DNA from: Fimbriimonadaceae bacterium
Lineage (GTDB): Bacteria; Armatimonadota; Fimbriimonadia; Fimbriimonadales; Fimbriimonadaceae
Length of the DNA stretch: 41,258 bases
Assembly (NCBI GenBank): GCA_025455775.1
Contig: JALOLT010000009.1
Span: 1-41,258, forward strand
Direction of reading: 5' to 3'
Shown here: in pieces, positions 1 to 41,258 of the stretch
Numbering within the stretch: the first letter of the stretch is position 1
Layout of the letters: every line of letters starts with the position of its first letter
Notes under the pieces: model-generated
The model's database searches: none
Told to the model about the DNA's origin: nothing
What the model saw: only the letters and a program-made list of their open reading frames with translations
Position numbers and translations under genes: made by a program

Positions 1-551
1 CCAAGTCCTCCACTGCCAGTTTGGATCGAAACATGTCCTGTTCCGATCGCTGATTTGACCTTGGGAATCAGAGGAAATTGAGGACGTTCACAGGGCTTCC
101 AACTGTTGATCAGGCCAAAATGCTTTTCCACCATATGGATTGATTCTGGGGATGGTGGCACGAGGCGGTTGAAATTTCTTGAAACTGAGTCAGTGGCCCC
201 CCAACTGAGCCGAGTTCTCGCACCACTCAGCCTGAGACAGATGGCTGTTTTCAAATGTCCTTGAAAATCAAATCCAATCTGGGGGCGAAAGGTGCGAACC
301 TTGATCATCGCCCGATAGGTGGCAGAAATGGTCTTCAGGCTTCCGCGTGCCTTGCGCCATTCTGCTCGATCTGTGACGAAGACTTTATTCACCAATTGGT
401 TCGTGTCAACAAGGGGTTCACAAGTATCTTCAATCGCCCAGGCCAACTCCGCATCGGGAAAGGTTTCGCGCAATGCCGTCACTGCGTATGCTGCCATGAC
501 GCAATCACCAATAGCGGAAAAGCGGACGCAGAGGATTCTGGGCGCTATCAC
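1..551 (-). CDS. Glycosyltransferase family 9 (LPS heptosyltransferase-like), C-terminus cut by window edge
   Basis: The reverse strand is open from a GTG at 551 to the left edge, giving 183 codons. The product begins MIAPRILCVRFSAIGDCVM, the classic N-terminus of GT9 ADP-heptose:LPS heptosyltransferases (WaaC/WaaF/WaaQ), where this G-D segment is part of the acceptor-side Rossmann domain. FDFQGHLKTA further on is the usual second conserved stretch. Members transfer L-glycero-D-manno-heptose onto inner-core lipopolysaccharide at the cytoplasmic face of the inner membrane. The GTG overlaps the TGA of the upstream acyltransferase (GTGA), so the two are probably translationally coupled, and the gene closes an lpxK-acyltransferase-GT9 operon. 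The donor-binding C-terminal domain lies outside the window, so WaaC, WaaF and WaaQ cannot be separated. Confidence 0.85.
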   Translation of the reverse strand, partial: MIAPRILCVRFSAIGDCVMAAYAVTALRETFPDAELAWAIEDTCEPLVDTNQLVNKVFVTDRAEWRKARGSLKTISATYRAMIKVRTFRPQIGFDFQGHLKTAICLRLSGARTRLSWGATDSVSRNFNRLVPPSPESIHMVEKHFGLINSWKPCERPQFPLIPKVKSAIGTGHVSIQTGSGGL

Positions 552-1441
552 AAGAGACCTCGCTTCCGCGCTGATCTCCAGCGGTCGTGGAGCCAGAGAT
601 ACTGCTCTGGGTAAAGACGAATTTGGCTCTCCAGCCAGGCGTGATAAGCCAGCATCAGGCCTTCTCCCTTCGTCGAACCAGGAAGGGGTTCGAGAGGGCC
701 AAAGCACTCAAAGCGGTACCGACAATCACCCACATGAATACAGAGCCCGGTTAAGACTGTGCACCCTGACCTTTCGGCCAAGACACCTGGGCCAAGGACG
801 GTACCGGCAGGCTTTCCAAAGAAGGGGATGAAGATTTCATCAGAGTTTTGATCCGCGAGAATGGCGACGAGCTCATTGGCGCGAAGCGCTTTCAGAACTC
901 CTCTTGCGGCATCGCCTCTGGCAATGACGTTAGTGCCTGGCCCTGATCGAACAGAATTGACCATCTGGTTAACATCTCCCTGATTTGCATCTCGTGCAAC
1001 AACCGAAAGGGGATATCCAAGATCACTCAAATGGCGGGAGCTTCTTTCCCAGTGGCCAATATGAGCAGAAAGAATCAAAACACCTTTGCCTTTCGCGAGT
1101 GCTGCTTCAAAGTGTTCCATCCCGACAACCTCAAGCGACTCCGCGATTTCTTCATTCGTTCGGTTCAGGCTCACCAAGAAGTCGGTCGTGCTACGCCCGA
1201 AGTGTTCGAAGGTTCTGCGGCATAGATCAACCCGCTCGGCTTCAGACATTTCTGGGAAGGCGATCGCCAGATTTGCGAGGACTCTTTCGCGGCGCTTTTT
1301 GGCAAGTCGACAGACAAATCGTCCGAGCTTCTCACCCTTATCCTCGACCACTTTGGCTGGCTTTTTTGCGAGCCACTTTTGGCCGAGTCTCATGAGTTGT
1401 CCCGCCAGGCGGTTGAGAAGGACTTTCTTGTTAAAGGCCAC
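548..1441 (-). CDS. Lipid A biosynthesis late acyltransferase (LpxL/HtrB family)
   Basis: A 297-residue protein of the LABLAM-type lysophospholipid acyltransferase family, which adds secondary acyl chains to Kdo2-lipid IVA at the inner membrane. The HxxxxE-type catalytic site is visible as SAHIGHWERSS (near residue 125). ILADQNSDEIFIPFFGKPAG and the C-terminal YPEQYLWLHDRWRSARKR, with its conserved W-x-H-x-R-W, are also typical of the family. The start is GTG at 1441, which overlaps the 3' end of lpxK by 11 nt; the stop overlaps the GTG of the GT9 gene. Length matches the family (about 300 residues). I cannot say whether it is LpxL-, LpxM- or LpxP-like, because the acyl chain ruler is not readable by eye. 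Confidence 0.88.
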   Translation of the reverse strand: MAFNKKVLLNRLAGQLMRLGQKWLAKKPAKVVEDKGEKLGRFVCRLAKKRRERVLANLAIAFPEMSEAERVDLCRRTFEHFGRSTTDFLVSLNRTNEEIAESLEVVGMEHFEAALAKGKGVLILSAHIGHWERSSRHLSDLGYPLSVVARDANQGDVNQMVNSVRSGPGTNVIARGDAARGVLKALRANELVAILADQNSDEIFIPFFGKPAGTVLGPGVLAERSGCTVLTGLCIHVGDCRYRFECFGPLEPLPGSTKGEGLMLAYHAWLESQIRLYPEQYLWLHDRWRSARKRGLL

Positions 1442-2396
1442 TTAACTCTCCTTTCAACCAGTCGGAGAACTCCCTCTCTGGCGTCACCAATACTTCGTAG
1501 TCGGCGATCAGCAGGTTTTTGTCGAGCCAGTCGGAGCGGTTGCGGATCTTCATCCAGTCTTTTGCCGTCACAACAATCGGGAATTGAGTGTTAAGACTTT
1601 CCCACAGGTTACCTGTGACAAGGGGATCGTGATCGGGAAGGAAAGTGTAGTGAGAGACGGTTGCTCCCATTGATTCGAGGGCTGCTTTAACCTTGAGAGG
1701 CTGTCCGAGGGCGCATAGGAGCTGGACTTCGGAGGGAGTCTTGACGGTCTCTCCGGAGGGCGTCGAAAGGGGCAGTTGATGGCTGGTCCAGGCAAAGACT
1801 CCTGGCAAAGTGACCTTGGAGCGTTTTCGGCCTGTCCTTCGCGGCTCGCGGTATGGCCCGGCCGGTAGGCAGAAGCGGTTCTTGCGGTCTGGATCCAGAA
1901 CCAGGCTGATGTGAGGAGCGAGAGGAAGGTGCTGGAATCCGTCATCCATCACGAAGACCGTGTCTGGCCCGAGTTCTGCTGCGATCTCAGCTGCCCGTAC
2001 TCGATCCTTGCCAGCGATAAGGGTGAGTTCTGGATTGCGCCACCGGTACCAGGCTGTTTCGTCTCCGTATTCGGCAGGGTCGATATCGCCAGGTGGGACG
2101 AGAGTTGCGCCTCGCCTGGCACAGGAGCCATAGCCGCTCGTGCTCACGATCACTGGGTATCCGAACGACCGAATCAACTGGGTGAGATGAAAAGTGAAGG
2201 GTGTTTTGCCGACCCCTCCCACCACAAGGTTTCCGACACAGACAGTTCTTGGATGAGGCCTCTTTGCCCTCTTCAATCCCAGATCATAGATCGCCTGATA
2301 GGCAAGCCAGCCCCCGCCGTAGAGCAGGGAGAGTGGCCAAAGAGCCAAAGGAATCGGTCCGTTCGCTTCCCAGCTATCTTCGATTCGCCAAGCCAT
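1431..2396 (-). CDS. lpxK: Tetraacyldisaccharide 4'-kinase
   Basis: LpxK phosphorylates the 4' position of the tetraacyldisaccharide 1-phosphate to give lipid IVA, at the cytoplasmic face of the inner membrane. The P-loop is seen as GNLVVGGVGKTPF (about residues 55-67), followed by the family's STSGYG, DETAWYRWRNPEL and VMDDGFQHLPL segments; the last carries the DDGFQH motif that marks LpxK. Length (321 aa) is normal. It is the first gene of the minus-strand envelope operon and is divergent from mtaB with only 74 bp between the two starts. The start is ATG at 2396; I see no strong ribosome binding site. Confidence 0.93.
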   Translation of the reverse strand: MAWRIEDSWEANGPIPLALWPLSLLYGGGWLAYQAIYDLGLKRAKRPHPRTVCVGNLVVGGVGKTPFTFHLTQLIRSFGYPVIVSTSGYGSCARRGATLVPPGDIDPAEYGDETAWYRWRNPELTLIAGKDRVRAAEIAAELGPDTVFVMDDGFQHLPLAPHISLVLDPDRKNRFCLPAGPYREPRRTGRKRSKVTLPGVFAWTSHQLPLSTPSGETVKTPSEVQLLCALGQPLKVKAALESMGATVSHYTFLPDHDPLVTGNLWESLNTQFPIVVTAKDWMKIRNRSDWLDKNLLIADYEVLVTPEREFSDWLKGELSGL

Positions 2397-2470
2397 CCAA
2401 TTTTCAGTCTGACTTCTCTGGTCTGGTTCCTTCTAGGGCTTTGCGAAAGAAGCTAAAATTCTGAGAGCCA

Positions 2471-3793
2471 ATGCCGTCGGCCGCTTTCACCACGCTCGGT
2501 TGCAAAGTTAACCAGTACGAAACTCAAAAGATCCTCGAGTCTTTTGAGGAAGTCGGCTTTTCCATAGTGCCCTTTGATGAAAAAGCGGACGTTTACGTGA
2601 TCAACACCTGCTCCGTGACGAGTCAGGCAGAGAGCAAGAGTCGATACGCTGTGCGAAAGGCAGGGAGGAGCAACCCAGAGGCAAAGGTTGTGGTGACAGG
2701 CTGCGCGACCCAAATGAGTTTGAATAAAGCCGAGGAGATGGAGGGGGCGAATGTTGTCGTGCCGAACCCAGAAAAGCTCCAGGCCAGGGAGTACCTCTTT
2801 CGCGCCTATCCGGAGTTAGCCCGATTGGTAGAGGAGGATCCAGCCCCGGTGCGTGAATCAAAGCCAGCTGGACGCACAAGGGCGACTCTAAAAATTCAAG
2901 ATGGGTGCAGTGTTTTTTGCAGTTATTGCTCCATTCCCTACACTAGGCCAGGAATGGTCAGTCGCCCTTGGCGGGAAGTTTTAGCAGAGGCTCAGAAAAT
3001 GGTAGAGATGGGCTACCAAGAGGCGATATTGACAGGGGTTCTGATCGGAGCCTATGGCCCAGAGACAGGATCAGAGGGGTTGGGGTTCGAGGAGTTGGTG
3101 ACTTTGCTGGCGAAGGAGTCAGGGTTGCACCGCTTGAGAATTTCCTCCATCGAGATGCACCAGGTGACGGATCAGATCATCCGCCTCGCTCAGGAGGGGA
3201 TTGTGGTTCCTCATTTCCACATTCCTCTGCAAAGTGGAGACAGTGGGGTGTTAAAGGACATGAACCGCCGTTACGACCAAGCGATGTACTTGGAACTCTG
3301 CCAGAAGGTTCAGTCCGAAATCCCGGATGTGACCCTCACGACTGACATCATGGTTGGCTTCCCAACCGAGTCTAAAGAGAGGTTTGAGAGCAGCGTGAAG
3401 GTTTGTGAGACGGTTGGATTTCTAAAGGGTCACATCTTCCGGTTTAGCCCTCGGTTTGGGACTCCTGCGGATCAGTGGGGCGATCCTGTGACCCCCCAGG
3501 CGAAGCAGGAGCGAGCGGCACGCCTTACTGAGATCACGACTCGGACTGGCAAGGAAGTGGTGAGGCGTTTCCTGGGTAGAACCCTAAAAGTTTTGGTGGA
3601 GAGTCGGCCTGGGAAAGACGGCCTTTGGGAAGGGACGACCGACAACTGGATCACGGTCAAGCTGTCTGGCCCTTCGACTTTAGCGAGGACTTTGACTTGG
3701 GTTCGGCTTGATGAGGAAAAGGATGGGGTTGCCTACGGGGAACTCGCCACAGAGCCGCGACCAGGTCTCACTCCCTTAACTGTTTCTGGTTAG
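2471..3793 (+). CDS. mtaB: tRNA (N6-threonylcarbamoyladenosine37-C2) methylthiotransferase
   Basis: A 440-residue radical-SAM methylthiotransferase that converts t6A37 to ms2t6A37 in tRNAs reading ANN codons. The N-terminal MTTase domain holds the three cluster cysteines: C11 in TTLGCKVNQYE, C47 in INTCSVT and C78 in TGCATQ. The radical-SAM CxxxCxxC motif is at C146, C150 and C153 (GCSVFCSYCSIPYTRPG). A C-terminal TRAM-like segment starts near residue 355. GCKVNQYE and the missing MiaB/RimO signatures favour MtaB over its paralogues. A TAAAAT box ends 11 nt before the ATG; GAGAG just upstream is a weak ribosome binding site. A second family member, rimO, lies about 10 kb downstream. Confidence 0.93.
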   Translation: MPSAAFTTLGCKVNQYETQKILESFEEVGFSIVPFDEKADVYVINTCSVTSQAESKSRYAVRKAGRSNPEAKVVVTGCATQMSLNKAEEMEGANVVVPNPEKLQAREYLFRAYPELARLVEEDPAPVRESKPAGRTRATLKIQDGCSVFCSYCSIPYTRPGMVSRPWREVLAEAQKMVEMGYQEAILTGVLIGAYGPETGSEGLGFEELVTLLAKESGLHRLRISSIEMHQVTDQIIRLAQEGIVVPHFHIPLQSGDSGVLKDMNRRYDQAMYLELCQKVQSEIPDVTLTTDIMVGFPTESKERFESSVKVCETVGFLKGHIFRFSPRFGTPADQWGDPVTPQAKQERAARLTEITTRTGKEVVRRFLGRTLKVLVESRPGKDGLWEGTTDNWITVKLSGPSTLARTLTWVRLDEEKDGVAYGELATEPRPGLTPLTVSG

Positions 3794-4200
3794 TGAGCAG
3801 GGAATTTTGTGCGGTTCGCACCGCCGGGCCCGCGGCCAGACCCGACCGGTTCCCAGCTTGGGCTGTTCCGCTCCAAACGCTCGTCCGGTCCGCCCCCGGG
3901 CGGTGCGATCTGCTTGTTAAGGTTTGGGGGAACCAGGCAAGCTGGCAAGATCTCATGGCCTCGAGAGGTGTCGAGCTCAAGTCGCCCTTTTGGCAATGTT
4001 GTCCTGGCCACCGCACTGAGAAGATGCTCGGTTCGCCGGATGGACTGGAGCTGGTCGATCTGGCGGCGAAGGATCAGAACCAGCTTGTCGCCTTGCCAAT
4101 AGGTCCGGATGTAATTCGACTCTGGCAGAGCCTGACGCACTGGTTCCAAGCTGATCTCAAGCTGGTTGTTCCAAAGGCCTTCGACTTTCTACTTAAGTGA
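3793..4200 (+). CDS. Hypothetical protein, doubtful (strand uncertain)
   Basis: An open frame of 135 codons starts at a GTG that overlaps the mtaB stop (TAGTG) and could be translationally coupled. I do not recognise the product. Residues 9-38 are translated from the GC-rich palindrome at 3817-3907 and look like low-complexity filler. From residue 39 on, the frame favours G at first codon positions and reads like a small globular protein. The opposite strand is also open (stop at 3790, possible TTG start at 4149, open back to 4188) and gives an equally plausible beta-rich peptide (for example SNYIRTYWQGDKLVLILRRQ). At most one is likely real. Without homologues I slightly prefer the plus strand. 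Confidence 0.35.
   Translation: MSREFCAVRTAGPAARPDRFPAWAVPLQTLVRSAPGRCDLLVKVWGNQASWQDLMASRGVELKSPFWQCCPGHRTEKMLGSPDGLELVDLAAKDQNQLVALPIGPDVIRLWQSLTHWFQADLKLVVPKAFDFLLK
3817..3907 (-). repeat. GC-rich palindromic element, copy F (diverged, longer member)
   Basis: Outer arms CGCACCGCC (3817-3825) and GGCGGTGCG (3899-3907) pair perfectly. GACCGG (3844-3849) and CCGGTC (3885-3890) form an inner stem. Read on the minus strand, the 3' half (GGGTCTGGCCGCGGGCCC, then GGCGG) matches the 3' half of copy C (GGGTTTGGCATCGGGCCCC, then GGCGG), and the 5' half carries the family's GGGGGCGGA. It is about 20 bp longer in the terminal arm than the other copies, so membership is probable rather than certain. 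Confidence 0.5.
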
Positions 4201-4296
4201 TTCTTCCTTTTCGAAGATTGGTGAGGAAAGCAGCTCCTACAACAGGCTGGGCAAACTCAAATCCTGGGCTCGTTTTGAGGAGATCGAGGTGAAGGT

Positions 4297-5109
4297 TTAG
4301 CGGTTGCGCCCAGGGATGTCATCCCGCCTGGCAGCGACCAAGAGGCGAAGCCAGGAGCCCTTGCGGAGGTCGTCGGTGGCGATGCCCCGGTTGTTGCTTG
4401 AACTGTGGATGAAGTAAGCCCCGCCATCGGCGAAGTAGCCCAAGAAGATGCCTGTGTGACCGATCATGTTGCGGCGTCGTTCCCAAAAGTAGAGGCGGTC
4501 GCCAGGCTGGAGGTGTTCGAGTCGTTCGACGGGCCTCCCGACCCTCGCCTGTTCGGCGGCAGTACGAGGCAGGTTCACCCCGATCATGCGGAACATTTGC
4601 TGAACAAAGGCAGAGCAGTCAATTCCGCGCCAAAGATTGTTACCGCCCCACTTATAGGGCGTGCCGATGTACTCGAAGGATCGCTCAATCATCGCCCGGA
4701 TGGCAGCGTCTTCGCTGATGGTGGCTGAAACCCCGCTCGCTCCCCGGCTGGCCGTGCTGGTGGCTCCGCGCGCGTTTCGGTCGGCAGGAGCAGCAGCGTT
4801 GGAATTATTCGCTGTGACTTCGTAAGGCAAGATGTCGATCGCACTGGCCTTGACAAAGCCCTTACTCCCGTCGGACATCACGACTTGGAGCCATCCTTCA
4901 GTTTGGGACGGATTGACGACCAAATACTGGCCCATTTGAGCCGAGGACAAAGTTGTTGCCCTGGTGCTTGCTGTTCGGTGAATCTTCACTGACTCTTTGA
5001 CTTGGCCAAGTTTGCCAAGGACTTTTTTGGCAGGCTCAGCCACAGCGACACTCAAAAGAGCGACGCAACAGAGGGCAATCACGCCCAATTGTCTCAAGAG
5101 TCTCATCAT
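4297..5109 (-). CDS. Secreted NlpC/P60 cysteine peptidase with SH3b domain
   Basis: A 270-residue exported protein. Residues 1-24 form a signal peptide (RLLRQLGVIALCCVALLSVAVA), residues about 33-95 a bacterial SH3 domain, and 97-130 a Ser/Ala/Asn linker. The NlpC/P60 domain spans about 135-265. The catalytic triad is visible as C165 (GIDCSAFVQQ), H218 (IGHTGIF) and H235 (YFIHSSS). These enzymes cut D-Glu-meso-DAP stem peptides of murein in the periplasm. It sits 53 nt downstream of purQ and may be co-transcribed with purSQ, although its role is unrelated. Murein peptide hydrolysis links loosely to dapB and the epimerase gene elsewhere in the window. Confidence 0.88.
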   Translation of the reverse strand: MMRLLRQLGVIALCCVALLSVAVAEPAKKVLGKLGQVKESVKIHRTASTRATTLSSAQMGQYLVVNPSQTEGWLQVVMSDGSKGFVKASAIDILPYEVTANNSNAAAPADRNARGATSTASRGASGVSATISEDAAIRAMIERSFEYIGTPYKWGGNNLWRGIDCSAFVQQMFRMIGVNLPRTAAEQARVGRPVERLEHLQPGDRLYFWERRRNMIGHTGIFLGYFADGGAYFIHSSSNNRGIATDDLRKGSWLRLLVAARRDDIPGRNR

Positions 5110-5162
5110 GCTGCTAATTTGATCTTTGGACGATACAGGCCAATGCTGGAGTGCGATCGAGT

Positions 5163-5852
5163 CTAAACCTTGGAGAGAGCCAATTGGAAAGCCCCAAGAA
5201 TCGTTCGACCGTCCACCCCTCCCAGGAGAGCTTTCGTCGCTCGCTCCGGGTGAGGCATCAAGCCAAGCACGTTCCCATTTTGGCTCAATATACCAGCGAT
5301 AGACTCCACGGAGCCATTGATATTGGAATCGCTGGTAAGGTTACCAGCCCCATCGCAATAGCGAAAGGCAACCAAACCCTCGCCGTTGAGCCGCTTGAGA
5401 GTTTCGTCGTCGGCAATGTAGCGACCTTCGCCGTGGGCGATCGGAAGGCTGATCACGTCAGGGACATTTGCCAAGAAAGGCCCATGGCTCGACTCGCGAC
5501 GGAGATAGACGTCTTGGCAAATGAACTTTTGTTGTTCGTTCAGAAGAAGGGCCCCTGGCAGGAGGTGAGTCTCGCACAGAACCTGAAAACCATTGCAGGC
5601 TCCGATGACGAGCTTGCCCTCGCTGGCAAAGCGCCGGACTTCTTGCATGATGGTTGATTGGGCTGCCATTGCCCCACAGCGTAAGTAGTCGCCATAGCTG
5701 AATCCACCTGGCAGGAAGACTCCTTCGTAGCCAGAAAGGGAATTGTCCTGGTGCCAAACGTATTCGGCAGAAACGCCGAGATCATCGTTCAGCGAGTGAA
5801 AAGCGTCTTGGTCGCAGTTGCTCCCAGGAAAGCGAATGACGGCGACTTTCAT
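5163..5852 (-). CDS. purQ: Phosphoribosylformylglycinamidine synthase, glutaminase subunit
   Basis: PurQ supplies ammonia from glutamine to PurL for the fourth step of de novo purine synthesis (FGAR to FGAM). The class I glutamine amidotransferase triad is seen as C86 (GACNGFQ), H201 and E203 (PHPERA). The oxyanion region PGGFSYGDYLRCGA is typical. Length is 229 aa, the small-subunit form that works with a separate PurS. Its ATG overlaps the purS stop by 4 nt (ATGA), so the two are coupled. purL is not in the window; purM and purN lie some 16 kb away. Confidence 0.96.
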   Translation of the reverse strand: MKVAVIRFPGSNCDQDAFHSLNDDLGVSAEYVWHQDNSLSGYEGVFLPGGFSYGDYLRCGAMAAQSTIMQEVRRFASEGKLVIGACNGFQVLCETHLLPGALLLNEQQKFICQDVYLRRESSHGPFLANVPDVISLPIAHGEGRYIADDETLKRLNGEGLVAFRYCDGAGNLTSDSNINGSVESIAGILSQNGNVLGLMPHPERATKALLGGVDGRTILGAFQLALSKV

Positions 5853-6082
5853 TCCGCAACCTCGATCCGATAATCTTCGATAACCGGGTTGGCCAGAAGT
5901 TTGTCACACATTGCCTTAACTCTGGCTTCGTCGTATTCTTGTAGTTTCAGGGTGACGGTCTTGCCGATTCTCGCTTCTTCGACTTCTCCGAACTCGAGCT
6001 TTTGCAGGGACTGAGCTACTGTCCGGCCAGCGGAATCGAGCAGGGAGGGCTTGAGCGATACATGCACACAGACAGTGACCAT
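5849..6082 (-). CDS. purS: Phosphoribosylformylglycinamidine synthase subunit PurS
   Basis: A 77-residue protein with the PurS pattern: a beta strand start (VTVCVHVSLKPSLLDSAGRTV), the central LEFGEVEEARIGKTVTL and a C-terminal ANPVIEDYRIEV. PurS bridges PurQ and small PurL in the FGAM synthase complex. It is the first gene of the purS-purQ(-NlpC) unit and follows the terminator of the WD40 gene. There is no clear ribosome binding site; a CAGAAT box ends 6 nt before the ATG, which fits a leaderless transcript. Confidence 0.93.
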   Translation of the reverse strand: MVTVCVHVSLKPSLLDSAGRTVAQSLQKLEFGEVEEARIGKTVTLKLQEYDEARVKAMCDKLLANPVIEDYRIEVAE

Positions 6083-6104
6083 GCCGCTATTCTGGCAGAA
6101 CTTG

Positions 6105-6143
6105 GAACAAAAGAAGGGCTAGGGTCATAAGACGCCTAGCCCT
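6105..6143 (-). terminator. Rho-independent terminator of the WD40 gene
   Basis: AGGGCTAGG (6115-6123) and CCTAGCCCT (6135-6143) form a perfect 9-bp stem with an 11-nt loop. Read on the minus strand the stem is followed by TCTTTTGTT. It lies about 30 nt past the WD40 stop and before the purS start, so it separates the two minus-strand transcripts. Confidence 0.8.
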
Positions 6144-6174
6144 CACTGAGATCGTCGAAATCGATCCTGCTTGG

Positions 6175-7116
6175 TTAGCGAGTCGGAACGCTGTAGACGC
6201 GGAGGTCGTCGGCAGAACTTGCCGTAATTAAGTAGCGTCCATCGCCGGTGAAGGCGACAGGGCAGTTGACCGGCGACATGTTTTGCAAAACGGCGATCTG
6301 CCTCATGTTGGTCAGGTTCCAAACGCGGACTGTGCCGTCCACGCTTGCACTGGCTCCGATGGTGCCTGCATTGTTGATCGCAACGGTCATAACCCAGCTC
6401 TCGTGGCCTTTGAGGGTGCCGATCATCCTGCGCTGGGGAACACTGTAGACGTAAACGTTGCCATCCCGTCCCGCAATCAGGGCTCGCCCGGCTGGGTTGA
6501 CCGCGATGTTGTTCGCCCCTTCGCTTCCAGGGATATCCCACATCGCAATTTGTTTACCACCGGAATAGATGCGGAGGCCGTCGGCAAGGGTTCCCGTGAT
6601 GAGGGCTCCCGAGCTGGTGTAACCGATGCCGAAGAAGTTAGCGTTATTGCCGAGTTGTTCCCGGATCGGATTGCCGCCAGTGACGTTCCAGAAGAGAATT
6701 TTGTCGTCCTTGCCGACGCTCGCGATATTCCTTCCGTTTGGGGTGAAAGCGAGGGCATGGATGCCGCGAGCGTGGCCTTTGGCGCGAGGAAAATCGAGGA
6801 CTTTGCGACCCCCGACTTCCCACAGAGAGATCCTGCCCAAATCGTCTCCCGAGACGATCCGTCTGCCATCGCGAGAAAAGGCGAGAGCATAGACCGCCAA
6901 GGTGTGCCCGGTTAGGGTCGAGACGCTTTGCCCAGTTCTTGCGTCCGAGACTCTGATCGACCCTTGCTCAGTTCCGACGGCAAACCGCGAGCCTGGTCCT
7001 CCTGCGACAGCGGCAACGCGCAGTCCCCGAACTTCGCGCACAAGCGTGACGCTCGACTGCTGAGGGGCAAGAGTGGTGACGGCAGCGGCAGTTAAGATGA
7101 TCGTTGAGGTCAGCAT
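6175..7116 (-). CDS. Exported WD40-repeat beta-propeller protein
   Basis: A 313-residue protein. An N-terminal hydrophobic segment (STIILTAAAVTTLA) looks like a short signal peptide, so the propeller is probably extracytoplasmic. At least five WD40-type repeats are readable, with strand ends such as GSIRVSD, GRISLWEV, DKILFWNV, NVYVYSV and GTVRVWNL, preceded by GH dipeptides in the better repeats (TGHTLAV, KGHESWV). These propellers are protein-binding platforms; no enzymatic site is evident and the partner is unknown. The gene has its own terminator and is preceded by an unusual hairpin at 7124-7163 containing the likely ribosome binding site. It is monocistronic or follows the lipoprotein gene at 7262. 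Confidence 0.82.
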   Translation of the reverse strand: MLTSTIILTAAAVTTLAPQQSSVTLVREVRGLRVAAVAGGPGSRFAVGTEQGSIRVSDARTGQSVSTLTGHTLAVYALAFSRDGRRIVSGDDLGRISLWEVGGRKVLDFPRAKGHARGIHALAFTPNGRNIASVGKDDKILFWNVTGGNPIREQLGNNANFFGIGYTSSGALITGTLADGLRIYSGGKQIAMWDIPGSEGANNIAVNPAGRALIAGRDGNVYVYSVPQRRMIGTLKGHESWVMTVAINNAGTIGASASVDGTVRVWNLTNMRQIAVLQNMSPVNCPVAFTGDGRYLITASSADDLRVYSVPTR

Positions 7117-7123
7117 GGTCGTG

Positions 7124-7163
7124 AATTCTCCAGGGGTTTATACGGTTCAAACCCCCGAGAATT
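7124..7163 (-). promoter_or_regulatory. Inverted repeat in the WD40 gene leader, covering the GGAG ribosome binding site
   Basis: AATTCTC (7124-7130) pairs with GAGAATT (7157-7163) and GGGGTTT (7133-7139) with AAACCCC (7149-7155), giving a 14-bp interrupted stem. On the minus strand the 3' arm contains GGAG, about 12 nt before the WD40 ATG, and the loop region contains TATAAA. It could be an operator around the promoter or an mRNA fold that hides the ribosome binding site. Confidence 0.45.
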
Positions 7164-7261
7164 ACGCTTAAAAAGTCCGTACTGGCTGGAGATTGCTCTT
7201 GCTGGGTCTCTTGGGAAGCTGTCGCGCTTGCCAACCTTCAGGTTAATCGGCAAGCGGGATT

Positions 7262-8206
7262 CTACTGAATCGGAATCACAAACTCGCGGTCGTCGTGTTT
7301 GCCGCCAAAGCTCCAGTTACCGGTCCAAAGGAACTTGTAGTCTGTGCCGTCGCTCCGCTTCTTGTTCACTCGAATCGTGAGGGGGTAGTACTTTTCCCCA
7401 TCGATGACAAACTCGACTTCTGCCGGACTTGCGCCCCCGCGCTTGGCAGTGAGACGGTACAGCGACCTTTGTTCCTTGTTCACCGTCACCTGCCTGGTTT
7501 CAACTTGGCTCTGAAAGCCGCCAACTCCTTGTCTGAGGGCCCGGAAGAGGGCTCCCCAAGACTGGACTCCGTTTCGGTACACGTCAAATCCGCTCATCAC
7601 GGGATCAGAGAGCCATTCTTCCACCTGGGCGGCTGTCATGCGAGAGAGCTTTCGCTTTGACTTGGGATTGGCCTTGGTTTGCCATTTTTCTCCGTCAAAG
7701 TGGCCTCGTCTCTTGCCGTCTGCGACCAAGCGGTTCATCGTGGCTCCCGAGTCAGCTCGATACCACTCAATGTCAAAGACTTCAGAGCTACGGATCTTAA
7801 ACTGGTAGGCACCCCGGAGTTGACCATCAGATGAACTCTCCGTCATTTCTCCTGACACAAGCCCTTCTTTCACTTGGGTGAGGGCAGTGTCAACATTGTC
7901 GCCCAGATCGGGACTCTCTGTTTTGGGAGCAGGGGAATAGCCCAAGTCACGACCAGGTTTGACGGCAAAGACTCGCGCAGGAATCTTTTGATCCATGGCG
8001 CCTTTGATTTGCTTCATCGCCCCGTCATCAACCGTGGCTTTGCTCGGGTCGTCGGCGTTCTGGTCGGTTGGCGTCGGGGCAGTCGTGGATCTTGTTTGAG
8101 CTACTTCTTGGGGCTTGGTTTCGGTTGCAGTTTTCTCCGCTTGCCTCTGGCAGCCGCCCAAAGCAAGTAACGCAATCGCTGCACCATAAAGGGGCCATTT
8201 CATCAT
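7262..8206 (-). CDS. Hypothetical lipoprotein
   Basis: From the ATG at 8206 (ATGATGAAATGG) the protein starts with a lipoprotein signal: positive start, hydrophobic GAAIALLAL and lipobox LALGGC. The mature chain has a Thr/Glu/Pro-rich linker of about 45 residues and then a soluble domain. An upstream ATG at 8230 would add eight residues and is possible. The rest (FKIRSSEVFDIEWYRADSGAT, then a C-terminal beta-rich part with VEFVIDGEKYYPLTIRV and FLWTGNWSF) resembles LolA/LppX-like outer-membrane lipoprotein-sorting folds, but I do not recognise a family for certain. It lies 18 nt or more downstream of the GH57 gene on the same strand. Confidence 0.75.
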   Translation of the reverse strand: MMKWPLYGAAIALLALGGCQRQAEKTATETKPQEVAQTRSTTAPTPTDQNADDPSKATVDDGAMKQIKGAMDQKIPARVFAVKPGRDLGYSPAPKTESPDLGDNVDTALTQVKEGLVSGEMTESSSDGQLRGAYQFKIRSSEVFDIEWYRADSGATMNRLVADGKRRGHFDGEKWQTKANPKSKRKLSRMTAAQVEEWLSDPVMSGFDVYRNGVQSWGALFRALRQGVGGFQSQVETRQVTVNKEQRSLYRLTAKRGGASPAEVEFVIDGEKYYPLTIRVNKKRSDGTDYKFLWTGNWSFGGKHDDREFVIPIQ

Positions 8207-8248
8207 GATCTGGACGGTTTCAACTCTCATTGATGACTCAGGGTTCCA

Positions 8249-9961
8249 TTAAGAATAGGGCAAGCCGACCGAAGAGATGGGTTTATCGAGCTTTGCCCAG
8301 TAGCTTAGATCGAGCTCTTGGAATGGGGCATCCTTCTCTTCACAATCGAGCAGAAACTCTTCTTCGATCGTTGTGAGAGGTTCTCCCTTGTGGACTCTGG
8401 CTGCCATCGCGGCGAGTTGTTCGAACCGCTTGATATGATCTTCGAACCTCGCCTCAGAGTAGTCTCTGGCGGACCAGGTGGAGATCAAGAACTGCCAGTC
8501 GCTCGCCTCTGCCAGGAGCATCTCCCGAGCAGCTTGCTTCACGATTCGATCTGCTGGGCCTCCTGCCATCGTCTGGGCCATCTCGCGGAGAGACTTTTCT
8601 GCCTTGTAGAGTTCGCCCCACGTCCAATGGTTGTCTTCGTTGAGCCAAACACTGTGATAGCCACCTTCTCCCCAACTCCCTTCTGGCAGAGGAATGACGT
8701 GGCGGGGAGGTTCGTCGGCGATGACGTCAGATCCACTCATCGACCGCAACTGTGGCTCAGCTGCAAGCCTGACTCCGAGTTCGTACAGAAACTCTGGCCC
8801 TTCCCACCACCAGTGACCAAAGAGTTCTGTGTCGTACATCGCAACGAGCGTTCCTTGGCGATCCGCTTGTCCTTTGTATCTGGCCAAAGTGTTCTTGATG
8901 ATGCCGACGAAGTCCTGAGCGTGGGCCCCACAAAGTTCGTGGGCTTGCCAAGGGTCGTATGGCTGCTTCGCGCCAAGATCAGACTTGTTTGGGCTGATCC
9001 GCCAATAGCGATGGCGACCGGGATAGAGCTGCTTGTGGAACTCCAGATAGTATTCGCTGCCTGGGTAACCAACGTCACCTGACCAAACTTTGACAGTGGA
9101 TTCCGGGTCACGGGCAAAGACCACTGGGCCGGAGAAGAGTTTGTAATGTTCGTACTCGCTGCGGTATTCGGCAGGAGGGGTGAAGAGCTGCTTGCTCCGC
9201 TGGAAGAGCTCCGCGAGTTGGGGAAAGTTCTGCCAATAAGTTCCCAGGGGTTCGCCGCCCCGGATCATGTGGGAGTCTGTGAAGAAGAATTCGATCCCAT
9301 TTTCTGTGAGGAATTCGCCAACATCCTTGCGCGGCCAGACTGTTTCGTCTTCGCCGGCGGGAGCCTTCCACTCGTAGTGAGGCCGGTAGGCACACTCAGG
9401 AAGCCAAATCCCCTTCGGCTTTTTACCAAATCGTTTTTCGTGGCTTGAGACGGCGAGTTTCACTTGGGCTTGGACACTTTCGTCTGTACCAAGCAAAGGG
9501 AAGTAGCCGTGGGTGGCGCCGCAAGTGATGAGCTCGATGCAGCCGTCCTCTTCAAACTCCCGAAAAGCCCCTGTGATGCTTCGACCCCACTTGTGTTTGA
9601 ACTCAACGAGTGCTTTGGTGTAGAGCCTTTGCCACATCGCAGCCAAGCCAGTCATCCAGACCTCACCTTTGGCCTGGAAGTTCTGGTTATCAACGATCGC
9701 TGCCTGGATTTTTTCTTCGCAATACTCCTCAAAGCCAGCCTTGAAACTCGGGTCATCCAGTTGCTCAGCCAGGATCGGAGTCATGTTGATCGTCCAGCGG
9801 GGACGAATCCCTTGGGCCCTGAGGCGATCTAACGCGTCGAGAATAGGGAGATAGCACTCAGCGGCTGATTCAAAGATCCAGTCGGTGCCGTGGGGACTCT
9901 TTCCGTGGCTCAGCACATAGGGCATGTGGGAGTGCAGGACGAGCATGAACCGGCCGATCAT
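8249..9961 (-). CDS. GH57 1,4-alpha-glucan branching enzyme-like glycoside hydrolase
   Basis: A 570-residue protein of glycoside hydrolase family 57 in the branching-enzyme subgroup (DUF1957-type C-terminus). The N-terminal barrel begins LVLHSHMPYVLSHG, with the conserved HxHxP-like strand. The nucleophile is expected at E189 in GIWLPECAYRP and the acid/base at D377 in AMYDTELFGHWWWEGPEF, both strongly conserved in the family. No signal peptide is seen, so it acts in the cytoplasm, introducing alpha-1,6 branches in glycogen-like polymers. No other glycogen genes are adjacent. Some GH57 members annotated this way may have other alpha-glucan activities, so the exact reaction is not proven. Confidence 0.9.
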   Translation of the reverse strand: MIGRFMLVLHSHMPYVLSHGKSPHGTDWIFESAAECYLPILDALDRLRAQGIRPRWTINMTPILAEQLDDPSFKAGFEEYCEEKIQAAIVDNQNFQAKGEVWMTGLAAMWQRLYTKALVEFKHKWGRSITGAFREFEEDGCIELITCGATHGYFPLLGTDESVQAQVKLAVSSHEKRFGKKPKGIWLPECAYRPHYEWKAPAGEDETVWPRKDVGEFLTENGIEFFFTDSHMIRGGEPLGTYWQNFPQLAELFQRSKQLFTPPAEYRSEYEHYKLFSGPVVFARDPESTVKVWSGDVGYPGSEYYLEFHKQLYPGRHRYWRISPNKSDLGAKQPYDPWQAHELCGAHAQDFVGIIKNTLARYKGQADRQGTLVAMYDTELFGHWWWEGPEFLYELGVRLAAEPQLRSMSGSDVIADEPPRHVIPLPEGSWGEGGYHSVWLNEDNHWTWGELYKAEKSLREMAQTMAGGPADRIVKQAAREMLLAEASDWQFLISTWSARDYSEARFEDHIKRFEQLAAMAARVHKGEPLTTIEEEFLLDCEEKDAPFQELDLSYWAKLDKPISSVGLPYS

Positions 9962-9979
9962 CGGCTCATTATAACCTTC

Positions 9980-11338
9980 TCACCGCGTGATCGCCCATTC
10001 ATCGAGTAATTCGCCGTTTTGGTCAATTTGCCGGTAGGAGAGTCTTTGGGGTGTGACGTCCACAATTCCGAAAGAAAACACTGCTTTGTAGACTGTCGTA
10101 AAGGGTTTCCATTGGTTCGGCTGGTCGGCAAGCTGGGGATCGTAGAGCCTGGCGCCTCCCGCGCCATTCACGATTGTGATGATTCCTTGCGGCTTTGTAT
10201 TTGTTTTTCCATCGAAGGATTTATCGAGGGTCCAGTCGTCGCGGTTGAGAACCTCGGCTCTCGCCCCCCGCTTATCTCCGACCGAAATCGGGAAGTTCCT
10301 TTGGTAGTTGTGGACGTGGCCAGCAATGACCAGATCAACCTTCGCATCTTCAAAAATCTCCATCAATAGCCGGCTCTGTTTTGCTTCGGCGTGGCGAGGG
10401 GAGGAATGGAAAGGAGGATGATGGAGCATGACGATCCGCCACTTGGCATCTTGCCCCCGAGCAAGAGCATCCTTTATCCAGGAACGCAGCCCCTCTTCGC
10501 GCAGGTTCACGTAGTGGTTCACGTCAACCATCACCCAGTGAACATCCCCGATCCTGGTCCAAAAGTTCGCCATCACAGGGTAGTTCGCTCCTGCGGCTGA
10601 CTTAAATGCCTGGACGTTGATTTGACTACCGGTCGCGGCTGGTTCCGTGGCTCCGCTCCAGCCGTTCAGGGGCTGAAAGAAGGTGTAGAAATAAGCTAGG
10701 CCGTCAGGATCTCGATCCAGATTTCGACTTCCGATATCATGGTTGCCCAGGACTCCGATCGTTGGAGCAAAGTGGAGCAGGTTTCCACCCCGTCTCTGGC
10801 TCGGCACCCCTCTTTGGTAAAAAGGAAAAAACCGAGCGCGATAATCTCTCACTGTTCCATCGTCATACACGATGTCTCCCGGGATTACCAAGTAGTGAGG
10901 TTTTTCTTTGCTGGCGTAATAGGCGACGCCTGCTTGGCCAAGGCTTGCCCCCCCGCAATCCCCGATGACGGCGAATCTTTGACTTTGGCTTTTTGCTGGT
11001 GGAGTAAATCCCCAGTAGCTAAAAACTTCCACTCCTTGGGTAATGAGGCGATATTGGAAGCGCGATCCTGGCGTGAGGCCCGAAAGGCGAGCAGAGAAGA
11101 TCTCGAAGGGCTGGACTTTCGCCGTAGCCACTGCTTGAGAGGTAGATTTCGCCTTTTGCCACTGACCGAGGCCCTGTCGATACTCAACGACCGGGACGGG
11201 ACGGTTCGGCCGGTCGTGCCACACAAGAGTCAGGTCTTTGACTTCTGCCTGATTGCCGATCTGCAGGTAGGGCTCAACCAGGAAACCCAAGTCATTTGCC
11301 GACGGAAGCACCAATGAGGCGATGAGTCCGAGGATCAT
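9980..11338 (-). CDS. Exported metallophosphoesterase (purple acid phosphatase-like)
   Basis: A protein of about 452 residues with a short N-terminal signal (MILGLIASLVLPSA), an N-terminal fibronectin III-like domain (about 30-125; VEYRQGLGQW, FSARLSGLTPGSRFQYRLI) and a calcineurin-like catalytic domain. The metal ligands are seen in order: GDCGG, PGDIVYDDG, LGNHDIG, MLHHPPFHSS and AGHVHNYQR. This Fn3 plus phosphoesterase order is that of purple acid phosphatases and alkaline phosphatase D-like enzymes, acting on phosphate esters outside the cytoplasm. The ATG at 11338 overlaps the dapB stop (TGATG); a GTG one codon earlier is an alternative. Co-transcription with dapB is likely. Confidence 0.88.
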   Translation of the reverse strand: MILGLIASLVLPSANDLGFLVEPYLQIGNQAEVKDLTLVWHDRPNRPVPVVEYRQGLGQWQKAKSTSQAVATAKVQPFEIFSARLSGLTPGSRFQYRLITQGVEVFSYWGFTPPAKSQSQRFAVIGDCGGASLGQAGVAYYASKEKPHYLVIPGDIVYDDGTVRDYRARFFPFYQRGVPSQRRGGNLLHFAPTIGVLGNHDIGSRNLDRDPDGLAYFYTFFQPLNGWSGATEPAATGSQINVQAFKSAAGANYPVMANFWTRIGDVHWVMVDVNHYVNLREEGLRSWIKDALARGQDAKWRIVMLHHPPFHSSPRHAEAKQSRLLMEIFEDAKVDLVIAGHVHNYQRNFPISVGDKRGARAEVLNRDDWTLDKSFDGKTNTKPQGIITIVNGAGGARLYDPQLADQPNQWKPFTTVYKAVFSFGIVDVTPQRLSYRQIDQNGELLDEWAITR

Positions 11339-12141
11339 CACAACATCAGTTTATCAAGTCCAATGACGAGCCCCTTGCTCTCACGGACTTTGCGCACGGC
11401 GATTTTCACTCCTTCCATAAATGAGGCTCGATCGATGGAATCGTGACGCAAGAGGAGGCGCTCGCCAGCTCCCCCAAAGATGACTTCTTGGCTTGCGACA
11501 AATCCTGGCAGCCTCACGGAGTGCACCTGGACTTCTTTGTAGCGGGCCCCTCTTGCTCCTTGGACTTTTTCAACTGCCTGTCGGTTTTGGCTCGGAGCAT
11601 TCTCTCTCACTTTTTGGATCCGTTCTGCCGTGTGCAAGGCTGTGCCGCTCGGGGCATCGAGTTTATCTTTGTGGTGTGCTTCGATGATCTCGACTTCTGG
11701 CATCCAGGGGGCAGCGAGTTCGGCAAACCTCATCATCAGGACTGCCCCGACGGCAAAATTGGGGATCAGGGCTGCTCCCACTCCTGCCTCCTCGGCATCC
11801 ATGCGAATCGCACTCACATCTTGTTGGCTGAGGCCGCTGGTGCCGATAACGGGGGAAATGCCTCTTTTGATTGCGCTCAAGGCATGTTCAGGGGCGGCGG
11901 AGAGGTGGGTGAAGTCGATGAGAACGTCTGGCTTCGTTGCATCTAGCATCTGCCCCAGGCGATTGTCGAGAATCAAGGGTGGGGCATCCTCTCCGATCAC
12001 CTTTCGGAGGTCTTCTCCAACCAGGATTTTGTCTGCGACCCCAAGGAGCTCGAGGTCAGGGGCGTGGTGAATCGCCATCACTGTTTCCCGCCCCATTTTC
12101 CCGGCTGCTCCGACGATTACCACTGAAATTTTGCGATCCAT
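11338..12141 (-). CDS. dapB: 4-hydroxy-tetrahydrodipicolinate reductase
   Basis: DapB reduces HTPA to tetrahydrodipicolinate in lysine and meso-diaminopimelate synthesis, in the cytoplasm. The N-terminal Rossmann fold has VVIVGAAGKMGRE for NAD(P)H. IDFTHLSAAPEH and the substrate-site signature EIIEAHHKDKLDAPSGTAL, with catalytic H-H-K and the SGT loop, are clear. Length is 267 aa, normal. The downstream phosphatase overlaps its stop. It is divergent from rimO, with 184 bp between the starts. Confidence 0.95.
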   Translation of the reverse strand: MDRKISVVIVGAAGKMGRETVMAIHHAPDLELLGVADKILVGEDLRKVIGEDAPPLILDNRLGQMLDATKPDVLIDFTHLSAAPEHALSAIKRGISPVIGTSGLSQQDVSAIRMDAEEAGVGAALIPNFAVGAVLMMRFAELAAPWMPEVEIIEAHHKDKLDAPSGTALHTAERIQKVRENAPSQNRQAVEKVQGARGARYKEVQVHSVRLPGFVASQEVIFGGAGERLLLRHDSIDRASFMEGVKIAVRKVRESKGLVIGLDKLML

Positions 12142-12325
12142 GTTTCGTGAGTTTATCTTGAAGACTGAACGTTTGTTTTCTTGATCTTCGTGTCCCGTAC
12201 TTTTGCTAGGTCAGGTTGTGCTTTCGCGTTGCTGTGCCGCATCGGCTCGCGATGGTCGATCTTAGCGTGGACATTGCCAGAGTCGCAAGTGCAAGTTTGG
12301 CGACAGATCATAATATGAACTTCTC

Positions 12326-13711
12326 ATGACCCAAGATAACAAAAAGGTGAGGATCATCACCCTCGGATGCGCCAAGAACGAGGTGGATAGCGAGGAAATC
12401 GCCGGCGTTTTGCTTCGCCAGGGCCACGAGATATCTGGCGATGATGATAGCGAGATTACGATCATCAACACCTGTGGGTTCTTGGAGTCGGCTAAGCAAG
12501 AATCAATCGCTGCCATCCGCCAAGCAGTCAAAAACAAAGGAAATGGCAAAGTCATCGTCGCAGGATGCCTGTCGCAAAGATTGGGTGAAGAGTTAGCCCA
12601 CCTGGCCCCTGGGGCAGACGCCTACGTCGGGGTCGGCCAGATGGGACGATTTGATGAGATCGTGAAGGGTGTTTTTCAGCGAGAAGAAAGGCTGATTGAT
12701 GTGGATCCTCCTCACCATCGCTGGGCCGACGTGCCGACAAGGGCCAGAACTGGGCAGCCTTGGAGTGCTTATCTCAAGATCAGCGAGGGCTGTGATCACC
12801 GCTGTACCTTCTGCACGATTCCCTCATTCCGGGGGAATCATAAGAGTAAACCGATCGAACGGGTGTTGGAAGAAGCGAGGCACCTGGCCAGAACTGGCAC
12901 CAAGGAGATCAATCTTATTGCCCAGGATGTCACTCAGTACGGCTACGATCTATACCGCGAGTTTAGCTTGCCGCGCCTGCTTCGAGAGCTCAATGAAGTC
13001 GACGGGATCGAGTGGATCCGGTTGCTTTACTTCTATCCGAATCGTCTGACCGATGAGGTGATCGAGGCAATGGCGACCCTTCCAAAAGTCTTGCCCTACA
13101 TCGACATCCCGCTCCAGCATGTCCACCCAGATACTTTGCGACGAATGAAAAGACCTTGGGATGGTGATCGTTACCTGAGGCTCTTTGAGAAGGTGAGACT
13201 TGCGATTCCCGAAGTGGCGATCCGGACGACCTTCATCGTTGGTTTCCCCGGTGAGACTGAAGAGGAGTTTTCGACTTTGCTGAGTTTTGTGCGTGAAGCT
13301 CAGTTGGATCGGGTGGGGGCATTTACCTTCAGTCGAGAGCCAGGAACCCCGAGTTACGACATGGAAGGTCAGGTGTTGGGGCGAGTTAAGAAAGAGCGCT
13401 ACGATCGCTTGATGCGAGCCCAAAAGGGGATTTCGCTTGCGAAAAACAAGGCGTGGATCGGCCGCGAGATTCAAGTCCTAGTCGATGAGGTGAAGGATGG
13501 CTGGGTTGCTGGGAGGTCGTTCAGAGATGCACCGGAGATTGACGGCTGGGTTTACGCCAAAGGGGTTGTGAAGCCTGGCTCATTGATATCTGTTGCTGTC
13601 AAGGAGGTGGATGACCACGATCTTTATGGTCACTTGCCTGGTATTTCTGGCCGTTTTGGGGGCAGGGGAATGGCCCCATTGCAGATGGTCAGCGGGAAAG
13701 CTCCCCAGTAG
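12326..13711 (+). CDS. rimO: Ribosomal protein uS12 methylthiotransferase
   Basis: A 461-residue radical-SAM methylthiotransferase that modifies the conserved aspartate of ribosomal protein S12. The MTTase domain cysteines are C15 (TLGCAKNEVDSE), C50 (INTCGFLESAKQES) and C81 (AGCLSQR); GCAKNxVDSE and NTCGFI/LxxAK are RimO-specific. The radical-SAM motif is at C156, C160 and C163 (GCDHRCTFCTIPSFRG). A TRAM domain is present at the C-terminus (IQVLVDEVKDGWVAGRSF). There is no ribosome binding site before the ATG. A TAATAT/CATAAT box ends 9-11 nt upstream, so the mRNA may be leaderless or nearly so. Confidence 0.95.
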   Translation: MTQDNKKVRIITLGCAKNEVDSEEIAGVLLRQGHEISGDDDSEITIINTCGFLESAKQESIAAIRQAVKNKGNGKVIVAGCLSQRLGEELAHLAPGADAYVGVGQMGRFDEIVKGVFQREERLIDVDPPHHRWADVPTRARTGQPWSAYLKISEGCDHRCTFCTIPSFRGNHKSKPIERVLEEARHLARTGTKEINLIAQDVTQYGYDLYREFSLPRLLRELNEVDGIEWIRLLYFYPNRLTDEVIEAMATLPKVLPYIDIPLQHVHPDTLRRMKRPWDGDRYLRLFEKVRLAIPEVAIRTTFIVGFPGETEEEFSTLLSFVREAQLDRVGAFTFSREPGTPSYDMEGQVLGRVKKERYDRLMRAQKGISLAKNKAWIGREIQVLVDEVKDGWVAGRSFRDAPEIDGWVYAKGVVKPGSLISVAVKEVDDHDLYGHLPGISGRFGGRGMAPLQMVSGKAPQ

Positions 13712-13853
13712 GTGACGGGGTATATTCCCGCATTGGTCGTGAATATTCTTGACTTGGTGATGCTAGTGGTTTTGCCAGTTATAGTGGTAGCTATGGCCTC
13801 AAAACTTGGTGCTAAAAGTACTAGTTTTGCCGAAAACAGAGGTTTGTTCTTCC

Positions 13854-13882
13854 TTGGGTTTGCGGAAAGTCTGCGCTATACT
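13854..13882 (+). promoter_or_regulatory. Probable sigma70 promoter of the PEP-CTERM protein gene
   Basis: TTGGGT (13854-13859) and TATACT (13877-13882) are separated by 17 nt. They sit about 50 nt before the ATG at 13931, which has AGGAGA (13922-13927) as ribosome binding site. The start site would be near 13889, giving a leader of about 42 nt. Confidence 0.6.
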
Positions 13883-13930
13883 GAATACGTATTCGGAGAG
13901 GATGGATTGATTCTTTCCTACAGGAGACCA

Positions 13931-14821
13931 ATGAAGGTACGACTTTCTTTATTAGCCCTCGCTTCAGTTGCTGCTCTCGGAGTGGCAAACGCCCAAGTTA
14001 TCGACGGAACTGCTGAGGCTCTTTACGGCCCTGCCCTTTTCACGCAGTCGAACCCCACCCAGTTTGGTAACAGCACGGTTGGGTTGTTGCACGAATCACA
14101 AGGTGGTTCGGAGATTGATGCTGTCTACGGCCGACTTTTCGGTGGTGGACTGAACCTTGCCGTTGCTGGCAACTTGGAGAACAGCTTTAACAAGCTGGTT
14201 CTCTTCTTTGACACTGGCGTTGGTGGATTCAACACGATTGGTGCAACTCAAGGGAGCACAGATGATAGCAACTTCGTGTCGAGCCTCGCTGGCTACACGT
14301 TCGATGCTGGTTTCAATGCAAGCCACGTTCTGTGGTATCGCCAAGGAGGAGCAGGGGGCAGTGGCTTCGTGACACTTTCGTCTCTTGGCGCTAGTGGATC
14401 TGACTTGATTACTGCGAACACGAGCATCACGGCTGGTGTTGTCCCAACGATCACTTCCGGCACCTTCCAATTCGCGTACAATCACAGCAACACAGGCGGA
14501 GTTGACAGTTCCGGTGGAAGTGGTGCTGGCGTTACGACAGGCGCAGAAATGTTCATCTCCTTCGCCACTCTCGGATTGTCTTCTTCCAGCTCGATTCGCG
14601 TCGCTGGTTTGATCGTCGGTGGTGGTGCTCCTCCTTTCGCTTCTAACCAGGTGATCGGTGGTCTTCCGGCTGGCACAAACAACCTCGGTGGTTCTGTGAT
14701 TAACTTTGCCAACATCGATGGCAACCAGTATGTTGAAGTTGTTCCCGAGCCGATGACGATGAGCGTTTTGGCTCTGGGTGCTTTGGCTGCCCTTCGCCGA
14801 CGCAAGAGCAAGAAGAGCTAA
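13931..14821 (+). CDS. PEP-CTERM sorting domain surface protein
   Basis: From the ATG at 13931 the 296-residue product starts with a signal peptide (MKVRLSLLALASVAALGVANAQ, cleaved after ANA). The mature region is rich in Gly, Ser, Asn and Thr and low in charge, typical of an exported surface protein. The C-terminus is a PEP-CTERM tail: VVPEPMTMS, a short hydrophobic helix (VLALGALAAL) and RRRKSKKS. Such tails are cut and the proteins exported by exosortase (EpsH/XrtA-type); no exosortase is in the window. The frame is open back to the rimO stop, but the AGGAGA site and signal peptide fix this start. Function is unknown. It has its own promoter and double terminator. Confidence 0.85.
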   Translation: MKVRLSLLALASVAALGVANAQVIDGTAEALYGPALFTQSNPTQFGNSTVGLLHESQGGSEIDAVYGRLFGGGLNLAVAGNLENSFNKLVLFFDTGVGGFNTIGATQGSTDDSNFVSSLAGYTFDAGFNASHVLWYRQGGAGGSGFVTLSSLGASGSDLITANTSITAGVVPTITSGTFQFAYNHSNTGGVDSSGGSGAGVTTGAEMFISFATLGLSSSSSIRVAGLIVGGGAPPFASNQVIGGLPAGTNNLGGSVINFANIDGNQYVEVVPEPMTMSVLALGALAALRRRKSKKS

Positions 14822-14827
14822 GGGATT

Positions 14828-14862
14828 TCTGGTGCGACGTAAGTTGTTGCACCAGAGTTTTG
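14828..14862 (+). terminator. First terminator hairpin after the PEP-CTERM gene
   Basis: TCTGGTGC (14828-14835) and GCACCAGA (14849-14856) form a perfect 8-bp stem with a 13-nt loop, then GTTTT. It begins 7 nt after the stop codon. Confidence 0.6.
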
Positions 14863-14875
14863 GTTACCTCTCGAG

Positions 14876-14916
14876 TGGGGGCTGTCTCCAAAGAGGCGGC
14901 CCCATTTTCTTTTTTC
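14876..14916 (+). terminator. Second, stronger terminator after the PEP-CTERM gene
   Basis: A stem from 14876 to 14904 (TGGGGGCTGTCTC pairing with GAGGCGGCCCCA, with one bulged G and two wobble pairs, CAAA loop) is followed by TTTTCTTTTTT. This is a canonical rho-independent terminator on the plus strand. Confidence 0.85.
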
Positions 14917-14971
14917 GAGGGATGGTAGCCGAGGCGCTGTTCGGTAGCTTAAGGGGGGAAGATCATTTTTC

Positions 14972-15044
14972 GTCTGCGCCTTCAGGCCCGAAGCCACGCC
15001 CGTGCCCCGATTGCATCGGGGCACCGCCCCTGAAATGCGCAGAC
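14972..15044 (-). repeat. GC-rich palindromic element, copy A
   Basis: GTCTGCGC (14972-14979) pairs with GCGCAGAC (15037-15044), TTCAGG (14981-14986) with CCTGAA (15029-15034), and TGCCCCGAT (15003-15011) with ATCGGGGCA (15015-15023) around a 3-nt loop. Read on the minus strand it aligns over about 79 bp with copy B, including the single-stranded-looking GGGCGTGGCT(T)CGGGCC and the flanking GAAAAA. Arms that differ from copy B still pair internally. Confidence 0.85.
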
Positions 15045-15222
15045 TCCAGCTTAGCTCGACACTCGGTGATTCCCCCGAGCCAAAGGAAGTGATTCGAAAT
15101 GAGCGAAAGAGGCTCCATGGCTTGGGGGAATTCTCCTTCCGTGTCACACGCTAGGAGCACTGCCACCCACAGAGCAATCTCTACCACCGACCTCATGACT
15201 AGCACTCTCTATCCCGGGCTGC

Positions 15223-15253
15223 CCCGCCGAGGCGCAGCCCCGGAGCGTTAAGC
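15223..15253 (+). repeat. 31-bp direct repeat, half copy (E) of the palindromic element
   Basis: This 31-bp stretch (starting CCCGCCGAGGCGCAG and ending GAGCGTTAAGC) is identical to 15359-15389, 136 bp downstream. Only the 5' half of the element is present; the sequence after the shared block diverges, so this looks like a truncated copy. Confidence 0.75.
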
Positions 15254-15353
15254 AGGCTCCAACCCGCCTTCCGCCGCGAACCTTTCAACCCTGTTGGAAC
15301 AGGTGAAACTTTAGTCCCCTGCTCAGGATCAACGCTTTCTGTTAACCTGGGAA

Positions 15354-15425
15354 GCTGACCCGCCGAGGCGCAGCCCCGGAGCGTTAAGCGAAGGGGAGGG
15401 CGTGGCCTCGGGGAGGCGGGGCAGC
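15354..15425 (+). repeat. GC-rich palindromic element, copy D
   Basis: Arms GCTGACCCGCC (15354-15364) and GGCGGGGCAGC (15415-15425) pair with one mismatch. The core carries AGCCCCG, a longer terminal loop with GCGTTAAGC, and AGGGG, followed by GGGCGTGGCCTCGGG, which matches the conserved 3' side of copies A and B. At 72 bp it is about the same size as copies A, B and C. Confidence 0.7.
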
Positions 15426-15604
15426 GCAAAAAAGCGACGTTCTCCCTGACCTGCAACAGCCACCAACAGACGAGATCCTTCGAAAAACTTCCCGATCATC
15501 ACCCCTCCACTCGTCACCAGAGTCGGGACTCGTTGAGTCTTGAAGCGGTTATGAGGGGATAATGAAAGGTGATCCCCGCCCGGCGGAGGGTTGAGAAGAA
15601 GACA

Positions 15605-16531
15605 ATGAAAGTCAGCATTATTGGTGGTGGTGGGCGCGTTGGGAGCGACGCAGCTTTTGCCCTTCAGCTTGGCGGATTGATCCGCGAAATCGCCCTCGTC
15701 GACGTCAATCAAGACCTTGCCGCAGGAGAAGCCCTCGACCTCCGTCATGGCGCGGCGCTTCTGGCAAACCAAACCTTCACAAGTGGCGATTACGGAGTCG
15801 TAGAAGGAAGCGACTGCGTTGTCATCACGGCAGGGCTTCGCCGCAAGCCAGACGAGAGCCGCCTCGACCTCATCAACCGCAACGTCGTTGTGTTTAAGGC
15901 CATTCTCGACGAGATCAAGAAAGTGAAGCTCGCACCAGGTGCGACCCTACTCGTCGTGAGCAACCCAGTAGACATCCTGACCCATATGGCAGCGGTGGAT
16001 GGCTTCCTCTCCCCCAGCCAAGTTCTTGGTCTCGGCACCGTGCTCGACACGAGCCGGTTCCGCAGCTTGCTCGCCGATCACTTCGGGGTTGGGGCAGCTG
16101 ACACCAAGGCCCTGATTCTGGGTGAGCATGGAGACTCGATGGTCCCCATCTGGAGCAGTGCAACCATCGGCGGAGTTTCCCTCAAGTCGATCCCTGGCTA
16201 CAGTGACGAACTCGGAGCCTCCATCTTCGAAGCCACTAAAAAATCCGGTGCAACGGTCATCGCTCAAAAGGGTGGGGCTGGACGAGCAGTCGGTGTCTCG
16301 ATCAAGGCTGTTGTCGAAGCGATGTTCCTGGATAACGGGCAGCTTTTGCCAGTCTCTGCCGTCCAAAGTGACAAGCTCGGTATCAGCGATATCAGCCTCT
16401 CTCTTCCAACCGTCGTCGGTCGCCATGGTGTCGTGAGTGTTTTCGAGCCCCATGTTTCAGACTCTGAGCGAGAGCTGCTGCACAAGAGCGCTGAGTCCTT
16501 GAAGGCAACTTGGCAGCAAGTACAAGGTTAA
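15605..16531 (+). CDS. mdh: Malate dehydrogenase (LDH-like MDH family)
   Basis: From the ATG at 15605 the product is 308 aa: N-terminal NAD-binding GGGGRVGSDAA, an acidic strand end (LVDVNQ), the substrate loop ITAGLRRKPDESRLDL, VVSNPVDILTH and the catalytic GEHGDSMVPIWS. At the specificity position lactate dehydrogenases have Gln (NQKPG); here it is Arg (RRKPD), so malate/oxaloacetate is the likely substrate pair in the TCA cycle. An upstream in-frame ATG at 15569 would add 12 basic residues before the Rossmann strand and is rejected. The gene ends in a strong terminator and stands alone. Confidence 0.88.
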   Translation: MKVSIIGGGGRVGSDAAFALQLGGLIREIALVDVNQDLAAGEALDLRHGAALLANQTFTSGDYGVVEGSDCVVITAGLRRKPDESRLDLINRNVVVFKAILDEIKKVKLAPGATLLVVSNPVDILTHMAAVDGFLSPSQVLGLGTVLDTSRFRSLLADHFGVGAADTKALILGEHGDSMVPIWSSATIGGVSLKSIPGYSDELGASIFEATKKSGATVIAQKGGAGRAVGVSIKAVVEAMFLDNGQLLPVSAVQSDKLGISDISLSLPTVVGRHGVVSVFEPHVSDSERELLHKSAESLKATWQQVQG

Positions 16532-16556
16532 GTTAACCGTAAATCCTGGACGTTTT

Positions 16557-16597
16557 CTGGCCTTTTCGGTGAACCCGAGAGGGCCGGATTTTCTTTT
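16557..16597 (+). terminator. Rho-independent terminator of mdh
   Basis: CTGGCCTTTTCGG (16557-16569) pairs with CCGAGAGGGCCGG (16575-16587, with wobbles) around a 5-nt loop, followed by ATTTTCTTTT. It starts about 26 nt after the mdh stop. Confidence 0.88.
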
Positions 16598-17104
16598 GGG
16601 CATCGCCTCTTCCGCCATTTGGAAAAAAATGCCCGCTCAACTGTTCGAATGTAAGTGTTTAGTTGATTCTCTAACTGATTGGCTGGCAAACATTCGGCTT
16701 TTCAAACTATTGGGAGTTGATCGAACAATCTTTTTTAAAAAGGTCCTAAGTTGCTAACGATTGGTACGGAAATTGTCGTCAAACACGGTGGCACAAAGCC
16801 GGAATGCCTATGTCCGACTCATTCGTGGAGGAATCGCTTGACAGTATGTCAAGAGTTTGGTAACATGCCCCCTGCGCCTAAGAACGGAATAAAGTGCCGG
16901 TAGTTGGCGCCGAAAGTTGATGTCCATCATTCCAAGTTGGAATGTGCAGGTTAGGAGGACAGGTGCGTGTACGTACGGCGGTTCCCTGACATGTCGGGCG
17001 CGAACGGCCTGCTGGTCATCAATTTTGTCGTTCGGTCGGGTTCCCGTCGACCTTGATCTCATGATTTGGGTCGGCTCCGAGACCAGAAACTGAGGGAAAC
17101 TTGA
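16598..17104 (+). other. Gene-free stretch with speH promoter and long leader
   Basis: 16598-16837 is AT-richer and holds nothing I can support. 16838-16866 is a promoter (separate entry). 16873-17104 would be a leader of about 230 nt. It contains CATTCCA/TGGAATG (16928-16944), a hairpin at about 17033-17053 (GGTCGG region), another at about 17069-17085, and an upstream ORF from ATG 16920 to TGA 17091-17093 (57 codons) whose stop overlaps the speH ribosome binding site. It matches no riboswitch consensus I know. Confidence 0.5.
16837..16866 (+). promoter_or_regulatory. speH promoter with palindrome over the -35 box
   Basis: A perfect -35 TTGACA (16838-16843) and a -10 TAACAT (16861-16866) are spaced by 17 nt. 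The -35 box lies inside the inverted repeat CTTGAC-AGTAT-GTCAAG (16837-16853), which is suited to repressor binding. The nearest downstream gene is speH. Confidence 0.65.
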
Positions 17105-17713
17105 TTGACTACCATCATGCTAATCGGACTTGCTGCGGTTTGCGCAGCCGTTGTTCCGCTGGCGGCTAGCCAGCGCACGTCCTGGTTTCAGCGTTTGCTG
17201 AATCGCGTAAAAAAGAGCGCCATTGTCGCTCCTGCCCCCCCTGTCATCGAAAATGATGCTGGTTGGCAACTCCTCCACAGCGAAGATCTCCAGAGCTTCA
17301 ACGATTGGCTCGGCAAGGATTCGATGGGTCTCCCTTCGATTCCCAATGAAGAGCCATCCCTCGGGAGCCACCTTCTTATCGAGCTTTTCGACTGCGACAA
17401 AGCAGCCCTCGAAAAGGAGCTTCCCGTCGGAAAAGCAATGATGGATGCTGCGCGAGCCAGCGAGGCAACCATCGTCACGGACTCCTTCCACGAGTTCAAG
17501 CCGTTTGGAGTCAGTGGTGCAGTGATCATCCAGGAATCTCACTACACGATCCACACTTGGCCAGAGCATGGCTACGCAGCAGTCGACTTGTTCTATTGCG
17601 GCGGTACGATCTACGTGGACCGAGCTGTTGAAGTGCTGAAGGATCGCTTCAAGCCAGGTCGCATCAAGTTCCTGGTGGTGAGACGAGGCATCCAGAGCGA
17701 AGTCTCTGGCTAG
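17105..17713 (+). CDS. speH: S-adenosylmethionine decarboxylase proenzyme with N-terminal membrane segment
   Basis: The C-terminal 115 residues are a bacterial class 1B AdoMet decarboxylase: GSHLLIELFDCD (87-98), the self-cleavage site at E144/S145 in QESHYTIHTWPEHGYA (the Ser becomes the pyruvoyl cofactor), processing H150 and C165 in FYCGG. It makes decarboxylated AdoMet for spermidine synthesis. Usual SpeH is about 120-140 aa; this one is 202. Residues 4-21 are hydrophobic (IMLIGLAAVCAAVVPLAA) and are followed by a basic stretch (RTSWFQRLLNRVKK) and a linker to about residue 86. The start is TTG at 17105, 8 nt after GAGGG; ATG at 17117 is an alternative that still keeps most of the hydrophobic segment. 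No spermidine synthase is nearby. Confidence 0.92.
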   Translation: MTTIMLIGLAAVCAAVVPLAASQRTSWFQRLLNRVKKSAIVAPAPPVIENDAGWQLLHSEDLQSFNDWLGKDSMGLPSIPNEEPSLGSHLLIELFDCDKAALEKELPVGKAMMDAARASEATIVTDSFHEFKPFGVSGAVIIQESHYTIHTWPEHGYAAVDLFYCGGTIYVDRAVEVLKDRFKPGRIKFLVVRRGIQSEVSG

Positions 17714-17736
17714 AATCTGCCACGCCAGCCAAGAGC

Positions 17737-17769
17737 GGGGGCTGACTCAAAAGAGTCAGCCCCCTTTTT
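17737..17769 (+). terminator. Rho-independent terminator of speH
   Basis: GGGGGCTGACTC (17737-17748) and GAGTCAGCCCCC (17753-17764) form a perfect 12-bp stem with an AAAA loop, then TTTTT. It lies 24 nt after the stop. Confidence 0.95.
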
Positions 17770-18125
17770 GCGTCCCCCTAACGGTGCCGGTCGGTGACCT
17801 GAAGCCGCCTTTCCGAAAGGGGCGTGAGGGCAGTTCTCTCCAAAGAGAAAGGGTTCAATTACTCATGAGGCAAGTCCTTTCTTGCCAGACTCTCCGAGTC
17901 GCCGCAGGGGGGCGGAGCCCCGACAGAGTCGGGGCGAGGGTTTGGCATCGGGCCCCGGCGGCGACACTTCACCCAACAGCTGAAAAACAATAGCCCAAAC
18001 GAAGGTCATCGCCAAGTCGAAATGACCATAAACAGCCGTTCTAGCAATGGGAATTGAGCCTGAAGCCAAGAGCCTCCCACGACTCCCGTCACTCCAGACA
18101 AGGTCCAATAACTCAGGACGGAATC
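17770..18125. other. Gene-free stretch between convergent speH and uridine kinase genes
   Basis: Contains element copy C (17898-17965). On the minus strand, 17970-18125 reads in two frames as fragments of a hydrophobic protein (SYWTLSGVTGVVGGSWLQ in one frame; TAVYGHFDLAMTFVWAIVFQ in another). This may be a decayed small membrane gene downstream of the kinase gene, or chance. No other gene is supported. Confidence 0.4.
17898..17965 (+). repeat. GC-rich palindromic element, copy C
   Basis: GTCGCCGC (17898-17905) pairs with GCGGCGAC (17958-17965), and GCCCCGAC (17917-17924) with GTCGGGGC (17928-17935) around an AGA loop. Compared with copy B, the terminal stem changes GAT/ATC to GAC/GTC (a compensatory pair) and the outer arms are replaced by a different but complementary pair. 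The core GGGGGGCGGAGCCCCGA, and GGGTTTGGCATCGGGCC on the 3' side, keep the family pattern. Confidence 0.85.
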
Positions 18126-18746
18126 CTAGACCTTTCGGCTCAGAACTGGCTCAAGAAGCCGGCGAACGACTGCTACCCTGTTTTCGTCGCGTTTCTTGTC
18201 GCCAGGAACTACCATGTCGGCGAGATCCTTGGTCGGCAGGACATGTTGCCGAAACATAGGGGCCACGTGGTACGTAAAGCGCTCCACAACCTCCTCTGGC
18301 GTCCGACCCCTCTCTTCGACATCTCGCTTCACACGCCGTTTCAGGCAGTCAAGCTCGGGAGTGTCAACAAAGATCCGAAGCTCTGCCAAGTCCACCACTT
18401 GGGGAACGCAGAGAGCAAAAACTCCCTCAACGATCACAAAGGGGGCTGGTAACACCGTCCGGCTGTGGGCGAACCTGGTATGACGGGAAAAGTCGTAGCA
18501 AGGAACTTGAATACGCTGACCTGAAAGAAGATCCCTAACTTGCTGAGCCAGTAGCTCAGAGTCAATCGAAGAAGGATCATCGAAGTTAACCTCGCACCTT
18601 TCTTCAAAGGTCAAATGGTCGAGCGGACGGTAGTAGTCGTCTGTGTGCAAAATGACTGCCCCGACTTCGGCAGCAACATCCCGCGCTAAGGTCGACTTAC
18701 CAGACCCAGTACTTCCTGCAATCGCAACTGCTCGCCGATTTTCCAT
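18126..18746 (-). CDS. Uridine kinase-like P-loop kinase
   Basis: From the ATG at 18746 the protein is about 206 aa: VAIAGSTGSGKSTLA (Walker A), HTDDYYRP, FDDPSSIDSELL, a YDFSRHTR substrate segment, FVIVEGVFAL and IFVDTPELDCLKRRVKRDVEERGR. This is the Udk/phosphoribulokinase order, so the likely reaction is phosphorylation of uridine or cytidine in pyrimidine salvage. A TTG at 18803 would extend it by 19 residues and overlap the amidase 3' end by 13 nt; I prefer the ATG because family members begin just before the P-loop. It is the last gene of the purM-purN-plsC-amidase unit. Other nucleoside-kinase-like specificities cannot be excluded. Confidence 0.85.
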   Translation of the reverse strand: MENRRAVAIAGSTGSGKSTLARDVAAEVGAVILHTDDYYRPLDHLTFEERCEVNFDDPSSIDSELLAQQVRDLLSGQRIQVPCYDFSRHTRFAHSRTVLPAPFVIVEGVFALCVPQVVDLAELRIFVDTPELDCLKRRVKRDVEERGRTPEEVVERFTYHVAPMFRQHVLPTKDLADMVVPGDKKRDENRVAVVRRLLEPVLSRKV

Positions 18747-18790
18747 CCAATCAATCAGCGTACCAGACCAGCCTTTGGTTCCAGGAGGAG

Positions 18791-20482
18791 TTATCCGGCC
18801 CAAGACGAAAGATCAGGTTGTTTCCCGAGGGTGCCAGAGGCCTTTTGAACCTGATAGGCAACGTCGAGCAAGACCCCTTCGCTAAAGGAAGGGCCAATCA
18901 AGCTAAAACTGCGAGGCGCTCCACGCTGCGTCGTGCCATAGGGAACCAAGACCTGAGGCTCCCCGGTGAGATTCAACTGGTAGATGATTGGGTAAGCACG
19001 ATCGTCGACCACCACCACATCAAACTCTTTCAGGGTTTCGTGGTACTGCTGAGCCAGAACCTCTCTCGCTCGTTCGGCCTGCACCAGGTCGACCGCCGAG
19101 ACGAAACGAGAAGCTCGAAACGTGTTGGGCCAAGAGCTATTCTTCAAGTCTCGAATCTTTTCCGAAGTTGTAAAGGAGTCGAAGGCAGCGCTGCACTCGG
19201 CAAAAAGAATGGCGTAGAGACCCTCGTCCCCCTTTGGCAAGGTCATCCTTTTCAGATCTGCCCCCATTTCGCGCAGTTTGGTCAGCCACGGTTTGTCCTT
19301 TTCATCAATCTCCTTGCTGGGATCGCCCATGAAGTATCCGATTTTTAGATCCTTAAGGGCGCGCCCCCCTTCGTATTGGAAACCGCGGGACAAGGAAGAG
19401 GGATCCTTCAAATCCCTTCCAACCAGGCTTGCAAAGATAACTGCGCAGTCTTGGGCATCGTGACAGATCGGACCCACCTTATCCAGGCTCCAGCAAAGAG
19501 GCATCGCCCCAGCCCGACTGATCGAGCCAAAGCTGGGGCGGAGGCCGGTGACGCGACAGTTGTGGCACGGACTAACGATTGATCCGCTTGTTTCTGTCCC
19601 AATCGCGAAGGGCACCAGACCGGCAGCGACAGCACTCGCGCTCCCAGCCGAGGAGCCACTTGCCCCGATTCTCGCATCCCAAGGGCTCTCTGTCCGCCCT
19701 TCAAACCATACGTCACCCATCGCCAGGGCCCCGAGCGACAATTTGGCAACAAGAACTGCCCCAGCTTCTCGCAGCTTCTCGACAACGAATGCATCAAAAT
19801 CGAAAACCTGGTCGCGATAGGGGCCAGCCCCCCAGGTCGTGGGAACCCCTTTTGTCGCAAAGAGATCCTTGATTCCGTAAGGAATTCCGTGCAGAGGGCC
19901 TCGATTTTTGCCGTTCTGGGTCTCTGCATCTGCTCGGCGCGCATCCTCCAGGGCTTGGATTTCACACAGATTGATCAAGCATCTCAGATTCTTTCCGTAC
20001 CGTTTGAGCCGAGCGAGAGCGAGTTCTGTGAGCTCCTGTGACGTCACCTGCTTTGACCGAATCAGCTCCCCCAGCTCCACTACGGTCATAAAAAGGAGAT
20101 CTTCTGAGTTCGAAGGACGGGAAACCTCGACAGAGGGGATGGCAAGGGTGACAGACCCCTTTCCTGCATGATCATCCAATTTTCTTGCGTAAACGACGTG
20201 ATGGGTGGAGGGGGAAATTTGCCAGTCATCGACTGTCTTTCTCACCTGGATAGCGTTCTTCACCCCGGCTTGAACCATGCGGAGGATCGCCTTCAGTTCA
20301 TCTTCCGTAAAGGTGACCCCTGCGACTTTGCTTGCTGCCCTGAGGTCATCAAGGGTGATATCTCCTCCCGCGCCTTGTTCTTGTTGGAGCCCGGAGAGGG
20401 TCGCAGGGGAAAGGCTGGTGAGGGCACCAGTTGTGAGGGTGGCTGCAAACGCTTTCAAGAAGTCCTTGCGCGAAAGGTGCAT
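18791..20482 (-). CDS. Exported amidase (amidase signature family)
   Basis: A 563-residue protein. The N-terminus HLSRKDFLKAFAATLTTGALTSL resembles a twin-arginine signal with RK in place of RR. About 110 residues follow before the amidase signature domain. The Ser-cisSer-Lys triad is visible: Lys in HGIPYGIKDLF, cis-Ser in GASGSSAGSASAVAAG and nucleophile Ser in GTETSGSIVSP. It therefore hydrolyses a carboxamide. It resembles GatA, but the signal, the N-terminal extension and the absence of gatB/gatC argue against the tRNA amidotransferase. Substrate unknown. It is 9 nt from plsC and its 3' end is close to the uridine kinase gene. Confidence 0.87.
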   Translation of the reverse strand: MHLSRKDFLKAFAATLTTGALTSLSPATLSGLQQEQGAGGDITLDDLRAASKVAGVTFTEDELKAILRMVQAGVKNAIQVRKTVDDWQISPSTHHVVYARKLDDHAGKGSVTLAIPSVEVSRPSNSEDLLFMTVVELGELIRSKQVTSQELTELALARLKRYGKNLRCLINLCEIQALEDARRADAETQNGKNRGPLHGIPYGIKDLFATKGVPTTWGAGPYRDQVFDFDAFVVEKLREAGAVLVAKLSLGALAMGDVWFEGRTESPWDARIGASGSSAGSASAVAAGLVPFAIGTETSGSIVSPCHNCRVTGLRPSFGSISRAGAMPLCWSLDKVGPICHDAQDCAVIFASLVGRDLKDPSSLSRGFQYEGGRALKDLKIGYFMGDPSKEIDEKDKPWLTKLREMGADLKRMTLPKGDEGLYAILFAECSAAFDSFTTSEKIRDLKNSSWPNTFRASRFVSAVDLVQAERAREVLAQQYHETLKEFDVVVVDDRAYPIIYQLNLTGEPQVLVPYGTTQRGAPRSFSLIGPSFSEGVLLDVAYQVQKASGTLGKQPDLSSWAG

Positions 20483-20491
20483 CGATGGATC

Positions 20492-21139
20492 CTACCCGTC
20501 AGGCGATTGGTGGCTCAGCCTGCGAAGTTCAGATTCAATCCAAGCGAGAATTTCTTCTGGCTTAGCGTGAGGCTCGAATTTTCTTACCTCTCCCCATTCG
20601 ACCGTGATTGGCCTGCCAGACCATCGCGGGGTCATTTCAGGGTGGGGCATGACTCCATCCGTTCCTTTGATACCGGCGCAAATGCAGGGGGCTCCCGACA
20701 TGCGAATGATGAGAGCCACACCAGGCAGAAGCGGAAGAAGCTTGCCATCTGGGCTGAGTTGGCCCTCCGGAAAGATCGCGACGATCTTGTCCCGCTTCAG
20801 GGACTCAATGGCAGATTTCAAGGCGGCTCGATCGGCAGTACTCTGACTAATTGGGATCGCCCTCCACGCTCTTACGATGGGGCCAACACCTTTCATTTCC
20901 CAAAGCTCGCGCCTCGCCAAAAAATGTACCAGCGGTGGACAGGCGAGCTGAAGAGCAACCGGATCTGTGTTGGAGAGGTGGTTCGCAATCACCAAGAGCG
21001 CCCCTTTTTTTGGGATATTCCGCCTGCCTTTTACCCAAAGGGTCGCACCAAAGAGGAGAAAGATCAGACGGGCAAATATTCGAATCAGAGGTAAGAAAAT
21101 GCGCAGGAAGATCGAGTGAGAACCAGCATCTTTAGTCAT
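20492..21139 (-). CDS. plsC: 1-acyl-sn-glycerol-3-phosphate acyltransferase
   Basis: A 215-residue PlsC-family acyltransferase, which converts lysophosphatidate to phosphatidate in the inner membrane. The family motifs are present in order: NHLSNTDPVAL (NHxxxxD), LARRELWEMKGVGPIVRAW, IFPEGQLSPDG (FPEGxxS) and PLLPGVALI. An N-terminal hydrophobic helix (FLPLIRIFARLIFLLFGATLWV) anchors it. The ATG overlaps the purN stop by 8 nt. Confidence 0.92.
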   Translation of the reverse strand: MTKDAGSHSIFLRIFLPLIRIFARLIFLLFGATLWVKGRRNIPKKGALLVIANHLSNTDPVALQLACPPLVHFLARRELWEMKGVGPIVRAWRAIPISQSTADRAALKSAIESLKRDKIVAIFPEGQLSPDGKLLPLLPGVALIIRMSGAPCICAGIKGTDGVMPHPEMTPRWSGRPITVEWGEVRKFEPHAKPEEILAWIESELRRLSHQSPDG

Positions 21140-21734
21140 ATCCCGCCACCATCCGAATGGCTTGGCGGTAGGCTAGATGCTCGCAGGCAAGGACGCGCTG
21201 GCTCAGGGTTTCTGGTGTGTCGTCCGGCTCCACGCTGCAGCGAATCTGAATCACGATTTCACCTTCATCGTAGCGTTCTGTCACCCAATGGACAGTTGCA
21301 CCACTCTCCCTTTCCTTTCCCTCAATCACTGCCTCATGAACCTTCACACCGTACATTCCCTTGCCACCAAACTTGGGCAAGAGAGCCGGGTGAATATTGA
21401 GTATTTTCCCAGAATAGCGTCTTACAATAATATTGGGTAATAATGTCATATAGCCAGCCAAGCAGACCAAGTCGACCTTATGTTCCATGAGCGTATCGAG
21501 CAGTTTGCTGTCGTAGTCCTCTGTCTTTGGGGAAAGAACTTGCACCGCCACCCCTTTTTCGTGGGCGAACAGTGAGGCAGGATTATCAGCCACTGGGCTC
21601 ACCACGAGAGATACTTCTGCGGGAATCTCCCCAGCCGCGCTGGCTTCGAGGAGGTTCATCAGGTTTGATCCCCTTCCTTTGCTGCCAACCAAGATGGCGA
21701 GTCGTAGCTTCTTTGGCGTCTCAGCGGGAATCAT
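21132..21734 (-). CDS. purN: Phosphoribosylglycinamide formyltransferase
   Basis: PurN transfers formyl from 10-formyltetrahydrofolate to GAR, the third step of purine synthesis. LAILVGSKGRGSNLMNLL is the GAR phosphate-binding loop. The catalytic Asn-His pair is in ILNIHPALLPKF, with the Asp in VHWVTERYDEG. Length is 200 aa, normal. It lies 12 nt after purM and overlaps plsC. Confidence 0.95.
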   Translation of the reverse strand: MIPAETPKKLRLAILVGSKGRGSNLMNLLEASAAGEIPAEVSLVVSPVADNPASLFAHEKGVAVQVLSPKTEDYDSKLLDTLMEHKVDLVCLAGYMTLLPNIIVRRYSGKILNIHPALLPKFGGKGMYGVKVHEAVIEGKERESGATVHWVTERYDEGEIVIQIRCSVEPDDTPETLSQRVLACEHLAYRQAIRMVAGYD

Positions 21735-21746
21735 AGCACGAGAGTT

Positions 21747-22781
21747 TCAGACAATGATCACGTCGTTCGGACCTGATTGGAGCTTGCCAATTTCTGCGGC
21801 AAAAACTCCAGTTTCATTCAGACGAGAGACAACGACCTCTGAGATATCTTGCTCCACCACGAGTACCATGCCGATTCCCATGTTAAAGGTCCGGTACATC
21901 TCGACGTCTGGCACATTTCCCAAAGTTTGGATGACTTGAAAGATTGTGAGTGGTTCCCAAGAATTTTTCACGATCTTTGCCTGAACATCGCTGGGCAAGC
22001 AACGGGGCAGGTTATCGTAGAGACCACCCCCAGTGATATGGGCAATCCCGAGCACCCCACGCTCGGCGAGGAGGGGATAAACGCTCTGGAAATAACAGGT
22101 ATGGGGTTTGAGGAGGGCGGTTCCTAGGGTCTCATCGGAACCTGGTAAGAGGTCTCGGACGCTCAATCCCCCGACTTCGAAGAGGACACGGCGGGCCAAG
22201 GAATAGCCGTTCGTATGGAGTCCATTACTGGCAATGCCGATGAGGCGATCCCCTGGCCTAGCTTTCTGCCTTGGGAGGCGAAGCTCGTAGTCCACAACTC
22301 CGACAATCGCTCCGACAACGTCAATCTCTGCGTCTGTGTAGACCCCTGGCATTTCCGCTGTTTCGCCTCCGACCAGGGCGCACTGCACAGCCTGGCAAGC
22401 CTCTGCAGCCCCGCGAACCACCGCCTCAAACTGGTTTGCGTCGAGCTTGCTGCAGCCAAAGTAATCCATAAAGAAAAGGGGTCTTGCTCCTTGGCACAGG
22501 ATGTCGTTCACACAGTGGTTCACAATGTCGTGGCCAATGCCGCTGTAATCGCCAGCCATCGCTGCCACCTTGGTTTTGGTTCCGACTCCGTCAATCGAGC
22601 TTACGAGGGTGGGATTTTCGTAGCCGGGAAAGGTTCCGCTAAAGAGGCTCCCGAATCCACCGATTCCTCCTCTCACCCCCTGCGTGTGGCTTGCCAGAAT
22701 CGCCTCGGAAACGTTGCGCAACGATCGGCTGGCAGCATCAATGTCTACGCCAGCGCCGGCATAGGTCTGCTCGTCGGACAT
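21747..22781 (-). CDS. purM: Phosphoribosylformylglycinamidine cyclo-ligase (AIR synthase)
   Basis: PurM closes the imidazole ring of AIR using ATP. Clear family blocks: YAGAGVDIDAA at the start, GGFGSLF, LVSSIDGVGTKTKVAAM, GHDIVNHCVNDILCQGARPLFFMDYFG, ALVGGETAEMPGVY and the C-terminal AHITGGGLYDNLPR. Length is 344 aa, normal. It is the first gene of the minus-strand purM-purN-plsC-amidase-kinase unit and diverges from the tRNA gene. Confidence 0.97.
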   Translation of the reverse strand: MSDEQTYAGAGVDIDAASRSLRNVSEAILASHTQGVRGGIGGFGSLFSGTFPGYENPTLVSSIDGVGTKTKVAAMAGDYSGIGHDIVNHCVNDILCQGARPLFFMDYFGCSKLDANQFEAVVRGAAEACQAVQCALVGGETAEMPGVYTDAEIDVVGAIVGVVDYELRLPRQKARPGDRLIGIASNGLHTNGYSLARRVLFEVGGLSVRDLLPGSDETLGTALLKPHTCYFQSVYPLLAERGVLGIAHITGGGLYDNLPRCLPSDVQAKIVKNSWEPLTIFQVIQTLGNVPDVEMYRTFNMGIGMVLVVEQDISEVVVSRLNETGVFAAEIGKLQSGPNDVIIV

Positions 22782-22851
22782 GGGGTCACTTTACCTCCCT
22801 TCCGGATTAGACCCATCTGCCCCCGACGTTCCCGGTATCCTATCAGTCAGT

Positions 22852-22927
22852 GAGTCGTTAGCTCAGTCGGTAGAGCAACGCCCTTTTAAGGCGTGGGTCC
22901 TGGGTTCGAGTCCCAGACGACTCACCA
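22852..22927 (+). tRNA. tRNA-Lys (anticodon TTT), CCA encoded
   Basis: A complete cloverleaf: acceptor stem GAGTCGT (22852-22858) with ACGACTC (22917-22923), D-arm GCTC/GAGC, anticodon stem ACGCC/GGCGT around the loop CTTTTAA (anticodon TTT at 22885-22887), and T-arm CTGGG-TTCGAGT-CCCAG. The discriminator is A22924 and CCA is encoded at 22925-22927. All stems pair. Confidence 0.97.
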
Positions 22928-23014
22928 CTCCCCGCCACCTTCTTTCCCCTTTCTGCTCATTTCTTAGTGAATTTTCACTATTTTCTGAAACTTCGCAAAT
23001 GTTGTCCTCTGAAC

Positions 23015-23023
23015 TGGCATAAT
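23015..23023 (+). promoter_or_regulatory. Extended -10 promoter of menG
   Basis: TGGCATAAT is an extended -10 (TGn plus CATAAT). It overlaps an upstream in-frame ATG (23022), so translation must start at the next ATG (23043), which has GAGAGG in front. Confidence 0.5.
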
Positions 23024-23042
23024 GGAAGATAAGAGAGGCGAC

Positions 23043-23768
23043 ATGAAACCCAAGACTCCCGAAAAACCCTGGCTGACCCAAGGAGACGAGAAACTCATTG
23101 CGGTGAGGGAGATGTTTGCAGAAATCGCCCCTAGCTATGACCGGGTGAATTCGGTGATGAGCTTAAGCCTCCATCATCGTTGGCGACAGGCGGCGGTGAA
23201 GGCGATTGGGATCAAGCCAGGCGATAAGGTTTTAGACCTCTGTTGCGGAACCGGCGACTTTCTTTCCCCGATTCTGAAATCACTCGAGAATTCCGGAGAA
23301 GCGGTCGGGATCGACTTTTGCGAACCGATGCTTCGCCAAGCCGAGCAGAAGTTTGGTGACCGAGTGCAGTTGATGGTGGCAGACGCCTGCAAGTTGCCCT
23401 TTGCCGAGGAGAGTTTCGACTGTGTGACTGTCGGTTGGGGGCTTCGCAACGTGCCTGATTTAAGGCAAGCACTCTCAGAGGCGATCCGTGTTTTGAAGCC
23501 GAGCGGCAGATTCGCAACTCTCGATATGGCCCGTCCAAGAGGCAAGGTAGTGGGGGCAGTGGCGGAAAAATCTTTCCACACAATCGTCCCGCGACTTGGT
23601 AAGCTCGTCGGCCATTCGACTGCTTATGAGTACCTGCCGAAAAGTACCGAGAGATTCTTGAGTCGCCAGGCTCTGAAAGAGGAAATGGAAGCAGCTGGCT
23701 TTGCCGCCATCACCATACGTGACTTCTTCTTTGGAAACATTTGTCTGCACACAGGAGTGAAACCATGA
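23043..23768 (+). CDS. menG: Demethylmenaquinone methyltransferase (UbiE/MenG)
   Basis: A 241-residue class I methyltransferase that C-methylates demethylmenaquinone, the last step of menaquinone synthesis. VREMFAEIAPSYDRVNSVMSLSLHHRWR is the family's N-terminal signature, VLDLCCGTGDF the AdoMet motif, and VGWGLRNVPDL plus the Y-x-Y-L-P-x-S stretch (YEYLPKST) are UbiE/MenG-specific. The start was chosen at 23043 with GAGAGG upstream; 23022 lies in the -10 box. Its stop overlaps the polyprenyl synthase ATG (ATGA). With no ubiquinone genes in view, menaquinone is the likelier product, but the UbiE reaction cannot be excluded. Confidence 0.92.
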   Translation: MKPKTPEKPWLTQGDEKLIAVREMFAEIAPSYDRVNSVMSLSLHHRWRQAAVKAIGIKPGDKVLDLCCGTGDFLSPILKSLENSGEAVGIDFCEPMLRQAEQKFGDRVQLMVADACKLPFAEESFDCVTVGWGLRNVPDLRQALSEAIRVLKPSGRFATLDMARPRGKVVGAVAEKSFHTIVPRLGKLVGHSTAYEYLPKSTERFLSRQALKEEMEAAGFAAITIRDFFFGNICLHTGVKP

Positions 23769-24778
23769 CCGTATCAACCTTTTTTCACGTGTTGAAAAGC
23801 AGACCCCCCCTGCGGCTTCTAGCCCAACTTTCCGAGTTAGTCGGGGCAGTAGAGGCAGAGCTTCGGCTCCAAATGAGCTCGGACGTGGAACTCGTCGAAC
23901 AGATCGGGGCTTTGACTCTCGGGGCAGGGGGCAAGAGGTTACGACCAGCCCTCTGTGCCATCAGTGCCGCAGCGAGTGGCGGGGTCGTGACCAAAGAGCG
24001 AATCGTGAGGTTGGGAGCTTGTCTGGAACTAATCCATATGGCCACTCTTATCCACGACGACGTGATCGATGGGGCAGCCACGAGGCGGGGTAAACCCACT
24101 GCTTCCATCATCTTTGGCAACACGTCCGCGATCTTGACTGGTGATGTGCTCCTGGCAAAAGCGATGAAACTGCTTGCCGAGGATGGGGATCTCGCTATCA
24201 TCCGCATGGTCAGCGCAGCTGTGACGGAACTGGCAGAAGGCGAGGTCAAAGAAGTTGCGGTGAGAGGCGATTATTTGCTCCCGCAAGAAGACCACCTCAA
24301 GATTTTGCGAATGAAGACAGCTGCTTTCACAGAGTGCTGCTGCCGAGTCGGAGCGATGGCTGCTGGCGCAGGAGAAGCCCAGATTCAGGCGCTTGGCCTT
24401 TATGGTCACCACCTGGGAATGGCCTTCCAGATCATTGACGACATCCTCGACTTCAGGGGAGATCACGCTAAAACTGGGAAGCCTCTCGCGACGGACTTCC
24501 GCGAAGGTCAGGCCACGCTACCCCTCATTTTGCTCAATGACACTCTCAGCCAAGAAGAGAAAGTCTTTGTTGAAGAGAAGTTCGGGAACGGTGTGAGTGA
24601 TGCGGACTTGGCGATGATCATCCGCTGGATGACGGAACGCAAAGCAATTCAAAAGGCCTTTTTGATGGCGGAAGAAGAGGGTGCCAAGGCACAAGGCCAA
24701 CTCGCCGCTCTGCCAAAGTCAGAAGAGAGAGATGTTCTCCACTCGATCATCGAGTTTGTGCTGAGCCGCGAAAGCTAA
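23765..24778 (+). CDS. Long-chain trans-polyprenyl diphosphate synthase
   Basis: A 337-residue prenyl synthase starting at the ATG that overlaps the menG stop, with AGGAG 7 nt upstream. The first aspartate-rich motif is in LIHDDVIDGA (DDxxD) followed by RRGKPT. GGKRLRP precedes it, and the second motif is FQIIDDILDF. It condenses isopentenyl diphosphate to make a C30-C50 chain. Coupling to menG strongly suggests it builds the menaquinone side chain. The residue pattern before the first motif (LELIHMATLIHDD, with small residues) fits long products such as heptaprenyl or octaprenyl. Confidence 0.92.
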   Translation: MTVSTFFHVLKSRPPLRLLAQLSELVGAVEAELRLQMSSDVELVEQIGALTLGAGGKRLRPALCAISAAASGGVVTKERIVRLGACLELIHMATLIHDDVIDGAATRRGKPTASIIFGNTSAILTGDVLLAKAMKLLAEDGDLAIIRMVSAAVTELAEGEVKEVAVRGDYLLPQEDHLKILRMKTAAFTECCCRVGAMAAGAGEAQIQALGLYGHHLGMAFQIIDDILDFRGDHAKTGKPLATDFREGQATLPLILLNDTLSQEEKVFVEEKFGNGVSDADLAMIIRWMTERKAIQKAFLMAEEEGAKAQGQLAALPKSEERDVLHSIIEFVLSRES

Positions 24779-24782
24779 CGCC

Positions 24783-25565
24783 ATGACCCTGCCAGCGTTG
24801 TTGCTCGATCTTGATGGAACAGTCTATCGGGGGAGTGAACCTTGTCCCTATGCCTGCGATGCCCTTTGGGAACTGCACAACACAGGTCATCCAATCAGAT
24901 ATTTAACCAATAATTCTGCGGCCCGTCCTGAGAAAGTTGCAGAGAAATGCCTCGCGCTGGGAATTCCCTGTGAGCCAAGTTGGGTTTACGGAACAGGTCA
25001 AGGTGCGGCAAAGTTATGCAGCGAGTCAGGCTACTCGACTGTCTTGGCGGTCGGGATGGACCCTTTGTTTCAAACGTTGCGAGACCATGGCCTGAGCCTC
25101 GTCACCGAGGCAAACGACAAGCCAGATGCTGTGATCGTGGGAATCTGCCGTTCCTTTGCCTATGACCACATTCGCCAAGCGATGAGGGCGATTTTGGGAG
25201 GAGCCCCCTTTATCGCTACGAACCGCGACACTAGCTTTCCGATGGAAGAGGGGAAGTTGGATCCCGGGGCAGGAACAATGGTGGCAGCCATTGAAGCAGG
25301 ATCGGGGGTTAGCCCTTTGGTGGTCGGCAAGCCTTCGCCCCTTTTGGTGAATCAGGCGCTCCGTGATCTCGGGATTCAGCCTCACCAAGCGATGATGGTC
25401 GGTGATCGGGTGGATACAGATATCGCCGCAGGGCTTTCGGCTGGTACTGAGACTTGGCTCGTCTTGACCGGTGTCACAAAGGAGCTTGGTGAACTATCTG
25501 GCAGTGATGACCTCAGGGGCTTGGTTGAGTTCCTGCGTAACTCTAGCTCTTTTGTTCATTCGTAA
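24783..25565 (+). CDS. HAD-IIA phosphatase (NagD/p-nitrophenylphosphatase-like)
   Basis: A 260-residue HAD-superfamily hydrolase. Motif I is LLLDLDGTVYRG with the two Asp nucleophile/acid pair; motif II is RYLTNNSA; motif III/IV is VVGKPSPLLVNQAL and MMVGDRVDTDIAAGLSAG. The C2a cap between them is typical of NagD and related sugar- or nucleotide-phosphate phosphatases. It starts 4 nt after the polyprenyl synthase stop, so it is the third gene of this operon. Its 3' end overlaps the convergent gene by 23 bp. Substrate unknown. Confidence 0.88.
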   Translation: MTLPALLLDLDGTVYRGSEPCPYACDALWELHNTGHPIRYLTNNSAARPEKVAEKCLALGIPCEPSWVYGTGQGAAKLCSESGYSTVLAVGMDPLFQTLRDHGLSLVTEANDKPDAVIVGICRSFAYDHIRQAMRAILGGAPFIATNRDTSFPMEEGKLDPGAGTMVAAIEAGSGVSPLVVGKPSPLLVNQALRDLGIQPHQAMMVGDRVDTDIAAGLSAGTETWLVLTGVTKELGELSGSDDLRGLVEFLRNSSSFVHS

Positions 25566-26460
25566 GCTCTTCTTCTGCTTGGCGGACGGCTCTCATTTCA
25601 CTCAAGAGGAGCTCGATTGAACTCGCGCTGGAAGTTCGGTGGCTTTCCGTTGTTCCGCCAATTTCGGCTTCCACCTTTTCATGGGCCATCGGTTCGAGTT
25701 GGTCAGCGAGGCTCTTCAAGCTCTGGCAAATTTCAGAAGCTGGTTCGTAAAGGCCAGCCATATTGGGGGATCGATGAGCGTAGTCTCGCCAATCCTTATC
25801 GACCACTGTCTTGAATCCTTGCAAAACCTCGCGCAGATCTCCTCGCTGAAGGTCGACGACGAGTTCGCGGAGGTCTTCGTTCCGCGTGCGCGGGGGTTCA
25901 CCCATGCACCGAAAGGCGAGAAGAAGCAGGTCTGCCATGGCTTCGTCGGCGCTTCTCTTTGCCTCGTCACGCATTGCGACCCAGTGGCCGGCTAGGCGCG
26001 ATGACGAGAAGTAGGGTCCCTCTAGGGCTTGGCTAACCCTTGTCCAGTGATAGGCTCCGGCTTCGAGAAACTCCATCGCGGTTGGGTCGAGACTGGCGAT
26101 GAGCTGATGATCCTTGTCAAGCGTCTTGAAGCGACCCACGATTTCGGCTACTTCTCTCAGCTTCAATTCAGTTTGGCTTGGGATGTACTTGTTCCTTTTT
26201 GCGGCTTTGAGAGTCCAGATGATGCCAGCAGCAATGGCGGCGCTGAAGCCAAGAAACCCTGTGAGAAAAGCCATCCCCCAATTTCCCATTAGCAGACCTG
26301 CGACAAAGCAAGCCCCTCCCAGGAGTGGTGCTCCCAGTCCGGTTGCGACGCAGCCCATGCCCCATGTGTAGTGCTCCTGATCAATCATCTTGGGAGCCTG
26401 GAACCTACTGAGGTATCCAGCCAGATAGGGGAAGTTGGTTTCCAATTTTCTCGAAGCCAT
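25543..26460 (-). CDS. Hypothetical membrane protein
   Basis: A 305-residue protein that I do not recognise. Two adjacent membrane segments are clear (about 35-58, GCVATGLGAPLLGGACFVAGLLMG; about 62-85, MAFLTGFLGFSAAIAAGIIW), joined by a very short turn. After a basic stop (KAAKRNKY) comes a charged, mostly helical cytoplasmic domain of about 210 residues that ends in a Glu-rich coiled-coil-like tail (IELLLSEMRAVRQAEEELTNEQ). Nothing enzymatic is visible. It starts 132 nt downstream of pdxS on the same strand and may be co-transcribed. Its last 23 bp overlap the 3' end of the opposing phosphatase gene. Confidence 0.8.
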   Translation of the reverse strand: MASRKLETNFPYLAGYLSRFQAPKMIDQEHYTWGMGCVATGLGAPLLGGACFVAGLLMGNWGMAFLTGFLGFSAAIAAGIIWTLKAAKRNKYIPSQTELKLREVAEIVGRFKTLDKDHQLIASLDPTAMEFLEAGAYHWTRVSQALEGPYFSSSRLAGHWVAMRDEAKRSADEAMADLLLLAFRCMGEPPRTRNEDLRELVVDLQRGDLREVLQGFKTVVDKDWRDYAHRSPNMAGLYEPASEICQSLKSLADQLEPMAHEKVEAEIGGTTESHRTSSASSIELLLSEMRAVRQAEEELTNEQKS

Positions 26461-26552
26461 CGACTTGCTGCGTACTCTTACAGAAGTTTACGTCTCTGGT
26501 TTCAGAAACTCTTCAGAACCGGGCCATTCGATGGGAACGCCAGGAATCGGCA

Positions 26553-26584
26553 CCCACGCTCCCTGACTTGCGGGGAAGCGTGGG
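26553..26584 (-). other. Hairpin between pdxS and the membrane-protein gene
   Basis: CCCACGCT (26553-26560) and AGCGTGGG (26577-26584) pair perfectly, with CCC/GGG pairing inside the loop. It lies just past the pdxS stop. No T-run follows on the minus strand, so it may protect the mRNA 3' end or weaken read-through rather than terminate. Confidence 0.45.
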
Positions 26585-26592
26585 CAGGGGTT

Positions 26593-27498
26593 TTACCAGC
26601 CGCGCGGGGCGAGAAGCTCAGACTCTGGCAGACTGCTGATATTGATTCCGACCATCGGTTCGCCTAGGTTTCGGCTGATCTCAGCCAGTTTTTTCGCATC
26701 CTTATAGAAGAGGACAGATTCGACGATGGCCTTTGCTCGGCGGACAGGGTCACCAGACTTGAAAATGCCGCTTCCGACGAAGACAGTTTCCGCTCCGAGT
26801 TGCATCATCAGGGCAGCGTCGGCTGGGGTCGCGATCCCGCCTGCGCTGAAGTTAGGCACTGGCAATTTACCAAGCTTGTGAACTTCGCGGACGAGTTCGA
26901 GCGGGGCTTGGTGGTGTTTTGCCAGAACGTAGAGTTCATCTGGTCTGGCGTTCTGCACCGTGCGAATTTCGCTCATGATGGTTCTCATGTGTCGAACGGC
27001 TTCGATGACATCGCCTGTTCCTGCCTCGCCTTTGGTGCGGATCATGGCAGCTCCTTCGGCGCAGCGTCGCAAGGCTTCGCCGAGGTTTCTCGCCCCGCAA
27101 ACGAAGGGCACTACGAAGTCGTGCTTGTCGACGTGGTTTTCGTGGTCGGCAGGCGTCAGCACTTCACTTTCATCGATGAAGTCGACTTCGAGGGCCTGAA
27201 GGATCTGGGCTTCTGCGAAATGACCGATGCGGCACTTGGCCATGACGGGGATATCTACAGCCTCCTTGATTTGGTGGATGAGTTCGGGATCACTCATCCT
27301 TGCGACTCCGCCCTGGCGTCGGATGTCCGCCGGCACCCTTTCGAGGGCCATGACTGCGACTGCTCCCGCCTCTTTCGCGATGCGCGCTTGTTCGGCATCG
27401 ATGACGTCCATGATGACGCCGCCTTTGAGCATCTCTGCTAATCCGACTTTCTCGCGCCACGTCTTTTGACCAGTAATGACTCCGTTCTGAGTGCTCAT
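26593..27498 (-). CDS. pdxS: Pyridoxal 5'-phosphate synthase lyase subunit
   Basis: PdxS builds PLP from ribose 5-phosphate, glyceraldehyde 3-phosphate and ammonia. The 301-residue product is highly conserved: [16 protein letters not shown] (active-site Asp and Lys strands), [18 protein letters not shown] (PDxRxxGGVARM signature), [14 protein letters not shown] and the GS-rich phosphate loops ([18 protein letters not shown]). Ammonia normally comes from the PdxT glutaminase; no pdxT adjoins it here. It starts at ATG 27498. Confidence 0.97.
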
Positions 27499-27550
27499 CT
27501 TCTTAACAAACCTCTTGACCTATTGAAGCAGGTCTTCGCTTGATCAACCT

Positions 27551-27604
27551 TTGGCAGTGAGAAGTCGTATTCCTCATATTGCCGAATGATCTTAACTTAA
27601 GTTA
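27551..27604 (+). promoter_or_regulatory. Promoter and 12-bp palindrome upstream of the small ORF
   Basis: TTGGCA (27551-27556) and CATATT (27575-27580), spaced by 18 nt, resemble a sigma70 promoter. The perfect palindrome TAACTTAAGTTA (27593-27604) lies just past the expected start site and could be an operator. Confidence 0.4.
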
Positions 27605-27618
27605 CGAGGAGTGTACCG

Positions 27619-27756
27619 ATGAGTGCACGTGAGTCCGGACCTTTAGAGCTTTTTGTGCTTCGAGTCTGGTTGGGCGATTTGGTCTGCGCGTCCGAGGGGG
27701 CGGCGCCCCGATGGAATCGGGGCGTGGGCGTGGCTCGGGCCCGGACGCGCAGATGA
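27619..27756 (+). CDS. Possible small protein (45 aa) overlapping repeat copy B
   Basis: ATG at 27619 is preceded by GAGGAG with ideal 7-nt spacing. The frame gives 45 residues: MSARESGPLELFVLRVWLGD, then an Ala/Gly/Arg-rich tail encoded wholly by the palindromic element and ending at TGA 27754-27756, just past its outer arm. I recognise no family. It may be a true small gene, a leader peptide translated through the element, or an ORF open by chance in GC-rich sequence. The good ribosome binding site and upstream promoter-like pair are the only support. Confidence 0.3.
   Translation: MSARESGPLELFVLRVWLGDLVCASEGAAPRWNRGVGVARARTRR
27683..27753 (+). repeat. GC-rich palindromic element, copy B (best-formed copy)
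   Basis: TCTGCGCGTCCG (27683-27694) pairs perfectly with CGGACGCGCAGA (27742-27753). CGCCCCGAT (27704-27712) pairs with ATCGGGGCG (27716-27724) around GGA. The sides between the two stems are GGGGGCGG on the 5' side and GGGCGTGGCTCGGGCC on the 3' side. TGAAAAA follows. It lies in the 378-nt gap between divergent pdxS and the epimerase gene; the rest of that gap holds the promoters listed separately. Confidence 0.88.
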
Positions 27757-27840
27757 AAAACTTTTAGATCATGTCAGGATGACGACAGGTGGAATAGACT
27801 CTAACATTCGTTTGCGGAGTCACGAGAAACCAATCGCTGC

Positions 27841-27870
27841 GGCTCGTCACGAGCCCCTACATGGTAGATT
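27841..27870 (+). promoter_or_regulatory. Promoter with inverted repeat in front of the epimerase gene
   Basis: GGCTCG-TCA-CGAGCC (27841-27855) is a perfect 6-bp inverted repeat. TGGTAGATT (27862-27870) is an extended -10 that ends 6 nt before the ATG at 27877. The repeat covers roughly -15 to -36, where a regulator would block or contact RNA polymerase. No ribosome binding site precedes the ATG, so the mRNA is probably leaderless. Confidence 0.45.
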
Positions 27871-27876
27871 GAACCC

Positions 27877-28911
27877 ATGATCACCCTGAGCTTTCGCACC
27901 CTCCGGCTCAAGAAGAAAGTGCCTCTCCGCATCAGCCGGGGGACGAGCACTGGCTCAGTCAATCTCTTCTGCATCGCCGAAGAGCAAGGAGTGCAGGGGA
28001 TAGGAGAATGTGCGCCAGGAACTGGGTTCGACGAGACCCTCGCGGCGGAAGCCGAGCAGAGTCTATCAGAACTAGCCCCAGTGGTCACCCAACTCTCAAT
28101 AAATCAAGTCGTAGATCTGGCAAACGAACGGCAGATCGATTCAGCCGCCCTCGCTGCTCTCGACATCGCCCTTTGGGATCTCAGAGCCAGACAAGCTGGA
28201 CTCCCTCTCTGGAAAATCTTTGGACTCAGTAAACCCTCAGTGCCAACCAGCGTCACCCTCGGGATTTCTCCTCCCGACTATGCCAAACAGAGGGTGCCAG
28301 AACTCTTAGCTGAAACCGGGGCAAAGGCTCTCAAAATCAAACTCGGCAACCCAGAGGGAATCGAGGCTGACCAAGCCTGCTACGATGCCGCCCGCGCCGC
28401 TTCCGAACCCTTTGGGGTCAAACTCCGCGTGGATGCAAATGGCGGCTGGAATCTCAAGGATGCTCTCTTGATGGATCAGTGGCTCAGCCAAAGAGACTGC
28501 GACTATGTCGAACAGCCTCTCGAAAGAGGCAATGAGGTTGAGCTGATCCATCTCCACGCCCACCGAAAGCTCCCCCTCTATCTGGATGAATCGATCCGCA
28601 CCAGCCGAGACGTTGCCTCATTCCATGATCGCTGCGACGGGGTCAATCTGAAGCTCATGAAAACCGGGGGGTTAACGGAGGCTCTGCGCCTCGTCGCGAC
28701 GGCCCGGGCCCACGGTTTATCCACCATGATCGGATGCATGGGAGAATCGTCCATCGCAATCGCGGCAGGCTGTGCGATCGGAGCCTTGTTTGACCACATC
28801 GATCTCGATAGTCACCTCAATCTCGATCCTGATCCAGCCGAAGGGCTGGGATGGCAAGACGGGATCGTTGTGCCATCCGATATGCCAGGACATGGGTGCT
28901 GGCTCAAATGA
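27877..28911 (+). CDS. Enolase-superfamily epimerase (N-acetyl-D-glutamate racemase DgcA / dipeptide epimerase-like)
   Basis: A 344-residue member of the muconate-lactonizing subgroup of the enolase superfamily. The first catalytic Lys is in ALKIKLG; the Mg2+ ligands are D in LRVDANGGW, E in YVEQPLE and D in YLDESIR; the second Lys is in GVNLKLMKTGGL. MIGCMGESS and DHIDLDSHLNL are typical of L-Ala-D/L-Glu epimerases. The next gene encodes a DUF1611 protein overlapping by 4 nt. DgcA and DgcN are described as a pair that turns D-glutamate into N-acetyl-D-glutamate and then racemises it, so this may be DgcA. Alone it would be called a dipeptide epimerase for murein peptide recycling. Confidence 0.88.
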   Translation: MITLSFRTLRLKKKVPLRISRGTSTGSVNLFCIAEEQGVQGIGECAPGTGFDETLAAEAEQSLSELAPVVTQLSINQVVDLANERQIDSAALAALDIALWDLRARQAGLPLWKIFGLSKPSVPTSVTLGISPPDYAKQRVPELLAETGAKALKIKLGNPEGIEADQACYDAARAASEPFGVKLRVDANGGWNLKDALLMDQWLSQRDCDYVEQPLERGNEVELIHLHAHRKLPLYLDESIRTSRDVASFHDRCDGVNLKLMKTGGLTEALRLVATARAHGLSTMIGCMGESSIAIAAGCAIGALFDHIDLDSHLNLDPDPAEGLGWQDGIVVPSDMPGHGCWLK

Positions 28912-29945
28912 ACTTGGCTGGCAGCAAACTCGCCCTCTACATGGAAGGGGGGTTCGAGGACGGAACCGCCAAACTGGGAATGGGAGTTTTGCGCTACAGC
29001 CCCTTCGAAGTGGTCGCAATCGTGGACTCTAATCATGTGGGGGGCTCTCTCTCTGCCCTGAGCGGAATCGACCGGAAGGTGCCGATCGTAGGTAGCGTTG
29101 CCGATGCTCACACCCTCGGCGCTGATGTCCTGATCATCGGAATCGCCAATCCAGGCGGCTTTATCGCCGAAGATTGGTGGCCCTCCTTGAATGAGGCCCT
29201 GCGACTGGGCCTTTCCCTCGTGAACGGGATGCACGAGTTTCTCGCCGATCAGATACCTCCCACAGCCCTGGTTCGGGAGGGTCAGTTCATTTGGGATGTC
29301 AGGCGTCCGCCGATTGAGGGACGCACCGGAACTGGGGCAGCTCTGTCTCTCTCCGCAAGGAGGGTTCTCATGGTTGGGACAGATATGAGCGTCGGCAAGA
29401 TGACGGCTGGGCTCGAACTTCACCGCGCGGCTTTGGCGCAAGGGGTCAAGAGTTCCTTTGTGGCCACTGGTCAGACCGGCATTATCATCACTGGCTCGGG
29501 GGTTCCGCTCGATGCCGTCAAAATCGACTTTGGGGCAGGTTTGATCGAACAAGAAGTCATGGCTTGTTCCAACGCCGAACTGATTGTCATCGAAGGCCAG
29601 GGCTCCCTCTTGAACCCAGCGAGCAGCGCGAATCTGTCTCTCATCCGCGGTTCTTGTCCGACTCATCTTGTTATGTGTCATCGAGCCGGAATGGAAAATC
29701 TCCGCCGCTTCCCGTGGGTGACTGTGCCTCCTTTGGGGGATCTGTGTCGGCTCTATGAGGATCTGGCCAGTGCCTGTGGGGCATTCCCTCGCCCAACGAC
29801 AGCCGGAATTTGCCTCAATACTTTCGGACTTTCTATGGAGGATGCGGAGTCAGAGTGCCGAGTCTTAGAGTCGGAAGTGGGGCTTCCCGTTTGCGACCCC
29901 ATCCGCCACTCTGTCGACCAGATTTTGGCAAGAATTCTGGCCTGA
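28908..29945 (+). CDS. DUF1611 protein (D-glutamate N-acetyltransferase DgcN-like)
   Basis: A 345-residue protein starting at the ATG that overlaps the epimerase stop (ATGA). The N-terminal Rossmann-like domain (LALYMEGGFEDGTAKLGMGVLRY, VVAIVDSNHVGG, ADVLIIGIANPGG) is followed by a P-loop domain: VLMVGTDMSVGKMTAGLEL, FVATGQTGIIITGSGVPLDAV and ELIVIEGQGSLLNPA. This is the DUF1611 architecture (PF17396 plus PF07755), members of which were characterised as DgcN, a D-glutamate N-acetyltransferase. The fused-style coupling to the epimerase supports that role here. Alternatively it is an uncharacterised P-loop enzyme of peptide or amino acid metabolism. Confidence 0.87.
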   Translation: MNLAGSKLALYMEGGFEDGTAKLGMGVLRYSPFEVVAIVDSNHVGGSLSALSGIDRKVPIVGSVADAHTLGADVLIIGIANPGGFIAEDWWPSLNEALRLGLSLVNGMHEFLADQIPPTALVREGQFIWDVRRPPIEGRTGTGAALSLSARRVLMVGTDMSVGKMTAGLELHRAALAQGVKSSFVATGQTGIIITGSGVPLDAVKIDFGAGLIEQEVMACSNAELIVIEGQGSLLNPASSANLSLIRGSCPTHLVMCHRAGMENLRRFPWVTVPPLGDLCRLYEDLASACGAFPRPTTAGICLNTFGLSMEDAESECRVLESEVGLPVCDPIRHSVDQILARILA

Positions 29946-29983
29946 TCCTTCGAATCATCCCAACCATCTGGCGAGAAAGGGGT

Positions 29984-30022
29984 CTCGCGCGCGTGCGTGC
30001 GGGGGGAGGGCGAGTGCGCGAG
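29984..30022. other. GC-rich inverted repeat after the DUF1611 gene
   Basis: CTCGCGC (29984-29990) and GCGCGAG (30016-30022) pair around a loop rich in GCGTGC repeats and a G-run. It lies 39 nt past the stop, in the 138-nt gap before the oxidoreductase gene. There is no T-run. It lacks the core of the palindromic family and may be unrelated. Confidence 0.35.
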
Positions 30023-30083
30023 CAAATCCCAATCTTCCCGGAACGCCAAAACCGCCCCAAATGTGCGATAACTGGAAGAAGTC

Positions 30084-31223
30084 ATGAAACCCAATCCTGA
30101 TTTTGGTGTAGCCGTCATTGGTGCTGGATTTATGGGAGGGGCCCATACGGAAGCCCTCCGTCGACTGGGGATGAAGGTCACGGGAATCCTCGATGTCAAG
30201 CCGGAACTCTCCCTCGCGGCAGCGGCCAAGTTTGGACTGCCCCATGGATACGAATCATTCGAAGCAGTCTTGAGCGATCCAAGCGTGAACGCAGTTCACA
30301 TCACGACCCCAAACAAACTCCACCACGCCATGACACTGGCGGCACTTGAGGCAGGGAAACATGTTCTGTGCGAAAAGCCCCTTGCGATGAATTCTGCCGA
30401 GTCAGGCGAGCTCGTCAAGCGGGCGGCAGAGAAGCCTCACCTCCACACGGGAGTGAACTATAACATCCGCTTTTACCCACTCAATATTGAGGCACGCAAC
30501 AAGGATCTGGGTAAGATTCATTCGATTATCGGTTCGTATGTTCAGGACTGGCTCCTCTACGATACGGACTACAACTGGCGCGTTCTGGCCGAGGAGGGAG
30601 GGGCCCTGAGGGCAGTTGCAGACATCGGCACCCACTGGCTTGATCTGGTGACCAGTATCTCCTGCCTTACGGTCGAGAGTGTCTTTGCAGATTTGAAGGT
30701 TGTTCATCCGATCCGGCGTCGCCCCATCGGAGAGGTGGAGACCTTTAAATCCACCGCTGACCTGGAGCTAAAAGATGTCGAAATCACAACCGAGGATCAA
30801 GGCTCAGTGCTCTTGAGGTTCAAAGGGGGAGCGACGGGAGTCCTCTGGGTGAGCCAGGCCACAGCTGGCAGAAAGAACCGACTGACCTATGAGATTGCCG
30901 GGGCTCAGGGCTCGATGGCGTGGGACAGTGACAAGAACAATGAGATTTGGTTCGGTCACAGAAGCAAGGCCAATGAGTCTTTGGTGAAGGATCCCGGGCT
31001 CTTGAGTGGCGGGGCAGCCAGTGCTTCGAGCTACCCGGGAGGTCACGCAGAAGGCTATCCCGACTCCTTCAAGCAGTGTTTTGCCTCCTTCTATGGCTCA
31101 ATCTTTGGAGACTCCGTGAGTGCCCCCCACGCGAGCTTTGCGGATGGGCACAAAGAGGTTTTGCTGTGCGAAGCAATCCTGAAGAGCCATCAGGAGGAGC
31201 GGTGGGTCAAGGTGGGCGAGTAA
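30084..31223 (+). CDS. Gfo/Idh/MocA family oxidoreductase
   Basis: A 379-residue NAD(P)-dependent oxidoreductase. The N-terminal Rossmann domain has [20 protein letters not shown] and [29 protein letters not shown] is the EKP signature with the catalytic-site Lys. The C-terminal beta-sheet domain contains [10 protein letters not shown] (with the usual D-x-G-x-H) and [21 protein letters not shown]. Substrates in this family are sugars, inositols and their derivatives; the neighbours do not identify it. It may belong to the same transcript as the epimerase and DUF1611 genes (138-nt gap). Confidence 0.9.
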
Positions 31224-31247
31224 TCCCCCTCGCGCCACTGTTATGAA

Positions 31248-31282
31248 ATATGCATGTATTAATCTTGCCTATAGATATGCAT
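31248..31282 (+). repeat. Two ATATGCAT repeats upstream of the chemoreceptor gene
   Basis: ATATGCAT occurs at 31248-31255 and again at 31275-31282, 27 bp apart, in an AT-rich 118-bp gap. The spacing of about 2.6 helical turns could suit a regulator. A convincing promoter could not be fixed. Confidence 0.3.
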
Positions 31283-31341
31283 ACTAAAATCGCAAAATTT
31301 ATCCCTCTGGTAAAAGTAACATCTCTACCGATCCTTCAAAT

Positions 31342-33639
31342 GTGAAGGTATTTTCTCGTCTTTCGGATGGATTGCACCGCGTGCCCTTCAAAGGAAAGCT
31401 CGCTCTGCTCTTGCTCGTGCCGATGGTGCCTATGGGGTTCATGGCGATACAGGTTGCCTCTTCTCTCCGGGAAGAAATGACAAATGCGAGCCATGCCGTG
31501 GAGCACGTCAGGGAATCCGCTCTGCTCGGAGGTCTTATTCACGAGCTGCAAAAAGAGAGGGGTCTGACAGTCGGTTATGTGAGTTCTGGAGGCACAAAGT
31601 ACAAGGCTGAACTGGATGGCCAAAGAAAGCTGACCGATACGGTGGCTGAACAGATCCGCTCTAGTCTTGCCCATCACACTCAAGAGGAGTTGGAAGAACC
31701 ACTCAAGAAGTTGAAGGACTTGAGTCGGACCCGCACTCAGGCTGATGAGTTGAAAATCCCAGCCAGAGTCGCTGGAGCCTATTTCACAACCACGATTGCT
31801 GGTTTTGCTGGCTTTTTGAGCAGCAGCGTTTCGGAATTGCAGAATCCAAATCTCATCCAGGGGGCAATTGTGCACTCGGCTTTGGTAAATGCCAAGGAGA
31901 CAATGGGTCAGCAGAGAGCACTCCTGAATGGCGCTCTATTGTCCGGACAATTCCAGGCTGGCGGACAGGTGACTTTCGCTGCTTTAGTCGCAGCAGAAGA
32001 TGCAGCCCTGAGTCGAGCTAAATCGCTCCTTTCAAAAGACTTACAAATGGCCTTGAACGAGGCTCTGACGACGAAAGATTCAGTTGAAGCGAATAATTGG
32101 CGGGACCGAGCCGCGACTGGGGATCTCTCGGGAATCAAGCCGGAGTTGTGGTGGGAAGTTCAGACGAGCAAAATCAACTCGGTTTGGAAGATTGAGAGCA
32201 AAGTAACGGCTGGGACGATCGAATCTGCCAAGGAGTTTAATGAGCAAGAAGTGAGCAAGCTCACCCTGCTTGCTTCTGCCATTGTTGTTTCGCTGCTGGT
32301 TGGAATCGTCATGGTTGTGATGATCGCTAAAACGATCTTAACCCAGCTTTCGCGGCTCCAGTCCTTGGCCGATAAAGCTGGCGAAGGCGACCTTTCGACG
32401 AGGATTGCCGTCCCCGGCACCGACGAGTTTTCACAGTTAGCCAAGAAGTTCCACCAGGGTCTGGACCGTCTCGGCGACCTGATTTTCACAGTGCAAGACA
32501 CGACCGAACGCGTCAGTGACATTGCCACATCGACAAGGAGCCATCTCAATCATGCGACTCAGGCATCCCACGAAGTTCATGAGGCAGTGACGGCAACCGC
32601 CAATAGCACAGAGTCGATTTCGGCTGATCTCCAGTCTGCTTCCCAGAGCGTGAAGTCTCTCCTGACGAATTCGCAAGAGCTCGATTCCACCATGACAGAT
32701 TTGGGTGAAGCAGCCGAGCATTTGCGAACCGAGATGAGACGGATGAAGGAACGCTTGATGAGAGCGGAGGACAGCACCAAGCTCGCTTCCGAATTGAGCA
32801 ATGAATCTAGCCGCATGGCAACCGAAGGTGAGGAGATCGTGGCAGCGAGCTCTGAGTCGATGGAGAAGATTTCGGAAAGCACCCAGCGACTCTCAGAAGA
32901 GATGGCTGGCTTGGCTGACCTTTCCAAACGGGTCGGAAAGATCATCAATGTGATTGAGGATATCACCAATCAGACAGGACTTCTCTCGCTGAATGCCGCG
33001 ATCGAAGCAGCCAGGGCAGGGGAGCATGGAAAGGGCTTTGCTGTCGTGGCGGAAGAGGTCGGCAAATTGGCCGAAAAGAGCAAAGACGCGACCAAAGAAA
33101 TCCAAGAGATTCTGGGAAGTGTGAGTTCAAAGGTGGAAGGAGCGGTTGTTAAGATGGAGGAGAACATCGAAGCTGTTACGGAAGGAGCCGAGAACGTGTC
33201 GAAAGCTCAGGCTCAATTCCGTGACATTTCCGAGGGAGCTCGGGAGATGGTTCTGTTCCTGGAAGAGACGCGGAACGCCATGGCGAGCCTTGTTTCGAGC
33301 GCGAAGGAACTCGACCGGGATGCCATTCAAACGGGAGTGAAGAGCGAAGAGTCGCTGGGTCTCACCAAGCAAATGGTTGGCGACGTTCAAGAAGTGAGCA
33401 TGAAGCTAGAGTCCATCTCAGCTGTAGGGGTGCAAATCGCGGCAAGCTCTGAAGAAGTCGCAGCCACTACCGACGTGAGCCTTGACATCACCAGAAAGAT
33501 CGGGGAAATGGGCCAAGAGCTAGAGGCCTTATCGGGTGACCTGACGATCAAGGCGAAGAAGTTCATCCTGGCCCCTCGTCGGGCGATCGAAACGAGCGTG
33601 ATCTCCCTTTCGCTGGAAGACGAGCAGCGCGCTGCGTGA
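31342..33639 (+). CDS. Methyl-accepting chemotaxis protein with NIT sensor domain
   Basis: A 765-residue membrane chemoreceptor starting at GTG 31342 (the nearby ATG at 31340 runs straight into a stop). TM1 is about residues 18-40 and TM2 about 306-330. The periplasmic region between them is a NIT (nitrate/nitrite-sensing) domain: [16 protein letters not shown] and [18 protein letters not shown] carry its conserved blocks. A HAMP linker follows ([36 protein letters not shown]). The signalling tip near residues 540-580 ([32 protein letters not shown]) is intact for CheA/CheW binding. No C-terminal CheR-binding pentapeptide is present and no che genes adjoin. The ligand is not proven. Confidence 0.92.
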
Positions 33640-33942
33640 GTCCAAAAGTCCCCTTCTCCCCAATCTTTTTGGGGGGAAGGGATTTAGGGATGGGGGGGCT
33701 GGCTTGGCGTAGAAGGGAGCTAGGAAGTCAGGTAAGTGGTTCTATCATGAAAAACTGCTGACTCAGACTCAAAAGAATCCCATTTTTCACCTCGGCTTCG
33801 CCGAGTTCCCCCCTCACCCCTACCCCTTTTCCCAGTAAAAATACTGGGAAAAGGGGCTTCCGGATAAGTTCCTTCCCCCCAAAATTTCTCGGGGGGAAGG
33901 AACTTACTGAGGCAGGCCTTGTGATCGTCTCGGACGAGAGTC
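33640..33942. other. Convergent intergenic gap with four strong hairpins
   Basis: H1: CCCTTCTCCCC (33651-33661) with GGGGGGAAGGG (33671-33681), one wobble. H2: CTCGGC (33791-33796) with GCCGAG (33800-33805). H3: a perfect 14-bp stem 33823-33836/33843-33856. H4: a perfect 16-bp stem 33865-33880/33891-33906. H1 and H4 share the CCTTC..CCCC/GGGGGGAAGG motif. H1 lies just past the chemoreceptor stop and H4 just past the metalloprotease stop, so they may terminate the two converging transcripts, though T-runs are poor. No gene is seen in the gap. Confidence 0.65.
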
Positions 33943-36900
33943 TCAGGGCTTTTGTTCTGCGCCGCCCAGGAGATCGAGAATGCTCAAGGGACGACCGCCA
34001 CCTGAGCCCCGCCCGACTTGCTCGGGAGCACGAAGCGCGCGCTGGGCCTTCATCAGACTCTCTTGCAGGTGAACCGGAGTATACAGACCTCGGGAGCGAG
34101 GGATCGCCGATTCCAACTTACCCTCGAGCTTTCGCAGTTCGTTCCAGGCCATCATCCTCGCTTCTGCTGGCACGGTTGTTCGCCCCAGCACCATGTCAAT
34201 GAGGAGATCCAGGTGAGTGCGCTGAAGCTGGCGACGCAGGGGAGCAAATTCTTGCCCCCGACCCAATTCAGACCACACGGCATCGCTCACTCCGGAAATT
34301 ATTTCTGCTACGGTCAGAGTATCATCTCCCGGTTTTGCTTTGAACTCTTGTTCCATCACAAGCCCGAGGGTGCGGCCTGACATCAGGCTCCGAAGGGCAG
34401 TCGCTTGGCTCGAAGAGAACCTTTGCATGATCGGGAAGTTGTTGTCGGCTGCTTCGAGTCCTTCGATGAAGTTTGCACTGGGGTTAGCAGCGAACATTTG
34501 GAAGTATTCGCGCGGGAAGTCAAAAGCTCTCTCGGAAAAGAGGGTTTGAGTCACGACTGTGAGCGCTCGCCGCTGGTCTGCGACGCTCACAGGACGAACT
34601 GGCATCTCCTGGTTGCGATCGCCCCGGAAGTTGGGGTTCTTTTGCACGCCCCCGATAAAGCTCAGGGCACCGAAGGCACTTCCGACATAACCACTGTAGG
34701 CGATGTTGAAACTGCGTGTAAAGGTAAAGAACGATTGACCATTCTGTTGCCTTCCCCCGAGGTTCATGATGAGCCAGCGCGAGGTTGTGGCCATCCGCTC
34801 AGCGTAGTCCAAAGGATTCGCCGATAAGTCGAATCGAACGACGTAAGGATCGACGCCATCTGCGAATTCGTCGCTGAGGTATTTCAGGCCTGGCTGATTG
34901 GTTTCGCTTGCCCAGGCGCGGAGCACCCCGAGTTCATCCTCTGGTGTCCGACCCAAAACGGGAGCGTAACCATAGCGGATCGCCCAGTAGTCATAGACCC
35001 CAAGCCCACTGTAAAAGACAGGAGTTTCGGATCTTAGAGCTGCCACGTTGAAGGGGACGTAGTCCATGACGGAGGCACTGGTGCCTCGATCACTCACAAG
35101 CTTCGGATCAGAAAGTTGGGCAAGAGTCAGTTCGGTGGAGGCGACGAAGTTGTGGCGCAGACCCAAAATGTGACCCATTTCGTGAGCCACAACATGGACG
35201 ATGAATTGGCGAAGGAACTCGGCCCGGTTCACGCGTGAACCTTGTGCCGCCATGAGTTCCAGAGCCAGATAGCCTTGGGCTGCGTTCAGGGCACTGGATT
35301 TGCCGTAGTTGCACCGACCTGGCAAGCAAACGTGTCCGCGCTTCCCGTGAGCAGGGTTGGCATCGCCTTTGCTCCAAAAATTGGCTGGATTGACTGATTC
35401 GTCGAACTCGCCAGCCACAAACTGCAGCATGTTGGCATCGACCGTAATCGAGGCATTAAGGATTTGACCTGTCAGAGGGTTGGTTCGGAAGAGGGCGACC
35501 GCATAGGCCTGATTGCTCGAAGTCACCCAGCGAACCACGTTGAACCTCATGTCGGCGTGATCGAAGTCTGCGTCGTCTGGCATCTGCTTCACGACGATCG
35601 CATCCTTGAAGCCGATCTTTTCGAAGGCAGAATTCCAGGCAAGGATGCCATCGCGAACCGCTTCTCGATATTGGGTTGGAATCCCGTTATCCAGCCAGAA
35701 AACAATCGGTTCCTTGGGTTCGCTGACCGCTGCGGTCGGATCTTTCTTCTCGAGATGCCAGCGCAAGATGAACTGGGTTGTTCGGTTCGCCGCCGTCAAT
35801 TTGTTCATATCTTCAAAGTCAGCTGTGAAGTAACCGACTCTGGGGTCAAAATGGCGGGGTCGGTAGCCATTGTTGGTGGGGAGTTCCCAAAGGTTGTAGT
35901 TCACCTTGACAACGATGGATCGAGAATCTGGCACGGCTCGGGGCATGCCAAAGCTCTCTGCCGCAGGCCGCGGGCCACTGCTCGCAAAGTTGTAGGTGGT
36001 TTCGACATGCAGGTTCGTGGGGAAGACTTGAAACCGACTCACAAAAGACTTTTCGCGATCAATTGAATAGGTTTGTCCACCGCCGCCGCCAGGCCCGAAG
36101 ATTCCGCCTTGACCCCTGAGAGCATCAGAAACTCTGGCGAGGTCGCCAGTGAACAAGTTACTGACATCGATCAGGACCGTCTTGGCTTCTGGGTTTCGAC
36201 CCTCAATGGTGTAGGCGTCGATAAAGGATTCAGGGAAGGATCTTCGAACAACCTTCGCGAAGGGCGAGTTTTGGTCGATTCGATAGGAAAGATTTGGTAC
36301 GACGAGAGTGATTCGGTTGTTCGGAGTCTCGCGAAATTCAAAGATCGTGTCTGTGATCGGGTCACCAGCTGCGATTCTGCCGTCCCCGACTCCTGTTCCA
36401 TAGGTTGCCTGAAGGAGCATCAGCTTATTCAGCTGATCTTGGCGGAGTTCAAAGTAGGTTTGAGTTCGTCCGTCTCTGGTACGGCGATAGGTGGTGATGA
36501 AACCATCGATCTTGGTGAAGTCCTTAACCTTTGGCTCAATCGTGTTTTCTGGCTTCGGAGGCTGCGCTGGTTGGGCTGGTTGGGAAGGTGTGGCGGTTGG
36601 TGCTGTGGTCGTTCCCGTTTGGCCCTTCACCATCCCGCCAGAGAGTCGGCGTGTGGCTCCGGTGCCAGAACCCACCAGAGTCACTTCCCCAAAGTTGAAA
36701 GGAACGTTGGTAATTTTGCTCTCAGATTGGATGACATCGGCAGTCGCGACTTCCACCCAGTAAGTTCCTGTTTGGGCGAGGGCTGGACTTGCTCCCGATT
36801 CCCGGTAATCCATTTTGATTCTCGCTACCGAGACCCCATTCAGATCCTCGAGAGCAATCACCTCGTATTCGTGAACTCCTGCTCGCCTGCCTGTTTTTGG

Positions 36901-37461
36901 GTCGGCTGTCGTGTTGGCAGTCCACTTGTCGCCTTTTCCAATCGCTTCGTTAGGGGTGATAAAGGCTCCTGCGACGGCAAGTCGGATATCGAGATCCTTG
37001 TTCTCGTCATCCTCGTCTGGCTCGCTCGTTTCTCTGGTGAGGGGTCTACCTTGGGCGTCGAGCGTAGTAGTAATTGTCTCGGTCGATGGTTCAGAGGGGA
37101 TCGCCTCGCCATTTATTTTCGACTCGCTCGATTCAGTTTTGCTGGTGAGGGTGATCGTGCCGTCAGGCCCGACGGACTTCACGGTGACGGAACTCACCTC
37201 CTTGGAGTCGAGCGTCAGCTTTTCGCCTTCGAATTCGAGCGTAATGGAGCCCTCGGATGAGTAACGCGCCGACATCCCTTCTTCGGCTTTGAGCTTGATC
37301 GCTACTTTAGGTGCCTGGGCAAAAACGGGAGCGGCAAGAAGCAGAACGGCAAATACCCCTGGCCAAGCCGAGCGGCTGGCCTGTTTTGGGGCAGTCGAAG
37401 AATCTAAAACAGGATTAGGATATCTGCTCCCAAGCGGAGAATACACTGCGAGCCAGTGCAA
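33943..37461 (-). CDS. Very large exported zinc metalloprotease (DUF5117/DUF5118/DUF4953 type)
   Basis: A 1172-residue protein. The hydrophobic core of a signal peptide is at about 35-48 (FAVLLLAAPVFA, then QAP). Residues about 50-275 form a beta-rich domain (EGMSARYSSEGSITLEFEGE) resembling DUF6263-type domains; then a Pro/Thr linker, a DUF5118-like piece (about 310-355), a DUF5117-like domain and the peptidase. The zinc site HEMGHILGLRH is at about residue 760 and is followed by a Met-turn-like SVMDYVPF. Family members are secreted or periplasmic metallopeptidases of unknown substrate. The start is TTG at 37461, directly after the dioxygenase stop, with no ribosome binding site; a GTG at 37446 is an alternative, so the N-terminus is uncertain. 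Confidence 0.88.
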   Translation of the reverse strand: MHWLAVYSPLGSRYPNPVLDSSTAPKQASRSAWPGVFAVLLLAAPVFAQAPKVAIKLKAEEGMSARYSSEGSITLEFEGEKLTLDSKEVSSVTVKSVGPDGTITLTSKTESSESKINGEAIPSEPSTETITTTLDAQGRPLTRETSEPDEDDENKDLDIRLAVAGAFITPNEAIGKGDKWTANTTADPKTGRRAGVHEYEVIALEDLNGVSVARIKMDYRESGASPALAQTGTYWVEVATADVIQSESKITNVPFNFGEVTLVGSGTGATRRLSGGMVKGQTGTTTAPTATPSQPAQPAQPPKPENTIEPKVKDFTKIDGFITTYRRTRDGRTQTYFELRQDQLNKLMLLQATYGTGVGDGRIAAGDPITDTIFEFRETPNNRITLVVPNLSYRIDQNSPFAKVVRRSFPESFIDAYTIEGRNPEAKTVLIDVSNLFTGDLARVSDALRGQGGIFGPGGGGGQTYSIDREKSFVSRFQVFPTNLHVETTYNFASSGPRPAAESFGMPRAVPDSRSIVVKVNYNLWELPTNNGYRPRHFDPRVGYFTADFEDMNKLTAANRTTQFILRWHLEKKDPTAAVSEPKEPIVFWLDNGIPTQYREAVRDGILAWNSAFEKIGFKDAIVVKQMPDDADFDHADMRFNVVRWVTSSNQAYAVALFRTNPLTGQILNASITVDANMLQFVAGEFDESVNPANFWSKGDANPAHGKRGHVCLPGRCNYGKSSALNAAQGYLALELMAAQGSRVNRAEFLRQFIVHVVAHEMGHILGLRHNFVASTELTLAQLSDPKLVSDRGTSASVMDYVPFNVAALRSETPVFYSGLGVYDYWAIRYGYAPVLGRTPEDELGVLRAWASETNQPGLKYLSDEFADGVDPYVVRFDLSANPLDYAERMATTSRWLIMNLGGRQQNGQSFFTFTRSFNIAYSGYVGSAFGALSFIGGVQKNPNFRGDRNQEMPVRPVSVADQRRALTVVTQTLFSERAFDFPREYFQMFAANPSANFIEGLEAADNNFPIMQRFSSSQATALRSLMSGRTLGLVMEQEFKAKPGDDTLTVAEIISGVSDAVWSELGRGQEFAPLRRQLQRTHLDLLIDMVLGRTTVPAEARMMAWNELRKLEGKLESAIPRSRGLYTPVHLQESLMKAQRALRAPEQVGRGSGGGRPLSILDLLGGAEQKP

Positions 37462-38379
37462 TTAGCAGATTTTTTCTTGCTTTCCTGCCTGACCATGCAT
37501 CGTCATCTCTGGCCCGAACCACCGATCATCGACTGGGAGCGACGCTGGTTGATAGCGCGTATCACTGCTGAGCCGGAGGGATTGGCTCTGATTATCGAGC
37601 GATCCGTGAACCGTCCTCATTCCGAAGGTGACGAGGTCGCCCATCTCGAATTCGGCGGTCAGCCATCTGCCTCCTAGCCTCTCTTGAAGCCCCCTCGCGT
37701 CCTTGGTGAGAGCTCCGGAGCTGAGGTAGCCCAAAGCCTCGACCTCGTTTGTTCCTGGCATGTTTAAGCAATTTTTATCTACATCTGACTGAAGATATCT
37801 TTCGTCCACTTTGCCAGTTTCGTGACTTTTCTCGAGCACGATGAGCCCTCCTACCGTGAGCGGGACGTCGCCGAGTGGAACCCAGGCAGTCATGAGCTGG
37901 TCTGTTCCGCGCCCCATGTACACAGTGTCGCAGTGAGGGTTCGTTCCTACTCCGGGAGAAACGGAGCGAAGCCATATATAGTCAAACGATAATACTGACT
38001 CTTCGAAAAATGCTTCATAAAAATTTAGGATTTGCTCACCGTGAACGAGTTCTCTGAGCTCGGGATTGCTCAGACCTGTCTCCTCGTCCATGTAAGTTTT
38101 GAGTCCTGGTTTCGGGATTGCATCGTCAATTGCCTCCCCTTTTGCCAATTTTCCATTTTCAGACAACGCTTTAAGCAGGCTCTGTCTCACTGCTTGAACC
38201 ATGCTTCGCTCGAAAAATCCCTTGATGAATAAATATCCATCTTCGGCGAATTTAGTTCTGAGAACATCGGGAGACTCGTCCCTTCGCGATATGGTCAGAT
38301 GGCCCCATCGGTCTGGTTCCACCGAGAGTTCTACGCCGCCGGAGATCGGTTTGAATTGCTCTGGGGTAGCAACTGTCAT
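37462..38379 (-). CDS. Phytanoyl-CoA dioxygenase (PhyH) family protein
   Basis: A 305-residue Fe(II)/2-oxoglutarate oxygenase of the PhyH family. The iron ligands are seen as H-x-D in NPHCDTVYMG and the distal His in RTVHGSLDN; the 2-oxoglutarate-binding Arg is in LRLSSDTRYQ. FAEDGYLFIKGFF is the usual N-terminal strand. The substrate is unknown; family members hydroxylate small molecules. It directly precedes the metalloprotease gene (TAA then TTG), suggesting co-transcription. It diverges from the PAS sensor gene with 71 bp between starts. AT-rich sequence with TAATAAAAT abuts the ATG, and there is no ribosome binding site. Confidence 0.87.
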   Translation of the reverse strand: MTVATPEQFKPISGGVELSVEPDRWGHLTISRRDESPDVLRTKFAEDGYLFIKGFFERSMVQAVRQSLLKALSENGKLAKGEAIDDAIPKPGLKTYMDEETGLSNPELRELVHGEQILNFYEAFFEESVLSFDYIWLRSVSPGVGTNPHCDTVYMGRGTDQLMTAWVPLGDVPLTVGGLIVLEKSHETGKVDERYLQSDVDKNCLNMPGTNEVEALGYLSSGALTKDARGLQERLGGRWLTAEFEMGDLVTFGMRTVHGSLDNQSQSLRLSSDTRYQPASLPVDDRWFGPEMTMHGQAGKQEKIC

Positions 38380-38450
38380 GTAATTTTATTATTCAATCTT
38401 TTCGATCGGAACGACAATGCCTAGCCCAATTTCCCGTAAAATGTTCGTTA

Positions 38451-41258
38451 GTGCCAGCGAAACGTGACAAATTGTCGGAGACCGCCGAGCAGAGGCTTGG
38501 CGCGGCGACTATCCGTGGGTTAGAAGTGCTTGCCGCTTCTTACCCGATGGAGAATTGTTCGCTTTTCGACCATGACGGGTTCCAGATTTGGCCACGGGCA
38601 TCTTTAGACACTCCGCCTGATCTGAGGAAAGTAGTTCAAGAAGCCTGGCGTTCTGGCGCTTCGCAACAACTGAGTCGGATGGGAACCCTTACGGCAAGCC
38701 GGATGGGTGACATGGGCGTTTTTGTCCGGCAATCAGATACGGCAGGAATGGGGTTTCAGCTTCCCCCAGGAGTGCTTGAATCGTTAGAAGATTATCTTTT
38801 CATAATCGATACAGATGGGCTCATTATACAAGATATCAAGACTTCGGCTGCTGCCAGGCCTGTAGGCTTTGAGGACTTTACAGGTTTGAGCATTTGGGAT
38901 ATTTTGAAGGCTTCAGATGCAGCCGACATGCTGCGTCGCCTCCGCAATGCTTGTTTTGCGCAAGGAGTTGAAAGAACTCCGATCAATGTCTCGACGCGGG
39001 ATGCGACACTCCATCTTCGAGGAATTCTCTCGAGACTCGATGACGCTCACTGTTTGGTCATCGCCAAGGACACCACAAAGGAACGCCAGTTAGATCTTTA
39101 CCAGGAGACAATTCGACGGCTTCTTTCCGTCTTGCCTTATCGAGCCTATGTCGTGGATCGAAACGGCAAGTATTTTGTAGGGAAACTCCCGGGCCAAGTC
39201 GAGACAACCGTTTTGGGCAGGTCGCTAGAAGGCTACGGATTGGAGAAGTTTCAATCAGATAGAGAGCTAGCAGAATCATTAAGTCGTATCGCAACAGTAT
39301 TGGGCACCGGGATGCCACTGATTTATCGCAAAACAGTGGACGAACATCTTCTCGATGTTCCTATCGAGGTTGAAGTGATCTTATTGCCATTTGACCCAGA
39401 TCATGTTTTGAGCTTAGTTCGAAGAATTGAGAAAACCGACGAGTCAACTGTGAATGAAGGGCTTCGAGGTCTTGCGTCCATGTTGATTCAAAATCTGGCA
39501 GACGAGTTCATTCTTGTTGATCTTTCAGGCAATATAGTTGAGTATGTCAATCAGAACCCAACAAATTCTGAAAAAGTTGGACGGCATTACGGGGAGCTCA
39601 TATCCGAAGAAGAGTTTCGCGAGACGATGACTTATGCAGCCAAGGCGGTAGCGAATCGACAAGCGATCTCTTTTGTCAGGCGACAGCCCGAGAATGGAAA
39701 GCTGAGCTACTTTGATATTAGGGTGCTTCCCTTTCCAAATGCAACCGTTGGAATCTTGATTAAGAATACTAGCGATCAATATGGAGAGCACTTGGGCCGT
39801 AAGGCAGCTGCCACCTTAGCAGAACGCCTCATGCTTGCGACTCCTGATTGGATCAGGGTACTCGACCGACAAGGGCAATTTGTCCAGCAGTTCGATGATG
39901 GACCTTCAAAGCCTTTCTCCCCATTTGGAGACTTAGTTGGAAAGACAATATTTGATGTTGCAAATCGTGATAGTGCCCTGGAAACATTGGAGCGGATCCA
40001 ACGAGTCATACGCACAGGAGAAGTAGAGCAGTACTTCCGAAGTAGTACCATCGCTGGGACGGAGTTGATCCTAGACATCCGCATCATGAGGCTCGATGAG
40101 GCTCACGTTTTAAGTCTAACCAGAGATGTGACCCGAGAAAAGAGGCTCCATGAGGAAGTGGCGAAATCGGAAGCAAACCAACGAGCGATTCTATCAAGTG
40201 TGCCTGATCTGTTGGTCGTTCTTTCGCGAGATGGGACTGCCCTGAATTTCCACTCAGCAAAGGTGGATCATTTTTACCTCAATCCTGGTGTACAAGCAGG
40301 TTGCCACTATTCTTTGCTCTACCCTCCCCAACTTTGTGATGTCGCAACAAAGCAACTTCAGGACTGTTCGACAGAGGGCGACTCTGGGGTCGATCTAGTG
40401 CATTGTCAGATTGGCGGTCAGATGAGGGCTTACGAGCTAAGGACAGTGACGGTAGACGATCAAAGATTTCTACAGATATGGCAGGACATAACTGATATCA
40501 CCCTGAGCAACGAGAGGTCAGACCGCTTTTTTGCCCTTTCTACTGAGTGTATGCTTGTTTGTGATGATCGTTGGACGATTCTACAAGCGAGTGGTGCCTT
40601 TTGCCAGTTTGTAGGGAGGAGTAGCCGTGAAGTTCACGGCAAGAATTTCCTAGAGTTTGTGCATCCAGATGACAAGATAGGGTGCATGAGAGAAGCCATT
40701 CGGGCCGTGAAGTCCCGGCCAACCAGGAACTTTGTCACGAGGATGATATCGAAAGACGGCGAGCACCGTCAGTTCTTATGGAACGCAGATTGGGACGATA
40801 AATTTCAGGTCTCTTACAGTGTAGGACGTGATGTAACCTTTGAGCTGGCTCAGTCCTGGCTCTTAGAAAAAACGCAAGACTTAGGCAAGATCGGTGGATG
40901 GAGACTCGACCTTCTGAAGGGGACACTGTGGGTTACCTCTGGTTGGAAGAGAATCCACGGACTGCCGAATGGGAATCCCGTTACAGGGGCAGAAATTGAA
41001 ACGCTCTACGGCAAACCTTTCGATGTCATCAAAGAGAGATTAGTTAACAAACTGATTGATCAAACGCAGCCCCTTATCGCAAACCACCCGGTGAAACTCC
41101 CTGGGGCGGAAACGATCTACACCCAAACTGTTGCGGAAATGGAAGTGATTCGCGGAGTGCCGACAGCACTCTTTGGGACAACGCGCGATATCACCGAACA
41201 GGTTAGGGCACAAAGGAGTCTTGCAAATCTGAATCGAAGTCTTGAGCAAAGGGTGAAG
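38451..41258 (+). CDS. Multi-PAS sensor protein (probable histidine kinase), 3' end cut by window
   Basis: The frame is open for 936 codons from GTG 38451 to the right edge. I count seven PAS-like units starting near residues 109 (DYLFIIDTDGLI), 222 (YRAYVVDRNGKYF), 343 (EFILVDLSGNIVEY), 457 (DWIRVLDRQGQF), 577 (DLLVVLSRDGTAL), 690 (ECMLVCDDRWTI, ending FLEFVHPDDK) and 806 (GGWRLDLLKGTLWV, a PAS_3 type). The last is followed by SLANLNRSLEQRVK, the coiled coil that commonly leads into a HisKA or GGDEF domain. No membrane segment is seen, so it is a cytoplasmic sensor. Codons ending in A or T (ATA, TTA, AGT) are commoner than in neighbours. The exact start is uncertain (ATG at 38547 is possible). 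Confidence 0.85.
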   Translation, partial: MPAKRDKLSETAEQRLGAATIRGLEVLAASYPMENCSLFDHDGFQIWPRASLDTPPDLRKVVQEAWRSGASQQLSRMGTLTASRMGDMGVFVRQSDTAGMGFQLPPGVLESLEDYLFIIDTDGLIIQDIKTSAAARPVGFEDFTGLSIWDILKASDAADMLRRLRNACFAQGVERTPINVSTRDATLHLRGILSRLDDAHCLVIAKDTTKERQLDLYQETIRRLLSVLPYRAYVVDRNGKYFVGKLPGQVETTVLGRSLEGYGLEKFQSDRELAESLSRIATVLGTGMPLIYRKTVDEHLLDVPIEVEVILLPFDPDHVLSLVRRIEKTDESTVNEGLRGLASMLIQNLADEFILVDLSGNIVEYVNQNPTNSEKVGRHYGELISEEEFRETMTYAAKAVANRQAISFVRRQPENGKLSYFDIRVLPFPNATVGILIKNTSDQYGEHLGRKAAATLAERLMLATPDWIRVLDRQGQFVQQFDDGPSKPFSPFGDLVGKTIFDVANRDSALETLERIQRVIRTGEVEQYFRSSTIAGTELILDIRIMRLDEAHVLSLTRDVTREKRLHEEVAKSEANQRAILSSVPDLLVVLSRDGTALNFHSAKVDHFYLNPGVQAGCHYSLLYPPQLCDVATKQLQDCSTEGDSGVDLVHCQIGGQMRAYELRTVTVDDQRFLQIWQDITDITLSNERSDRFFALSTECMLVCDDRWTILQASGAFCQFVGRSSREVHGKNFLEFVHPDDKIGCMREAIRAVKSRPTRNFVTRMISKDGEHRQFLWNADWDDKFQVSYSVGRDVTFELAQSWLLEKTQDLGKIGGWRLDLLKGTLWVTSGWKRIHGLPNGNPVTGAEIETLYGKPFDVIKERLVNKLIDQTQPLIANHPVKLPGAETIYTQTVAEMEVIRGVPTALFGTTRDITEQVRAQRSLANLNRSLEQRVK

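Follow-up and report, generated by a model that had tools for sequence, protein, structure and literature searches.

The gene speD of a Fimbriimonadaceae bacterium, located in the window analyzed here (the whole 41,258-nucleotide stretch, contig JALOLT010000009.1), raises two related questions: what is the role of the approximately 85 additional residues, made up of a hydrophobic stretch, a basic helix, and a linker, that precede the enzyme core of its product, and from which start codon is this product translated? An earlier note on this DNA had recognized the N-terminal extension and proposed that the enzyme may be membrane-tethered or carry a degradation or regulatory tag. That extension stands; the overlapping short open reading frame (ORF) at the speD start and the structured leader had been overlooked, and these look more unusual than the N-terminus itself. 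The features discussed below are collected in Table 1.

Table 1. Positions of the speD features within the window
Feature	Position	Strand	Basis or description
Promoter-like pair	16838..16866	+	TTGACA 16838-16843, 17-base spacer, TAACAT 16861-16866, TG ahead
5' domain of structured leader RNA (model R1)	16869..17024	+	R1 match in own genome; compensated pairs
Start-pairing strand	17031..17050	+	Can pair with Shine-Dalgarno and both start codons
GAGG Shine-Dalgarno core	17092..17095	+	5 bases before short ORF start, 9 before speD start
Short ORF, -1 frame	17101..17169	+	TTG 17101, 22 codons, stop TAG 17167-17169, then C
speD	17105..17713	+	AdoMet decarboxylase proenzyme, 202 aa, opens at TTG 17105, stop codon 17711-17713
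Hydrophobic stretch, residues 4-20	17114..17164	+	Predicted N-out/C-in membrane segment; model confidence low
Basic helix, about residues 25-37	17177..17215	+	Helix 25-35 in AlphaFold model; charge count
Conserved linker, residues 53-77, strand and helix	17261..17335	+	Invariant residues; AlphaFold model
SpeD core, residues 85-202	17357..17710	+	Pfam, T. maritima alignment, fold match
Terminator-like hairpin and T run after speD	17737..17769	+	12 pairs, 9 G-C

Judging from its sequence, the speD product looks like a genuine class 1b AdoMet decarboxylase (AdoMetDC) of the Fimbriimonadaceae (Armatimonadota). It shares with the known enzymes of this class (SpeD/SpeH, PF02675; T. maritima TM0655, 1tlu/1vr7) the core, the fold, and the Ser/His/Cys residues, and differs from them by its N-terminal addition. 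The PF02675 profile (AdoMet_dc) matched residues 89 to 195 with 121.5 bits against a cut-off of 25, and the alignment with T. maritima SpeD, the nearest solved relative, begins at residues 84 to 85; therefore, the core start of about residue 87 given in the earlier note was correct within a few residues. The AlphaFold model of the protein (mean pLDDT of 81.7) matches 1vr7 and 1tlu over the core, and a fold search with this model returned AdoMetDCs as the best matches over the core and nothing informative on the N-terminal extension. As described for T. maritima SpeD, S63 is the processing serine, and H68 and C83 are catalytic (PMC10407285, in the excerpts available). The corresponding S145, H150, and C165 of the window SpeD are invariant across 47 aligned proteins, and self-cleavage is expected at E144/S145 (17534-17539). 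All conservation counts are drawn from related genomes, and this set of 47 corresponds to L001 to L066 minus L029, L059, and L065, with no TTG near the expected start, and minus 16 near-duplicates (>95% identical); one of the 47 loci, L064, belongs to the sister family f5.

The same fold and processing residues are also present in SpeDA and SpeDC, SpeD homologs turned arginine or ornithine decarboxylases, with one known case in Armatimonadota, that of Capsulimonas (PMC10407285, in the parts of the article available). According to the same excerpts, these homologs were recognized in genomes that lack SpeE or carry an additional SpeD, whereas the window genome (98.45% complete) has a single PF02675 gene and two SpeE-family genes (Spermine_synth above cut-off); judged from these gene counts, an identity as SpeDA or SpeDC is not indicated. 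The two SpeE-family genes agree with the two aminopropyltransferases studied in Fimbriimonas ginsengisoli, one of which is a thermospermine synthase (PMC11107197, from the available sections). One lies at position 24 of contig 36 of the genome (G000) and the other at position 19627 of contig 56; the former starts at the contig edge and adjoins an ORF that appears NrdR-like by eye. As a putrescine source, the decarboxylase family covered (PF02784) yielded one gene, LysA-like by eye. Elsewhere in the window, an ORF at 13712-14821 has a PEP-CTERM-like tail (VVPEPMTMSVLALGALAALRRRKSKKS), and its listed GTG start seems, by eye, to join an upstream frame.

The extension is conserved, and for this reason we regard it as more than chance. 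A hydrophobic stretch, a basic stretch, and a linker ahead of the core, as the earlier note had them, were all recovered: residues 4 to 20 are hydrophobic, five K/R residues follow, and the linker, modeled by AlphaFold as a strand (residues 55 to 59) and a helix (residues 62 to 71), holds residues that are invariant in the 47 proteins (G53, W54, F65, W68, D72, and P77). Among related genomes, 50 of 61 have a SpeD match. Relatives devoid of a conserved extension, which the same note had named as evidence against its reading, were looked for, and in the family of the window (f1) 32 of 37 genomes gave a match, each starting by residue 16 (that of G035 is split across two contig ends). The sister family f5 gave five full matches starting by residue 10, and its loci retain, by eye, the hydrophobic start and the linker. 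Matches in family f2 start only at residues 77 to 84, and by eye its proteins mostly have another extension, not clearly hydrophobic; most of 12 f2 SpeD proteins (L117 to L128) carry N-terminally a VGxLGxRPARS motif and a W/R-rich stretch, without a clear membrane segment.

Could this conserved N-terminus anchor the enzyme? We defined an anchor pattern by a 17-residue window with a mean hydropathy of at least 1.6, the absence of K/R before it, and a net charge of at least +2 in the next 20 residues. Each of these features occurs in 45 of the 47 deduplicated loci, and all three occur together in 43 (the exceptions are L007, L024, L040, and L042). In the window SpeD, the best 17-residue window covers residues 4 to 20 with a mean Kyte-Doolittle value of 2.61, preceded by no K/R and followed, within 20 residues, by five K/R and zero D/E, so that the positive charge lies on the putative cytosolic side. 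From this pattern of hydropathy and charge, an N-out/C-in insertion is predicted. A signal peptide is disfavored, since the positive charges are located after the stretch rather than ahead of it. The suggestion in the earlier note that the enzyme may be membrane-tethered thus gains from the anchor pattern and loses from two other observations: a simple 19-residue insertion-energy sum, on a crude scale with no position weighting, was slightly unfavorable (+0.5 in the window and below 0 in 1 of 47 loci), and the AlphaFold confidence over residues 1 to 20 is approximately 50, with just a short helix modeled there (residues 4 to 8). On the sequence pattern, tethering of SpeD with the N-terminus out and the core in the cytosol is likely and the likeliest reading, albeit energetically marginal; if true, this would place AdoMetDC at the membrane, a location new for the enzyme. 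As for a membrane-bound SpeE partner, the two SpeE-family ORFs are, by eye, without an obvious hydrophobic domain (one of them being the ORF at the contig edge), and this candidate was set aside.

The hydrophobic N-terminus might instead be a degradation tag or a protein-contact segment that controls the lifetime or the assembly of the enzyme. Polyamine enzymes are short-lived in many organisms, which fits this reading, as do the marginal insertion energy and the model devoid of a long N-terminal helix; nevertheless, we hold it to be unlikely, given that the charge asymmetry across the stretch is consistent in the same 43 of 47 loci and that a folded, conserved linker separates the stretch from the core.

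The start region of speD is conserved in its DNA beyond what the protein requires. It consists of GAGG, about 5 bases, TTG or GTG, and then ATTG; the TTG ending this motif is the speD start. A start codon is located at position -4 of the speD start in 38 of 47 loci (25 TTG and 13 GTG) and opens a short ORF, mostly of 8 to 11 codons and of 22 codons in three loci including the window; across the 16 loci whose short ORF has 9 codons and the 14 in which it has 10, GAGG does not vary. The first stop is a TAG within 25 codons in 36 of the 38 loci with the -4 start, with a C directly after this TAG in 35 of the 36; the two remaining loci have a TAA, after 42 codons in L004 and after 3 codons in L007. 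Among the nine loci lacking the -4 start, a TAG within 25 codons was found in one (L015), a difference with a Fisher p of 1.2e-6 when relatedness is ignored. When the protein was held fixed and synonymous codons were redrawn in 2000 resamplings, stops of any kind fell within 12 codons in 4.9 loci on average and in 12 at most, against the 34 of 38 observed. The choice of TAG among the stops can be traced to the protein, because TAA or TGA would insert Asn/Lys or Asp/Glu into the hydrophobic stretch. Both TTGs are also present in L111, there with TAG followed by T, and in five f5 loci (L112 to L116) none of the listed candidate starts is preceded by a start codon at -4. In L029, which lies outside the 47, the speD start is GTG, and GTG is found at both positions together with TAG-C. 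Since the speD start is altered there and yet remains a start codon beside the conserved -4 start, the comparison argues that both starts are used.

Which of the two frames encodes SpeD is indicated by three observations. In the overlap, the mean hydropathy is 1.83 in the speD frame against -0.77 in the short frame, and it is higher in the speD frame in 36 of 36 loci. Most of the information resides at the second codon positions of the speD frame, both before and after the TAG. Moreover, loci devoid of the short ORF mostly keep the identical TTG start and the hydrophobic N-terminus, with the exception of L042. On these sequence grounds, SpeD is read from the TTG at position 0, with the short ORF as a second frame. 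Because the codon preceding TTG 17105 is TGA, there is no in-frame start farther upstream. The peptide sequence of the short ORF is not conserved among the loci compared, and the information in the overlap tracks the codon positions of speD.

Ahead of both starts lies a leader. The promoter-like pair is the sole such site in 16540-17800 (shuffles gave a mean of 0.6 with a standard deviation of 0.7) and agrees with 10 of 12 consensus positions, a consensus match only; a similar -10 motif was seen in 43 of 47 loci in a first pass with a loose pattern and no null. In preparing the leader alignment, we moved the promoter sites of L019 and L062, recovered those of L032 and L037, and dropped that of L042. 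The hairpin after the gene is a pattern match only, as three such sites occur in the region against 1.4 expected. Overall, speD looks like a one-gene transcription unit.

In the leader type of the window (13 sequences), 28 of 47 predicted pairs show compensatory changes. The structure was predicted on the same alignment that was used for this count, and likewise for the control, in which 91.3% of cells were paired against 36.8 to 45.9% with the partners slid. The model R1 of the 5' domain found the window leader in its own genome with an E value of 1.7e-24, the window sequence being a training member. Across the family, it gave a single site in each of 22 of 85 genomes, and 22 of 22 sites lie upstream of speD. 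Of these matches, 14 nearly duplicate training rows; independent support comes from the remaining eight (L144 and L147 to L153; E values from 4.8e-25 to 2.3e-5). The remaining 63 of 85 genomes gave no match to R1, so this leader type is confined to part of the family. In the window leader type, the conserved structure and the fixed gene context identify a putative structured cis-regulatory RNA. The short ORF ending in TAG-C occurs in just 11 of the 22 genomes that have the R1 leader, which indicates that the leader and the short ORF are separable.

Searches against Rfam gave four weak matches in positions 16550-17800 of the window (E of at most 10), none on the plus strand of the leader, two weak matches only in 14 loci at an E of at most 1, and one tRNA only in 20 loci at the gathering cut-off; the leader thus matches no Rfam family. 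A single structure for all leaders was also considered and dropped, as RNAalifold on MAFFT alignments yielded none. In a second kind of leader (type B; L013, L016, L020, L021, L027, and others), the sequence begins TTGCGTCACGG..CCGTG and often contains AGGAGAGATCCT. When 18 type-B leaders were folded as an alignment, no more than 7 pairs remained; folded singly, they have one hairpin near the 5' end in common and, for the most part, another. In 14 of 17 leaders, a CGAACG in a leader loop is complementary to a CGTTCG close to the start-pairing strand (17000-17033 in the window). Their pairing (CGAACG with CGUUCG) is a possible pseudoknot or switch contact, on which covariation gives no test because both are nearly invariant.

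The start-pairing strand would hide the initiation site. In the window, the duplex formed by 17031-17050 has an energy of -19.1 kcal/mol (z of -2.3 against shuffles) and is also present in the single-sequence fold, and similar start pairing was found in several leaders with GAGGGAAAC. Over all 47 loci, the mean z is -0.4, with only 11 of 47 below -1.5, so that start hiding is supported for the leader type of the window and not for the other types.

We lean toward a picture in which SpeD, probably membrane-bound and encoded by a one-gene unit, is limited at initiation by a folded leader and competing starts. The N-terminal segment would tether SpeD to the inner membrane face, with its N-terminus out and its core in the cytosol, the basic helix would sit at the lipid surface, and after self-cleavage the tether would remain on the beta chain. 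The leader of about 230 bases would fold and, in the window type, pair with the Shine-Dalgarno and both start codons. One Shine-Dalgarno would serve two weak overlapping starts, UUG or GUG at -4 and UUG (once GUG) at 0, and ribosomes initiating at -4 would make a short peptide, stop at the UAG, and be lost to speD. A weak start, a shared Shine-Dalgarno, and, at least in the window, a hiding helix would together keep SpeD synthesis low. The leader may sense a metabolite, and polyamine feedback or SAM sensing would be natural candidates. Against competition speak the 9 of 47 loci lacking the -4 start, the absence of the TAG pattern in L004 and L007, the R1-leader genomes of which half (11 of 22) carry the short ORF with TAG-C, and the unconserved peptide. 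Only tentatively do we propose the more specific version, in which the leader represents a riboswitch of a new class, with thermospermine, spermidine, or SAM as its possible ligand, and gates a doubled start between a dead-end mini-ORF and membrane-bound SpeD. If true, this gated start would be a separately arisen bacterial counterpart of the control exerted by upstream ORFs (uORFs) on plant and animal AdoMetDC.

In plants and animals, polyamine synthesis is classically controlled at the translation of AdoMetDC. The plant and mammalian AdoMetDC uORF is likewise a small leader ORF expected to limit translation (PMC3426882, in the excerpts available). The present case differs in that it is bacterial, overlaps the speD start through two adjacent start codons, and has an unconserved peptide. 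In speF, which encodes ornithine decarboxylase, the small ORF of the leader lies upstream of the gene, whereas that of the window overlaps the start of speD. The speF leader of Salmonella and E. coli likewise combines an RNA leader and a small ORF in the control of a polyamine gene (PMC6386406, in the available part). The spermidine riboswitch, a SAM-I variant that acts on transcription termination in Gram-positive bacteria, is likewise a structured leader before polyamine genes including speD, and the available text describes 13 examples from Gram-positive genera and metagenomes (PMC10853860); in contrast, the window leader has no Rfam match to SAM-I. In the open-access literature, a membrane-bound SpeD or a speD mini-ORF or leader in bacteria is not reported among the matches listed, as far as their excerpts extend. 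With a conserved mini-ORF over the start of a bacterial speD, and a covarying leader that has no name so far, how these bacteria sense polyamines or SAM becomes a testable question.

The short ORF could also aid speD by translational coupling: ribosomes starting at -4 would open the leader helix, stop approximately 23 to 60 bases past the speD start, and re-initiate backwards. In most loci the stop is held near the speD start, a closeness that a mere decoy could do without, and a possible helix covers both starts; these points lend the coupling some weight, and still it seems to us rather doubtful. Both starts lie under one Shine-Dalgarno and one helix, so opening by the -4 start would not be independent; in addition, the stop is located 62 bases beyond the speD start in the window group, and the identical TTG start is kept in loci without the short ORF.

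A programmed frameshift is far less probable than the competition of two starts. RF2 and antizyme are made by +1 frameshifting, and the short frame here likewise ends where a +1 shift would enter the main frame: the geometry is exact, one base skipped at the TAG giving the speD frame, and 35 of 36 loci have UAG-C, a context in which termination is weak. Ribosomes from -4 shifting at the UAG would yield, in the window, a second SpeD form lacking the hydrophobic stretch. However, the codon before the TAG varies freely (GGC, GGT, CCT, TGT, TTG, GAG, and others), so there is no common slippery codon, in contrast to RF2 and antizyme. The main frame is, also unlike in those systems, conserved upstream of the stop and remains hydrophobic there, which a frameshift route would not need. 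Furthermore, TAG followed by C or T is allowed by the protein, AGC is commoner than AGT in these speD genes (130 versus 28), and L111 has TAG-T. For the lack of a slippery codon and the conservation of the speD frame before the stop, programmed frameshifting is disfavored.

Finally, that the extension is untranslated and SpeD initiates at one of the in-frame start codons inside it (ATG 5, TTG 31, or ATG 74), for example at ATG 74 as an ordinary soluble enzyme, is hardly credible: SpeD proteins of class 1b are mostly short, initiation at ATG 74 would yield a protein of normal size (129 aa), and 36 of 44 loci of other groups (L067 to L110) have a start codon at positions 81 to 83, but relatives do not keep the ATG at 74, invariant residues of the 47 proteins lie within the extension and would be lost together with the conserved start-site context, and the codon-position and hydropathy pattern of the speD frame runs from the TTG onward. 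A start near residue 85, which the earlier note had named as the other finding that would count against it, is likewise disfavored by the sequence comparison, as invariant residues precede it. One of the loci from other groups, L067 (Clostridia bacterium RGIG4156), has a stop-to-stop frame of 562 residues that ends in the SpeD core, preceded by more than 350 residues, possibly a fusion.
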